Source: Chrysemys picta bellii (Eukaryota > Chordata > Testudines > Emydidae). From it: a DNA stretch of 64,000 nucleotides. The stretch covers positions 64,257,587-64,321,586 of the forward strand of contig NC_088797.1 in NCBI RefSeq assembly GCF_011386835.1, given 5' to 3'. The notes beneath the pieces were generated by a model. The model did not search any database. It was not told the origin of the DNA and saw only the letters and a list, made by a program, of their open reading frames with translations. Both the position numbers and the translations under genes were made by a program. Shown here one piece after another: positions 1-64,000 of the stretch (the stretch's first letter is position 1; each line of letters begins with the position of its first letter).

Positions 1-99
1 AGTTCCTATAGCAACAACATTGGAGCAACTCCAAATTCCACAATGAGTGGCTTTACCCATTTGTTATGAATGAGGAGAGAAGCTGCTAGCAAAAAATTA

Positions 100-372
100 T
101 CAGGCAAGAAACTTCTTACTCCTAGATATAGAAAAGGATGTTTCTGGGGCTTCCTTGAGAAGTACATAGAGATGAAAAGAACACTAAAAAGTTAAAAAGC
201 CTTTCTCCGGGGGACCAGAGGAGTTACTTGTCTGCATTAAACAGCATTGTGCCTGAGAGATTTCTGGCCTGTTAGACAATGTCATCAAAACTCTTATCCA
301 AGTTCTTAAAGATACTATTTTGTCATTTTATGTGAGGAAGATTCTCTGGTATTTCTTGCACCATGCTCTGAA
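100..372. repeat. Copy 1 of a duplicated segment (partner at 2639-2840)
   Basis: The stretch starting near 'aacttcttactcctagatat' and running to 'accatgctctgaac' recurs at 2639-2840 in the same orientation, with point differences and small indels. Copy 1 has about 70 bp (roughly 160-236) that copy 2 lacks. The pair is 2.5 kb apart, with a solo LTR between. I do not recognise the segment as a named repeat. It could be a local tandem duplication or two copies of an uncatalogued repeat. Confidence 0.75.
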
Positions 373-1475
373 CAATTTAGAAAACAAAATGGGCAATCAC
401 CGTTCCACTGTTACCAAATCAGGCACTTTTTTTCTTTTCTTTTTTGAACAGAAGGGACTTAAACTTAAACATACAAACTTCTTCATTGCACAGATATACT
501 CTATGTTGAAGGTTCCAAGACTATTTTCCCACACACTGATTTCTTGTGTATCTTCAGGAGCTCTACCACTTTCCACTCAGGAAGGGGTTGCTTGCTTGAC
601 AGTAGTTTGGGAGCCACAGATAAAATGTGCACACAGTTCCTGTTATTGATAAACAGGGGTAACAAATAGAAAATTCTCTCTCCTCTACCCCTGAATTCTG
701 TAAACAGGAAGGAGTCAGATGTACTGTATTGCATCATTGCCACTGGGGAAGTGATCAAGTGCCCAAAGAAGAACATTTTGAAGTGTTCTGTTAATTACTA
801 TTGAAGTTATCCAAAATTTGAGTGATTAGCTAATTTGACTTACAGTCAGTTTATTTCAAGATGCTGATACCTTGTCCAGTGCTCTGGGTGGTCACTCCTG
901 CATGTTATGATTTTTGTATCAACTTTTTAGAATCCTGCCTCCATATCCCAACAGAACTTTGAAATTATTTATTTTTGTGTATGTGTTTTGATATCTTCTT
1001 TACACTCTACAGTCCTGTCATCTTCAATAGAAGTATTATGACTTTTGTCATCATCACCATACCAAGAATCTTGACGAAGTCAGTTATTATAAAAGCAGCT
1101 CTTCAAAGGCAGTGGAGGTTATTAATTTTTCTTCCCTGGGACAGCTGGATGATCCAAGGTCCCGCACTTAATTTAGTTTAGGAAGTCGTTTCCAAGGTGT
1201 TTCATCTATCCCAACATCTGGGTCTGATGGCTAATCAGAAGAAAAGTCCTTTTATCCTATTTTATCCTATTCCGCTCCTCTGGAATTGGACTTCGTCATA
1301 TGTTTCATGGAAAAGTTATTTCTTTCTGAAGAAAGAATTGAAAATATCTGAGGATATTCAGAAACTCATGGAAACTCAGCTGCATGTGTTCCCTGGAGAA
1401 AGGGTCTCTGTTATGTCTTTTTGGACCTGTTGTGTGGTTTATTTTTATTAATTTTTTAAAAATGCCTCTGGGTAG
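373..1475. other. Unassigned intronic sequence
   Basis: AT-rich sequence between the duplicated segment and the LTR. It has only short open frames without recognisable protein character. I see no repeat, RNA gene or regulatory site I can support. Confidence 0.5.
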
Positions 1476-2142
1476 TGTGACAGACCCAGACCAGTGGGGT
1501 ACAGGAGTCTGGTAGAGGGCAAATATACTGGTCATTGGATGAGTAGTTTTCTGTTCCCTGAGTGACCAGAGTAGGGGCTGCACTAGAGTAATCAGGAACC
1601 TGCTAGAACCAGTTAAGGCAGGCAGGCTAATTAGGACACCTGGAGCCAATTAAGAAGAAGCTGCTAGAATCAATTAAGGCAGGCTAATCAGGGCACCTGG
1701 GTTTTAAAAAGAGCTCACTTCAGTTTGTGGTGTGAGTGTGAGGAGCTGGGAGCAAGAGGTGCAAGGAGCTGAGAGTGAGAGGGTGTGCTGCTGGAGCACT
1801 GAGGAGCACAAGCGTTATCAGACACCAGGAGGAAGGTCCTGTGGTGAGAATAAGGAAGGTGTTTGGAGGAGGCCATGGGGAAGTAGCCCAGGGAGTTGTG
1901 GCTGTCATGCAGCTGTTACAGGAGGCACTATAGACAACTGCAGTCCACAGGGCCCTGGGCTGGAACTCGGAATAGAGGGCGGGCCCGGGTTCCCCACAAA
2001 CCTCCCAATTGACCGGCACTGTGGGCTCTACCAGAGGGGAAGATCTCTGGACTGTTCCCCAACCCACATGGTGAATCTCTGAGGCAAGAAAATCCGCCAA
2101 TAAGTGCAGGACCCACCAAGATAGAGGAGGAACTTTGTCACA
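1476..2142 (+). mobile_element. Probable solo LTR of a retroelement
   Basis: A 667-bp block starts TGTGACA and ends TGTCACA, a 7-bp perfect inverted terminal repeat with the TG...CA ends of an LTR. It carries a TATA-like TTTTAAAA near 1703 followed by a GC-richer, gag-less segment. No internal retroviral genes are adjacent, so this would be a solo LTR. A clean target duplication is not obvious: the flanks share only GTA. The orientation follows the TATA-like box and is less certain than the boundaries. ORFs across it on both strands look like shadows. Confidence 0.6.
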
Positions 2143-2638
2143 GTACATGGACAAATTGAAAAAACACAGACCAAATATTATCCAAGGGACATTATTAACC
2201 TAAAAAAATCACAGGTTAAGATTTCTATAACTGATGATAAATATATTTCTTAGGTTGTTTAATTTGTGTCTTTGACAGTGTTTTGTGTTAGAATCATGCT
2301 TTTCCCCCATACAATATACTAATTAGTCTGTTTATTCTTATTTCTGTTGGTCTTTCACACAATAACATGGGAGAGAAACAAAACAAGTGAAATGTGACTA
2401 TAAAGTTGTAAAACTTGGCAGAGGTTGTGCCTTACTACTTATAATTTCTTTAAAAAATTAATTAACTTTCAAATTATCCATGTCTCTTTAATAAAAAAAA
2501 AAGACTGTCCAAATAGTAGGTTCGATAATAACTACATTGCTCTGCAACACTCAAGCAAAAATCTTCATAAACAGATGGGCTAAAGACATACAAAAATCTG
2601 GTTCTTTAGGCTTGATTCAAACTCCACTGAAGTCAAGT
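2143..2638. other. Unassigned intronic sequence
   Basis: AT-rich sequence between the solo LTR and copy 2 of the duplicated segment. Nothing recognisable. Confidence 0.5.
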
Positions 2639-2840
2639 AAGATAAGAAACTTCTTACTTCTTGATATAGAGAAGGGTGTTTCTGGGGCTTCCTCGATAAC
2701 TATGTTAAACAGCATAGTGACTGAAAGGTTTCTGGCATGTTAAACAATGTCATCAAAACTCTCATCCAAGTTCCTAGATACTATTTTGTCATTTTAGGAG
2801 AGGAAGCTTCTTTGGGATTTCTTGCATCATGCTCTGAACA
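2639..2840. repeat. Copy 2 of the duplicated segment (partner at 100-372)
   Basis: This matches the segment at 100-372 in direct orientation, from 'agaaacttcttact' to 'catcatgctctgaac', missing about 70 internal bases that copy 1 has. Divergence is moderate, so the duplication is not recent. Confidence 0.75.
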
Positions 2841-3189
2841 TGGGCTTGAGTGGGTTTTGGATTAGGCCTTTTTGGAATGGAGAAGTGAGATCTGGTCATC
2901 TACTCTAATCACTGAATTGCCCTACCAACAGTATCTGGATACTGAAATCTAGAAACTGTTAATGATCGCACAACAGTCTACCTTAGTTGCCATGGTGGTA
3001 TGCAGCTGAGTAGTCTGTCCCTTTAGGGTAGTGGTGCCTAATGGTCAGCCCACCCATCATGTGGTGTGGACCAATCATGGGCCTTTAAGAGTTTGAAAGG
3101 TCCAACTATATGTATAAGGACCTGGGAGATATTTGGAGAGAGGAAGTTGCCCCAGGAGTAAGAATTGTTTGGGAGGATATCCCATCAAA

Positions 3190-3852
3190 GAAACACTCAT
3201 AGACTCATAGACTTTAAGGTCAGAAGGGACCATTATGATCATCTGGTCTGACCCCCTGCATGCTGCAGGCCACAAAACCGTCCCTACCCTTTCCTTGACT
3301 CTGCTGATGAAGTCCCCAAATCCTGTGTCTTAGTGACTTCAATTGGCAGAGAACCCTCCTGCTAGAGATCCCTGCCCCATGCTGCGGAGGAAGGCGAAAA
3401 ACCTCCAGGGCCTCAGCCAATCTACCCTGGAGGAAAATTCCTTCCTGACCCCAAATATGGCGATCAGTAAGACCCTGAGCATGTAGGCAAGAGTCTCCAG
3501 CCTAACCCTTGTTAGCCATTATACTGTTTGCCTACCATTGCTTGGTATTCCTCAGCTAATATGTTTTACCATTACACCATTCCCTCCATAAACTTGTCTA
3601 ACTTAATCTTAAAACCAGACAGGTCCCTCGCCCCCACCGTTTCCCTCGGAAGGCCATTCCAATATTTCACCCCTCTGACGGTCAGAAACCTTCTTCTAAT
3701 TTCAAGCCTAAACTTCCCCACGGCCAGTTTATATCCATTTGTTCTTGTGTCCACATTAGTACTAAGCTGGAATAATTCCTCTCCCTCCCTTGTATTTATC
3801 CCTCTGATATATTTAAAGAGAGCAATCATATCACCCCTCAACCTTCGTTTTG
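3190..3852 (-). mobile_element. CR1 LINE 3' end, 5'-truncated, reverse strand
   Basis: The 3' terminus lies at the left end, where 8-mer repeats of the type CATAGACT (3198-3215) form the CR1 tail. Next comes the characteristic 3' UTR complement (ctttaaggtcagaagggacc). On the minus strand 3572-3841 encodes the conserved C-terminal segment of CR1 ORF2 (MIALFKYIRG..., WNGLPRETV...), ending at the usual position before the UTR. The reverse transcriptase core is absent, so the copy is severely 5'-truncated, as is typical for CR1. ORFs on the plus strand here are shadows. Confidence 0.88.
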
Positions 3853-4038
3853 TAAGTATTCCTGGGGGAAATCTGCACCACTGTGCATGCGCATCACATG
3901 ATGCATTGGGAGAGAAGCATTCACTTAGGGCCTGCTTTCCATGGGATTAATCATGTTCTTAAAGTTTAACCATGTGTATGAGTGAATGCTGTGTTAGGAC
4001 CTCAGTTTGCTACAGGCCAAAACATTTTACATCCTAAA
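3853..4038. other. Unassigned, possibly an old MITE fragment
   Basis: Short sequence between CR1 and the mariner-type MITE. The part 'catgttcttaaagtttaacc' resembles a dispersed amniote repeat I have seen before but cannot name, so this is a weak observation. Confidence 0.25.
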
Positions 4039-4040
4039 TA

Positions 4041-4364
4041 CAGTAAAATCTAGAGTTACAAACACCTGAGGAATGGAGGTTGTTCGTAACTCTGAAATGT
4101 TTGTAATTCTGAACAAAACGTTGCTCTTTCAAAATGTTACAACTGAACATTAACTTAATACAGCTTTGAAACTTTACAGTGCAGAAGAAAAACGCTGTTT
4201 TCCCTGTATTCTTTTAGTAGTTTACATTTAATACAGTATAGTACCGTATTTGCTTTTTTTTTGGTCTCTGCTGCTGCCTGATTGCATACTTCTGGTTCCA
4301 AATGAGGTCTGTGGTGGACTGATCAGTTTGTAACTCTGGTGTTCATAACTCTGAGATTCTACTG
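4041..4364. mobile_element. Tc1/mariner (pogo-like) MITE with TA target duplication
   Basis: A 324-bp non-coding element begins CAGTAAAATCTAGAGTTAC and ends with the near-perfect inverse of that terminus (gttcataactctgagattctactg). The TIRs match over about 26 bp with one indel and a few substitutions. It is flanked by TA on both sides (4039-4040 and 4365-4366). A CAG...CTG terminus with TA duplication is typical of pogo/Tigger-type Tc1/mariner MITEs. No transposase is encoded. Confidence 0.85.
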
Positions 4365-4366
4365 TA

Positions 4367-4828
4367 TATTCAATATGATTATTCTCTCTCTCCTTTTACA
4401 ATGGATAACTGTTGATCTAAATGGAGTTACTCCTGATTTACATTGCATTGAGCACAGTCAGGCCCACTGATTATATATTTTTTTCAAAACATAACATGCT
4501 TACTAATTTAAAGAAGAATATACTACTTATAAAATACATTTAAATAAGTTAGTGGTAGCAGAATGTTATGATCAAAGCATGCGTGCGCGCTCTCTCTCTC
4601 TCGCTCTCAAATTAAAAACCAACCCCTCTTCCCCTCTCCCCCTCCCCCCCCCCCCCAAAAAAAAAATTCTGTGCCCCTAGTTATTCTGGACTACAAATTT
4701 TCTCTCTCAAGGTTTAGTTTCTGAAATTAATGTTGTTGACGGTCCTGTGCCTGACACTCATATTTTCAGGGGTATTTTGTTTTTTAAAAAATAGAGTACA
4801 ATGTAATGAAAACGTGTGCTTGTGTATG
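4367..4828. repeat. Simple sequence and unassigned flank
   Basis: This contains a GC/TC dinucleotide run (about 4582-4607), then a C-rich tract and an A tract (about 4621-4668). The remainder up to the hAT target site may be the left part of the LTR-like repeat that resumes at 7206. I see no gene. Confidence 0.6.
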
Positions 4829-4836
4829 TCCTAGAG

Positions 4837-7197
4837 CACATGTGTCAAACTCAAGGCCCGCGGGCCACATCCGGCCCGCCATACAATTATATCCGGCCCG
4901 CGAAATCGTTTTATATATCTGTTTTTAATGGCCCTGTGATATGACGCCCCAATAACACACACTACAAATCCCATGATGCAGTGCAATTGCCGCCAACGGC
5001 AAGCCGCGGTTCAAGTTCGCGGTCTGTTGATGTATACAACGCTAATATCAAATCAAAGCTAGACCCCAACAATGGCCAAGAGAAAAATTGATTCTGAAAA
5101 CCGAGGCTTTCAAAGCCGGTGGGAGAATGAGTATATGTTTACTGAAATTGCAGGTAAACCAGTGTGTCTCCTTTGCGGGAGTAATATCGCTGTAATGAAG
5201 GAGTATAACCTAAGACGGCACTACGAGACGAAACATGAGAACAAATTCAAAAACCTGAGCGCAGGACAGAAGCTACAAAAGGTAGAGGAGTTGAAGAAGA
5301 ATTTGACATCCCAGCAGACGTTTTTCACCAAAGCAAAATCACAAAGTGAAGCTGCTGTGAAAGGAAGTTTCATTGTGGCCGAAGAGATCGCCAAATCAGG
5401 ACGGCCGTTTACCGAGGGGGAATTCGTAAAGAATTGTATGATGAAAGTGTGCGATGTCCTTTGTCCAGATAAAACGCGAGCGTTTGCAAATGTAAGCCTC
5501 AGCAGAAACACTGTTGCTAATCGGGTTTGTGAGATGGCGACTGATTTGAAAACACAGTTGATTGAAAGAGCAAAAGATTTTGTTGCATACTCCCTTGCCG
5601 TGGATGAAACTACTGACGCGACTGACACTGCACAGCTGGCGATATTTATCCGTGGTGTGGATTCCAATTTGTGCGTAACAGAGGAAATACTGGACATTAA
5701 ATCGATGCACGGGACAACGAAAGGAGAAGACATCTTTGGAAATGTATTTCAAAGTGTAACCGACATGAAACTGCTGTGGGAAAAACTCGTTGGACTTACA
5801 ACAGATGGCGCACCTGCTATGTGTGGTGAAAAAAATGGACTGGTGGGAAGGATGCGCTCAAAGATGCGGGAGGAGAACTGTGCCGGTGAGTTGACAGTGT
5901 ATCACTGCATCATACACCAGGAATCGCTGAGTGCTAAAGTCCTAAAAATGGATCATGTGATGAACACTGTAACACAAACCGTCAACTTTATCAGAGCCCA
6001 CGGTTTAAATCACCGCCAATTCCAGTCTTTTCTGCGGGAAATAGATAGCGAGTTTGGCGATATGCCATATCATACGGAGGTCCGGTGGCTAAGTCGGGGA
6101 AAAGTTCTCAAAAGACACTTTGAGCTGCGAGAGGAAATCTGCCAGTTCATGGACAGTAAGGGGAAAGACTGCACAGTTCTGCGGGATGAAAAGTGGAAAT
6201 GTGAGTTGGCGTTCCTGGCTGACATAACGTCGCATCTTAGCGCTTTAAACCTTCAACTCCAGGGACGGGAGCACATAATAACCGATATGCATGATGCAGT
6301 GAAGGCATTTCAAGTGAAGCTGCGCTTATGGGAGACACAAATGCACCAATGCAACTTGTCTCACTTTCCCTGTTGCCAAGTAATACGGAACCAAGAAAGT
6401 GCCACAGTTTTCCCAAATGCCACCTTTGCTGAAAAACTCAGCGCGCTGCGCACTGAGTTCGCACGGCGCTTCAGTGACTTTGAGGCACAGAAAAGTAACT
6501 TCGAGCTGCTTCGCAACCCATTTGCAGTCGATGTGGAAACCGCACCTGTAGAAATGCAGATGGAGCTGATAGAACTGCAATGTAACGGGACACTGAAGGC
6601 AAAGTACGACACTGCGGGGCCAGCACAGTTCACTCGCTTCATTCCTGAAGCGATGCCGCAGCTCCGCCAACATGCGGCTCGAATCCTGTCCATGTTTGGC
6701 AGCACATATCTGTGCGAGCAGCTGTTCTCTGTGATGAAAATTAACAAAACATCACACAGGAGTCGCCTCACTGATGAACACCTGCAATCGATCCTGAGAA
6801 TCTTCACAACACAGAACCTAACCCCAAACATAAACGAACTTGTTGCAAAGAAAAGACTCCAAGTATCAGGCTCTGACTAAATAGGACAAGAAAATGGAAT
6901 GTTATGATTTGTTATGATTATACTTTTGCTTTAAATTCAATTTTTTATTTATATTTTCAGATTTTTTAATATTCCAGCATGTACAGATTTTGAATGTATT
7001 GTATTGACAGGATATTTTTTTATGAAGAGCAAAATATTTTAAGTTGAAATGTATTTATTTTGGAATGATATCCTGTATTTTGGTTCATATTAATGGTTAA
7101 AAAACATAAATATTTAGTCTGTTAAATAAATGGTTATACTGTTCGGCCCGCGAGTTTTGAGTTTTGGCCCCCTGTGCAATTGAGTTTGACACCCCTG
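4837..7197 (+). mobile_element. Complete autonomous-type hAT transposon with perfect 8-bp target duplication
   Basis: The 2361-bp element is bounded by an exact 8-bp duplication, TCCTAGAG, at 4829-4836 and 7198-7205. Its ends are inverted: CACATGTGTCAAACTC on the left, and CAGGGGTGTCAAACTC as the reverse complement of the right end. The subterminal regions on both sides are rich in GGCCCGC motifs. It encodes one uninterrupted transposase (5072-6880) with a short 5' leader and an AT-rich 3' UTR. The 8-bp duplication and BED-finger transposase place it in the hAT superfamily, near the Charlie-like/GTF2IRD2-related group. Perfect duplication plus an open ORF suggests a young insertion, but the left terminus departs from the right one at three of the first six bases. 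Confidence 0.95.
5072..6880 (+). CDS. hAT transposase, GTF2IRD2/Charlie-like, full length and open (602 aa)
   Basis: This would catalyse cut-and-paste mobilisation of its own element in the nucleus. Visible parts: an N-terminal BED-type zinc finger with C32 and C35 (VCLLCG) and H50/H55 (RRHYETKH); an RNase H-like core with first acidic D178 (AVDETTD), second D245 (LTTDGAPAMCG), a downstream CxxH region (C279, H282) and the W339 segment (HTEVRWLSRG); then an alpha-helical insertion; and the C-terminal hATC dimerisation region around 525-585 (LCEQLFSVMK, with candidate catalytic E549). The length matches full-length members of this family. The ATG at 5072 is chosen because it directly precedes the basic MAKRK start and lies 235 bp inside the left TIR. 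There are no stops or frameshifts. The protein resembles the transposase-derived half of vertebrate GTF2IRD2, but TIRs and a TSD show this is a mobile copy rather than a domesticated gene. Whether it is catalytically active is not known. Confidence 0.93.
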   Translation: MAKRKIDSENRGFQSRWENEYMFTEIAGKPVCLLCGSNIAVMKEYNLRRHYETKHENKFKNLSAGQKLQKVEELKKNLTSQQTFFTKAKSQSEAAVKGSFIVAEEIAKSGRPFTEGEFVKNCMMKVCDVLCPDKTRAFANVSLSRNTVANRVCEMATDLKTQLIERAKDFVAYSLAVDETTDATDTAQLAIFIRGVDSNLCVTEEILDIKSMHGTTKGEDIFGNVFQSVTDMKLLWEKLVGLTTDGAPAMCGEKNGLVGRMRSKMREENCAGELTVYHCIIHQESLSAKVLKMDHVMNTVTQTVNFIRAHGLNHRQFQSFLREIDSEFGDMPYHTEVRWLSRGKVLKRHFELREEICQFMDSKGKDCTVLRDEKWKCELAFLADITSHLSALNLQLQGREHIITDMHDAVKAFQVKLRLWETQMHQCNLSHFPCCQVIRNQESATVFPNATFAEKLSALRTEFARRFSDFEAQKSNFELLRNPFAVDVETAPVEMQMELIELQCNGTLKAKYDTAGPAQFTRFIPEAMPQLRQHAARILSMFGSTYLCEQLFSVMKINKTSHRSRLTDEHLQSILRIFTTQNLTPNINELVAKKRLQVSGSD

Positions 7198-7205
7198 TCC
7201 TAGAG

Positions 7206-7962
7206 AGATGAAAGCTAGTTATCTCTTAGCAAAAATGAGCTAATGAATCCATTCAAAGCTTCACTGAACTATAAAAGAAAGGACCCAAAAAGCCCAAGTT
7301 ACCTTTCAGCTAAGAAGACAAAAGAACTGAGCATTTAGGACTATGTGGGAGGTTCTGACTAGAAGGATGATCAGCCATCTTTTTGGAAGGTAGATTGATA
7401 AGGAAGAACTACCTTCAACAAAGGCTGTAGCTTGTTTTGTTAAGTCTTAGCCTCTAGTAAGTGTTTTTCACTTTTATCTGCTTTGTACTTGTACTGACTT
7501 AACGTCTTGTCTCCTTTTGTTAATAAACTTGTTTTAAATTTAATTTAAGCCAACCCGGTGCTGTTTGATGTAAAGTTAATGTTAAACTCCAGTTAATGTG
7601 GCAAGCTACTGGGTATTAAAAGAACAAACAAATGTTAATATCTCTCTGAATGGTATAGGAGAGATCTGGACATTGCAGGCACACTGTTTTGGGAAAATTT
7701 GGGAATGCGTGCTGGGATCATCTTGCCAAATGTAACCAAGGCTGGTGGAGGCCAGAGTGTGGCAATGGTGTAACAAGCAGGCTGATGGAATCAGGATGCT
7801 GAGCCAGGGTTGCTTAACGCAAAGAAACTTAGTGCATTCTTATGTGCTGGGTGGAAATGTCCAGTCAAGAGAGCTACAGCAGCAGAGCATTTTTGAGGAA
7901 CTCTAGGTTACAGGGCAGGCAGTGAAACAACCCCTCAATGGTCTGGATTGCACCTCAAAACA
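7206..7962 (+). mobile_element. LTR-like repeat interrupted upstream by the hAT element
   Basis: To the right of the hAT element is a stretch with LTR layout: 'actataaaagaaagga' (TATA-like, 7267-7282), a T-rich segment, an AATAAA-type signal (7522-7527) followed by 'cttgttttaaattt', and then about 430 bp of U5-like sequence ending near 'acctcaaaaca'. No retroviral genes are adjacent. The hAT insertion at 4837 would lie in its U3 part. The outer boundary is not defined, so this is an inference from architecture. Confidence 0.4.
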
Positions 7963-9839
7963 TGATACCATCTCTTACAAAAATTCTAATCATACTTACC
8001 CCAAAGGTATCCGGGTTAATTAATATTTGTAAAAGTGCTTTGAAGTGCTGATTTAAAAAAAAAAGTATGTATGTAAGTGCAAAGTATAACTGATTGTTAA
8101 ATTTCAGAGTATGAGAAGTGTAGCTAGGAAGAGAGGTACTGATTGTTATTGCTTTGTGTGGAGAACTGAGCGCTTGCTTAGAAAATAAAAAATCAGGTTT
8201 TATTTGATTAAAATAACAGTTTTTATTAACATTTTTCAATTTGACGATGTGTTAGATCAGTTTCTACTGAAATCACATTTCATCCCTTCAAAATAATTCA
8301 AGTGTTTTAGAATCTTTTGGAAGGAGATTTATAAGCCAAATTAATATTAAGTTTCTTCTCTTTGTTATGATCCATTGAATTCAGCAAGAACTGTCTTGAC
8401 AGTTGAGTCTGTACTCAACACTTAATGTACACGTGAATGACTCCTATTCACTTTCTGTACATTCCAGCTGTTTTGGGCCTTCTCATCTCTCTATGAGCAG
8501 TTAAACTACATGCTCTCCAGACTGATTCCTAACTCCTTATTGCCTTTGCCTCAAGATAGCATTTCATTGTGTCTTTGTGGTGACCTACTCTAGACGCTGC
8601 CCCTGAACTTGATACATTGCATTTATCACTACCCTTTAGTTGTCAACCTTACACTAGTATTATATCCATGTAATGATGCTCAGTTAAAGCCAACTGAATT
8701 AATTTGTTAAACAAGATTTTCTGAGGGACTGTAATCACTTTACTAAACTCTAGATATATTACAATTAATCCATTCTCTTTTTAGTTTGATAAAAAAAATC
8801 TATACATGTAAAGCTGAAAATAGAGAATGAATTAGTTAATATTTTAACTTTATATTAAGTTTAAAACACTGCCAATATAAAGCATAAGTAAATCTTGCTG
8901 AATGGATTCTAAACTGGGTGGCAAAGGTGCTTTTGCTTAAATAGGATACATGGAAACAATGGGCATCTGCTACAGGGCACCAGAGATGAGAAAAGTGAGA
9001 ATGGAAAAATATGTGGACCAATTTTCTGGGTTATTTAACTGTTCTAGGTATTTTAGCTATTCTAACGTATGTTGGGTAAAATATGGGCAGCTTCATCAAA
9101 GATATTTCTAATTTACATAGAAAACAAATCTACGCTACTTAAAAGTTGAGAACGTGCTTCTACTTCTTACAAACAGAAAGTAATGGATTTAAAACACAAG
9201 AAAAATAAGGAGAATTTGAACCCATAACCATGAGCTGTTTGAATTCAACAGAGTAAGGAGTGGTATCATGGAGTACGGCAATAAAAGGATGTTAGGCATT
9301 TTTTTTATTAAAGCAAATAGTTGAGGAATTAAGAAGTCTAGTATTCTGTAGCCTTATATGCATAGTACCATATGGTACCAGTACTCTATAGTGCTACGCT
9401 GCCCCAGAGGTAGCCCGAGGATTTAGTTCTTCACTGTGCTCCTAGGTATGCAGAGACTGCACACTGAGCGTTGCATCTCTTTATGGTGCAGTTCACATAT
9501 GATGCATATGGTGGAAATCAGAGCCATGGCCCCATCCCCTTCATGCCCATCTCTGCCTGTTGAGGGTCACTGTGAGCCTCCAGGGGAGGAGGGCAGGGTT
9601 GCAATTTTGATGAGCCCTTATTTAGGCAGTGTAAATGAGGAGGTTCTTAGCATGCTCCCCTCTCCAAATTTGAATAAAGTCCAGTGAGGGGAAGTACTGT
9701 ACTACAATCCACCAGTGGGGAATACCCAAAAGATTCTGCAATTTAAAACAAATCAGGCTGCAGTTCTTCAGAAAATTATGGAAGCAATGAAAAACTAATG
9801 TGGTTTTCAAAAACACGCATATCAAATAAACAAGTGAAA
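7963..9839. other. Unassigned intronic sequence
   Basis: AT-rich, with short ORFs only. A less AT-rich patch at 9400-9690 encodes nothing recognisable. No repeat or RNA gene that I can support. Confidence 0.5.
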
Positions 9840-10452
9840 AAATATATTATAAATGGAAAAGGAAGAGACAACCAAACAAAACTACAGAATTGGTGAAGGC
9901 TTGTAGAATAACAATAAGGTCAGCCCCCGCCCCCCCAAAGGTGCATAATTAGTTCAATTCTAGATAAAGAGGGTAAAGAGAATAAAAGGCTTTTATAAAT
10001 ATTTCATAAAGGAAAATGAGGTACCAGAGTGATACCTATTAATAAATTAGGAGATTGAAATTTATAACTCAGAAATAGACAGAAGAGTAGACATCTATTT
10101 TAAAACTTCTTCAATAAGAAAAATACAGGAAAGCAAGTAGAAAAAATAGGAAGTGATGCAGCTATTGTAAAATATTATTCTTAAAGAACAGGAAAGGGAA
10201 TACTTTTGAGATTGTAATTTTATTCGTATCAGCCATTCTGGATGACATCAGTGCTGGGGTTGTAAGTGAACTGGAAAATGAAATTTCTGTTTGACAGAGA
10301 ATTTAGGTTTGAAAATGGAAAACTAGGGAGGTTCCAGAATGCTGGAGAAAAGCAAGTGATGTACTGATCTTTAGAAAAGAAGTGAGTCATCCTGGCATTT
10401 TATGCTTTTTAAACCTGACATCTACTCCAAGCAAAACGATAGAACAAATATT
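9840..10452 (+). mobile_element. Ancient, heavily decayed CR1-like LINE fragment
   Basis: The part around 10330-10452 reads like a decayed CR1/L3-type reverse transcriptase segment. In particular 'tgacatctactccaagcaaa' followed by 'gatagaacaaata' corresponds to the 'LTSxPxKxxEQI' region that the better CR1 copy at 36241/40756 also spans. No frame stays open, and the left boundary is a guess. Confidence 0.4.
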
Positions 10453-11121
10453 GGGGGGTAGGTGTGTGTGTGTGTGTGTGTGTCTATGTAAATCATTAAT
10501 TTCTACAAGAGTGAGCTGCTTACGTTTATAAGAGAAAGATGTGGTTTGAAAAGCTTTGTTTTTTGTTTTGTTTTAAAAAATATGATTAAGTAGTGGCTGA
10601 AGTGTATTAGATGTAATATATTTACATAAAATATAACTTTACCCTTTTTTATTGTAAACATAATTATCAACACTGTGGTCATGGCTGCCTCTCCACTATA
10701 TTGATGAGTGGTGGTAGTAGACATCTATAATCTGTTGTGTGCCCTTGCAGATGGGGAAAATAGGCAGAGATGCTTTCAGTTAGGCCTGTTTTTTGCTTCC
10801 CTCAAACAAAAAGGTATAATGCTATGTGCCAAAGTTTCAGATTCTGGAATCAGTGAGAGTAGCTATACTGTAGCTCTATAGCTATGTGATCTCAAGTGTG
10901 TGAACCTTAAATACTTTAATCTTGTATGAAACTTAAGAAGTTAATACAAGAAATAGATGAAGTATTTTAAAGGTTTTTAAACGTATGATGGTTGTATTGG
11001 ATTGTAAGGTTGAATCTTGCCAGTAATGTTCTTAAGATAATTCTTGTAATGAAGAGCCTTCTTAGAAAAGAGGGGAGGGATGGGAGGGAGCACTGCTTTT
11101 AACTTTGGGTTTTGTTTCTAT
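10453..11121. repeat. (GT)n microsatellite and unassigned sequence
   Basis: A (GT)n run of about 12 units lies at 10461-10484. The remaining sequence up to the Harbinger element is AT-rich and unassigned. Confidence 0.6.
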
Positions 11122-11501
11122 GGGTATGTCTACACTACGAGAGTAGTTCGATTTTACTTAAAGCGAATTTGTGGAACCGATATTACAAAGTTGAACGTGT
11201 GTATCCACTCTAAGGACAGTGTCACAATTCGACTGTGAGTCCACACTAATGGGGAAAGCATTGACATTGGAAGCGGTGCACTGTGGGCAGCTATCCCACA
11301 GTTCCCGCAGTCCCCGCTGCCCACGGGAATTCTGGGTCGAGCCCCAATGCCTGCTGGGGCAAAAAATGTGTCGAGGGTGGTTTTGGGTAACTGTCGTCAT
11401 TCAACCCTCCCTCCCGCCCTCCCTCCGTGAAAGCGCTGGTGAGCAATCAGTTCGCGCACTTTTCTGGTGATTGACAACGCGGGCGCCATAGCACTGCGAG
11501 T

Positions 11502-12711
11502 ATGGATCCCGCTGCGATCATCGCTGCAGTTATGGCTGTTGTCAACACCTCGCACCTTATCATCCACCTTTTTCAGAGGCAGATGCTGAGAAATCAGGCG
11601 AGGAGGCTACGGCAGCGCGGTGAGGACATGAAGTCTGAGAGGGGCACAGACCTGTCACAAAGCACGGGACCCCACGTCATGGACATCATGGTGGCAATGT
11701 GTCATGTTCATACTGTGGATTGGCGATTCTGGGCCCGGGAAACAAGCACGACTGGTGGGACCGCATAGTGCTGCAGGTCTGGGAAGAATCACAGTGGCTG
11801 CGAAACTTTCGCATGCGTAAGCGAACTTTCCTGGAACTTTGTGAGTTGCTGTCCCCTGCCCTGAAGCGCAAGGACACCCGGATGTGAGCAGCCCTGACTG
11901 TCCAGAAGTGAGTGGCCATATCCCTCTGGAAGCTTGCAACACCAGACAGCTACCGGTCAGTCGCGAACCAATTTGGAGTGGGCAAATCTACCGTGGGGTT
12001 TGCTGTGATGCAAGTAGCCAACGCAATCGTTGAGCTACTGCTCTCAAAAGTAGTGACCCTGGGAAACGTGCAGGTGATTATAGATGGCTTCGCTGCGATG
12101 GGATTCCCAAATTGCGGTGGGGCTATAGATGGAACTCACATCCCTATCCTGGGACCGGACCACCAGGCCAGCCAGTACGTTAACCGAAAGGGCTACTTTT
12201 CAATGGTGCTGCAAGCACTGGTGGACCATAGGGGACGTTTTACCTGCAGGAAGGTATTTACTTCCCGGACCACAAAATAACTGTTGGGGATGTGGAGATG
12301 CCTATATTGATCCTTGGGGACCCAGCCTACCCGCTAATACCCTGGCTCATGAAGCCCTATACAGGTGCCCCGGACAGTGAAAAAGAACTCTTCAACTACC
12401 TGAAGAGTAAATGCAGAATGGTGGTGGAGTGTGCTTTTGGACGTCTGAAGGGGAGATGGAGAAGCTTACTGACTTGCTCTGATCTCAGCGAAACCAATAT
12501 CCCCATTGTTATTGCAGCTTGCTGTGTGCACCACAATCTCTGTGAGAGCAAGGGGGAGACGTTTATGGCGGGGTGGGAGGTTGAGGCAAGTCGCCTGGCT
12601 GCTGATTACGCCTAGCCAGACAGCCGGGCGATTAGAAGAGTCCAGCGGGACGCGCTGTGCTTCCGGGAAGCTTTGAAAGCTAGGTTCCAGAGTGAGCAGG
12701 GTAACCTGTGA
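11502..12711 (+). pseudogene. HARBI1-like PIF/Harbinger transposase, broken
   Basis: Read across frames, this is a full-length Harbinger DDE transposase: an N-terminal helix-rich leader from MDPAAIIAAV, a helix-turn-helix-like region (YRSVANQFGVGKSTV), first catalytic D in GGAIDGTHIPIL, second D in ILGDPAYPL, and E in VVECAFGRLKGRW. Defects are a 1-bp loss near 11750, TGA codons at 11885 and 11909 (each where related copies would have an arginine CGA), an about 73-bp deletion near 12249, and a TAG at 12613 cutting off the last ~32 codons that continue to a natural stop at 12709-12711. The copy at 63204-64000 retains the segment deleted here. It converges on the Myb-like gene, and both proteins are needed for transposition in characterised Harbingers. 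Confidence 0.9.
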
Positions 12712-12732
12712 CTATTAAGTTTGTTTAAACAG

Positions 12733-13246
12733 AAGCTGAACCTGACCCCGTTTCTTTACCCAGTTAATGTTGACTATCCTGTCCAGTTACCAACCCCCTT
12801 CCCCCCCCTTCCAACACACCTTAAAAAAATAAAATAAATTAAACTTTGTTCATTAACACAGTTTTCTTTATTAAGGATTTCGTGGTAAAGTGTTGAAACT
12901 GGGACACAGACTGTGGCGGGGAGTAGGTGTAGTGATGCAAAGAACGCTTCTAAACTCGAGGAATGACAGGCTCCTGCTCCTAGAGTGGTCCGCAGTGGTG
13001 GACTGGTTGTTTCAACAGAGCCTGCCACCCCTCCTTTTTGGCACTCTGTGTGGGGTGGGCTATGTGAGTTTGTGGCGGGGGAGGGCGGTTACAGATCCCC
13101 TGCTGCGTGCCTCTGTCATCCAGGCTAAGGACCGCTGCATAAGATCTGTAACCGCCCTCCCCCGCCACAAACTCACAACCCACCCCCGAACATGAAAACC
13201 ACCTCCCAGACTGACCTGGGTGCCTAGTGACTGCAATGTGTGTGTG
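12733..13246. repeat. Unit 1 of an internal tandem duplication in the Harbinger element
   Basis: Sequence from 'gctgaacctgaccccgt' through 'ttaccaaccccctt' and onward matches a second unit beginning at 13247. That second unit is broken by the 13310-15850 insertion and resumes at 15851 through about 16160. The units are clearly related but well diverged, which implies an old duplication or recombination between two Harbinger copies. On the minus strand the unit corresponds to the C-terminal and 3' UTR part of the Myb-like gene. Confidence 0.75.
13064..13176. repeat. Perfect 34-bp inverted repeat with 45-bp loop
   Basis: The left arm 13064-13097 (starting gtgagtttgtggcggggg) and right arm 13143-13176 are exact reverse complements over 34 bp, separated by 45 bp. 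The arms are GC-rich, so RNA from either strand could fold into a stable hairpin. The same motif (gtggcgggggagggcggtta) occurs once more at 16138-16157. The palindrome therefore seems to have arisen inside unit 1, for example by template switching. Confidence 0.9.
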
Positions 13247-13653
13247 ACCTTCTGCTGAACCTGCCCCCGTGTCCATACCCTGATAAAGGTGACTGTCCTC
13301 TCCAATTACACTGGTCTACAATTTTTGAGAAGTCGTCTGCTTCAGAGATAAAATGTGCTATTTATTATGTATTTTGATGTGCTGAATTCAAATATGACCA
13401 TTAAAACAACTGATTGGCTACTGTTTCTAAGATATTTAAGTTTTTACATTTTATGTCTATGTATATTATGTAGATAGTAGAGTTTTAATCATAAATTGTA
13501 AACTTAGGTCTCTTCCTGTGTGTATGGTTGCTTTACATGATAATATTTCACCTGTCCTGTTTATGTAACACTTCAAAAATCAGCAAAAGGGTTATATGAA
13601 TAAAATTTATTATGAAACAAAAGGCAAAAAACTATTCTGTACATAGTTTAGTC

Positions 13654-15348
13654 CTAGTCAGTGTCTACTCGGCACTTCTTGGCTTGTCTCTTGTATTCAT
13701 TAAATGGAGCATCTCTTGTCACTGTCCAGCAATAGTCTGCAAGCGTTGATGGGCTCCATTTGCCCTGATAGCGTTTCTCCATTGTTGCAATGTCCTGGTG
13801 AAATAGCTCGCCGTGCTCGTCGCTCACCGCTCCGCAGTTCGGTGGAAAAAAATCTAGATGAGTGCAAAAAATGTATCTTTAGTGACATGTTGCAACCAAG
13901 GCTTTTGTATGCCTTGAGGGGTTTTCCACCAACAACCTGTAGTTGTCTGCCTTGTTGTTTCCGAGAAAATCGATTGCCACTAACTGGAAGGCTTTCTATG
14001 CCGTCTTTTCCTTGCCACGCAGTGCATGGTCAAATGCATCATATCGAAGAAGTTCACCAATCTGAGGACCAACAAAGACACCTTACTTTATCTTAGCTTC
14101 ACTTAACCTTGGAAATTTTCCATGGAAGTACTTGAAAGCTGCTTGTGTTTTGTCAATGGCCTTGACAAAGTTCTTCATCAGACCCAGCTTGATGTGTAAG
14201 GGTGGTAACAAAATCTTCCTTGATTCAACAAGTGGTGGATGCTGAACACTTTTCCTCCCAGGCTCCAATGACTGTCGGAGTGGCCAATCTTTCTTGACGT
14301 AGTGGGAATCTCTTGCACGACTATCCCATTCGCAGAGAAAACAGCAGGACTTTGTGTATCCAGTCTGCAGACCACGCAACAGAGCAACAACCTTCAAATC
14401 GCCACAAAGCTGCCCCTGATATTGGTCATAGTTTATGCACCTCAACAGTTGTTTCATGTTGTCATAGGTTTCCTTCATCTGGACTGCATGACCAACTGGA
14501 ATTGATGGCAAAACATTGCCATTATGCAGTAAAACAGCTTTAAGACTCGTCTTCGATGAATCAATGAACAGTCTCCAGTCACCTGGATCGTGAACGATGT
14601 TGAGGGCTGCCATCACACCATCAATGTTGTTGCAGGCTACAAGATCACCTTCCATGAAGAAGAATGGGACAAGATCCTTTTGACGATCACGGAACATGGA
14701 AACCCTAACATCACCTGCCAGGAGATTCCACTGCTGTAGTCTGGAGCCCAACAGCTCTGCCTTACTCTTGGGTAGTTCCAAATCCCTGACAAGGTCATTC
14801 AGTTCACCTTGTGTTATGAGGTGTGGTTCAGAGGAGGATGAGAGAAAATGTGGGTCCTGTGACATTGATGGTTCAGGACCAGAAGTTTCATCCTCTTTCT
14901 CTTCCTCCTCTGACTCAAGTGAGAATGATTCTGGTGCATCAGGAACCGGCAGTCCTTCTCCGTGGGGTACTGGGCGTATAGCTGATGGAATGTTTGGATT
15001 ATGCACAGTCCACTTTTTCTTCTTTGACACACCTTTCCCAACTGGAGGCACCATACAGAAGTAACAATTGCTGGTATGATCTGTTGGCTCTCTCCAAATC
15101 ATTGGCACTGCAAAAGGCATAGATTTCCTTTTCCTGTTCAACCACTGGCGAAGATTTGTTGCACAAGTGTTGCAGTATATGCGTGGGGCCCACCTCTTGT
15201 CCTGATCTCCAATTTTGCAGCCAAAATAAAGGTGATAGGCTTTCTTAACCATAGTGGTTATACTGCGCTTTTGTCATGCAAAAGTCACTTCACCACAAAC
15301 ATAGCAGAAGTTATCTGCACTGTTCACACAAGTACGAGGGATCTCTGC
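13654..15348 (-). pseudogene. Remnant gene of an uncharacterised animal mobile-element protein family; possible DDE/RNase H-like transposase
   Basis: The longest open part is 389 codons (15252-14083), but similarity starts earlier (NSADNFCYVCGE, 15324 downward). It ends with a conserved tail in another frame (NCGAVSDEHGE, FHQDIATMEKRYQGKW) that stops at 13654. Within the 389-aa part there are CxxC pairs at C27/C30 and C63/C66, an acidic serine-rich linker (about 105-145), the strand-like LFIDSSKTSLKAVLL with D231, GDLKVVALLRG with D285, then CFLCEWDSR (C304/C307) and the family signature LLPPLHIKLGLMK (348-360). D231, D285 and an E in SDEHGE could form a catalytic triad; this is inference. 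Defects are in-frame TGA (15274-15276), TAA just after LSEAKIK, a TAG further on, and frameshifts near 13890 and at an A run near 13846. The family recognition is from memory. Confidence 0.75.
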
Positions 15349-15474
15349 TCACTTTGGCTAAACAGAAATGTGTCCCTTTGCAAACTCAAACACTGACAAA
15401 TAAGAGCACGACACTGTATGATTTCTAGAGCTGATATAGGGCAATTTGTTCAGCAGAGTGATGTAAGCTTTGTT

Positions 15475-15562
15475 ATGATTGCATCATCCATGACTTCTAG
15501 GAATAACATGATGCAATTCATATCATGTATGACGCAATACCAGCTTCAGATTGCATCATTCA
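15475..15562 (-). promoter_or_regulatory. Cluster of four TGATGCAA-type motifs upstream of the minus-strand gene
   Basis: Four near-identical sites lie in 88 bp: ATTGCATCAT (15478-15487), ATGATGCAAT (15508-15517), ATGACGCAAT (15529-15538) and ATTGCATCAT (15550-15559). Two sit in each orientation. TGATGCAAT matches the known C/EBP-ATF composite element bound by ATF4 with C/EBP, and TGACGCAA is a known variant. They lie between a TATA-like box (15671-15677, minus) and the coding start, so they might be 5' UTR or promoter. Alternatively they are binding sites for the element's own protein. Confidence 0.5.
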
Positions 15563-15670
15563 CTGTTTTGCCTAAAAAGCAAGTACTGTCCAAACCAAGT
15601 CATAGATTTATTCATAGATCCAGTCAAAGATGTATTTTAGTCATTTCTGGTTTAAATTGAGATCCCTTCC

Positions 15671-15677
15671 CTTTATA
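15671..15677 (-). promoter_or_regulatory. Candidate TATA box of the nested element's gene
   Basis: TATAAAG on the minus strand, about 320 bp upstream of the first recognisable codons of the 15348-13654 gene and within the same element. No transcript evidence is available. Confidence 0.35.
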
Positions 15678-16015
15678 ACTCACTTATCCTCCGCCATTCC
15701 CAAGTCAAGGGTCGTATATACTGACTAAATAGCATATGTTGAAAACTAGAGCCAATCAACAATTTTAAGCATCATTTTCGTTCTCAGTGACCCAGAATTA
15801 GTAAAGTTTGACTACATTTATTTCAGAAGCATTTTGGCTGTAGAGCAGAGTTACCAACCCCCTTCCCCCCCCCTTCAAACACACTCTCCTCTAAAAGAAC
15901 CTGACGGAAACAGTAATTAACAGAAACACTTTTTTTATTAACAACTACACAGTTAGGGGATGAAACTGGGACAAGGGCTTGGGTGAGGTGCTTTTGGAGT
16001 GACGGAAAGGACTTA

Positions 16016-17940
16016 TCAAATCTTTGGGAATGAGAGCCTTCTGCTACTTGAGCAGTCTGCAGGGGTGGAGTGACTGTTTTCACGGCTCCTGCCGCCCCTC
16101 CTTCTTGGGACTTTGGGTGACGGGGGGATGGGACTTTGTGGCGGGGGAGGGCGGTTAGCGATAGAATGCAGCGGGGCTCTGTCCTCCTGCCTCCGGTCCT
16201 GCAGAACATCTACAAGGCGCCGGAGCGTGTCCGTTTGCTCCCTCATTAGTCCAAGCAGCCTTTGAGTCGCCTGTTGGTCTTCCTGCCGCCACCTGTCCTC
16301 CCGTTCGCTGTGTGATCACTGGTGTTGCGACATGTTCTCTCTCCACTGGGTCTGCTGTGCCGCCTTGGCTCGGGAGCAGCCCGTAAGTTCGGAGAACATC
16401 TCATCCCGTGTCCTTCTCTTTCGTCGCCTGATCTGCGCCAGCCTCTGGGATGGGGGTGCCGGGGTAGCTCAGAAGACACTCGCAGCTGCGGGATGGGAAA
16501 AAGGGAGTGAATTCCTCACACAGATACAGTTTTGCGAACAATGAATATAGTCTTTCTCTGTGAACAAGACCATGCACATTACCTATCACATGCGCACTCA
16601 GTACAAGGTTGAATTTTCGGCCTTCCTATTGAGTGCCTGGGGTCTTGCTGTACAGATCACACAAGCGGGGCTGGACAACGGAATTCGGCTAGCAGGCGGA
16701 TATGGTAAGCCGTAGACTTTTGGCTGCGTAAAGCTTAATTTATAGCAGTGTCCTCCTTTCACGTTCCAAGCAATGCTGCTAGCGTTGGCCAGTTCCTGCT
16801 GCCGGCAATCCGGCCAGCATGAACTCTGCTCTTGTCCCACCCCCTTCGCGGCTGTCCCCGGGAAAGATCCCTGCATGCTGCCCCTGTCCCGCCTCCACCG
16901 CGTGGCTGTAAACTGTAAAGGAACAGGCAATCAGTCCCAATACTAACATTCCCCTAATTCAAAGCAGGTCACCATGAGTGATAGCACTCTGATGAGGATT
17001 TTGGACACAGAGAAAGAGCGCATGCTGAGTGAATTCCAGCAAACACCAGGGCCGTATGCCGCCATGCTTTGCGAGGCAATGTTCCCGGAGTACTTGCTGC
17101 TAGCCTGGCGCGGAAAAGTTTCCTACCATGGAGGACGCAATAAGGCCGCTCTCCCCAGTAACCTCATGCAAAGGCTTTCACAATACCTCCAGGAGAGCTT
17201 CATGGAGATGTCCCAGGAGGATTTCTGCTCTATCCCCGGACATATTGACAGAATTTTCCAGTAGCTGCACTGGCAAGGACTAAAAACTAAAGTGCCTAGG
17301 GCAAACTAATCATGAAAAACCCATTGTTAAGATACCATTCCTATTCTGTTCAAAATAAATGTTTAAAACACTTACCTACTGATTCTTCCCCTGATTCACG
17401 GTCCGGGTTACGGCCTTGGGAGGGTTGGTAGGGGATCTCCGTGAAGGTGATGAAGAGATCCTGGCTGTCGGGGAAATCAGCGTTGAAAGCGCTGTCGACT
17501 GTCTCGTCCTCCTCAACTTCCCTGTCCGCGAACAGCTCCGAGGAAGCGGCCGTCGACAATACCCCATCGTCAGAGTCCACTGACAGTGGTGGGGTAGTCG
17601 TGGCAGCCGCACCTAGAATGGAATGCAGTGCCTCGTAGAAACAGCATGTCTGGGGCTGGGATCCGGAGCGTCCGTTTGCCTCTTTGGTCTTCTGGTACCC
17701 TTGTCTCAGCTCCCTGATTTTCACGCGGCACTGCGTTGCATCCCGGCTGTATCCTCTCTCCGTCATGGCTCTTGAGATCTTCTCGTAGATCTTCGCATTC
17801 CGTTTTTTCAGTCGCAGCTCCAAAAGCACGGACTCATCACCCCACACAGCGATCAGATCCAAGACTTCCCTGTCAGTCCATGCTGGGGCCCTCTTTCTAT
17901 TCTGCGATTGCATGGTCACCTCTGCTGGAGAGCTCTGCAT
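16016..17940 (-). pseudogene. Myb/SANT-like Harbinger partner protein, two exons, broken
   Basis: Exon 1 (17940 down to 17376) opens MQSSPAEVTMQSQNRKRAP and encodes a trihelix Myb/SANT-like DNA-binding domain (WTDREVLDLIAVWG ... CRVKIRELRQGYQKTKE), then an acidic region. It ends at a GTAAGT donor (17375-17370). Exon 2 begins after a pyrimidine-rich tract and CAG at 16486 and continues in phase: an arginine-rich stretch with RTRDEMFSEL, then a charged coiled-coil-like C-terminus (LRRLVDVLQDRRQED) ending at 16016. Exon 2 has two in-frame stops (about 16470 and 16316), so this copy is dead. In characterised Harbingers the Myb-like partner carries the transposase to the nucleus and the TIRs. The upstream in-frame ATG at 18021 is judged less likely because the known family starts near 17940. 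Confidence 0.85.
16974..17264 (+). CDS. Small intact ORF of unknown function (96 aa) in the Myb-like gene's intron, opposite strand
   Basis: The open frame starts MSDSTLMRILDTEKERMLSE in a good context (gtcaccATGa) and ends HIDRIFQ. It contains 'YLLLAWRGKVSYHGGRNKAA' and an amphipathic C-terminal half (LMQRLSQYLQESFMEM). An AATAAA lies at 17354-17359, about 90 bp after the stop, and a CAG preceded by a short pyrimidine patch sits at the start, so it could be a terminal exon. I recognise no family. It is free of stops inside an element whose other two genes are broken, but at 96 codons that could be chance. It might be a third Harbinger-encoded protein or a non-functional ORF. Confidence 0.45.
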   Translation: MSDSTLMRILDTEKERMLSEFQQTPGPYAAMLCEAMFPEYLLLAWRGKVSYHGGRNKAALPSNLMQRLSQYLQESFMEMSQEDFCSIPGHIDRIFQ

Positions 17941-18680
17941 TGTTGCCAGTGCTGCTGAGCTCGCCACGATGTCCAAACAGGAAATGAGATTCAAACTGGC
18001 CAGACAGGAAAAGGAATTCAAATTTTCCCGGGGCTTTTCCTGTGTGGCTGGTCAGAGCATCCAAGTTCGGACTGCTGTCCAGAGCGTCAACAGAGTGGTG
18101 CACTGTGGGATAGCTCCCGGAGCTATTAGCATCGAATTCCATCCACACCTACCCTAATTCGACATGGCCATGTCGAATTTAGCACTATTCCCCTCGTCTG
18201 GGAGGAGTACAGAAATCGATTTAAAGAGACCTCTATGTCGAAATCAATAGCTTCGTTGTGTGGACGGGTGCAGGGTTAATTCGAGTTAACGCTGCTAAAT
18301 TCGACATAACCTCCTAGTGTAGACCAGGCCTATGACTCCCTTGGTTCTGAACAGTAGATCTGGCAGAACAGTATTCATGTGGATAAGAGCTGTATTGCCT
18401 TTATTACTATTTAGGACATGAAAGTAGGACATGAAAATGGCTTTTTAAATGGCTACCTGTATTTGTCATGTCATATGGAAATACTCTTGGTATAAGTAAT
18501 GTTTTTCCAAAAATATAGATTTGGGTACTGCTAGGAATGTCCAAGGCTTCATTATAAAAGCTGCAAACTCACAGACTAGGAAAATCCAGGTTACTGCCTT
18601 TTAACTAACTACACAAATAAAACAGCAATAATTTTACTGTAAAAGTATGTTTTTTTGATTGTCCACTACTTGATTTCAAA

Positions 18681-18762
18681 GTTCTTCTTCGAGGAGTGTC
18701 GCTGTGGGTGCTCCACTTTTAGGGGTAGTGGAGCACTCACAGGGACAACCATCTCGAAGAAC
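18681..18762. mobile_element. DIRS-type terminal hairpin remnant
   Basis: The left arm gttcttcttcgagga...ggtgctccac (18681-18715) is inversely repeated at 18728-18762 (gtggagcactc...tctcgaagaac), with a 12-bp spacer. The 'gttcttcgag...' motif is the same style as the ends of the DIRS element at 36258-40755. This looks like two DIRS termini brought together after loss of the interior, followed by more terminal-like sequence (cacaggtgagtaaccttctc) to about 18795. Confidence 0.6.
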
Positions 18763-18795
18763 CTCAGTTACTGCACAGGTGAGTAACCTTCTCTT

Positions 18796-19302
18796 GTGGT
18801 TCTTTTGGGTTTCTTGGAATGCAATGGATTTTCCAAGCATAGATTAATGAAGTCTACTTCTACTGTAGGAAACATTGTTGCACATAGATGTCATTAGCTA
18901 ATAGATGCATTTAAGGTAATCCTTTTCAAGAAAAGCAGTATTGTAACTTCTCTAATGGATTTATAAGGCGATTTCATTCCATAATGTTTCCATTAGAAAC
19001 ACTTTAATTTAGATGCCTAACGTACTAAAGAGTTGGAAATTATCGAAACACAACACTTGAGATAATATTAAGATTGTAAAGCAGTACATGTCTAGCTTCC
19101 AGAAAAATAAAAATAGTTGGAAGATGCTTTTTTCCCCAAAGACATCTGTATCAAATCTATGATTACTTCTCTACTGAGTTTGAATTCTATTTTTACTCAT
19201 TAAAAGTGACCCACAAAACTTCTTTGAATTTTTCTAATGGCATTTAGGTGAGCATATATTTTTAAAGTTGTGATAATTAAAACAATCCTGTCTTTGATTT
19301 CT

Positions 19303-19341
<39 letters not shown>

Positions 19342-22300
19342 ACATGGCTAACTTTTCTGACAGAAATATACTGGTTAAATCCCCATGTGGACACACTTAT
19401 TCCAGAATAAATTTAAAATGAAGGGTACACGAGTTAGAATCTAGAAATGAAAACAGATTAATATCTATTTTATATAGTCTTTTCCCTCACCATCAACACT
19501 GACTTATGTTTCTTGATTCAGTGTTTGTCAATTTACAGTAATTAAAAGTGAGATAAGAGCAGTTGTGTTGGAAAGAAGTAAAGTTAAGTTTAAATATAGA
19601 TTATTTTAATTCAAGAAATTTGAGATGTACTGAGCAGCGTCATGATTGGTTGTTGTAGGTACTTCCCGTTTATTTTTTGAGATTTTTTTTTTTTAAATCT
19701 ACCTGAATTGTTCTAAGCTTTCTAAAATGTACAAATGTATTGTAAGGTTTAGTGATTTAGTTCTAAAATTATCTGCATTTTATACTGATTCTTCTTTCAT
19801 GGTTTGAAATAATTTATAGATAGTAGCAGTATTTGTTCTTGTCCATAATTTGAAGATTTCACTCAGACAGTATTTTCATAATTAATCAGCAGAGGGGAAT
19901 ACAAATTACTTTGAAAAGATAGTAATGAATACATTGAAATGGTAAATATTCCATTGTTTGGTAGAAGATCAAATGCTTCAGATTTTTGTGAAGAATAGAA
20001 AAAAAATTGACAGGAAGGAAAAATATTAAACAAAAACAATACATTTGTTATTCGTTTTAAGGAGGAGGAGAGAATGACTTTACTGCTGAAGAACAGATAC
20101 AGCAACAGATACAGTATAGCTAGGGATTCTGATTTTTGGGGTGTATTTTTAGCAGTTTTTCAGTTCTGTGTAGATGTCCAGAAATCCAGGGGTTTTTTTC
20201 TCTTTGTATATACGGTCATAAGTAATCGTTTTGTAATGTTCCTTGGTGTGCTTTAAGGTGGTACTATTTCAAACAACACTATATGAAAAAGGAACCTTTC
20301 ATGCACACCAGTCGGGATCTATGCAGATGTGCATCATGTTAGTGCGCTTTAGAAATCTCATGCTCATAGTCTGCTTTACTGCTCCATGTAGGAAAAACCC
20401 TTAGATACAAGAAACCATTTACATTGTTTTCCCATAGCTGTACTTTGACTTCTGTATTGGGGGGGGGCAGTCAGGCCAATAGTGTTGCATGGAGGGAAGG
20501 GGGGCAAATTCTGTGCCTGCCTGAGGCTTGCAGTTTGGTGGGGGGCAACACCCCCTACCCCTGAAACTACACCCATGTGTTTTCCTTGTGTTTATTGGAT
20601 AAGCACCAATTTCATTTTGTTTATATTGGGGGGTGTTGTTGGTGTTTATTGGTTAAAACTTGAAATCAGAAGCCCTAAATATATAATTTGTGTATATATT
20701 GTAACTTATGTTTCAATTACCATTCATCTTTATGGAGAAATGTTACTTGTATTAACCATGAAAATATTTTGTTTCTTTTGCAATTACTGGAGCATGTACG
20801 TGTGAGTGTATCATTTCTAAGATCTACTATTCTCTGAAAATTGTCAAACTTCTCTTATCCATTGAAAATAAAGATCTTTTCTGAAAATGCATGCATCTGC
20901 ATGATGGGCTGCTGCTCAAAATAGTTAAAATATATATTTTTTAACCATAGCGTTGTTTTAAAAACTTTAACATATTTCTACATGAATCAACTACAAAAAT
21001 TGTAGTTCCTTCATATAAAAACCACTTGACTTCTTGTCACTTTTGTTTGAGTTGCCTGAATGTTGATTAGACAAGCAAACAATGAAAAATACTTGCGCTA
21101 CTTTATAGAAAGCAGGACGAATGTAGCCCCATTGAGATTAAATTACGTTCAGGAAATAATATGGGAGGACTTTTGTTGTTCAGAATATACTTGCTTTTAT
21201 GTCATGTTGTGGAGATAATCTGTTTACTATATTTCAAAATAAATGACATTATTTGCATAAAGGAATAATACTACAATATCTCTTTAACAATGTGTAGTAC
21301 ATTGTATAATGAAAATATTTTTCCAAATAGTACTGCTAATATGGTAATTTTGTTTGAAAGCTGGTACTATGAAACCTTTCATTTGTCTTTATGTAATCAA
21401 CACTAATTTTACATCACAAATGACAAACAGATTTGAAATCAGGTTGTAGATAATGGGCTCCAAAGAAAGGTGATAATATTTCTTCTTGATCTGATGGGCA
21501 AAGTATTCTAAATCATTAATATTAGTATTAAAAACCCTGTGTATAAATAAATGTATGCAATATAAAGTGAAGTAACATTTCAGTGGTCTCACATCCATAC
21601 CTACTATCCTTCCTGAAAGAAATTGGGGACATAAGTCAACTAATGCATAATTTATTCCTAAATCTGTATCTCCTCCAGTTATTGGTGAAAAGAAGTGTGA
21701 TATTCGTAAATTAGAGAAAAGCTGATGCCTCTCAGACTAAATGATTTCGTGCTTGACGGTCTGACACGGATGCTTAGTTTTTCTCCCACTACATTAGGAC
21801 TAAGGGCTCAGTTACATTCAGGTAAACCATGTACATCCTCACTGATGGAAGTATGGAATAATGTAAGGTAGATTTAGTTCTTAAGGTGCTTTAGTTGCTG
21901 TAATATTTGTTTTTACTGGAATAAATATAAGCCATTTGCAAGATAAAAAGACTTGTGCTGTTTTCTGTGTGTGCGCCTGCCGACGTGCATTAAAATGGTA
22001 GATGTTTACTATGCAGAGATTGAGCCACTGTCTTGCTCTGCTGTTCTTAAGGGTAAGTAGACTCAGCTAATCATCACACTTAAGTGGGTAATCTGCACCA
22101 CTGTTATAGTTATTAAGGCTGCCCAATATGTCCTATTATAAGACCCATTTTGTCAGTTGCTTATAACTTTACCAACTTTTAACTGTTTGGGCTGAAATTA
22201 TCCATGCCTGGTGTCTGCTTCAGACTGATTATTTAAAAAAAACAAAACAAAAAAACTCCCCAGAACCCACCTTCCTCCATTTCCAAGAATGAAGCTAAGA

Positions 22301-22369
22301 AAAATGTTTTCTTTATTTAAAAATTCTGGCGGCGACTTCTTGGGAGCAGGGTCTTGAAATTTGGTAGAG
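18796..22369. other. Unassigned intronic sequence with a (TG)n microsatellite
   Basis: AT-rich. A (TG)n run of about 15 units lies at 19309-19339. A G-rich patch at 20460-20575 has no recognisable identity. No coding or RNA feature is supported. Confidence 0.5.
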
Positions 22370-22958
22370 GAATGGCCTTTTTGTAAGGTTTCTAACCATC
22401 AGAAAATTGAAGTTCTGGAACAGCCTTCCAAGAGAAGCAGTGAGGGCAAAAAACCTAATTGATTTCAAGACTGAACTTGATAAGTTTATGGCGTGGATGG
22501 TTTGATGAAACTGCCTACAATGGCATGTAGATGATCTGCGACTCTTAGTAGCAAAGATCCCGAAAGGCCAATGATGAGACACTAGATAGGGAGGGTTCTG
22601 AGTTACTACAGAGAATTCTTTCCCCAGTGTCTGGCTGTTTAGTCTTGCCAAAATACTCAGGGTTGCCATAGTCGGGGTCGGGAAGGAATTGTCCTCCAGG
22701 TCAAATTGGCAGAGACCCTGGGTTTTTTTCGCCTTCCTTTGCAGCATGGCACACAGGTCACTTGCAGCTTTAAGATAGTGTAACTGGTGGATTCTCTGTA
22801 ACTTGAAGTCTTTAAATCATGATTTGAGGACTTCAGTAGTTCATCCAGAGGCTATGGATCTATTACAGGAATGGGTGGGTGAGGGTCTGTGGCCTGCAGT
22901 GTGCAGACTTGATCATGATGGTCCCTTCTGGCCTTAAAGTCTACGAGTCTGAGGTGTA
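22370..22958 (+). mobile_element. CR1 LINE 3' end, 5'-truncated
   Basis: This encodes on the plus strand a decayed ORF2 C-terminus (FxTIRKLKFWNSLPREAV-like, then DFKTELDKFM). A CR1 3' UTR follows, ending 'cttaaagtctacgagtctgagg', the plus-strand counterpart of the tail at 3198. Frames are broken. The ORF on the opposite strand is a shadow. Confidence 0.8.
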
Positions 22959-25429
22959 ATTCCAAGAAGTGTAAATTGTGGTATCAATAGGTCATTCTGC
23001 TCTTAATAGCATAAAGCTTATTATCTGGATTATGTCTTTATTTATAGTTGGATTTTGGCACATCCAATGATTGTGTAATATGACTAATCCTTCATATTAC
23101 ATATTGTATATTTTCATACATGAGGATGACTTCAGTACTAACTAGTGAAGTGGAACAGAGCTGCCAGTTGCAGATTAGGCAACTCTACTGAGTGAAAATT
23201 AAAATAGTATTTCTTACCAAGGGTATTTTACTTACAACACATTCATGGTGTATGCACTATATAAATATTCTTTGTGTACAGATACTCTCACAAGATGTGC
23301 AACTAGTTCCTTAAAAGAGGTGGTGATAAAAAAAAATTCTTTATAAGAAGAAAGATAACCATGAATTAATGCATATGAGAAGGCTATTGAGTAGAGCATT
23401 CTTATGACTTGCAGTGCCAGTCATTGAAAAAGAATGTAAAAAAATGTATGACATTATTTCCACAGTGTGTATTTATATCAGCATGGTAGTGATGCAATAG
23501 TAAGGCTAGGTTGGCAATTCTTTGCTAAGCTCCTATTTTCTGTGCTTATAGCTTTTTCTAAAAACTGTCTTTTTAGATTTCAATTTTCTCTTCATTACTC
23601 TTGGTCTATTGGTTACAATTAAGAATATTTATATTAAAAATGTAAAGGACAGGTGGTAAGCCAATTTTTAGTTACCATGCTGTAGAACAATTTTTATATT
23701 TTCAAATGCTTTTTTTGGACCTTGATACCCCCAAAACAGTCTTAATTTAAAAACTTCTCACAATAATCTGCCTTGCTAAACTGAAAGAAATTGTTAAAAA
23801 ATGTAATTGCAAGATTTCTAAAATGCACCCTTACATATATGCACACTTAAAAAAATCTAAATACATTAATAACAGATATCAATTTGAAAAAAAATATTCC
23901 AGCTGACCCAGTTGCTACATTAATAATCAACCACAATAAAATCTCCATGTTAACTTATCCCACCAAAAAAGATCTGCAAAAATAGGCGTGCCTTGCTACA
24001 TGGCCTGAAAAAAACACCCAACTTGAGCTCTGTTAAATCAAAATGAGGAGTAAATTCCAGAGTGGAAGACCCTCTGTTGAGAACACTCTGCCTTCTAACT
24101 ACATGTTTTCTAAAGACGTAGTTGAATTTAACTACAATATATTATACTGAATGTATATTCTAGATCAAAAACAATATATGTTGTGTTTATAATTAGTTCC
24201 TTGTATACATTTAAATTTATTTGTTCTGTGCCTTGATTTTCTAAAGCCTTAGTATAAACAAAGAGTAAAGAGGTTTTATGAGGCATATTTTGTTACTTCT
24301 GAATCCTGTGCTTTTTGTTTTTAACTAGTGCTTTAGACGTTAAAAGATAACATCTTTTAGTATTGTCTGGTTACTAGAATGCAGGCTTAAACACAACTTG
24401 TGTTTGGTTCTATTTTATCAATAGAGATTAATCTTATGGTTTCTGTTAAAGCAATGTTACTGAAAAAAATCTCTTATTGAAGTATTTGTGGTGTTTTTTA
24501 AAAGATGTTTAAGATTTCACATAAAATTTAACTGATCACAGATGAAGCTGTAAATTAATACCTCATGAGTTTTACTGACTGCAGGGCATTGTTTGTGAGA
24601 GGCTTTGTTCCTGCACACAAGGGAAAGACCAGGTTCAAACTAACAAATTAAAAATTGTATCATAATAAATATGTACTTCTGAAAATCAAAACACTGTTTG
24701 AATCACTTAGTGTGTTATAATATTATAAATAGCTATAAAAATGTAATAATTTCCTTAAGCTTAAATCTTTAAGGAATGAAATAAGAGACATAACATTTTA
24801 TTTCATTGTCATGTTTAGCCAATTTAGTAGAAATTGTATTCTGTTGCTCGTGAAACTGAGCATGTTAACAAAAAGTCAGAATCACTGCTAATTAAACTTA
24901 AAATAACTGACTTGATTATTGAATCAACCACATTTCTGTTTCCACTGAGTTGTGTGCAGTCCAGCTGTATTTCTTCACAAATACTGATAGGTCATTCTGA
25001 GCCACAAGCTTAGGATGAGGCTTTTTATGTCTTCCGCTTGTCCTGTCTAGGCCCAAGAAGAAATTTGAGGCTGGCTTCTTCATACTCTCCCCAATCAATG
25101 AGTGAAAATGGATAAAGGCAGATTATACAGCAGTATCTATGTTATGAAATTTATTTAAGTAAGCAATTAAATCCTACATGCTGACAAAGTGGTAAGTAGT
25201 CAGGGGCCATGTATGGATGGTAGGAAAGCTATACTGAAAACTGTCAGGAACATTGACCTTCAGATGAACAGTAAAGTGAAAGAAATTGTTACCATAAGGA
25301 GTTTGGAAACATTCAGTTGATTTCATGAAACTTTTTTCTTTGTGTTACTGCACATGCGGATCCCCTTTATGGTGTCTGCGTGCCTCAGCACAGGAGTTTG
25401 GAAAGTTTTCAGTAGCTTTATCCAGTAGG
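22959..25429. other. Unassigned intronic sequence
   Basis: Very AT-rich with no long ORF. A less AT-rich spot at 23970-24110 has repeat-like character I cannot identify. Confidence 0.5.
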
Positions 25430-25700
25430 AGTTTTGCATGCATCCTGCATCCCCAGTGGTGTAAACGGCACTGCAGCTGTGCCCATGTAGAACCATAGTG
25501 TAGATGCTTCCCACATTGAAGGAAGGGGTTCTTCAGTTGAACTAGGTAATCCACCTTTCCAAGAGCTGGTTCGGTCTTCCATCAACCTAGTTATGTCTAT
25601 GGTGGGGTTAGGTTGACCTACCTGCAGTGTTCAGGATGTGAAATTTTTCATCACAACACTGAGCAACACAGTTACATTGAACTAATTTTTAGACAAGGCC
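25430..25700 (-). mobile_element. Harbinger-type MITE, reverse orientation
   Basis: The right end 'tttttagacaaggcctta' is the complement of a GGCCTTGTCTA terminus like those of the Harbinger elements here. The interior holds 'ggcactgcagctgtgcc', 'tagtgtagatgcttcccac' and 'ggttaggttgacctac', which recur in a family of short amniote MITEs. It is non-coding. The left boundary is approximate. Confidence 0.6.
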
Positions 25701-25829
25701 TTAGTAATTAGATTTATAGTTGGTACTTAATTTGTTTATACATAGTATTTAGTGGACTTGTTACTGTTTCAATTCGCTTGTTAGCAGTAAGTGAAAAAAA
25801 TAAATGAAAAAGCAAAAGCAGTAGCTTAT

Positions 25830-26010
25830 GGCTGATCTCAGATCTTCAGGATTCAATCCATGTTCCTCCTGTGCAGGGATTATTCCTCTGACTGATATCC
25901 ATGACAAGTTCCTCACTCAGACAGTAAAGGCCTCTATCACAGCCAAGTGTGCCATTTTAAGTCCTTCAAGAAGTACACACAAAAGGTAAGGCAGTTCAGA
26001 CTGAAGCTTA
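25830..26010 (+). pseudogene. Decayed DIRS gag-like fragment
   Basis: A short plus-strand frame reads CSSCAGIIPLTDIHDKFL, then decays. The Cys-x2-Cys and 'DxHDKxL' pattern resembles a zinc-knuckle-like segment I associate with gag proteins of vertebrate DIRS elements. It is brief and broken, so this is tentative. Confidence 0.35.
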
Positions 26011-26216
26011 TTCCTTGTCCATGAAAGCTACATTGGACTCAGAGTACAGACCTGGAACATAGGCATCTGTTTTCACAATTTATCTCTCCAGTGTTCCTGT
26101 CATTGGAAATGTGGCGCTTAATTCAGGAGCAATTAAAAAGACAAAAGAGATTCATAAAGGTCCATTGGAGCAGTTAGGCACCGCTGCTATCTGAGGACTG
26201 GTGACTCCGATTCTAA

Positions 26217-26480
26217 GGCTTGATCTACACTTAAAAATTAGATTTACCTAGCTGTGTCAATCAGGGCTGTGATGACAGTTTTGCATCCTGAGTGCTGTAG
26301 TTAGGTCGACCTAACCCTCAGTGTAGATGCAGCTAGGTCAACCCAGAATTCATCCATCAACTTAGCTACTACCTCTCGGAAATCTACATCCATGGAAAAC
26401 CCCTTCCATTGATGTAGCTAGCATTTACGCTGCGGCGCTACAGTGACACACCTTCAATGCTATAGCTCTGCCACTGTAGC
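26217..26480 (+). mobile_element. Harbinger-type MITE
   Basis: It begins 'aaggcttgatctacactta', contains 'agttaggtcgacctaaccc', 'cagtgtagatgcagctaggt' and 'tagctactacctctcgg', and runs into the hAT-like repeat at about 26490. It belongs to the same MITE group as 25430-25700 but in the opposite orientation. The right terminus is unclear. Confidence 0.6.
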
Positions 26481-26489
26481 ACTGTGGTA

Positions 26490-27422
26490 AAAATTATCAC
26501 ATTGATTTGAAACTAAATATAACCTTTACACTAAATTTGGTACTTCCTTTTGCTAATCAGGACAGTACATTGACTGTATTTTAGCAATTACATAGCTTAA
26601 CATACATTTATTCAGATTCTTAATTTTTACTTTTTTATTATGTTAGAAAATGGTGAATGTATAATCTTGCATTTCTTATTTACTAGATTTTTTTTTTTAC
26701 TCATTTGTTTCAAGTTCAATTTGGTTTGGAATTGGAATTTAATTAAAAATGTACAAAATCAGCATTTTAATTTTTTTTAGTTAATAAAGTTACCTTAAAT
26801 ATGCTGGATTCATAAAGGAAAAGGGTTTCAGAACATGTTTTGCTTATAACACTGATTTATTAAACAAGGGACGTATTATCTGTAGTTAGTGAATTGAACT
26901 GATTGTTTCTGGTCAGCATGTTTAAGGCTTTAGAACTTCTGGAGCTCATTCTCTCACACCTAGTTTTTATTCATAAGTTGGAAGACGAAAACAAACTATC
27001 CTGCTTTTTAACTCCAAATTTGTTTCTTATCGTTGAATGAACTAGTCATTGAATTGAACTAGTTGAATAATCTGAAACCAAGAAATTATTCTCTCTTCAC
27101 CTGCAGAAGAGGCTGTTGCTGTCCAAAGCAAGGTTAGCACTTCAACAAACTCAGGTTCCAGGTACTATGCTTATGACTTACACCAGTTACGTGATTTGAC
27201 TTTCTTCAAAACTTTGACACCAAACACATACTATTTAATATTAATTTTTATTTAATGTAATTATTTTAATAGATTATAGTAATTGTAAGGTTTAACATGG
27301 GTTGTCATACTTTCAAATAGGTTTATTTTTAAAAACAAAAATGTATTTAATTTAAATACGAGATTATATTTCAATAAAAATCAAAATTTTTAATTTTTTA
27401 ATTGGGTTTTTATCCACCCTGG
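26490..27422. mobile_element. hAT-type non-autonomous element, left end missing or unresolved
   Basis: It ends 'gggtttttatccaccctg' at 27422, the same terminus as the hAT element at 41938-43386 (tttttatccgccctg). The adjoining interior is AT-rich. I find no matching CAGGGTGGAT start or 8-bp duplication, so the left boundary is inferred. Confidence 0.5.
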
Positions 27423-27892
27423 GAAGCTAAGAAATGAAGGCATATGCTATCTTCAGAGCCCTAATCCCCAGACAGAGAGGTGAGGATGTCAGGCATTATT
27501 TCTGTTTTGGAAAATTCTCTTTGGTGGTTCTCTTCTGAATTTTCTTCAGTAGGGTTTACTCTCGCTTTCTTCTTGTCTCCAGTGTCCTGAGAAGGAGCAA
27601 CCATGAAAGAAATAATGCTTTTATAAGACTATTTGTATTTTCTCTTCATTTGTTGTTGGAAGGTATATCTGTTTTTTTCCTCAAAACAGCTTTATCCAGA
27701 GGCTTCTCAAAAAACTTAGCCTCACCATGTTTTGAAGATGAAATATTGTGCTTCCATGAACTACTCCACAGGTGCCTGCAAGGCAACTGTATTAGCTCCA
27801 GTGTATCTGGTGCAGCCAGAGAGATTTTTCAGAGGGATGGGTGCAGGTGCCTAAATTTCTTTGGGAGTTTTTTGAACAGGGGATCCTCCATA
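27423..27892. other. Unassigned intronic sequence
   Basis: Nothing recognisable. The 83-codon frame at 27650 shows no family character. Confidence 0.45.
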
Positions 27893-29272
27893 AGAAAATA
27901 AGAACGGCCGTACCGGGTCATCTAGCCCAGTATCCTGTCTACTGACAGTGGCCAATGCCAGGTGCCCCAGAGGGAGTGGACCAACAGGCAGTGATCAAAT
28001 GATCTTTCTCCTGCCATTCATCTCCATCCTCTGACAAACAGAGGCTAGGGACACCATTTCTTACCCATGCTGGCTAATAGCCATAAATGGACTTAACCAC
28101 CATGAATTTATCCAGTTCTCTTTTATACGCTGTTATAGTCTTAGCCTTCACAACCTCCTCAGGTAAGGAGTTCCACAAGTTGACTGTGCGCTGCGTGAAG
28201 AAGAACTTCCTTGTATTTGTTTTAAACCTGCTGCCTATTAATTTCATTTGGTTACCACTAGTTCTTGTATTATGGGAATAAGTAAATAACTTTTCCTTAT
28301 CCACTTTCTCCACATCACTCATGATTTTATATACCTCTATCATATCCTCCCTTAGTCTCCTCTTTTCCAAGCTGAAGAGTCCTAGCCTCTTTAATCTCTC
28401 CTCATATGGGACCCGTTCCAAACCCCTAATCATTTTAGTTGCCCTTTTCTGAACCTTTTCTAGTGCCAGTATATCTTTTTTTTTAGATGAGGAGACCACA
28501 TCTGTACGCAGTATTCGAGATGTGGGCGTACCATCAATTTATATAAGGGCAATAATATATTCTGTCTTATTCTCTATCCCCTTTTTAATGATCGCTAACA
28601 TCCTGTTTGCTTTTTTGACCGCCTCTGCACACTGCGCGGACATCTTCAGAGACTTATCCACGATGACTCCAAGATCTTTTTCCTGACTTGTTATAGCTAA
28701 ATTAGCCCCCATCATATTGTATGTATAGTTGGGGTTATTTTTTCCAATGTGCATTACTTTACATTTATCCACATTAAATTTCATTTGCCATTTTGTTGCC
28801 CAATCACTTAGTTTTGTGAGATCTTTTTGAAGTTCATCACAGTCTGCTTTGGTCTTAACTATCTTGAGCAGTTTAGTATCATCTGCAAACTTTGCCACCT
28901 CACTGTTTACCCCTTTCTCCAGATCATTTATAAATAAGTTGAATAGGATTGGTCCGAGGACTGACCCTTGGGGAACACCACTAGTTACCCCTCTCCATTC
29001 TGAGAATTTACCATTAATTCCTACCCTTTGTTCCCTGTCTTTTAACCGGTTCTCAAGCCATGAAAGGACCTTCCCTTTTATCCCCTGACAACTTAATTTA
29101 CGTAAGAGCCTTTGGTGAGGGACCTTGTCAAAAGCTTTCTGGAAATCTAAGTACACTGTGTCCACTGGATCCCCCTTGTCAACATGTTTGTTGACCCCTT
29201 CAAAGAACTCTAATAGATTAGTAAGACACGATTTCCCTTTATAGAAACCATCTTGACTATTGCTCAACAGTT
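27893..29272 (-). mobile_element. CR1 LINE, 5'-truncated, reverse strand, with reverse transcriptase remnant
   Basis: The 3' end is at 27893 (complement of ...acggccgttcttattttctt). Minus-strand ORFs at 29267-28539 and 28499-28074 are consecutive parts of ORF2 separated by a frame break. The first has reverse transcriptase motifs [20 protein letters not shown] and [10 protein letters not shown] (the catalytic ADD). The second is the conserved C-terminal region ([27 protein letters not shown]). The 5' part, including the endonuclease, is missing. It is the same subfamily as the split CR1 at 35740-43641, in opposite orientation. Confidence 0.93.
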
Positions 29273-30685
29273 TGTTTTTCTATGTGCAGCAGGGGGGAGT
29301 TGCAGGGAGTCCCTGAAGTGGAGGGGGATAGTAGGGTGGTGCACAGGGAGCTTGTAGGACAGAATGGAGGAAGGATGCAAGGAGCCCCTGGGGTGTCCAA
29401 TAAACTTGGACTACTGAAGCTACAAAGTGTGCGACCTACAACAATAGTTACACACATTGCTACATTGCTATATGCTTTGTTAGAAAAGGCAAGGTCAAAG
29501 AAATGTACTTGCACTGAGAGTAGAAGGTGATGAGGTTCATGATGGTCCTTTGTTCCTGCAGGAGTTCATTCTGCAGTTGACACCAGCCCCCTGAAAAGCT
29601 GTCTCCGGCACAGATGAGCTTTACCCTTATTGTAGACTGTTCTGTTGTGACAGAGGAGTGAAATTGTTGACCATAGTCTTCATCCCACAGTTTTAGTCAA
29701 TCTTTTAGATATCTTAAGCCCAGGCATTGAGTGCCTTAAAGATAAGGATTGAGACAGGGCAGGGGTGCAGGAAGGGTGTGGGGTGCAGGAGGCGGCTCAG
29801 GGCAGGGGGTTGGGGTGCAGGAGAGGTGCAGCAGGGGGCTCAGGGCAGGGAGTTGAGGTTCGGGGTGCGGGCTCTGGCCTGGCGCCGATTACCTTAAGTG
29901 GCTCCGGGGTGGCAGCGGGGCTAAGGTGGGCTTCCTGCCTGCTGTGGCCCCGCACCGCTCCCGGAAGCAGCTGGCACCACGTCCCTGCAGCCCCTGAGGG
30001 AAGTGGGGGCAGAGGGCTCCGCGCGCTGCCCTGCCTGCGGGTACCTCCCCCGAAGCTTCCATTGGCCGCAATTCCCCTTTCCCGGTCAATGTTATTCATT
30101 GATAGGGTAAATGTATCTTTTTTCAAAAGGTGATCCTCTGAAATTGTGCTGATAGAATAAAGAGATGGACTGAATCATCATAGGCTGTGAGATTGAGTTA
30201 TTTTTAGTTCTTGGCATTTCAGGCTGGAACACTTCATTCTTTCATGCCTGTTAATGAGTCATCTGGAGAAAATGAGCCTCTTCTTGCTTTCAGAAATGGT
30301 CTGCAACAAATAATAATAGGCTAATCTCTGCCAGAGACATTCTGTCAAGTGAATGAAATTTCAAATATAAAGTATATTTGAAATAGAGACTTATCACCAA
30401 CATGTAAACATTGTATATGAAAAAAGGATGCATGTATTGTAATATATATGAAAAACTCAAATACTAAAAGTGTGATGAAAAATCTATTGACTATTCTAAT
30501 GATAAACACAGTTTAGAAGAGCTTAATCGATGCTCAGCACACCTTTTACAAATACAAGAGAATCAGATACTAAGCATGGAATTCAAAATACAGTTGATAC
30601 CCAAGGATCAGATTTAGCAAAAAGCACTTCGTTCAGAAGCTAGCAGTAGTTTTCCCTATGCAGAGTGTTAAGTGTAAGTTTCTAT
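29273..30685. other. Unassigned, including a GC-rich repeat-like block at 29750-30110
   Basis: From about 29755 a G-rich series with units such as 'gggggctcagggcaggg' and 'ttggggtgcagg' precedes a GC-rich segment with 'ctcccgg' and 'ttccattggccgc'. The same vocabulary occurs in the hAT MITEs at 33430-33634 and 46785-47417, so this is probably part of a related MITE whose ends I cannot define. ORFs here are compositional. Confidence 0.45.
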
Positions 30686-32213
30686 TAGGGCTGTCAAGCA
30701 ATTAAAGAAATTAGTTGTGATTAATCGTGCAATTAAAAAAAATTGTGATTAATCACACTGTAAAACAATAATAGAATATCATTTATGTAAATAGTTTTGA
30801 ATGTTTTCTACATTTTAAAATTTGATTTCAATTACAACACAGAACACAAAGTGTAGTGTTCACTTTATATTTATTTTTTATTACAAATATAAAAAAACAC
30901 TGTAAAAAACAAAATAAATAGTATTTTTCAGTTTTCCTCATACAAATATTGTAGTGCAATCTCTTTATGATGAAAGTTGAACTTACAAATGTAGAATTAT
31001 GGACAAAAGATAACTGCATTCCAAAATAAAAAAAGGAAAACTTTATAGCCTACAAGTCCATTCAGTCCTACTTCTTGTTTAACCAGTCTTTCAGACAAAC
31101 ACATTTGTTTACATTTGCAGGAGATAATGCTACCTGCTTCTTGTTTACAATGTCACCTGAAAGTGAGAACAGACATTCACATGTCACTGTTGTAGCTGGC
31201 ATAGCAAGATATTTACATGCTCAATAACAGTCCAAAGCAGTGCAGACCGACACATGTTCATTTTCATCATCTGAGTCAGATGCCACCTGCAGAAGGTTGA
31301 TTTTCTTTTTTGGTGGTTCAGCTGTGTAGTTTCCGCATCTTCTGAAAGTATGCTCCAGACCTCGTCCCTCTCTGATTTTGGAAGACACTTCAGATTCTTA
31401 AACCTTGGGTCGAGTCCTGTAGCTATCTTTAGAAATCTCACATTGGTACCGTCTTTGCATTTTGTGAAAACTGCAGTGAAAATATTCTTAAAACGAACAA
31501 CATGTGCTGGGTAATGATGCGAGACTGCTATAATATGAAATACATGGCAGAATGCGGGTAGAACAGAGCAGGAGACGTACTATTCTCCTCCAAGGAGTTT
31601 AGTCAAAATGTAATTAACACATTTTTTTTTAACGAGCATCATCAGCATAAAAGCATGTCCTCTCGAATGGTGGCCGAAGCATGAAGGCATATAGAAATGT
31701 TTAGCATATCTGGCACTTAAATACCTTGCAATGCCGGCTACAAAAGTGCCATGCATGCCTGTTCTCACTTTTAGGTGACATGGTAAATAAGAAGCGGGCA
31801 GCAGTAACTCCTGTAAAAGTAAACAAACTTGTTTGTCTTAGCAATTGGCTGAACAAGAAGTAGGACTGAGTGGACTTGTAGGCTCTAAAGTTTTGTGTTT
31901 TATTTTGGAATGCAGTTATGTAACAAAAAAAAATCTACATTTCTAAGTTGCACTTTCACGATACAGAGATTGCATTATGGTACTTGTAGGAGCTGAATTG
32001 AAAAATACGATTTCTTTTGTTTCTCATTTTTTAGAGTGAAATATTTGTAATAAAAATAATAGAAAGTGAGCACTGTACACTTTGCATTCTGTGTTGTAAT
32101 TTAAATCAATATATTTGAAAATGTAGAAAAACATCTAAACACCTAAAAATATTTAATAAATTTCAGTTGATATTATATTGTTTAACAGCGCAGTTAAAAC
32201 TGCGATAGCCCTA
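30686..32213 (-). mobile_element. hAT foldback element with long inverted arms and an 8-bp duplication
   Basis: The ends TAGGGCTGTCAA and (reverse complement of the right end) TAGGGCTATCGC are flanked by a perfect duplication GTTTCTAT (30678-30685, 32214-32221). Inside, about 30790-31190 is the inverted counterpart of about 31740-32150, for example 'cacctgaaagtgagaacag' against 'ctgttctcacttttaggtg', so the element can fold into a stem of several hundred bp. The centre carries a fragment of hAT transposase on the minus strand. Total length 1528 bp. Confidence 0.85.
31184..31441 (-). pseudogene. hAT (ZBED-like) transposase fragment
   Basis: The frame reads MRFLKIATGLDPRFKNLKCL, then a decayed acidic segment. 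The 'xATxLDPRFKxL' motif is characteristic of ZBED1-like hAT transposases just before the C-terminal dimerisation region. Only this short part remains, in the loop of the foldback element. Confidence 0.7.
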
Positions 32214-32221
32214 GTTTCTAT

Positions 32222-33429
32222 CATTGACCGAAATCAAAATTCTGAATGCTGTTTTATCTAAGGCTTATGCAACATCTTTGTTTTGATGGCCTACTGTAGA
32301 ATTTACGTTGTAAAAATAATTAATTGTTTCTGCAGGAGAATTTACGCTTTCTCCCTTTGTTTTCTTCCTCTTCACCAAGCTTTTTAGGAGTCTGACTGTA
32401 TAAAATTTGTGTTGTTTGACTGCTATTGATGTAGGAATATGCTTTGTCTCATTGGTGTAAAAATCACTTTTATCTACAATTCCCTACTTGGGTGGTAATT
32501 GCTCAAAGGTGTTAAACCAATTGCTTCATTTACTTCACTTGTTGAGTTCCTGAAATTGAATAATGTGAATGATTAGTTTTTTAAAATATAGAACCTGAAG
32601 GACTGCATGAAAGAGGATTCTGTAAATGAGATGAATGGAAAGAATAGTGACAAATTGTCAAGTTGTTGTGTCACATGGAGACTTTTAATGCTGCTTTTTA
32701 TTCTATATTGTGATGTTTTTGTTGGAAGTGACACAAGAGAGTTCTCATAGTTCTTGGGGTCAGAGGGTATCTGATTTCAAACTAATTTCTTTTGCACTGC
32801 TTGGTTGATTACTGTTGTTTGGGATTATTGGCCTGCTTCTCGTTATATTAGATGACTGAACTCTAAAACTGATTTGAGTTTATTTCAGTGAGTAATTGTC
32901 ACAATGCTAAACAATAGCGCTCTTTATAAATTGGTACAATTAGGCTGATGGCTAGTAATTGAGCAATTAAAGACATGCAGGTATAGTGGATTTGTTGAAA
33001 TATAAGGTACCTTTTATCAGATACAAGTGTAACAAAGCCTAGCACTGAGGTTAATTGACTCTTTCTGTATCCATACTGTCCTAAGTCATCTTCACCACGT
33101 CAATATTTGCTGATTGACAAGGTGCTCAGACAGTTATATCACTGCTGACTCTATCCATTCAAGGTAATTGTTCAGGCTCCTTCTCTACAAGGTGTCTGAA
33201 TGATGCATTTGATTTGCATCCTAATTTGAGTCTGTACCTCCAATTTGGGTTGTCCAAGCTAAAACCATAATGTATTGGCATAGAGAAAATGTAATTTAGA
33301 TTGTATGTCATTATGAAAATTGCTGCTAAGTGGGGCACAAGACTTAGTTGTAGGGTCTGGGCTACATATTAGAAACTTCATTTTCTCTCCAGCAGGCAGT
33401 TTGTCTCACATTCCCTTAAGTAACTGTTG
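32222..33429. other. Unassigned intronic sequence
   Basis: AT-rich. No supported gene, RNA or repeat. Confidence 0.5.
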
Positions 33430-33634
33430 GTTTATCCAGTCCTGGGAACTCTTTCTGCCAGAATCCAGCACGTCCCTGCAGCCCGCAGCTTCCCGCAGCT
33501 CCCATTGGCCGGGAATGGCGGACCACGGCCACTGGGAGCTGTGGGCGGCCGTGCCTGCGGATGGTCAATGTAAACAAATGGTCTTGCGGCCCGCCAGAGG
33601 ATTACCCTGACGGACCGCAGGTCTCCCACCACTG
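33430..33634. mobile_element. hAT-type MITE right end, GC-rich
   Basis: The GC-rich block ends 'gcaggtctcccaccactg', the inverse of a CAGTGGTGGGAGACCTGC hAT terminus. The interior contains 'cagctcccattggccggga' and its inverted partner 'cggccactgggagctgtgg', a hairpin. The left terminus and duplication were not found, so it is probably truncated or recombined. Confidence 0.65.
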
Positions 33635-35739
33635 GCCCAGGTGCTCTGGTTCCTCATTATATCATCTCTCAAAACCAGTTTGGATCTGACTTATGCTTCA
33701 TCTCAGCCCCCACTTTTCCCTACAGGTATGGACAATAAGCAGCATCTTTGTTAATATGCACTTGCAACCTAACATGCAAAGACATTATTCTTAATGATAC
33801 ATGATTAATACCTTTGAGAGGACATTGTTTCCTGTGCAACTCCAAGTACCCTTACATGAAAATACAGGTTTGGGCATGTTAATTAGGTGCATCTCAGGAA
33901 CTACTTATCCAAGACCACATGACATAAGTACACAAAGATTCAGAAATTGAATGCATAATTAGATGTTTCAAAATAGCCACTGTCACAATGAGTATTGCAT
34001 TTTGTTTTGAAATAGAAACCTGAGCTAAGAGCCATCATCAATAGGTGAAAATTTGTCTTAAATTATAATTTTTAACCAACAAATTTTATTGGAAACCTTA
34101 AACTTTAGTAAATATGAAGTAAGATTGGTGGTTATCTCATGGTGGTGCTTACTAAACGAAGTTTTGCTGTACTTATTTTAATTTTGTTTCTGAGATTTGC
34201 CGTAATATTGACCAGTTTACTGCAAATCAAATATTTGCTAGTAGTGTGGTGTACCTGTAATAGTTTTTGGATCTTTCCTAATATGTTTTTGATACTGTTT
34301 TAGTTAAAACTAACATCCTGGATTGATGCTTGATTAAAATGTTTAAAAACAGCACAGGTGATAAAGAAGACAGATACGTAACAAATATTGCAGCAATGTA
34401 GTTATTGACATTGTTTTTGTAACTAAAAAAAATCAGTTTATAGAATATTGATTATTAATGTTATCATTAGTAATTATTTTGTGCTTACTAACTGAATGGA
34501 AATTTTACTTGGGTAGAGTTTTCTTAAATCCAGGAGTGGCACATAGAAACAATTAGTTTGAGTTGTGTTTGGACAGACCTATCAGATATTTTATGTGCCT
34601 TGAATTAGAAACCAAATTCTTGAATTTGTCCATGTCTAGCTTTGAACAATTTTTGTTTCCAAGTCTGTTATATTGATAAAAGTGCAAATTGTAAAGTCAC
34701 TGACTTGTAGATTGTAAATCACCTCATGCTAGCAAGTTGTCTGCTTTTTTTTTTTTTTTAAGGTATCACCCTTTTGAAGGCGGTTTAATACGATTTAATC
34801 TGCAGCTTTATTGAGTTAATCCAAATTGTAGCAAAGATAAGAGCTAAGATCTCTTGTAAGATGGCTTGATAATTTTAATATTAAATATTCTTGGCAAATG
34901 TTCTGTTAAATTAAACAGATTTTCACTTTGATGTGAACTGGAGTAATTTGATGCTTGTGAAATTGCAGCTTCAATTAGCATTTACTGAAGAATTATTGAC
35001 TGTTAACTTCTGGTCTCTACTATGCCAAATGGAAAACATCTTATCTCACGTGATGATTACATAATTAGGGTTATGATCTCTAATTTTATTTTTATTTTGT
35101 AAAGCAGATATTATTTTCTAAAGCGTTCAATATTACTTTCCACCCTGCATCTTTACTGAAGAACAGATAACATTTTCAGTATTTAAAAGATTAAAAAGTA
35201 CACATGTTCACTTTTTGATCAGATAAATAGTGTGCCTTCTGCTTATTTCTTTCAATATAACCTGTGATGAGCAAGGAATATTCCCCGATGTATCTGATTT
35301 TTAGAATGCTTGTGTTCTCTCCTTTTCTTTTGTGTGCCTGTAGTACAGTAGAATATTCTGAAGTAGGAAAGTTTTTCTCAAATAGTTGCACAAATGGAAA
35401 ATCACTGCCATCAATGATAGGCACATGTGCAAATGTTTTGTATTACAAATGAGAAATAAATATGATAAAGCAAAGGATGGTCTCTATATCCTCAGAGGCT
35501 TCAGAACGTGTGGAGGGGTCGGGTAGACAAATGTTTCTTCCATCACCCTGATCTCTGTGGCTACAGAGCACTCCTATAATTTAGGGCAATGTTACAATTT
35601 CTCTAATTCGTTTTTGCTTGTAATAGCCTTGTAGGCAACAATCCTCCCAGCCTCCAGCATACCCGTGAACCTGGGCTTGGAGAACAGAAAAGAGGCTGTG
35701 TAGACAGTATATACTTACTGGTGCCTAGGGATTGCTCTA
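33635..35739. other. Unassigned intronic sequence
   Basis: AT-rich with a T tract at 34746-34760. No supported feature. Confidence 0.5.
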
Positions 35740-36589
35740 CTTTGGAAGCATTAAGAAGGCAAAAAAGAATTTGAAGAACAGCTAGTCAAAGACACAAAAA
35801 GTAATAGCAATTTTTTTTTTAAGTTCATCAGAAGCAGGAAGCCTGCTGAACAACCAGTGGGGCCACTGGACGATGAGATGCTAAAGGACAGTAAGACCAT
35901 TGCAAAGAAACTAAATGAATTCTTTGCATGATCTTAATGGCTGAGGATATGAGGGAGATTTCTAAACCTGAGCCATTCTGTTTAGGTGACAAATCTGAGG
36001 AAATGTCCCAGATTGAGATGTCCTTAGAGGAGGTTTTGGAACAAATCGATAAATTTAACAGCAATAAGTCACCAGGACCAGATGCTATTCACCCAAGAGT
36101 TTTGAAGGAACTCAATTGTGAAATTGCAGAACTACTAATAGTTGGTTTGTAACCTATCATTTTAACCAGCTTCTGTACTAAATGAGCTAATGTGACACCA
36201 ATTTTTTAAAAGGGCTCCAGAGGTGATCCCGGCAATTACAGATTGGTAAGCTTGACTTCTTTGAGTGCTTCCTCATGTTCCTTCAACTTAGGTGTGTGTG
36301 CTCACCAGATGCACTGGTGCCAGAAGTTTTTCCTTCAGTAGTATCCATAGGGGACTGGCTCTGGCGCCCCCTGTAGTGGCGTGCACATGCCGCAGTATAC
36401 AGAGCGCCACCGGCTCCCCCCCGTACCCTCAGTTCCTTCTTGTCGCCAGTGACAGTGCTGGAACTGTTGCTGCTTCAGCTAGCACTGTTGCGTTCTTGTT
36501 CGTATAAACTTTTTAATCCTTGTATTTTAGTGTATTTAGTTGCCTGTTAGTGTTAGTAAATCCCTTAGCTATAGTTCGAAACTTCATGC

Positions 36590-37710
36590 GTCCCGAACAG
36601 GACTTTGCCTCGGGAAAGGGCATGCGCGAGGACACCACAGGTCCAAGAGGGAGTAGGGGAACAAGCCACTGGGCCACCAATGGTTGTGGAGGACCCTACG
36701 GTACTGGCATCTTCCTTGTTGTTGCCAGATGAGGCTATAACGGGGTCCTCTCCCCCCGGTTCCTCCTGATGATGCTAAAGCACAGCAGGAACTACTGAAG
36801 AGGGTCACCGCCAATCTGGGCCTTCAGGCGGAGAAGTTAGAGGAGCCCTCGGACTCTCTCTGCGATGTCCTCTGCTCCACAGCATCAGCCAGGGTGGCTT
36901 TGCCCCTTCATGAAGGGGTTTCAAAGATTACCAGTGCCCTGTGGTAAACTCCTTGCTCCTTGCCCCCCATCTCCAAGAGGGCTGAGCGCAAGTACTTTGT
37001 GCCATCCAAAGGCCACGAGTACCTGTACACCTACCCGGCTCCCAACTCCCTAGTGGTGGAGGCAGTTAACCACAGGGAGCGATAGGGTCAACCTGAAGTT
37101 ACCCATAAGAATAAAGACTCCAAGAGACTACACTTGTTTGGGCGTAAGATTTATTCGGCCTCTAGTCTCCAGTTGAGGGTGGCCAACCACCAGGCCCTCC
37201 TGGGACGCTATGACTTTAACATGTGGCAAGCCGTGGCCAAGTTCGAGGGCTTCCTTCCTGAGGCTTCTAGGAAGGAGTTCTGGGCAATTATGAGGAGGGC
37301 ACGACTGCAGCCTGGGCAATGCTCCAGGTTGCGTCAGATGTGGTGGATGCCGCCGCCTGAACCATGGCCTCAGCTGTCGCTATGTGCCCGGCATCCTGGC
37401 TGCTCATCTTTGGTCTGTCCACGGAGGCTCAGCAGTCGATGCAAGCCCTTCCCTTCAATGGGCAAGCCCTGTTTGCGGAACAGATGGACAATACGATCCA
37501 TGGCCTCCAGGACTCCTGCACGACCCTTAAAACGTTGGGCCTGTAAGTTCCTGGCCCTGCCCGCAAGTGGTTCAAGCCACAGCAGCCTCTGGGCCAAGGG
37601 AGCCACCCTTGCCAGGAGCCTCCCCAGAGGCTACAAGCGGCGTCCTAGCCGCCAGCCTTCTCAGTCGAGCTCGACCCATAATAAGCAGGCGGGCAAGTGC
37701 CCATTTTGAG
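36590..37710 (+). pseudogene. DIRS gag-like region, broken
   Basis: Fragments in shifting frames read as a capsid-like DIRS ORF1: an acidic leader, 'YEYLYTYPAP'-like and 'NSLVVEAVNHRE' segments near 37020-37080, then LFGRKIYSASSLQLRVANHQ (37131-37190) and FEGFLPEASRKEF. A glutamine/leucine-rich tail follows (STEAQQSMQALPF in another frame). Several frame changes and stops are present. Function would be RNA packaging; identification rests on position and family resemblance. Confidence 0.65.
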
Positions 37711-37899
37711 GTTACGCCAGGATACTTCATCCCCTATTTTTGCCAACCACCTTTCTCCTTTCCTCCCTGTATCGGCATCTATAATATTGGACCAATGGGT
37801 CTTCCAGTACAGTGGCGCAGGGTTATACCCTTCAGTTGCTTTCTACTCCTCCTCCTTCCCACCCCCTCTCCCTGTCCCTCTTCAGGGATCCTTCTCACG

Positions 37900-39300
37900 A
37901 GAGTATCATCGCGCAGGAGGTAAAGGGGTTACTGCCACTTGGTGTGGTGGAGGCTGTTCCTCCAGAGTACAGGAACAAGGGGTTTTATTCCCATTACTTT
38001 TTAATCCCAAAGGCCAACGGTGGTCTGTGACCTATCCTGGACCTGCGAGACTTGAACCGCTTCCTAGCAAAGCTGAGGTTCTGCATGGTCTCCCTGGCCT
38101 CCATTATCACCTCCCTGGATCTGGGGGATCTGGGAGACGCCACCCTCAATCAGAAAAATGCCTACGTCCAGATCGCCATCTTCGAGGGACACAGACGCTT
38201 CTTCCAGTTTATGGTAGGTCCCAACCACTATCAGTTTGTGGTCTTCTCGTTTGGCCTAGCGACTGCACTGCAGTTATTTACCAAGTGCATGTCAGTGGTA
38301 GATGCTTACCTCCGATGTCCGGGTCTACAGATCTACCCGTACCTCGACGACTGGCTAGTCAAAGGCAGCTCCAGGCCCAAAGGGATGTCGCGATGTTGTT
38401 GGACACTTGCTGTTGCCTCGGCCTATTGGTAAACAACAAAAAATCCACATTAGTTCTGGTACAGAGGATAGAGTTCATCGGAGTGGTGCTCGACTAGACC
38501 TGCGCCAGGGCGTCACTGCTGCTGGAGAGATTCAGGGCATTGACAGACCTCATCGCAGAGGTCTCCGCATTCCCCCTGACTACGGCCAGGGTTTGCCTGC
38601 ACCTCCTAGGTCACATGGCAGCATGCATATATGTGGTGTAGTGTGCCATGCCAGGGTCTGGATGTGACCCCTGTGGCAATGGCTGGAAAAGGTTGTTACC
38701 ATCCCTGCATCGATACTTGCCTCACTGCAATGGTGGAGTGACCCCAGGAAAGTCCTGGAAGGAGTTCCCTTTGTCAGCACTCCTTACCAGTCGAGTTGGT
38801 TTTAGACGCCTTGGACCTGGGCTGGGGCGTGCACCTCAGCACTCTCCATACCCAGGGTATGTGGTCCCCAGAGGAAATGAAGCTACACATAAACATCAAG
38901 GAGCTCAGAGTGGTCAGAATCTTGACGGACAACACAGCCTCGATGTTCTACATCAACAGACAAGGGGGAGTGCTAGCCTCGGCCCTCTGCTAAGTGGCAC
39001 TCTGTCTCTGGGACTTCTGCACTGACCACGGAATCCATTTAGAAATGTGTCACCTTCGGGGGCCAAGAACACGCTAGCGGATCATCTAAGCAGGGACTTC
39101 TCCTCTCACCACGAGCGGGTGCTCCACCCAGAGGTAGTTGGCACGATCTTCCAGAGGTGGGAAACTCCCCAAGTGGACTTGTTCGCCACCATGTAGGACA
39201 GGAGGTGCCACAGGTTTTGCTCCAGATGGAGTCTGGGCCAGGGCACCTTCTCCGATGCCTTCCTCCTGCCATGGACAGAGAGCCTGATGTACGCATTCCC
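37900..39300 (+). pseudogene. DIRS reverse transcriptase and RNase H region, broken
   Basis: Across frames the reverse transcriptase shows FYSHYFLIPKANGG, LDLRDLNRFLAKLRF, QIAIFEGHRRFFQFMVG, NHYQFVVFSFGLATALQLFT and the catalytic YLDDWLVK (about 38337-38360). Downstream, RNase H-like segments appear (LDALDLGWGVHLS with the first acidic residue; EELRVVRILTDNTASMFYIN-type region near 38900-38960). A TGA right after ANGG, a frameshift near 38130 and others make it inactive. Confidence 0.85.
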
Positions 39301-39529
39301 TCCGATTCTGCTCATCAGCAAGATCCTAGCAAATATCAAGAGCAACAAGACTCAGGTTATCATAATCGCCCCAGTGTGGCCTTGCCAGCACTGGTTCGGG
39401 TCGCTATCAAGCCTGGCAGCTATTCCTCTGTGGCTCCTGCTGAAACAACCGGACCTGCTGTCACAGGATCACGGTCAACTCTTGCATCCCAATCTCGCGT
39501 CCCTCCACCTCATGGCCTGGATGTTGAGT

Positions 39530-40430
39530 GGCTGAACCCTGAGGAACGGGCCTGTTTGGAAGGAGTCCAGAGGGTCCTCCTTGAGAGTAGAAAGCCCTCG
39601 ACTAGACAGACTTACTTGGCAAAGTGGATGAGGTTCTCCCGCTGGGTGGCCAAACGAGGCATCTCCCCTTTGCAGTCTTCAGTGCAGTCAATCTTAGACT
39701 ACCTGCTTCATTTGAGGAACCAGGGCTTGGCACACTCCTCTATCAGGATGCATCTGGCAGCCATTTCTGCCTTTCATCCACCAATTCAGGGGCAGATGGT
39801 ATTCTCCCATGACATGATGGTCAGATTCCTCAGAGGTCTTGAGACTTTTTCCACAAGTGAGGTCCCTGGTCCCGCAGTGACAACTCAACTTGGTTCTATC
39901 CAGGCTCACAGGCCCGCCCTTTGAGCCTTTGGCCTCATGCTCCCTGTCTCACCTATCGTGGAAGGTAGCTTTCCTGGTGGCGGTGACATTGGCGAGGCAA
40001 GTCTTCGAGCTGCGAGCCCTGACCTCAGAACCGCCGTACACGGTCTTCTATAAGGACAAGGTTCAGCTCTGGCCCCACCCAGCCTTCATTCCCAAGGTGA
40101 TGTCTACATTCCACATGAGCCAGGACATCTTCCTTCCGGTCTTCTGCCCCAAGCCCCATGAGAGTGGTGAAGAGAGGTGCCTTCACGCTTTAGACATAAG
40201 AGGGGCCCTAGTTTTCTACCTAGATCAAACAAAGCCTTTCCGTAAGTCCACTCAGCTTTTCATCTCTACAACTGATAGAATGAAGGGCCTCCCAGTGTCC
40301 ATGCAGAGGATTTCTAACTGGATCACCTCTTGCATTTGTACCTGCTATGAGTTGGCGAGAGTCCCTCTGCCGCCGATCGTCAGAGCCCACTCGACCAGAG
40401 CGCAGGCATCTTCATCTAAGTTGAATGGAC
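39530..40430 (+). pseudogene. DIRS tyrosine recombinase, broken
   Basis: The N-terminal SAM-like core-binding domain is visible (STRQTYLAKWMRFSRWVAKR, SSVQSILDYLLHLRNQGLAH, SIRMHLAAISAFHP). After a frame change near 39890 comes the catalytic half: 'WKVAFLVAVTLARQVFELRAL' spans the first arginine position of the fold (here Q replaces the expected R), and AHSTRAQASS gives the H-x-x-R box near 40390. It would integrate circular cDNA without target duplication. The Q-for-R change and the frameshift make this copy inactive. Confidence 0.85.
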
Positions 40431-40509
40431 ATGAGCAAGCACTCGAAGAAGAAAAGAAAGTTACCTTTTCCATAACTGGTGTTCTTCAAGATGTGTTGCT
40501 CATATCCAT
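40416..40509. repeat. Internal complementary region of the DIRS element
   Basis: The left half (40416-40449, ctaagttgaatggacatgag...) pairs with the element's left tip, and the right half (40464-40509, ccttttccataactggtg...) pairs with its right tip with one or two mismatches. Known DIRS elements use this region as the template that joins both ends into a circular intermediate. Confidence 0.9.
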
Positions 40510-41937
40510 ACCACAACCTGCCCTCCTTCCCCACTGCTGGAGTTTCTGGCAAGAAGGAACTGAGAGTTGGGGAGCCATCAGCGAACTATATATTGTGGCA
40601 TGTGCGCACCGCTCCAGGGGGCTCTGGAGCCAGTCCCCTATGGATACTGCTGAGGGAAAAACTTCTAGCTCTGGTGCATGTGATGAGCACACACACCTAA
40701 GTTGAATGGACATGAGCAACACATCTTGAAGAACACCAGTTACGGAAAAGGTCTTTTCAGTACCAGGCAAACTGGCTGAAACTATAGTAAAGAATAAAAT
40801 TGTCAGACACATAGATGAACATAATTTGTTGGGGAAGGTCAACATGGTTTTTGTAAAGGGAAATCATGCCTCGCCAATCTACTAGAATTCTTTATGGGGG
40901 TCAACAAGCATGAGGACAAGGGTGATCCAGAGGATATAGTGTACTTAGATTTTCAGAAAGCCTTTCATAAGGTCCCTCACCAAAGGCTCTTAAGCAAAAT
41001 AAGCTGTCATGTGATAAGAGGGAAGGTCGTCTTATGGATTGGTAACTGGTTAAAAGATAGGAAAGAAGGGGTAGGAATAAATGGTCAGTTTTCAGAATGG
41101 AGAGAGATAAATAGTGGTGTCCCCCAGGGGCCTGTACTGGGACCAGTACTATTCAACATATTCATAAATGATCTGGAAAAAGGGATAAACAGTGAGGTGG
41201 CAAAATTTGCAGATGATACAAAACTACTCAAGATAGTTTAGTCCCAAGCAGTCTGTGAAGAGCTACAAAGGGATCACACAAAACTGGGTGATTGAGCAAC
41301 GAAATGGCAAATGAAATTCAATGTTGATAAATGCAAAGCAATGCACATTGGAAAACATAATCCCAACTATACATACAAAATGATGTGGTCTAAATTAACT
41401 ATTACCACTCAAGAAAGAGATCTTGGAGTCATTGTGGATAGTTCTCTGAAAACATCCACTCTATGTGTAGCGGCAGTCAAAAAAGCTAACAATCTTGGGA
41501 ATCCTTAAGAAAGGGATAGATTATACGACAGAAAATATCATATTGCCTGTATATAGATCCATGGTACACTCACATCTTGAATACTGCATACAGATGTGGT
41601 CGCCCTATCTCAAAAAAGATATATTGGAATCGGAAAAGATTCAGAAAAGGGCAACAAAAATGATTCAGAGTATGGGACAGCTTCCGTATAAGGAGAGATT
41701 AATAAAATGGGCACTTTTCAGCTTGGAAGAGAGATGACTAAGGCCGGATATGATAGAGGTCTATAAAATCATGACTGGTGTGGAGAAAGTAAATAAGGAA
41801 GTGTTATTTACTCCTTCTCATAACACACGAACTAGGGGTCACCAAATGAAATTAATAGGCAGCAGGTTTAAAACAAACAAAAGGAAATATTTCTTCACAC
41901 AACGCACAGTCAACCTCTGGAACTCCTTGCCAGAGGA

Positions 41938-43386
41938 CAGGGTGGATTTAATTTAAATTATGATTTAAATCACTAGTCAAGAAGACTATTTAATCATGGA
42001 TTTCTATATAAAAGTGCATTCTTGTTGGTTGTTATAACCTTAATACATATTCTTCACAACTCAGAGATAGATGTAGGTTTCATTATTAGAAGGTATACAC
42101 TATACATTTTTTAAGTGATGTTCCTTTCATTATCTTCAACGCAGTTTCCTCCTGAGAAGGAACACTTCTCATGATGTTTTTTCATTTGGGTAGGGTTACT
42201 ATACGTCCGGATTTTCCCGGACATGTCCGGCTTGTTGGTCCTCAAATCCCCATCCGGGAGGAAATTCCCAAAAGCCAGGCATGTCCGGGAAAATAGGGAG
42301 GGGTCGTGTGGCTTGGATCCGGGCTGGGGCCAGGGCTGGAGCCGCTGGGGCCAGCGGTGCTTGGCTGCTGGCCGGCGCCACTCTGCCAGGGCCGGGCCAG
42401 AGCCGCTCGGCCGGAACCGGGGCCCGAGCCGAGCTGGCCAGAGCCGCTGGGACCGGGGCTGGGGATGCTCGGCCGGCGCCGCTTTTTGTTTTTTTAAAAT
42501 ATGGTAAACCTACATTTGGGCAACCAGGCCTTGCATTTCTTTGTTGCACTGTTTGCATTTTGCACGCATGCCTGTCTTACCCATAGGTAGAGGAACTTAT
42601 TTTAAATATTCCTAAACTGGGTCTCTTTTATGGCCTGCTGCCATTAGAGGTTTTCCCTTCTACTGAGAGAATGGTATAGTAGATCTCAAATCAATGAAGG
42701 CTACACTCAGAAAGACCTCAAAACTTCTGGAATATGCTGCTCAAACAGTTTCACTTTTGTTTCTACTACCTGTCCCTCCCTTCTACCATTTATATCCAGA
42801 CTTCTTCTCCTTGTCCAGATCTCTATTCCTCCCCTAACAATCTTCTATTCATTGAAACTTTGCACTTTTAGAGAGAGGTAAGGGATTGACTCTGTGTACA
42901 CAAATTTGCAGAGGGACGATAGGGTTGAGGTCTGTTATTTCTCACCTCTATTTATTTATTTATTTTAAAACATTTTAGCTGTTAACAAGCATGTTATCTC
43001 TGGAGACACAAATCCACGGTTTGAGAACTGCAAAACTAAGCTTCTCTGATGGTATCTTCAAGACTGAGCACTGAGTCCCATTGGGTAGAGAGAAAGATTA
43101 ACCTAAATAATCTATACAGAAGCCCCTGGAACCCCATAAGATTGGTCCCTAATCTATGAACTATTGGAGCTCCTTTACAAAAATTTTCTTAAACGTTACA
43201 TGAATATATTGTCTCATACTATAGAATTAGAATTTATAATCCCTATTCCATGATGAGATATCTTTGAGCTATAATGTATCTTAATTAAAACGACCTTTTT
43301 CCTCAAAAATCATTTTATCAAAAAAATCCAACTTAAATAAAAAAAATCTGATTTTTTTTTTAAATCATTGATTTTTATCCGCCCTG
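41938..43386. mobile_element. hAT-type non-autonomous element in CR1, 8-bp duplication
   Basis: The 1449-bp element starts CAGGGTGGATTTAATTT and ends 'tttttatccgccctg'. It is flanked by CCAGAGGA (41930-41937) and CCAGAAGA (43387-43394), an 8-bp duplication with one difference. It is AT-rich with no transposase. It shares its right terminus with the repeat ending at 27422. Confidence 0.88.
42191..42512. mobile_element. GC-rich hAT-type MITE nested in the hAT element
   Basis: The ends TAGGGTTACTATA and (reverse complement) TAGGTTTACCATA are flanked by a perfect 8-bp duplication CATTTGGG (42183-42190, 42513-42520). The interior is very GC- and CpG-rich, with short palindromes (cccggacatgtccgg) and repeated 'gccgctggg'/'ggccgg' units. 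It stands out sharply from its AT-rich host. ORFs across it are compositional. Confidence 0.85.
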
Positions 43387-43641
43387 CCAGAAGATGTTGT
43401 GAAGGCGAAGACTATAACAGGATTGAAAAAAGAACTAGATAAATTCATGGCGGATAGGTCCATCAATGTCTATTAGCCAGGATGGACAGGGATGGTGTCC
43501 CTCGCCTCTGTTTGCCAGAAGCTGGGAATGGGCAACGGGGGATGGATCATTTGATGATTATCTGTTCTTTTCATTCCCTCTGGGGCACCTGGCATTGGCC
43601 ACCTAGATAGACCTTTGGTCTTACCCAGTCTGGCCGTTCTA

Positions 43642-44271
43642 TTTTTTTTTTTTTTTTTAATTTTCGTAATCCCTATCTATCTACCTAAAACAGCTTTAAA
43701 TCCTCTTTGTGCAGCCAAGAATGACAGGGCTGAGAACTTGGCCCAATGGGCTGTTCTGTGCCCAAATGTATTTTTCTAGAATTCTGTGTACCACTGCCGA
43801 GTATGCTTTTTGCTGTGTGTCAAACTTGTTAAGCCCTTAAATTAGAGAAGCATAGAGTTTACATTAACCCTACTCTTTGATGACCAAGGTCAAATTAACC
43901 TAATTCTTCCATGGCCTAATCTTATTGTGAAGCAGTTCACATAGTTTGTATTTGTGCATGTTTGCATGGAGTGGGCAAGAAATGAAAATGGAACTAGTAG
44001 CCATATTAGAAGTACTCAGATAACTTTTTCTAGTGAGCATAGATAATATGTAATGCACCAGTGAAAAGGTGCCTAATAGAATAAAGACGTTCATATCTAA
44101 TTTTGACTGTAAGTTCTTAGATGCCAACAAGACTTGAACAAATTACTGTTGATTCATGAATGTAGGTTTAACTTGAACAAAAGCTTATTGCAAATACATT
44201 TGAAGTTTGAGTTCAACATTTAAATATAGGTGGTATGTGAATATAGTACAGTTAGCTGTACTAACTGTACT
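43642..44271. other. Poly-T tract and unassigned sequence
   Basis: A T run of about 18 at 43642-43660 follows the CR1 end. The rest is unassigned. Confidence 0.5.
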
Positions 44272-44405
44272 AACTCAGGTTATGGGGCAATTTCAGCCTG
44301 TGCACGTCTGTGGAAGCACGCTATGAGATACATAGAGTACGCTATGAGATAGCTAGAGTGCTTCCCCAGATGTGCACAGGGTGAAATTGCCCCATAACCT
44401 GAGTT
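44272..44405. mobile_element. Foldback MITE with 48-bp inverted arms
   Basis: The left arm 44272-44319 (aactcaggttatggggcaat...) and right arm 44358-44405 are reverse complements with 3 mismatches in 48. The flanks extend the match (tgtacta / tgtaca). The 38-bp spacer contains 'acgctatgagata' twice. It is non-coding and can form a hairpin. Superfamily unclear. Confidence 0.8.
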
Positions 44406-46776
44406 GTACAGAATGCAACGCCATCCACAGCCTCAGAAACAACCCTGACATTTTTGTTGTAGTAAGCACCCCTTATTTAAGGGGAAAGCGCAATTTAGAC
44501 ATATTTCCTCAGGATTCTGCAATGTAACTTATTTCCAGTTTACAAGATCCTAAGATGACCTATTAGATACTCAAATGTGAGTATTGTTTCTGTTTTAGTC
44601 TGTTGTGTCTCTGTCCTTTGATCTTGGGAAAGGTAGTGGCTGTGTATGAGGGTGCATGTTGGTGCTGTGTGTTGCTTTAGTCGTGCAAGCAGCATCTCTG
44701 ACAGATTTAAGGATATTGTTGATGGATCCCCGTTATTGGAATTATAGTTTTTCTAACATGGGATCTGTTGGTGTGGTGTATGAGACTCTGAAAAGTATTT
44801 GGAAAATCTCCAAGAGAGAGAAAAAAAAGTGTAGATACTAACTATAGGATTTTAAGGTCCTAGTGAATTCATTAGACACAAGGAAATGTTTCGTTTTCTA
44901 CTCAGTTGAAGACTTCACCACAATGTTCACTGTGTGTTTTTCTTATTTTGCACAAAGTTAAATTTTCATCCCTTTATTTCATGTATATTTCTTTCTCAGT
45001 TCTGTGGAATATGCACGGGTGAGTAAACCTATAGTTGTCACCCACAATAAAGATTATAGGTGCCTAATGTTCATGTCCAACAACATTCCCTTAGACCACT
45101 TCCTTGTTACTTAGATGCTCCTTAGTTGTATAGTCCATCAACTATAGAGGATTTTTTTTATAAGCATGTATCCCTTTTAATTGTTTAAAGATTTAAGAGG
45201 GGGAAAGTCAAATGATATTACTATGGAATGCAAACTATTAATCTAATTATATAGTAGATAGACGTTCAGGGGGTGTGTGCGCATGCCCATGGCCGTATAC
45301 TCTATGTATATACAGTATATATTAGTGTGTCTTTTGCAATAAGTAGAAGCAGAAGCCTAATATTTTGATTGCTTTCTAATAACCTGGAAACATAACTGAT
45401 TTACTTTTTAATTTTTCATCTTATATAGTGTCAACATCTCAACAATGAATTTTATTTAATTCTATCTGACATTTCTGAGCACAGTTTTGTGTGTCTTCAA
45501 GGATATGTGGGGGATGGGTGGGTGGAGTGTGTGGGAACATTCAAATAATTTAGAATAAGAGGGGCCTTCATATTTTAGGGCTTTTCAAGGAACACTTATG
45601 TAAAGCTGCCTGACTTTCTACTGAAGAAAGGAAAAAAAAATTAACTTGCAGAAATGCCTTTAAATCATGATCCTTAAGAGCTGATGTTTTAACCTTACTT
45701 TTGAATGACTGTTACTTTTTTTCATCTTGTTTCACTATGCCTAAATGCAAACATATGTGGGAAATGTTCTTTTGGCTTTTATCAAACTGACATTTAAGTG
45801 CTTTTTATTTTTTCAACCTCGCTAACATTTGTGGTAAAATATTTCAAAGCTATTAATCTTACAATTTGCCTATGCATTTTTTCTCTTTCTTCTGTTAACA
45901 TTTGGTACTCATAAGCCTAACCTGTTTGGAATTACTGAATTTTATTTATTTATTTATTTTTAATTTGCTGTTTGTTTGGATGAGATGGTTAGGAAAATAC
46001 TTAATGTGAAATTCTAGTTTGCAGTAATAAATACTTCCATGAAGAGTCATTGTTTGTTGAACTTGACTGAAAAAGATCATAATCAGCTACATTCAACTTT
46101 AACTTATCCATCATATTCCTAAAATAAGTTGATTCTTCTATGCTGCTAGTTGAACACAGTGGTAAATCTTTTTTTGTATGTATGTATGTATGTTTGTTCT
46201 GCAACATGAATCTAGGTTTGCTTGGTTTTTTTTCACTTTAACTCTGGATCAATCTATTGTATAGGAAAATCAGGAGTGCATTGGGTAAAGCCAGTCATAG
46301 CCAGCGAAGTACTGTATAAATTTTCCCTTGTAGCTCTGCCATTGCACCTCAGTTCTGAAATGCAACATTTTTGCTGTTTCAGGTCTCTTCTTGAGCAGCG
46401 ACTGCCAATTGTGACAAGCTTTGAGATCATTTTGCGACGTGGACAAAAGTCCAGAGAGGATTAGGGATGAACTCATTTAATGTGTTTTAACTGTTTGTCT
46501 TAGACGGGATTTAAAATCTGAAACCCAAAGCTAAAATTTTAATATAATCAACAACTTCTCTACTTACTTAGAATATAAAAAAAAATCAAATGTCCTCCTT
46601 TCATGGTAGTATTTTACTTTAAAAAAAAAAAAGAAAGAGAAGAAATAACTTCTTAATTATTATCTTGCAGTTAAGGTAATAAACTTTTACCTTGAATTAT
46701 AGGACTAGTTTTGGTCCATTGTTATTCATGAACACCATATGGAAAACTGTCTCAGTTGATTTCTTAGTAATCCGTT
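44406..46776. repeat. Unassigned sequence with (TTTA)n and (GTAT)n runs
   Basis: (TTTA)n lies at about 45938-45962 and (GTAT)n at about 46174-46194; an A tract sits at 46620-46632. No coding feature is supported. Confidence 0.55.
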
Positions 46777-46784
46777 ATGATGGC

Positions 46785-47417
46785 CAGTGTTCCCTCTAAT
46801 TTTTCCCATGCATGTGTGGAATGAATTTTATATGCACCAATATGGAGGTGATGTAACACATCACCTCCATATTGGTGCACATAACAAAATTCATGTGGCA
46901 GGGGTGGGACTGAGGGGTTCGGAGTGTAGGAGGGGGCTCAGGGTTGGGGTGCAGTGCGGGTTCATGCTCTGGGATGGGACCAGGGATGAGGGGTTTGGGG
47001 TACAGCCTACAGCGGAGAAAGAGGATCCCCCGAGCTCTCTTTCCCCGCAGCAGCACCTGGGCTGTGGGGGAGAGGCGGCTCTCCCCACTGCGGCAGCTCC
47101 AGCGCTGGGGCTATGGGATAGGCACCTCTCACTCGACAATGGAAGGTCTAGGATGGGCTGGGTTAGGGTCAGGGAAGGAGTGCCTCTCCCCTGGCCGCGG
47201 CAGGTCTGGGCTGAGTTGGGGCCAGTGGAGGGGCTCCTCTCTCATGCCTGTGGCAGGGCCGGGCTGGGTTGGCGCCGGGGACCAGGTGCCTCTCCCCGCC
47301 ACGGCAGTTCCAGGGCTGCTGGAGAGTCCTTTCTCCCTGCCACAGCCCTGAGTGCTGTGTGGCGCTTAATAGGCTGCTCGCGGCTGCACACGGCTGCACA
47401 GCTTAGAGGGAACTTAG
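46785..47417. mobile_element. hAT-type MITE with 8-bp duplication
   Basis: The left end CAGTGTTCCCTCTAATTTTT and right end 'gcttagagggaacttag' are inverted. The duplication is ATGATGGC (46777-46784) against ATGATGAC (47418-47425). The interior is G-rich with 'gggggctcagggttggggtgcag' type units. The long ORFs across it (e.g. 46787-47467) are compositional and run past the element's end. Confidence 0.8.
46834..46878. repeat. Perfect 21-bp palindrome with 3-bp loop
   Basis: gcaccaatatggaggtgatg(t) at 46834-46854 is followed by aac and its exact complement (46858-46878), inside the hAT MITE near its left end. Confidence 0.95.
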
Positions 47418-47607
47418 ATGATGACCCTTCATTCTTCTGTGAATTCAGATATTCAACAACATATTAAAATTCTTATTACTGAAATACTGTATTTGTATTT
47501 GTAAATTTCATTTCCAGTTATTGCAAATTATTGATTTACTTTTCTCATAGAAGTGGTAGATTACTGATTACTTTTGCCTCATGTACAGTATGTAAATGTA
47601 AGGGGAC

Positions 47608-48854
47608 TGTTGTCCGCTTACTAACGTTCAGTGGGGGTGTTTTGGTTGGCTAGCTCCCAGTACTAAAAGAATGGGGCGAGGCCTATGCTCCAGGTCAGCC
47701 TGATTAACAGGGCGGGCAGGCTAATCAGGGAGTAAGGATGCCAGGGTGGGTCTCGTCCTCCGTGTGAGCTGGAATTGCCTGGGTCAGGCAGAGTGGGGCC
47801 AAACTAAGAAAAGAACAGAGGCCCAAGCTGAGCTAGGGAACAGAGCTGTGCCAGCCAGAGGGGCCAGGAAAGCAGGTCAAAGCTGAAAGCAGAGTCACAA
47901 AAGCAGCCCACAGAGCAGATCCTGTGTTGGAAGCAGAGCTGCAGCCACAGAGTCAGACAGCCCAGGAAAAGCAAATCCTGTGCTGGAAGCAAAACTGCAG
48001 CCATAGAGCCAGAGGGGCCAGAAAAGCAGTCCAGGGGGATGAAGGCAAAGCATCAGCATCAGTGCTGAGGCAAAGTGGAGCTGGCGCTAAAACAGTGGGG
48101 CTGGAGCTAAAGTAGTCTGAAGCCGGGTGCGGTGAGCACCTGGGGCCAGCCAAGCGGGGACTGTGGACAAAGGGCCCAGCGCAGAAAGACACCCCAAGCC
48201 AAGGGTCCTTGCAGGCCGAACTGGGAGGGGAATCTTAACCTGACGGGGAGCTGACGCTGGAAAGAGAAGGGTCCCACCACCCAAAGCCCGGAGGTATGTG
48301 GCCATCACCAGAGCAAGTGTCCAACCCGCAGCATCCCTCCAGCACAGCCAAGGCCTGAGAAAAAGGCCTGGGACCCACAAGAAACAGACTGTAAACTGCC
48401 CTAACATTCCAAAAACACTGCTTGTAATGTTCCCTGCCACAAAGCGGGGTAATGTGTTTTCCTTTAACCTTTCCTATTTTTCCTTATTCTTTTTTAAATT
48501 AATTGTTAATTAAATAACTTGTAATTGCTTTAAATTGTATAAAATAATCAGTGGGTCAGGAAAGTGTCCAGTGTGAAGAAAGCACCCCAGAGTGAAAACA
48601 CCCTAGCCCCTGTCCTAGGTAACCAGAGCAGGGTTGGGGGTTGAGCCCCCCAAAATCCTGGGCCCAGCCTTGTCGGGGTTACGAAAACTCTGCCAGACAA
48701 AAAAGTGAAAGGAAAGTCCTCAAGGGCAGAAAGGCCTCTGGGTAAAAAAAAAAGTAAAAGCAAAAACTCAAATCCTTCCGCTAGCCCATTTCACCGGGGT
48801 AGTGCAGAAGCCAAAAAAGTTCCCCTCAATAGCGAAACCATTCCCCCGCTTACA
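47608..48854 (+). mobile_element. Probable LTR of a retroelement (about 1.25 kb)
   Basis: The block runs from TGTTGTCCGCTTAC to CCCCGCTTACA. The plus-strand order is GC-rich U3-like sequence, an AATTAAATAA-type signal region near 48498-48520, and a U5-like part. An 8-bp direct repeat CCGCTTAC lies near both ends (47614-47621, 48846-48853), so the true boundary is ambiguous. It contains an internal duplication of about 56 bp (47916-47971 and 47972-48026; 'aatcctgtgctggaagca'). No retroviral genes are next to it. Confidence 0.45.
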
Positions 48855-51844
48855 TAATTTATATAGTCTATGTGAGAGACTGGCTGTATTGGACCTGCCT
48901 ATCCTGAAATGATTAAACTTGGGACACGAATGATGACAGAGTCACCAGATGTATGAGTAACTGAAAATACCAAGTATTGCCTGAAAAATAAGATGATTAG
49001 ATTTTGGGATTGTTTTTAACTAGTTTTTTTAAAACTGGAAATGGTAACACTATCTAAAAACCACATAATACCAACTTTCTAATATCACTTAACTAGCTCC
49101 TGTAGGAATGTTATCTCACACTGAAGACATTTTTCTTTGATTTACAATGCTGATTCTTTAGACGTTCTGTCACTCATTGTTTCATCTGAAGATTTAAATG
49201 GATTTTTTAAAAAAAAATGTAAGTGGTAAGATTAGACATGAGGATATTGGGATGTTAGTCGGGTTCTCCTTGCTGCTATACAGTAAATTGAGATCTGTGC
49301 CTAGCATGACCTGTTCTTGCAACTGAAAATGTTAAGCAACTAGAGAAGGTGAGATAATTACCTTTGACTAAATGAATCCAGTAAATGTAATATATATTAC
49401 ACAAACATTGTTTTGGTATCTTATTAAAGCTGCAAGTTGCAAGGATGTTGAACCTTTAACAAAGATATTTCCTCCTAACTGCTTGTCAGGCATTTTGAGT
49501 TAACAAAAACAAACAGAAGAATTTGAATAATCTGACTTAAAAATCTCTGGGGAAAAATAGGTTAGCCAGGACCTGAATTTCTAATGTACAAAATAAACAG
49601 GAAAAAAAATAAATTAACCAAAAAAAACCACCCTCAGTTACGAATACGCTTTTTTCCTCCTCCTCTGCAGCTGGTTTTAGGCAGCTGATCTTTAAAATGT
49701 GACTCCCTGCTGGTGTGTGCTATAGAGTCATCCTGGGTAACAAGCAAATAGCTCCGAAAATAGCCAAGAAAACCCATCTTGCTGCAAAACAAGAAACTAC
49801 ATTTCTTTTTACTTCTTGAAGATAAAGTGGCCTTTGACATCTGCATCAACAGTGTCTTTCTCTCAGGCATTTTTTCTCAGTATGTAACTTGTGGAGAATG
49901 GTATTTAGATCTGTTTTTTATACTCATTTATACAATTTCAGAAGTCAATAAGACTTAGGCTCCAAAGTGCTGAAATCACGTTTGAAATGGGATTTAAGCA
50001 CTTTTGAAAAACGTAACCTTATATATAAATATCCAGAAGGATATAAATCTATATGCAGTAGGAGGATCATCAATTATTCCATGTTTACAATATGTGTGAA
50101 TAAAGGAAGATGGTTAAATTGTTTTACAGATGGTAAAATACTAATTTTACTCATCTAATCCACAAATAAATGACTGGAATTCATACCTAAGTGAGTTTGC
50201 CATGTTAGATTTACAGGGCCTGATTTTGATTTTACAGGGCCTCACTTACAATAATATAAATTGAGAGTAATTGTATTAAGGTCAGTGGACTGACATGTCT
50301 AGTGCAAGACACATGTGCATAACAGAATCAGGCCCATATTTAAACAAAATAAAATTAGGATTTGTGTAGTAATGTTGGCAGTCATATTGTGTGTCTATAA
50401 CTTCAAGGCCCATTTTCAAAATAGACTTCGGAAGTCAATGGGATCTAAGCTCCTAAGTGCCTAAGTCACTCTTGAAAATGGGACTTGGGTTCCAGAGTCA
50501 CTTAGGACCTTTTGTCTTGTTTGTATTCTTTTGGATACTCCATTCCAGGAAGTTAATGCACTTTAAACTCAACAAGAATACCCCTTTTCATTCAGTCTTA
50601 CACTTCACTGTGAGGATAGACAGAAGATATGAGATGACAATAAATGGATACCAACTTTGGCTGACCTTTACCTTTTTGGTTTTGTCCTAAGTAGATTTTT
50701 ATATTTAAGATCTTTGTGGCAAGGACTGGCATTTCCCAAATGTTTTTAAAAATGGTACCTTGGTCAATGGGGCTCTGATCTGGGTAGCTTGCAGGTGCTA
50801 GCTACTGCAGTATAAAAATTAAATCTGAATAATTGCAGTACTCTTATTAAGTTGCTTTTTCTGCTTTCCAAGTCTCCTAAAAAGTGAGTCTCTTGTTGAG
50901 ATATACCCTTCAGCATCAGGTTTTATTAGCAGTTCAGTTCTAAAAAACAAGTGACAGATGTGATATCATTGCCAATGTTGTTTACAAAAACATTAACATA
51001 CTTACATTCTTTTTGGTCAGTGCTATTGTTGATCAGCAGTACCACAGCTAGAAACGTGCTGCTAATGTTGCAAACATGTTTTCTCTAGAATATGATGACC
51101 AACTTTATGGTACCAAACTCATGGCCTTCTGGATGGTGCTGATGGTGAGATTTATTGTGTTGTTTAAGGTAATGGTATGTTCTAAAATCGACAAAGGAAT
51201 CAGAGTTCTCACATATGCCAAGACACTTAGGAAATATTCAGAAGGACCATCAGTTGCAGCAGAAACAGCAATATTAGTCTAGCTCATAAAGTTCTAATTT
51301 TCCAAACATAACAGTTCACTTAGCACATACACAAGGTGCATTTGGTATCCACTGGCCTGACAGACAGTTGCTCAAGTTGATTTCCCGCCCCCTCCCTAAA
51401 AAACAAAAATATATAGAAAAGCAAATTTAACTTTCTTGAAAGGTGCTGGACTGACACCGCTGTGGCATGGAATTCCCTATTCATAGGCCAGGTATAGTGC
51501 GGACAATGGCACAAGAAGTTCCCCATGCTCCCTTGATCATGTACTGATTTTTTTTGTCTGTCCAAATGTTAATTTTTAAAAATGAAAATCCAATTTAAAG
51601 ATGAAATCCAGTTGTCATTCTTAAGTTTCAGGTCAGTAGTTGGTTAACGGACTCTTGTGGATAAATTAACACACTTCATTGATAACAGCCTTACATCATG
51701 ACATTGAAGACAGTCAGCAAAAGGGGTTTCCTTGCATTTGTACACATTTTCTTTGAATTGACATATTCACCCAAGACCCCTGAAGATGTTTTTATATAAA
51801 ACATGATGAAATTAGGTGTTTTTTAAAATACTTCTGACTGAAAT
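48855..51844. other. Unassigned sequence with short MITE-like inverted repeats
   Basis: 49937-50010 and 50397-50510 share 'gaagtcaat', 'taagctcc' and 'cttgaaaatgggact'-type units. 50215-50335 begins 'agggcctgatttt' and ends 'agaatcaggccca', an inverted pair. These look like old short MITEs. No gene is supported; the 68-codon frame at 51076 shows no family character. Confidence 0.45.
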
Positions 51845-53098
51845 AGTGAAGGGCAGCAGTCGATCTCACTGTCTGCATGCCTAATTGCCTTCTATGATGA
51901 GATAACTGGCTCTGTGGATGAGGGGAAAGCAGTGGATGTGTTATTCCTTGAGTTTAGTAAAGCTTTTGATACTGTCTCCCACAGTATTCTTGCCGCCAAG
52001 TTAAAGAAGTATGGGCTGGATGAATGGATTGTAAGGTGGATAGAAAGCTGGCTAGATCGTCGGGCTCAACAGGTAGTGATCAATGGCTCCATGTCTAGTT
52101 GGCAGCCAGTTTCAAGCGGAGTGCCCCAAGGGTCGGTCCTGGGGCCGGTTTTGTTTAATATCTTTATTAATGATCTGGAGGATGGTGTGGACTGCACTCT
52201 CAGGAAGTTTGCAGATGACACTAAACTAGGAGGCGTGGTAGATACACTAGAGGGTAGGGATCGGATACAGAGGGACCTAGACAAATTAGAGGATTGGGCC
52301 AAAAAAAACCCGATGAGGTTCAACAAGGACAAGTGCAGAGTCCTGCACTTAGGACGGAAGAATCCCATGCACTGCTACAGACTAGGGACCGAATGCCTAG
52401 GTAGCAGCTCTGCAGAAAAATACCTAGGGATCACAGTGGACGAGAAACTGGATATGAGTCAACAGTGTGCTCTTGTTGCCAAGAAGGCTAATGGCATTTT
52501 GGGCTGTATAAGTACGGGCATTGCCAGCAGATCGAGGAACGTGATCGTTCCCCTTTATTCGACATTGGTGAGGCCTCATCTGGAATGCTGTGTCCAATTT
52601 AGGGCCCCACACTACAAGAAGGATGTGGAAAAATTGGAAAGAGTCCAGCGGAGGGCAACAAAAATGATTAGGGGTCTGGAGCACATGACTTATGAGGAGA
52701 GGCTGAGGGAACTGGGATTGTTTAGTCTCCAGAAGAGAAGAATGAGGGGGGGATTTGATAGCAGCCTTCAACTACCTGAAGGGGGGTTCCAAAGAGGATG
52801 GAGCTCGGCTGTTCTCAGTGGTGGCAGATGACAAAACAAGGAGCAATGGTCTCAAGTTGCAGTGGGGGAGGTCCAGGTTGGATATTAGGAAACACTATTT
52901 CACTAGGAGGGTGGTGAAGCACTGGAATGCGTTACCTAGGGAGGTGGTGGAGTCTCCTTCCTTGAAGGTTTTTAAGGCCCGGCTTGACAAAGCCCTGGCT
53001 GGGATGATTTAGTTGGGAGTTGGTCCTGCTTTGAGCAGGGGGTTGGACTAGATGACCTCTTGAGGTCCCTTCCAACCTTGATATTCTATGATTCTATG
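51845..53098 (+). mobile_element. CR1 LINE (second subfamily), 5'-truncated, well preserved
   Basis: It begins within ORF2 and ends with the classic CR1 3' terminus 'gatattctatgattctatga', i.e. ATTCTATG repeats. The coding part is open over 305 codons (51914-52831) and then continues in another frame. It differs clearly from the other CR1 copies here, so at least two subfamilies are present. Confidence 0.95.
51914..53012 (+). pseudogene. CR1 ORF2 reverse transcriptase, C-terminal two thirds, one frameshift
   Basis: Reverse transcriptase motifs: [51 protein letters not shown] (catalytic ADD) and [13 protein letters not shown]. Then come the RNA-binding C-terminal part [19 protein letters not shown] and, after a frame change at a G run near 52747, [20 protein letters not shown] ... 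[15 protein letters not shown] to the stop at 53012. Only the 5' truncation and this single frameshift break it. It would prime reverse transcription of CR1 RNA at the target. Confidence 0.93.
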
Positions 53099-55612
53099 AA
53101 ATAATTGAAAGTAATTTTTTTACTCTCTGCTGGCTGTCACCTTGAGATTGAGATATTAAAGATAATATTTTATCTGATGCCAGTTACTGCATATTTATTT
53201 TGGTTTAGAAGCCATCCTCTTTGTTATAGCCAAACCTTTATCACACAGACGACAGAATAAAGTAATTAAATGCACTAGAAGTCACAGCTCTAAATAAAGA
53301 GAAACGGTAGGGCATCTAGTATTGTATATTAATACAAGTAGTCTTGAGTTACCCCTCAGTCCCCAAGGCAGTTGTGATAGTAGGTATTTTCAGGTAAAGG
53401 AGTTAATATTTCAATTGCTATGTTCATAGATGCAGAAATAACAAAAAATAACCATATGGATTGGGTACCATGCATTTAAACTGATAGAAAATGTAAGATT
53501 TAATTTTACAAATTTAATTTTACAAATCTTGCCAAAACATTGTTAGTTCATGTTGTTGCATTTCTTTATTTGAGAAGTGGTTGTTATGAGACATATTGTT
53601 GTTGCTTTTTTCCCTCAGCAACTTGCTATCAGTAGAGGTTGCAATTGCTTGGTATACAATTGGTAGATAATTAGTAGTGTGGATGGCTGTGAAAAGCATA
53701 TGTAGTAATTTAGTTTGTGATTCTTTCTAATTGCCTGCCTGTCGTTAGTTTGCTAGGATGGGTATCTCATTATTCAAACATTTTAAATGGAGAATTATTG
53801 TAGAAATAAAAAGATCATAACTCTGACCTTTAACAGAGTATTGAAGTACATGAGTAATTATTGGACAATTATGTCCCATGTCATATGCTATAGAGAAGTA
53901 TGTGGGTATGTGACAGGATGGCTGATATGGTTCAGATAGGGTTTTTTCCCCCCAAACCTGAAAAATATTGTCTTGGTAAGTATTTTAACTGAAACAAAAT
54001 ATGTTCAAATAAAAAAAACTATATATCAGTCGCTAAATTTGAACTTAACTAGTTGAGGCATTTGAGTGTAAATATTGTAAAGTTAGATGTAAATTTGGAC
54101 ACAATTAGTGGACTTTAATAGAAGCTTAATTTGTATTCAACTTAGTGTTTAAACTTAACTCCAGTGCATGATCTACTATTTGATAAAGATGATTGAATTC
54201 CACCAGTACTTAATGGTATGTACTATATAACGGTTGTAAATATTATACACATAGGCAGTACTGTTCTTGAATGAAGGGTGGTGGGAGCTTTTTCCTTATA
54301 ATACTTCTCTTCAGGCTCTTCTCCAGAAGGCATATAAATCAGCAAACCAAAATGTGTGATAGCAGATACACTTTGTCAGATAGAAACTGTGCTCAGTCTC
54401 TCACTAATCCATCCTCCATACAACTCTATCAGTTCTCAGTACAATGGCAAAAATGTTTAACTGAACTGTGCTACTGCTCTCCTTTGCCTTTCTCTTGTTG
54501 TACTCCTCCAGCCTCAAACAAGGTAAACGATAGCAAGAAATTAAAAAGCTTTAATATTTTAAATTCCACTACTTAACGTATTTGTGAGAGACTGAAGAGA
54601 TAAGTTACTTAAAGAAAATGTAAGGAAAACGGGACCAAAAGTGCAGAAGGTGAACATTTTTAGATATTTCCTATGGCCACATTGCTAAATTTTATTTGTG
54701 CGTGTATGTATGTATATTCATATATAAAATTAAAACAAAACCGGAAAAATAAAATTCTTTTATGAAAAGTCAATACGCCAAATTTTAAAAGTAAGCCAGG
54801 GATTTTAGATCTAATGTCAGTGTACATCTCAACTCATCCTTAACTAGTCATTGCCTCCATCTTCAAAATACTTTGCAAACATGACTTAGAGGAAACTATT
54901 GTAGAAGGTACTACATCTTATAAAAGTAGTCTGTGAATGGATTTCATAAGAGAAGCAGCAGCCTCTTAGCAGCACAGATATTAATAATCAAGAGACCCTA
55001 TTGATTATGATTTATTTATTTAAGGTGACATGAGCCTCTGTCATAGGATAGGAAGTGTCTATTCTGGATATTGTATAATAAAACTACTGGGCAACAAGGT
55101 TTTCCATTTATTATAGGAGAGTGTCAACCCAAGAAAATAAATGTAATGAACATCCGGAAATGTAACTTTCATATTAGTCTGACTATAATAAAATAATTGA
55201 CTTTGAAAAGGACATTGTGGAAGTCCATATTTATTGATTACTTGTACAGCAGATTGATTAGCTGACCATTCAAAATGATGTATTTGATCTGATAGCCCTG
55301 GAAACTCAACCTGAGATCTGAAAATCAGGCAGTGTTTTCTGCTTCTGACATCACAAATAATTAAGTTTTTCAATAAAAATTTATTTTTCACTATGGTTAT
55401 TGAGCACAAGACAGAATGGAATGTAACTCTTTCTGATAGATATACTGGATCTGGACCATGGTCATTGGCATTTGTTTTCGCATTAGCAAATATGTTGAAA
55501 GAATATGCCTTTTTTTAATAGTTACTTTTCTGGGTGGTGATTATTCTTTTTCACTGTTGTATTATAGGTAATCTATATTTATATAATAAGATTTTGTGAG
55601 TCACTCTGAAGT
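53099..55612. other. Unassigned intronic sequence
   Basis: AT-rich, no supported feature. The frames at 54271 and 55059 have no recognisable content. Confidence 0.5.
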
Positions 55613-55790
55613 CTAAAATGTCCATTGAGTCAGTGTGAAGCGATGGAAACATCCACAAGCATGGTTGAGAGCTCTTTATGTTCAGAATTTCACGGGGTTG
55701 AGTCATCACTGGGTTTCGTGGTCTGTTACGATCACATTTTTAAGTTTTCAGCCATTTTGTATTTACAAATTACTCCCATGCAGTGTATAG
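55613..55790. repeat. Copy 1 of a local duplication (partner at 56378-56560)
   Basis: It shares 'gtgaagcgatggaaacatcc'-type start, 'acaagcatggttgagag', 'tttttaagttttcagccatt' and 'tttacaaattac' with 56378-56560, in the same orientation about 765 bp apart. Diverged; identity unknown. Confidence 0.7.
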
Positions 55791-55831
55791 CTACAGTATG
55801 CATGCATTTATGCCATGCCAAGATCCTAGAT

Positions 55832-56219
55832 CAATAGTCCCCAAACTGTGGAGCGTGCCCCCCCAAGGGGTGTGTGGAGGAATGTGGGAGGGGCGTGGCA
55901 GGGCCTGAGCCAGCCCCCACAGGGGGCAGGAAGGGAGCACTACCTAGCTGCAGCTCCGCTCTACCTCCTGCTCTGTGCCTAGCTCTGGCCTCTGCCACAG
56001 CTCCACTCCACCCCCTTCTCCGTCCCCAGTTCAGCTCTACCCTCATTCCCCCTCAGCTCCCCCCGCCCCCCAGGCCAGCTCTGCCTCTAGCCCTAGCTCC
56101 ACCTTCAGCACAAGCTCCTCTGCTGAGCCAACTGTGCAGTAATGGAAGAGGGGGAATGCGGAAAGATTCCACTAGTAGTAAGGGGGGGCGGGCATGACAA
56201 GTGAAGTTTGGGTACATTG
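55832..56219. mobile_element. hAT-type MITE between the duplicated segments
   Basis: The left end CAATAGTCCCCAAACT and right end 'aagtttgggtacattg' are inverted. The flanking duplication is TCCTAGAT (55824-55831) and TCCTAGAC (56220-56227). The interior is GC-rich; the long ORFs on both strands are compositional. Confidence 0.8.
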
Positions 56220-56377
56220 TCCTAGACCATTGTGATATCAGAGGTAACTCATCCAGACACCATCCTTAGGCTGCAGCTATTTTGCCTGCAATCATTTCAC
56301 TGGTTGTATAAGGGGGAGACTACACAAATCAACACAACCAGCATACATAATAACCCCCCAAATCACTTTGTAGCCTA

Positions 56378-56560
56378 GAATGTCAGTTGAGTGAGTGTGA
56401 AACAATGGAAGCAGCTACAAGCATGGTTGAGAGTTCTTTTTGTTTGTATTATCATCCCTTGGATTCACAGTGTGTTGCCATCCTATTTTTAAATTCTCAG
56501 CCATTTTCAGCTTTTTTTACACACTTGACTTTACAAATTACATTCTTGTGACAGCACAGG
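56378..56560. repeat. Copy 2 of the local duplication (partner at 55613-55790)
   Basis: Direct-orientation copy with substitutions and indels: 'gtgtgaaacaatggaagcag', 'tacaagcatggttgagag', 'ttctcagccattttcagc'. Confidence 0.7.
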
Positions 56561-56735
56561 CTTTCCACTACTAGTATTTATTGTAAGATTAGAGGGGTGC
56601 CTAACTTATTTGAAAATTAGGTGCATTAAAACGAGGGGAAAGTGTTTTCTGTTGGTATATGAACAAGGAGACAATAATGAAAAAACTAACATGCACACTG
56701 TATGAAAATGTATTTCATTTAAACTTATGCAAGAG

Positions 56736-56956
56736 TAGTGGTTCTCAAACTTTTGTATTGGTGACCCTTTTCACACAGCAAGCCTCTGAGTGCGACCCCT
56801 CCCTTATACATTAAAAACACATTTTTGTATATTTAACTGTATTATAAATGCTGGAGGTGAAGCGGTGTTTGAGGGTGGAAGCTGACAGCTTGTGACCCCT
56901 ATGTAATAAGCTCGTGACCCCCTGAGGGGTCACGTCCCCCAGTTTGAGAACCCCTG
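56736..56956. mobile_element. hAT-type MITE with perfect 8-bp duplication
   Basis: The left end TAGTGGTTCTCAAACTTTTG and right end 'ccccagtttgagaacccctg' are inverted. TGCAAGAG flanks both sides (56728-56735, 56957-56964). 221 bp, non-coding. It is a common amniote hAT MITE type. Confidence 0.92.
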
Positions 56957-56964
56957 TGCAAGAG

Positions 56965-58117
56965 AAGACACTTATTAGTCAACCTCCTATTTTAAGAGAT
57001 TATCACAAAGAATCCACAAATGGATAGAATACTATTCTGCTCCATCTTTATTAGAAAACCACTTCTGTTAAACTATTTTAGTTGGTCCCTTAAGATAGGT
57101 TTCACTATATTTCTCTTGAATACTGGGATTTTTCTTGATGGTAGTTCAAACCTAATTAAAATTTTACATTACTTTTGTACTGACCATTTATCGATGTTTC
57201 TGGAACTTAAACAATTCAACGTGCATTGCATTTTTTAACAAAGTCCCTTTCATTATTTCAGTGGTAGCTATGCACCAGATCTAAGTAGTGGAACCAGATA
57301 TTAACTCATAATTGTTATGTACGCTATGATAAAAACAGTGACTTTTCCTTTTAAAATAATCAAGCTGTCTTTATACATATTTTTATATTGTGAAAATAGG
57401 TTTTGCTAGTGAAAGCAAGTGTTCTTTCAAAACATTTAGACAGCGGAACTTTTATATTTATTTATTTTTACACAGTGACCCAATTTAGAGGACTAGAAAA
57501 CTGAAAGACAGAGAACTGCTGTGCCACAATTTACGCACATTTTACAATTGTTATCTTTTATATCTGGATTTTCTCAAACTAGCAGTAGATCTATTTATAA
57601 AGTTCCAACACCTGACAAACAAGTTAAAACTTCACGCTTTAAAATATTGTTTACATTTTGAGTGCACACTATTTGACTACAGTTTTAAAGCAGATAAAAT
57701 ATCTTATTATTGAACTTCTATGTTATGTAGTTAGCTAGAGGAAGTGTGAATCAGCACCTCCTCATTGGTTTCCTTTAATTTTTTTTCTTTTACATGTGAG
57801 CATATACTTTAGAACTTTGAAAGTTAATTATCATCATGCATAAGCTCCAGATGCTGTATTCCTAAGACATTCTTTAAATGTTATAGACTTACAATACAAC
57901 TGTAAGGGAGCGAAATCAAGTTGATATTGCTTGCTTTGTCATTTAGCCAGTTGCTTAGTGCACATACTGTGCATGCATGCTATTTTAGTCTGCGTTTTCT
58001 CAGCTAGCACCTTGTAAAAGAGCTAATATGTCTGAATTTCCTGTTTACAAATAACTTGATCTCATACATTTCTAATCTAGATGCTTTATATAGTTTTTTA
58101 CTGTGAAAAATTGCAGA
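56965..58117. other. ADK intron, no supported feature
   Basis: AT-rich sequence without recognisable repeats. Confidence 0.5.
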
Positions 58118-62043
<3,926 letters not shown>

Positions 62044-62338
62044 CAGGGTTAGGCAACCTATGGCACGCGTGCCAAAGGCGGCATGTGAGCTGGTTTTCAG
62101 TGGCACTCACACTACCCGGGTCCTGGGGGCTCTTCATTTTAATTTAATTTTAAATGAAGCTTTTTAAACATTTTAAAAACCTTACTTACTTTACATACAC
62201 CAATAGTTTAGTTATATATTATAGACTTCTAGAAAGAGACCTGAAAATATTAAAATGTATTATTGGCATGCGAAACCTTAAATTAGAGTGAATAAATGAA
62301 GATTCGGCACACCACTTCTGAAAGGTTGCCAACCCCTG
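62044..62338. mobile_element. hAT-type MITE with perfect 8-bp duplication
   Basis: The left end CAGGGTTAGGCAACCTATGG and right end 'aaggttgccaacccctg' are inverted. GTATAACC flanks both sides (62036-62043, 62339-62346). 295 bp, non-coding. Confidence 0.93.
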
Positions 62339-62490
62339 GTATAACCCTACACATGGAATCTACAAGGAATGTTTAGAACAGTAGGGCACGAATCCAGAGA
62401 AAAGTTTAGACAGGAAAAGCATGTAATAAACAGTGTTTCCTCATCAAAAAACTCGATGAGAATAAAGATAAATGAGAGAGAAGAATATTA

Positions 62491-62797
62491 AGGGTACATC
62501 TACACTGTTTAAAAACAAAAAACTCACAACAACGAGTCTCAGAGCCCAGGTCAACTGACTCAGGCTCATGGAGCTTGAGCCACAGGGCTAAATATAGCAA
62601 TTTCTACTCGGGCTGAACCCCAGGCTCTGAGACCCACCCCACTCATCAGATTTCAGAGCCTGGGCGGGAATGTCTATTTTGCTATTTCAAACCCTGTAGC
62701 ACAAGCTTCAGTCAGTTGATCTGACCTCTGAGGGCAAGTCTATACTGCAAAACAGAACCTGCAGCAGTGAGTTTCAGAGCCCAGGTGACCTGACTCA
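62491..62797. mobile_element. Harbinger-type MITE fragments, two partial copies
   Basis: It starts 'aagggtacatctacactg'. The sequence 'tcagagcccaggtcaactga' (62541-62560) returns as 'tcagagcccaggtgacctga' (62774-62793), so a second partial copy starting near 'gagggcaagtctatactgc' (62730) follows the first and is cut by the Harbinger element at 62798. Confidence 0.6.
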
Positions 62798-64000
62798 GGC
62801 TATGTCTACACTACCAATTTTTGTCGACAAAAGTGATGGCGACACCCAAAAGTCGACACAAAAATCGGAATCTCATTTTCACATTTACTCCCTCTGTTGG
62901 CAGAGCGCATCCACAGTGGGGGCACCATCCTCGACAGTGTGAGCATTACACTGTGGGTACCTATCCCACAATCCAGGTCAACGCTTTTTGTTGCTAGGTG
63001 TTGTGGGAAAGCGGAGCAGATTGCGGCGCATCTTGGGACCTGGCTTAATGTCCCATAATGCATTGCTTTGTGTCCCAGCAGTCCATGGGCTTCCGGCTTT
63101 CTTTTATGGCATTTTTGCAACGGTCAATCTCTGCTGTTGACCTTGGCATCTTTGTGGGAAGGGATGGACCTTGCATGGCTCTCCTAATGCTCTGTTAACT
63201 ATCATGAAGACATTGTGGATGGCAGTGCAGTTAATTGTCAAGTTCCTAACTGAAGAACACTCGCAGACGCCCAACATAGATTACTTTTGGCATTCACAGA
63301 CCAGCTGCATAGGGTAGACCATCACTTTTGGGCTCATGAAACAAGCACTGAATGGTGGGATCGTATCATCATGCAGGTGTGAGATGAAGACCAGTGGCAA
63401 CAGAATTTTTGGATGTGGAAAGCCACCTTCCTGGAGCTGTGTGTGGAGCTCGCCTCAGACCTGTGGCGCAAGGACACCAGAATGAGAGCTGCCCTCTCGG
63501 TAGAGAATGGTGGCAATCGCTGTATGGAAGCTGGTGACTCCAGACTGCTACTGGTCGGTCGCGAATCACTTTGGAGTCAGGAATTCGACCGTTGGGACTG
63601 TGTTAATGCAAGTGTGCAGGGCAATTAATCACATCCTGCTACAAAGGACCGTGACTCTGGGAAATGTGCATTAAATAGTGGACGGCTTTACAGAAATGGG
63701 GTTCCCTAACTGTGGAGGGGCGATAGATGGCGCACACATTCCAATTTTGGCACCAGACCACCTTGCGACAGAGTACATCAATAGGAAGGGGTACTTCTCC
63801 ATGGTGTTGCAGGCGTTTGTGGATCACTGTGGGCGTTTCACTGACCTCAATGCAGGGTGGTCTGGGAAGGTGCATGAGCCACGCATCTTCTGGAACACCA
63901 GCCTGTACGGAAAGCTACAAATGGGGACTTTCTTTCCAAACCAGAAAAAGTGGGGGATGTTGAAATGCCCATAGTGATCCCGGGAGACCCGGCATACCCT
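62798..64000 (+). mobile_element. Second PIF/Harbinger element, left part only (runs off the window)
   Basis: The left terminus GGCTATGTCTACACTACC matches that of the 11122 element at 16 of 18 positions, and the subterminal 'ctatcccaca' is shared. The HARBI1-like coding region follows. The right end lies beyond 64000. It has inserted into a MITE of its own superfamily. Confidence 0.8.
63204..64000 (+). pseudogene. HARBI1-like transposase, broken and truncated by the window end
   Basis: Across frames: the N-terminal segment around TSTEWWDRI, then 'VWKLVTPDCYWSVANHFGV', and GGAIDGAHIPILAPDH with the first catalytic D, in the open frame 63678-63974. This is followed by NRKGYFSMVLQAFVDHCGRF and a segment (about 63842-63914) that the copy at 11502 has lost. 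A frame change near 63945 leads to the second D region at the window edge. In-frame stops occur upstream (e.g. TGA near 63380, TAA near 63673). It is a homologue of 11502-12711 from the same or a sister Harbinger family. Confidence 0.85.

Follow-up and report, generated by a model that had tools for sequence, protein, structure and literature searches.

A young, high-copy DNA transposon of probable Chapaev3 type in the painted turtle genome

The window analysed here, a stretch of 64,000 nucleotides from Chrysemys picta bellii, contains a discrete block of 2,542 bp with inverted ends and a single gene on the minus strand. An initial annotation had described it as an unclassified DNA-transposon-like element with a gene of an uncharacterised protein family. 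We consider it, with a probability of about 0.9, a decayed copy of an autonomous DNA transposon that moves by cut-and-paste and belongs to the Chapaev3 group in the CMC/Transib clade. This assignment was judged by the published descriptions of the Chapaev3 hallmarks (PMC4079192).

Ends, target-site duplication and empty sites

13309..15850, coding strand minus: whole element, probable Chapaev3-type DNA transposon (ends from 48 copies, 41 of them two-ended with flanks)
13306..13308, no strand: target-site duplication TTA, left copy (copy comparison and empty sites)
15851..15853, no strand: target-site duplication TTA, right copy (copy comparison and empty sites)
13309..13320, plus strand: left terminal inverted repeat CACTGGTCTACA (copy comparison; the 22-bp end has 3,945 matches in the genome)
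15839..15850, minus strand: right terminal inverted repeat, CTCTGCTCTACA in the window copy and CACTGCTCTACA in most copies

The limits were placed by comparing 48 genomic copies including the one in the window, 41 of which had both ends and flanks. In these two-ended copies the family left end reads CACTGGTCTACAATTTTTGAG and the right end GGCTGTAGAGCAGTG. The short imperfect inverted repeats reported before recur, with CACTGGTCTACA and CACTGCTCTACA alike at 11 of 12 positions in most copies and 10 of 12 alike in the window copy, whose right tip is CAGAG. Identical 3-bp duplications on both sides were found in 34 of the 41 copies (TTA 17, TAA 10, TAT 3, TTT 2, TAC 1, CAA 1) and mismatched in seven, whereas 20,000 permutations of the right flanks gave 12.25 matching duplications on average and 23 at most. 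The site is preceded by A in 35 of the 41 copies and followed by T in 32 (both in 27), which is a preference, whereas PMC4079192 describes these neighbours as present 'always'.

The initial annotation had placed the block at 13310..15850 between 4-bp TTAC duplications. Its view of a discrete element was borne out, but copy comparison moved the left limit to 13309. TTAC and TTA are indistinguishable in the window copy alone because the target ran on with C (the site reads TTACC). We read the duplication as TTA since the C is internal and nearly constant elsewhere and since the base 3' of the right duplication varies. The 41 two-ended copies and the empty sites ruled out TTAC; aligning copies with their flanks, as had been suggested, returned recurrent inverted ends together with duplications of three instead of four bases, mostly TWA.

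For the empty-site test the flanks were joined minus one duplication in the 36 two-ended copies with enough flank and were searched against the sequences collected for this analysis. Matches spanning the junction were obtained for four of the 36, namely the window copy (L001), L002, L005 and L009. The uninterrupted targets aligned with TAT for L002, with TAA for L009 and with TTA at the left of L005 (its right copy is TTT); the alignment to one of the two targets for L002 is broken by a gap of 2 bases close to the junction. Copies of the dispersed repeats hosting L002 and L009 (28071-28759 and 41336-41937) act as empty sites. The window insertion has a paralogous one:

12674..12985, plus strand: related repeat that lacks the element, with the junction after 12789 (68% by BLAST; 72% over ungapped columns)

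The encoded protein and the assignment to Chapaev3

13654..15342, minus strand: putative transposase gene, degenerate (tblastn of an open relative against the window copy with stops read through; open reading frame pieces)
14560..14562, minus strand: candidate codon of the first catalytic Asp, D260 of protein P0002 (invariant in 111 of 111; end of model strand 255-261; position by tblastn)
14398..14400, minus strand: candidate codon of the second catalytic Asp, D314 of P0002 (invariant in 111 of 111; after model strand 310-313; position by tblastn)
13807..13818, minus strand: codons E509, H, G, E512 (SDEHGE), candidate third catalytic residue, E512 preferred (both E invariant in 111 of 111; start of model helix 508-524; position by tblastn)
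13606..13611, minus strand: AATAAA poly(A)-type signal (TTTATT on the plus strand), about 43 bp beyond the stop codon (string match only)
15433..15438, minus strand: TATA-like TATATC, about 100 bp before the start codon (string match only)

In the window copy the gene has ATC in place of its start codon, is interrupted in frame by stops at residues 23, 421 and 450, and is shifted in frame near residues 474-495, where one more stop occurs. Judged from this reading frame, an intact transposase cannot come from the window copy. The strings that had been noted as the element's own poly(A) signal and TATA-like box are present at 13606-13611 and 15672-15677.

Residues D260, D314, E509 and E512 were invariant in all 111 aligned homologues, and D231, D285 and the SDEHGE glutamates singled out by the initial annotation correspond to such residues. 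The motifs C(2)C (C333/C336), LH (L381-H382) and H(4)H (H490/H495) were likewise present in 111 of 111. Towards the N-terminus, C13/C16 are kept in 108 of the 111 homologues and C57/C60, H89, C93 and C96 in every one, a pattern that suggests a candidate zinc-binding N-terminus. In a confident prediction the model is nearest in fold to RAG1 and Transib and superposes on the RAG1 core. On this evidence the protein resembles a DDE/RNase H-like transposase that has zinc-binding parts. The earlier proposal of such a transposase with zinc-binding inserts is supported as far as conserved residues and a predicted fold go, and the structure check that accompanied it gave the RAG1/Transib fold as a prediction.

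Chapaev elements are described as having CAC/GTG ends, 3-4 bp duplications and the motifs C(2)C, LH and H(4)H; those of Chapaev3 have TWA duplications flanked by A and T (PMC4079192). In the turtle family the prevailing ends of the 41 copies are of the CAC...GTG type, with deviations in single copies such as the right tip of the window copy. TTA and TAA make up 17 and 10 of the 34 matching duplications, the empty sites also show a 3-bp duplication, and A before and T after the site are preferred. The three motifs are found in every aligned homologue, and the invariant residues and the predicted model point to a DDE triad in an RNase H fold. Chapaev3 has been placed in the Transib superfamily by sequence, with an N-terminal zinc-binding Chapa domain (PMC4411706), and our predicted fold agrees with this placement. 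Similar features were described for the Chapaev3 elements Merrow (lampreys, fishes, dragonfly) and Garfield (insects, a bracovirus), which share with the turtle element the CAC/GTG ends, TWA with A/T neighbours, C(2)C, LH, H(4)H and the DDE residues, and are alike in size with full-length proteins of about 554-562 aa and elements of about 2.3-2.5 kb (PMC4079192). However, the genes of Merrow and Garfield are split into two exons (about 78 plus 478 or 484 aa), whereas the turtle gene is one uninterrupted frame of about 564 aa, as in most other Chapaev3 elements (PMC4079192). In the homologues P0060, P0065 and P0103 the open frame starts near position 75, at the MPFAVPM residue, in keeping with a first exon of 78 aa in Merrow and Garfield (PMC4079192).

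The RAG1 recombinase core and the HzTransib transposase resemble the predicted model in fold at a sequence identity of 12-14%, in a match that leaves the N-terminal part uncovered. Transib and RAG duplicate 5 bp. In contrast, the 41 copies and the empty sites of the turtle element have 3 bp, and it carries one gene and no RAG2 partner. The transposase would bind the CACTGNTCTACA ends and excise the element, with hairpins probably forming on the host DNA at either side as with RAG1 and Transib, and would reinsert it into targets of the ATWAT type by a 3-bp staggered cut.

EnSpm, Mirage, Chapaev and Transib have been grouped by their CA..TG ends and 2-5 bp duplications (PMC12730594). An EnSpm/CACTA element is an alternative to the Chapaev3 assignment. 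Its CACT-type ends and 3-bp duplication also fit, as the turtle ends begin with CACTG, and EnSpm shares the C(2)C...H(3-4)H insert (PMC12730594). Nevertheless, the TWA preference with A/T neighbours, the LH motif and H(4)H speak against it, as does a compact single gene of about 564 aa. There was no Pfam family at E<=10 for a 564-aa relative, although Pfam may not cover animal EnSpm. The predicted fold is nearest to RAG1/Transib, though a solved EnSpm structure may not exist for comparison. We regard EnSpm as improbable. A superfamily outside all described ones, as the initial annotation implied, would be in line with the missing Pfam match and with the names of homologues, which are 'uncharacterized' or 'hypothetical' where the source gave one among the matches listed. 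It is disfavoured because every testable Chapaev3 hallmark is present, and we give it very little credence.

Further searches concerned relatives of the protein. A lamprey protein (Lethenteron reissneri) is 80% identical over 84% of the protein of one turtle copy. In a homologue search from a leech member the name Chapaev was absent in the best 120 of 2,740 relatives, and sequence searches of the PDB gave chance-level matches only (two and one). A peptide pattern occurred in 65 stretches of viral contigs and 70 of prokaryote genome contigs, none of which was confirmed as a relative. A viral structure library yielded 230 matches up to E 10 with none at E<=0.001, and the best 50 of the 230 contained neither an evident relative nor the bracovirus Garfield protein.

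Copy number, age and state of the family

The 22-bp left end has 3,945 genome matches at one mismatch or fewer, against none for the reversed-pattern control. For comparison, Table 1 of PMC4079192 lists no more than a few hundred copies, in several cases as a minimum. The element search gave 45 matches from the 40 scored among 2,610 first-look candidates. Among 28 loci first compared, including the window copy, 27 align within 3 bases of the left end and L014 from base 71; the others extend to the right end or the edge of the compared stretch, L016 and L026 in two pieces. Many matches stopping short of the ends had raised the suspicion of a MITE burst, which was rejected since in 27 of the 30 left-end loci listed first the element runs on for about 1.5 kb, approximately to the edge of the compared stretch. 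Twenty of these loci were compared at full length; both ends are present in 18 of them, a length of 2.5-2.7 kb in 15 and a frame of 550 aa or more free of stops in five. The remaining 28 of the 48 copies are the best-scoring ones of the element search. The left-end sample consists of exact matches taken from the beginning of a single contig and so favours well-preserved copies; extrapolated to the whole genome, it would put the family at roughly 0.4% of the sequence.

The median divergence from the column majority is 1.6% (42 copies). Private changes in 39 copies comprise 448 nonsynonymous or stop and 156 synonymous ones, a ratio of 2.87 where 2.68 is expected with transitions weighted fourfold. 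For changes in 2-3 copies the ratio is 3.35 (87 versus 26), and for those common to at least 4 copies it is 2.0 (24 versus 12). These counts fit what appears to be one fairly recent burst in the painted turtle, followed by neutral decay of the copies. A domesticated host gene that is repeated by chance could account for the open frames of 550 aa or more that 12 of the 48 copies have. Thousands of dispersed left ends, the exact ends, the target duplications and private changes without visible purifying selection contradict it, so that we assign it a negligible chance. Some of the open-frame copies carry changes: key residues differ in L022 (D314 and E512; used as search query only) and L062 (E509), L018 is changed at the D before E509, the second-D motif was absent from L061 by pattern search, and the usual start is absent in L006 and L062.

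Chapaev3 elements have been recorded in a fly (PMC3630058), and the mention of Chapaev in PMC7397244 concerns an anole. Chapaev3 together with turtle had no match in the open full-text literature, and we do not claim the turtle family as undescribed. A recent invasion of turtles by a DNA transposon is also known for hAT-6_XT, which moved horizontally into turtles, with the painted turtle in the species list; by its annotation there it belongs to the hAT superfamily and is thus another kind of element (PMC11008031). A young, high-copy and mostly full-length Chapaev3 member in a turtle, together with a confident predicted RAG1-like model, may be useful for testing the relationship between the RAG recombinase and transposases whose target sites differ in length. 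The protein family, annotated as 'uncharacterized' in several animals, could possibly be renamed.

Sites upstream of the gene and sequence surroundings

15478..15558: four C/EBP-ATF (AARE) type sites TGAYGCAAT, at 15478 (minus), 15509 (plus), 15530 (plus) and 15550 (minus), each conserved in 37 or more of the 42 copies aligned

A span of 81 bp holds three exact TGATGCAAT and one TGACGCAAT. TATATC follows downstream at a distance of about 40-120 bp and the start codon at 136-216 bp, while the right tip is about 290-370 bp away. In 300 Markov sequences 0.06 exact matches were expected in the element, with a maximum of 2; with one mismatch allowed, seven were observed against 1.56 expected and a maximum of 5. 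Since the motif was picked out by eye, the fair figure is the one for any 9-mer: 6 of 1000 second-order Markov sequences contain one three times in a stretch of 90 bp. The third site reads TGACGCAAT in 24 of 42 copies and TGATGCAAT in 13, matching the expectation for CpG decay.

Subterminal repeats are common in CMC elements. We lean towards transposase binding sites of this kind, or a chance cluster, rather than a host-factor promoter: the cluster lies near the right tip, the 6 in 1000 leaves room for chance, and conservation in copies this young is uninformative on function. On the other side, TGAYGCAAT occurs nowhere else in the element, including the left end (one-mismatch sites lie at 13783, 14033 and 14983), and TGATGCAAT equals the published ATF4-C/EBP (AARE) consensus (PMC6480217), directly upstream of the TATA-like string and the gene. 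That four ATF4-C/EBP elements in the transposase promoter wire a RAG-clade transposon to the host integrated stress response is a tentative and rather unlikely reading. If it held, stress would induce the transposase, thousands of near-full-length insertions would scatter stress-responsive promoters in the turtle genome, and the transposon burst would be linked with host stress signalling.

The surroundings contain further repeats. A repeat of about 360 bp flanks the element as two direct copies (12790-13147 and 15854-16211, about 70% alike), and a segment of about 135 bp at 13052-13186 matches its own reverse complement at 79%, with arms TGTGGCGGGGGAGGGCGGTTAC. Directly left of the element, 12292-12615 holds a transposase fragment (Pfam DDE_Tnp_4, E 4.8e-13), which we take to be of PIF/Harbinger type by its look. 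At the L002 locus a reverse-transcriptase-like reading frame (about 4154-4609), of LINE type by eye, lies beside another copy of the element.
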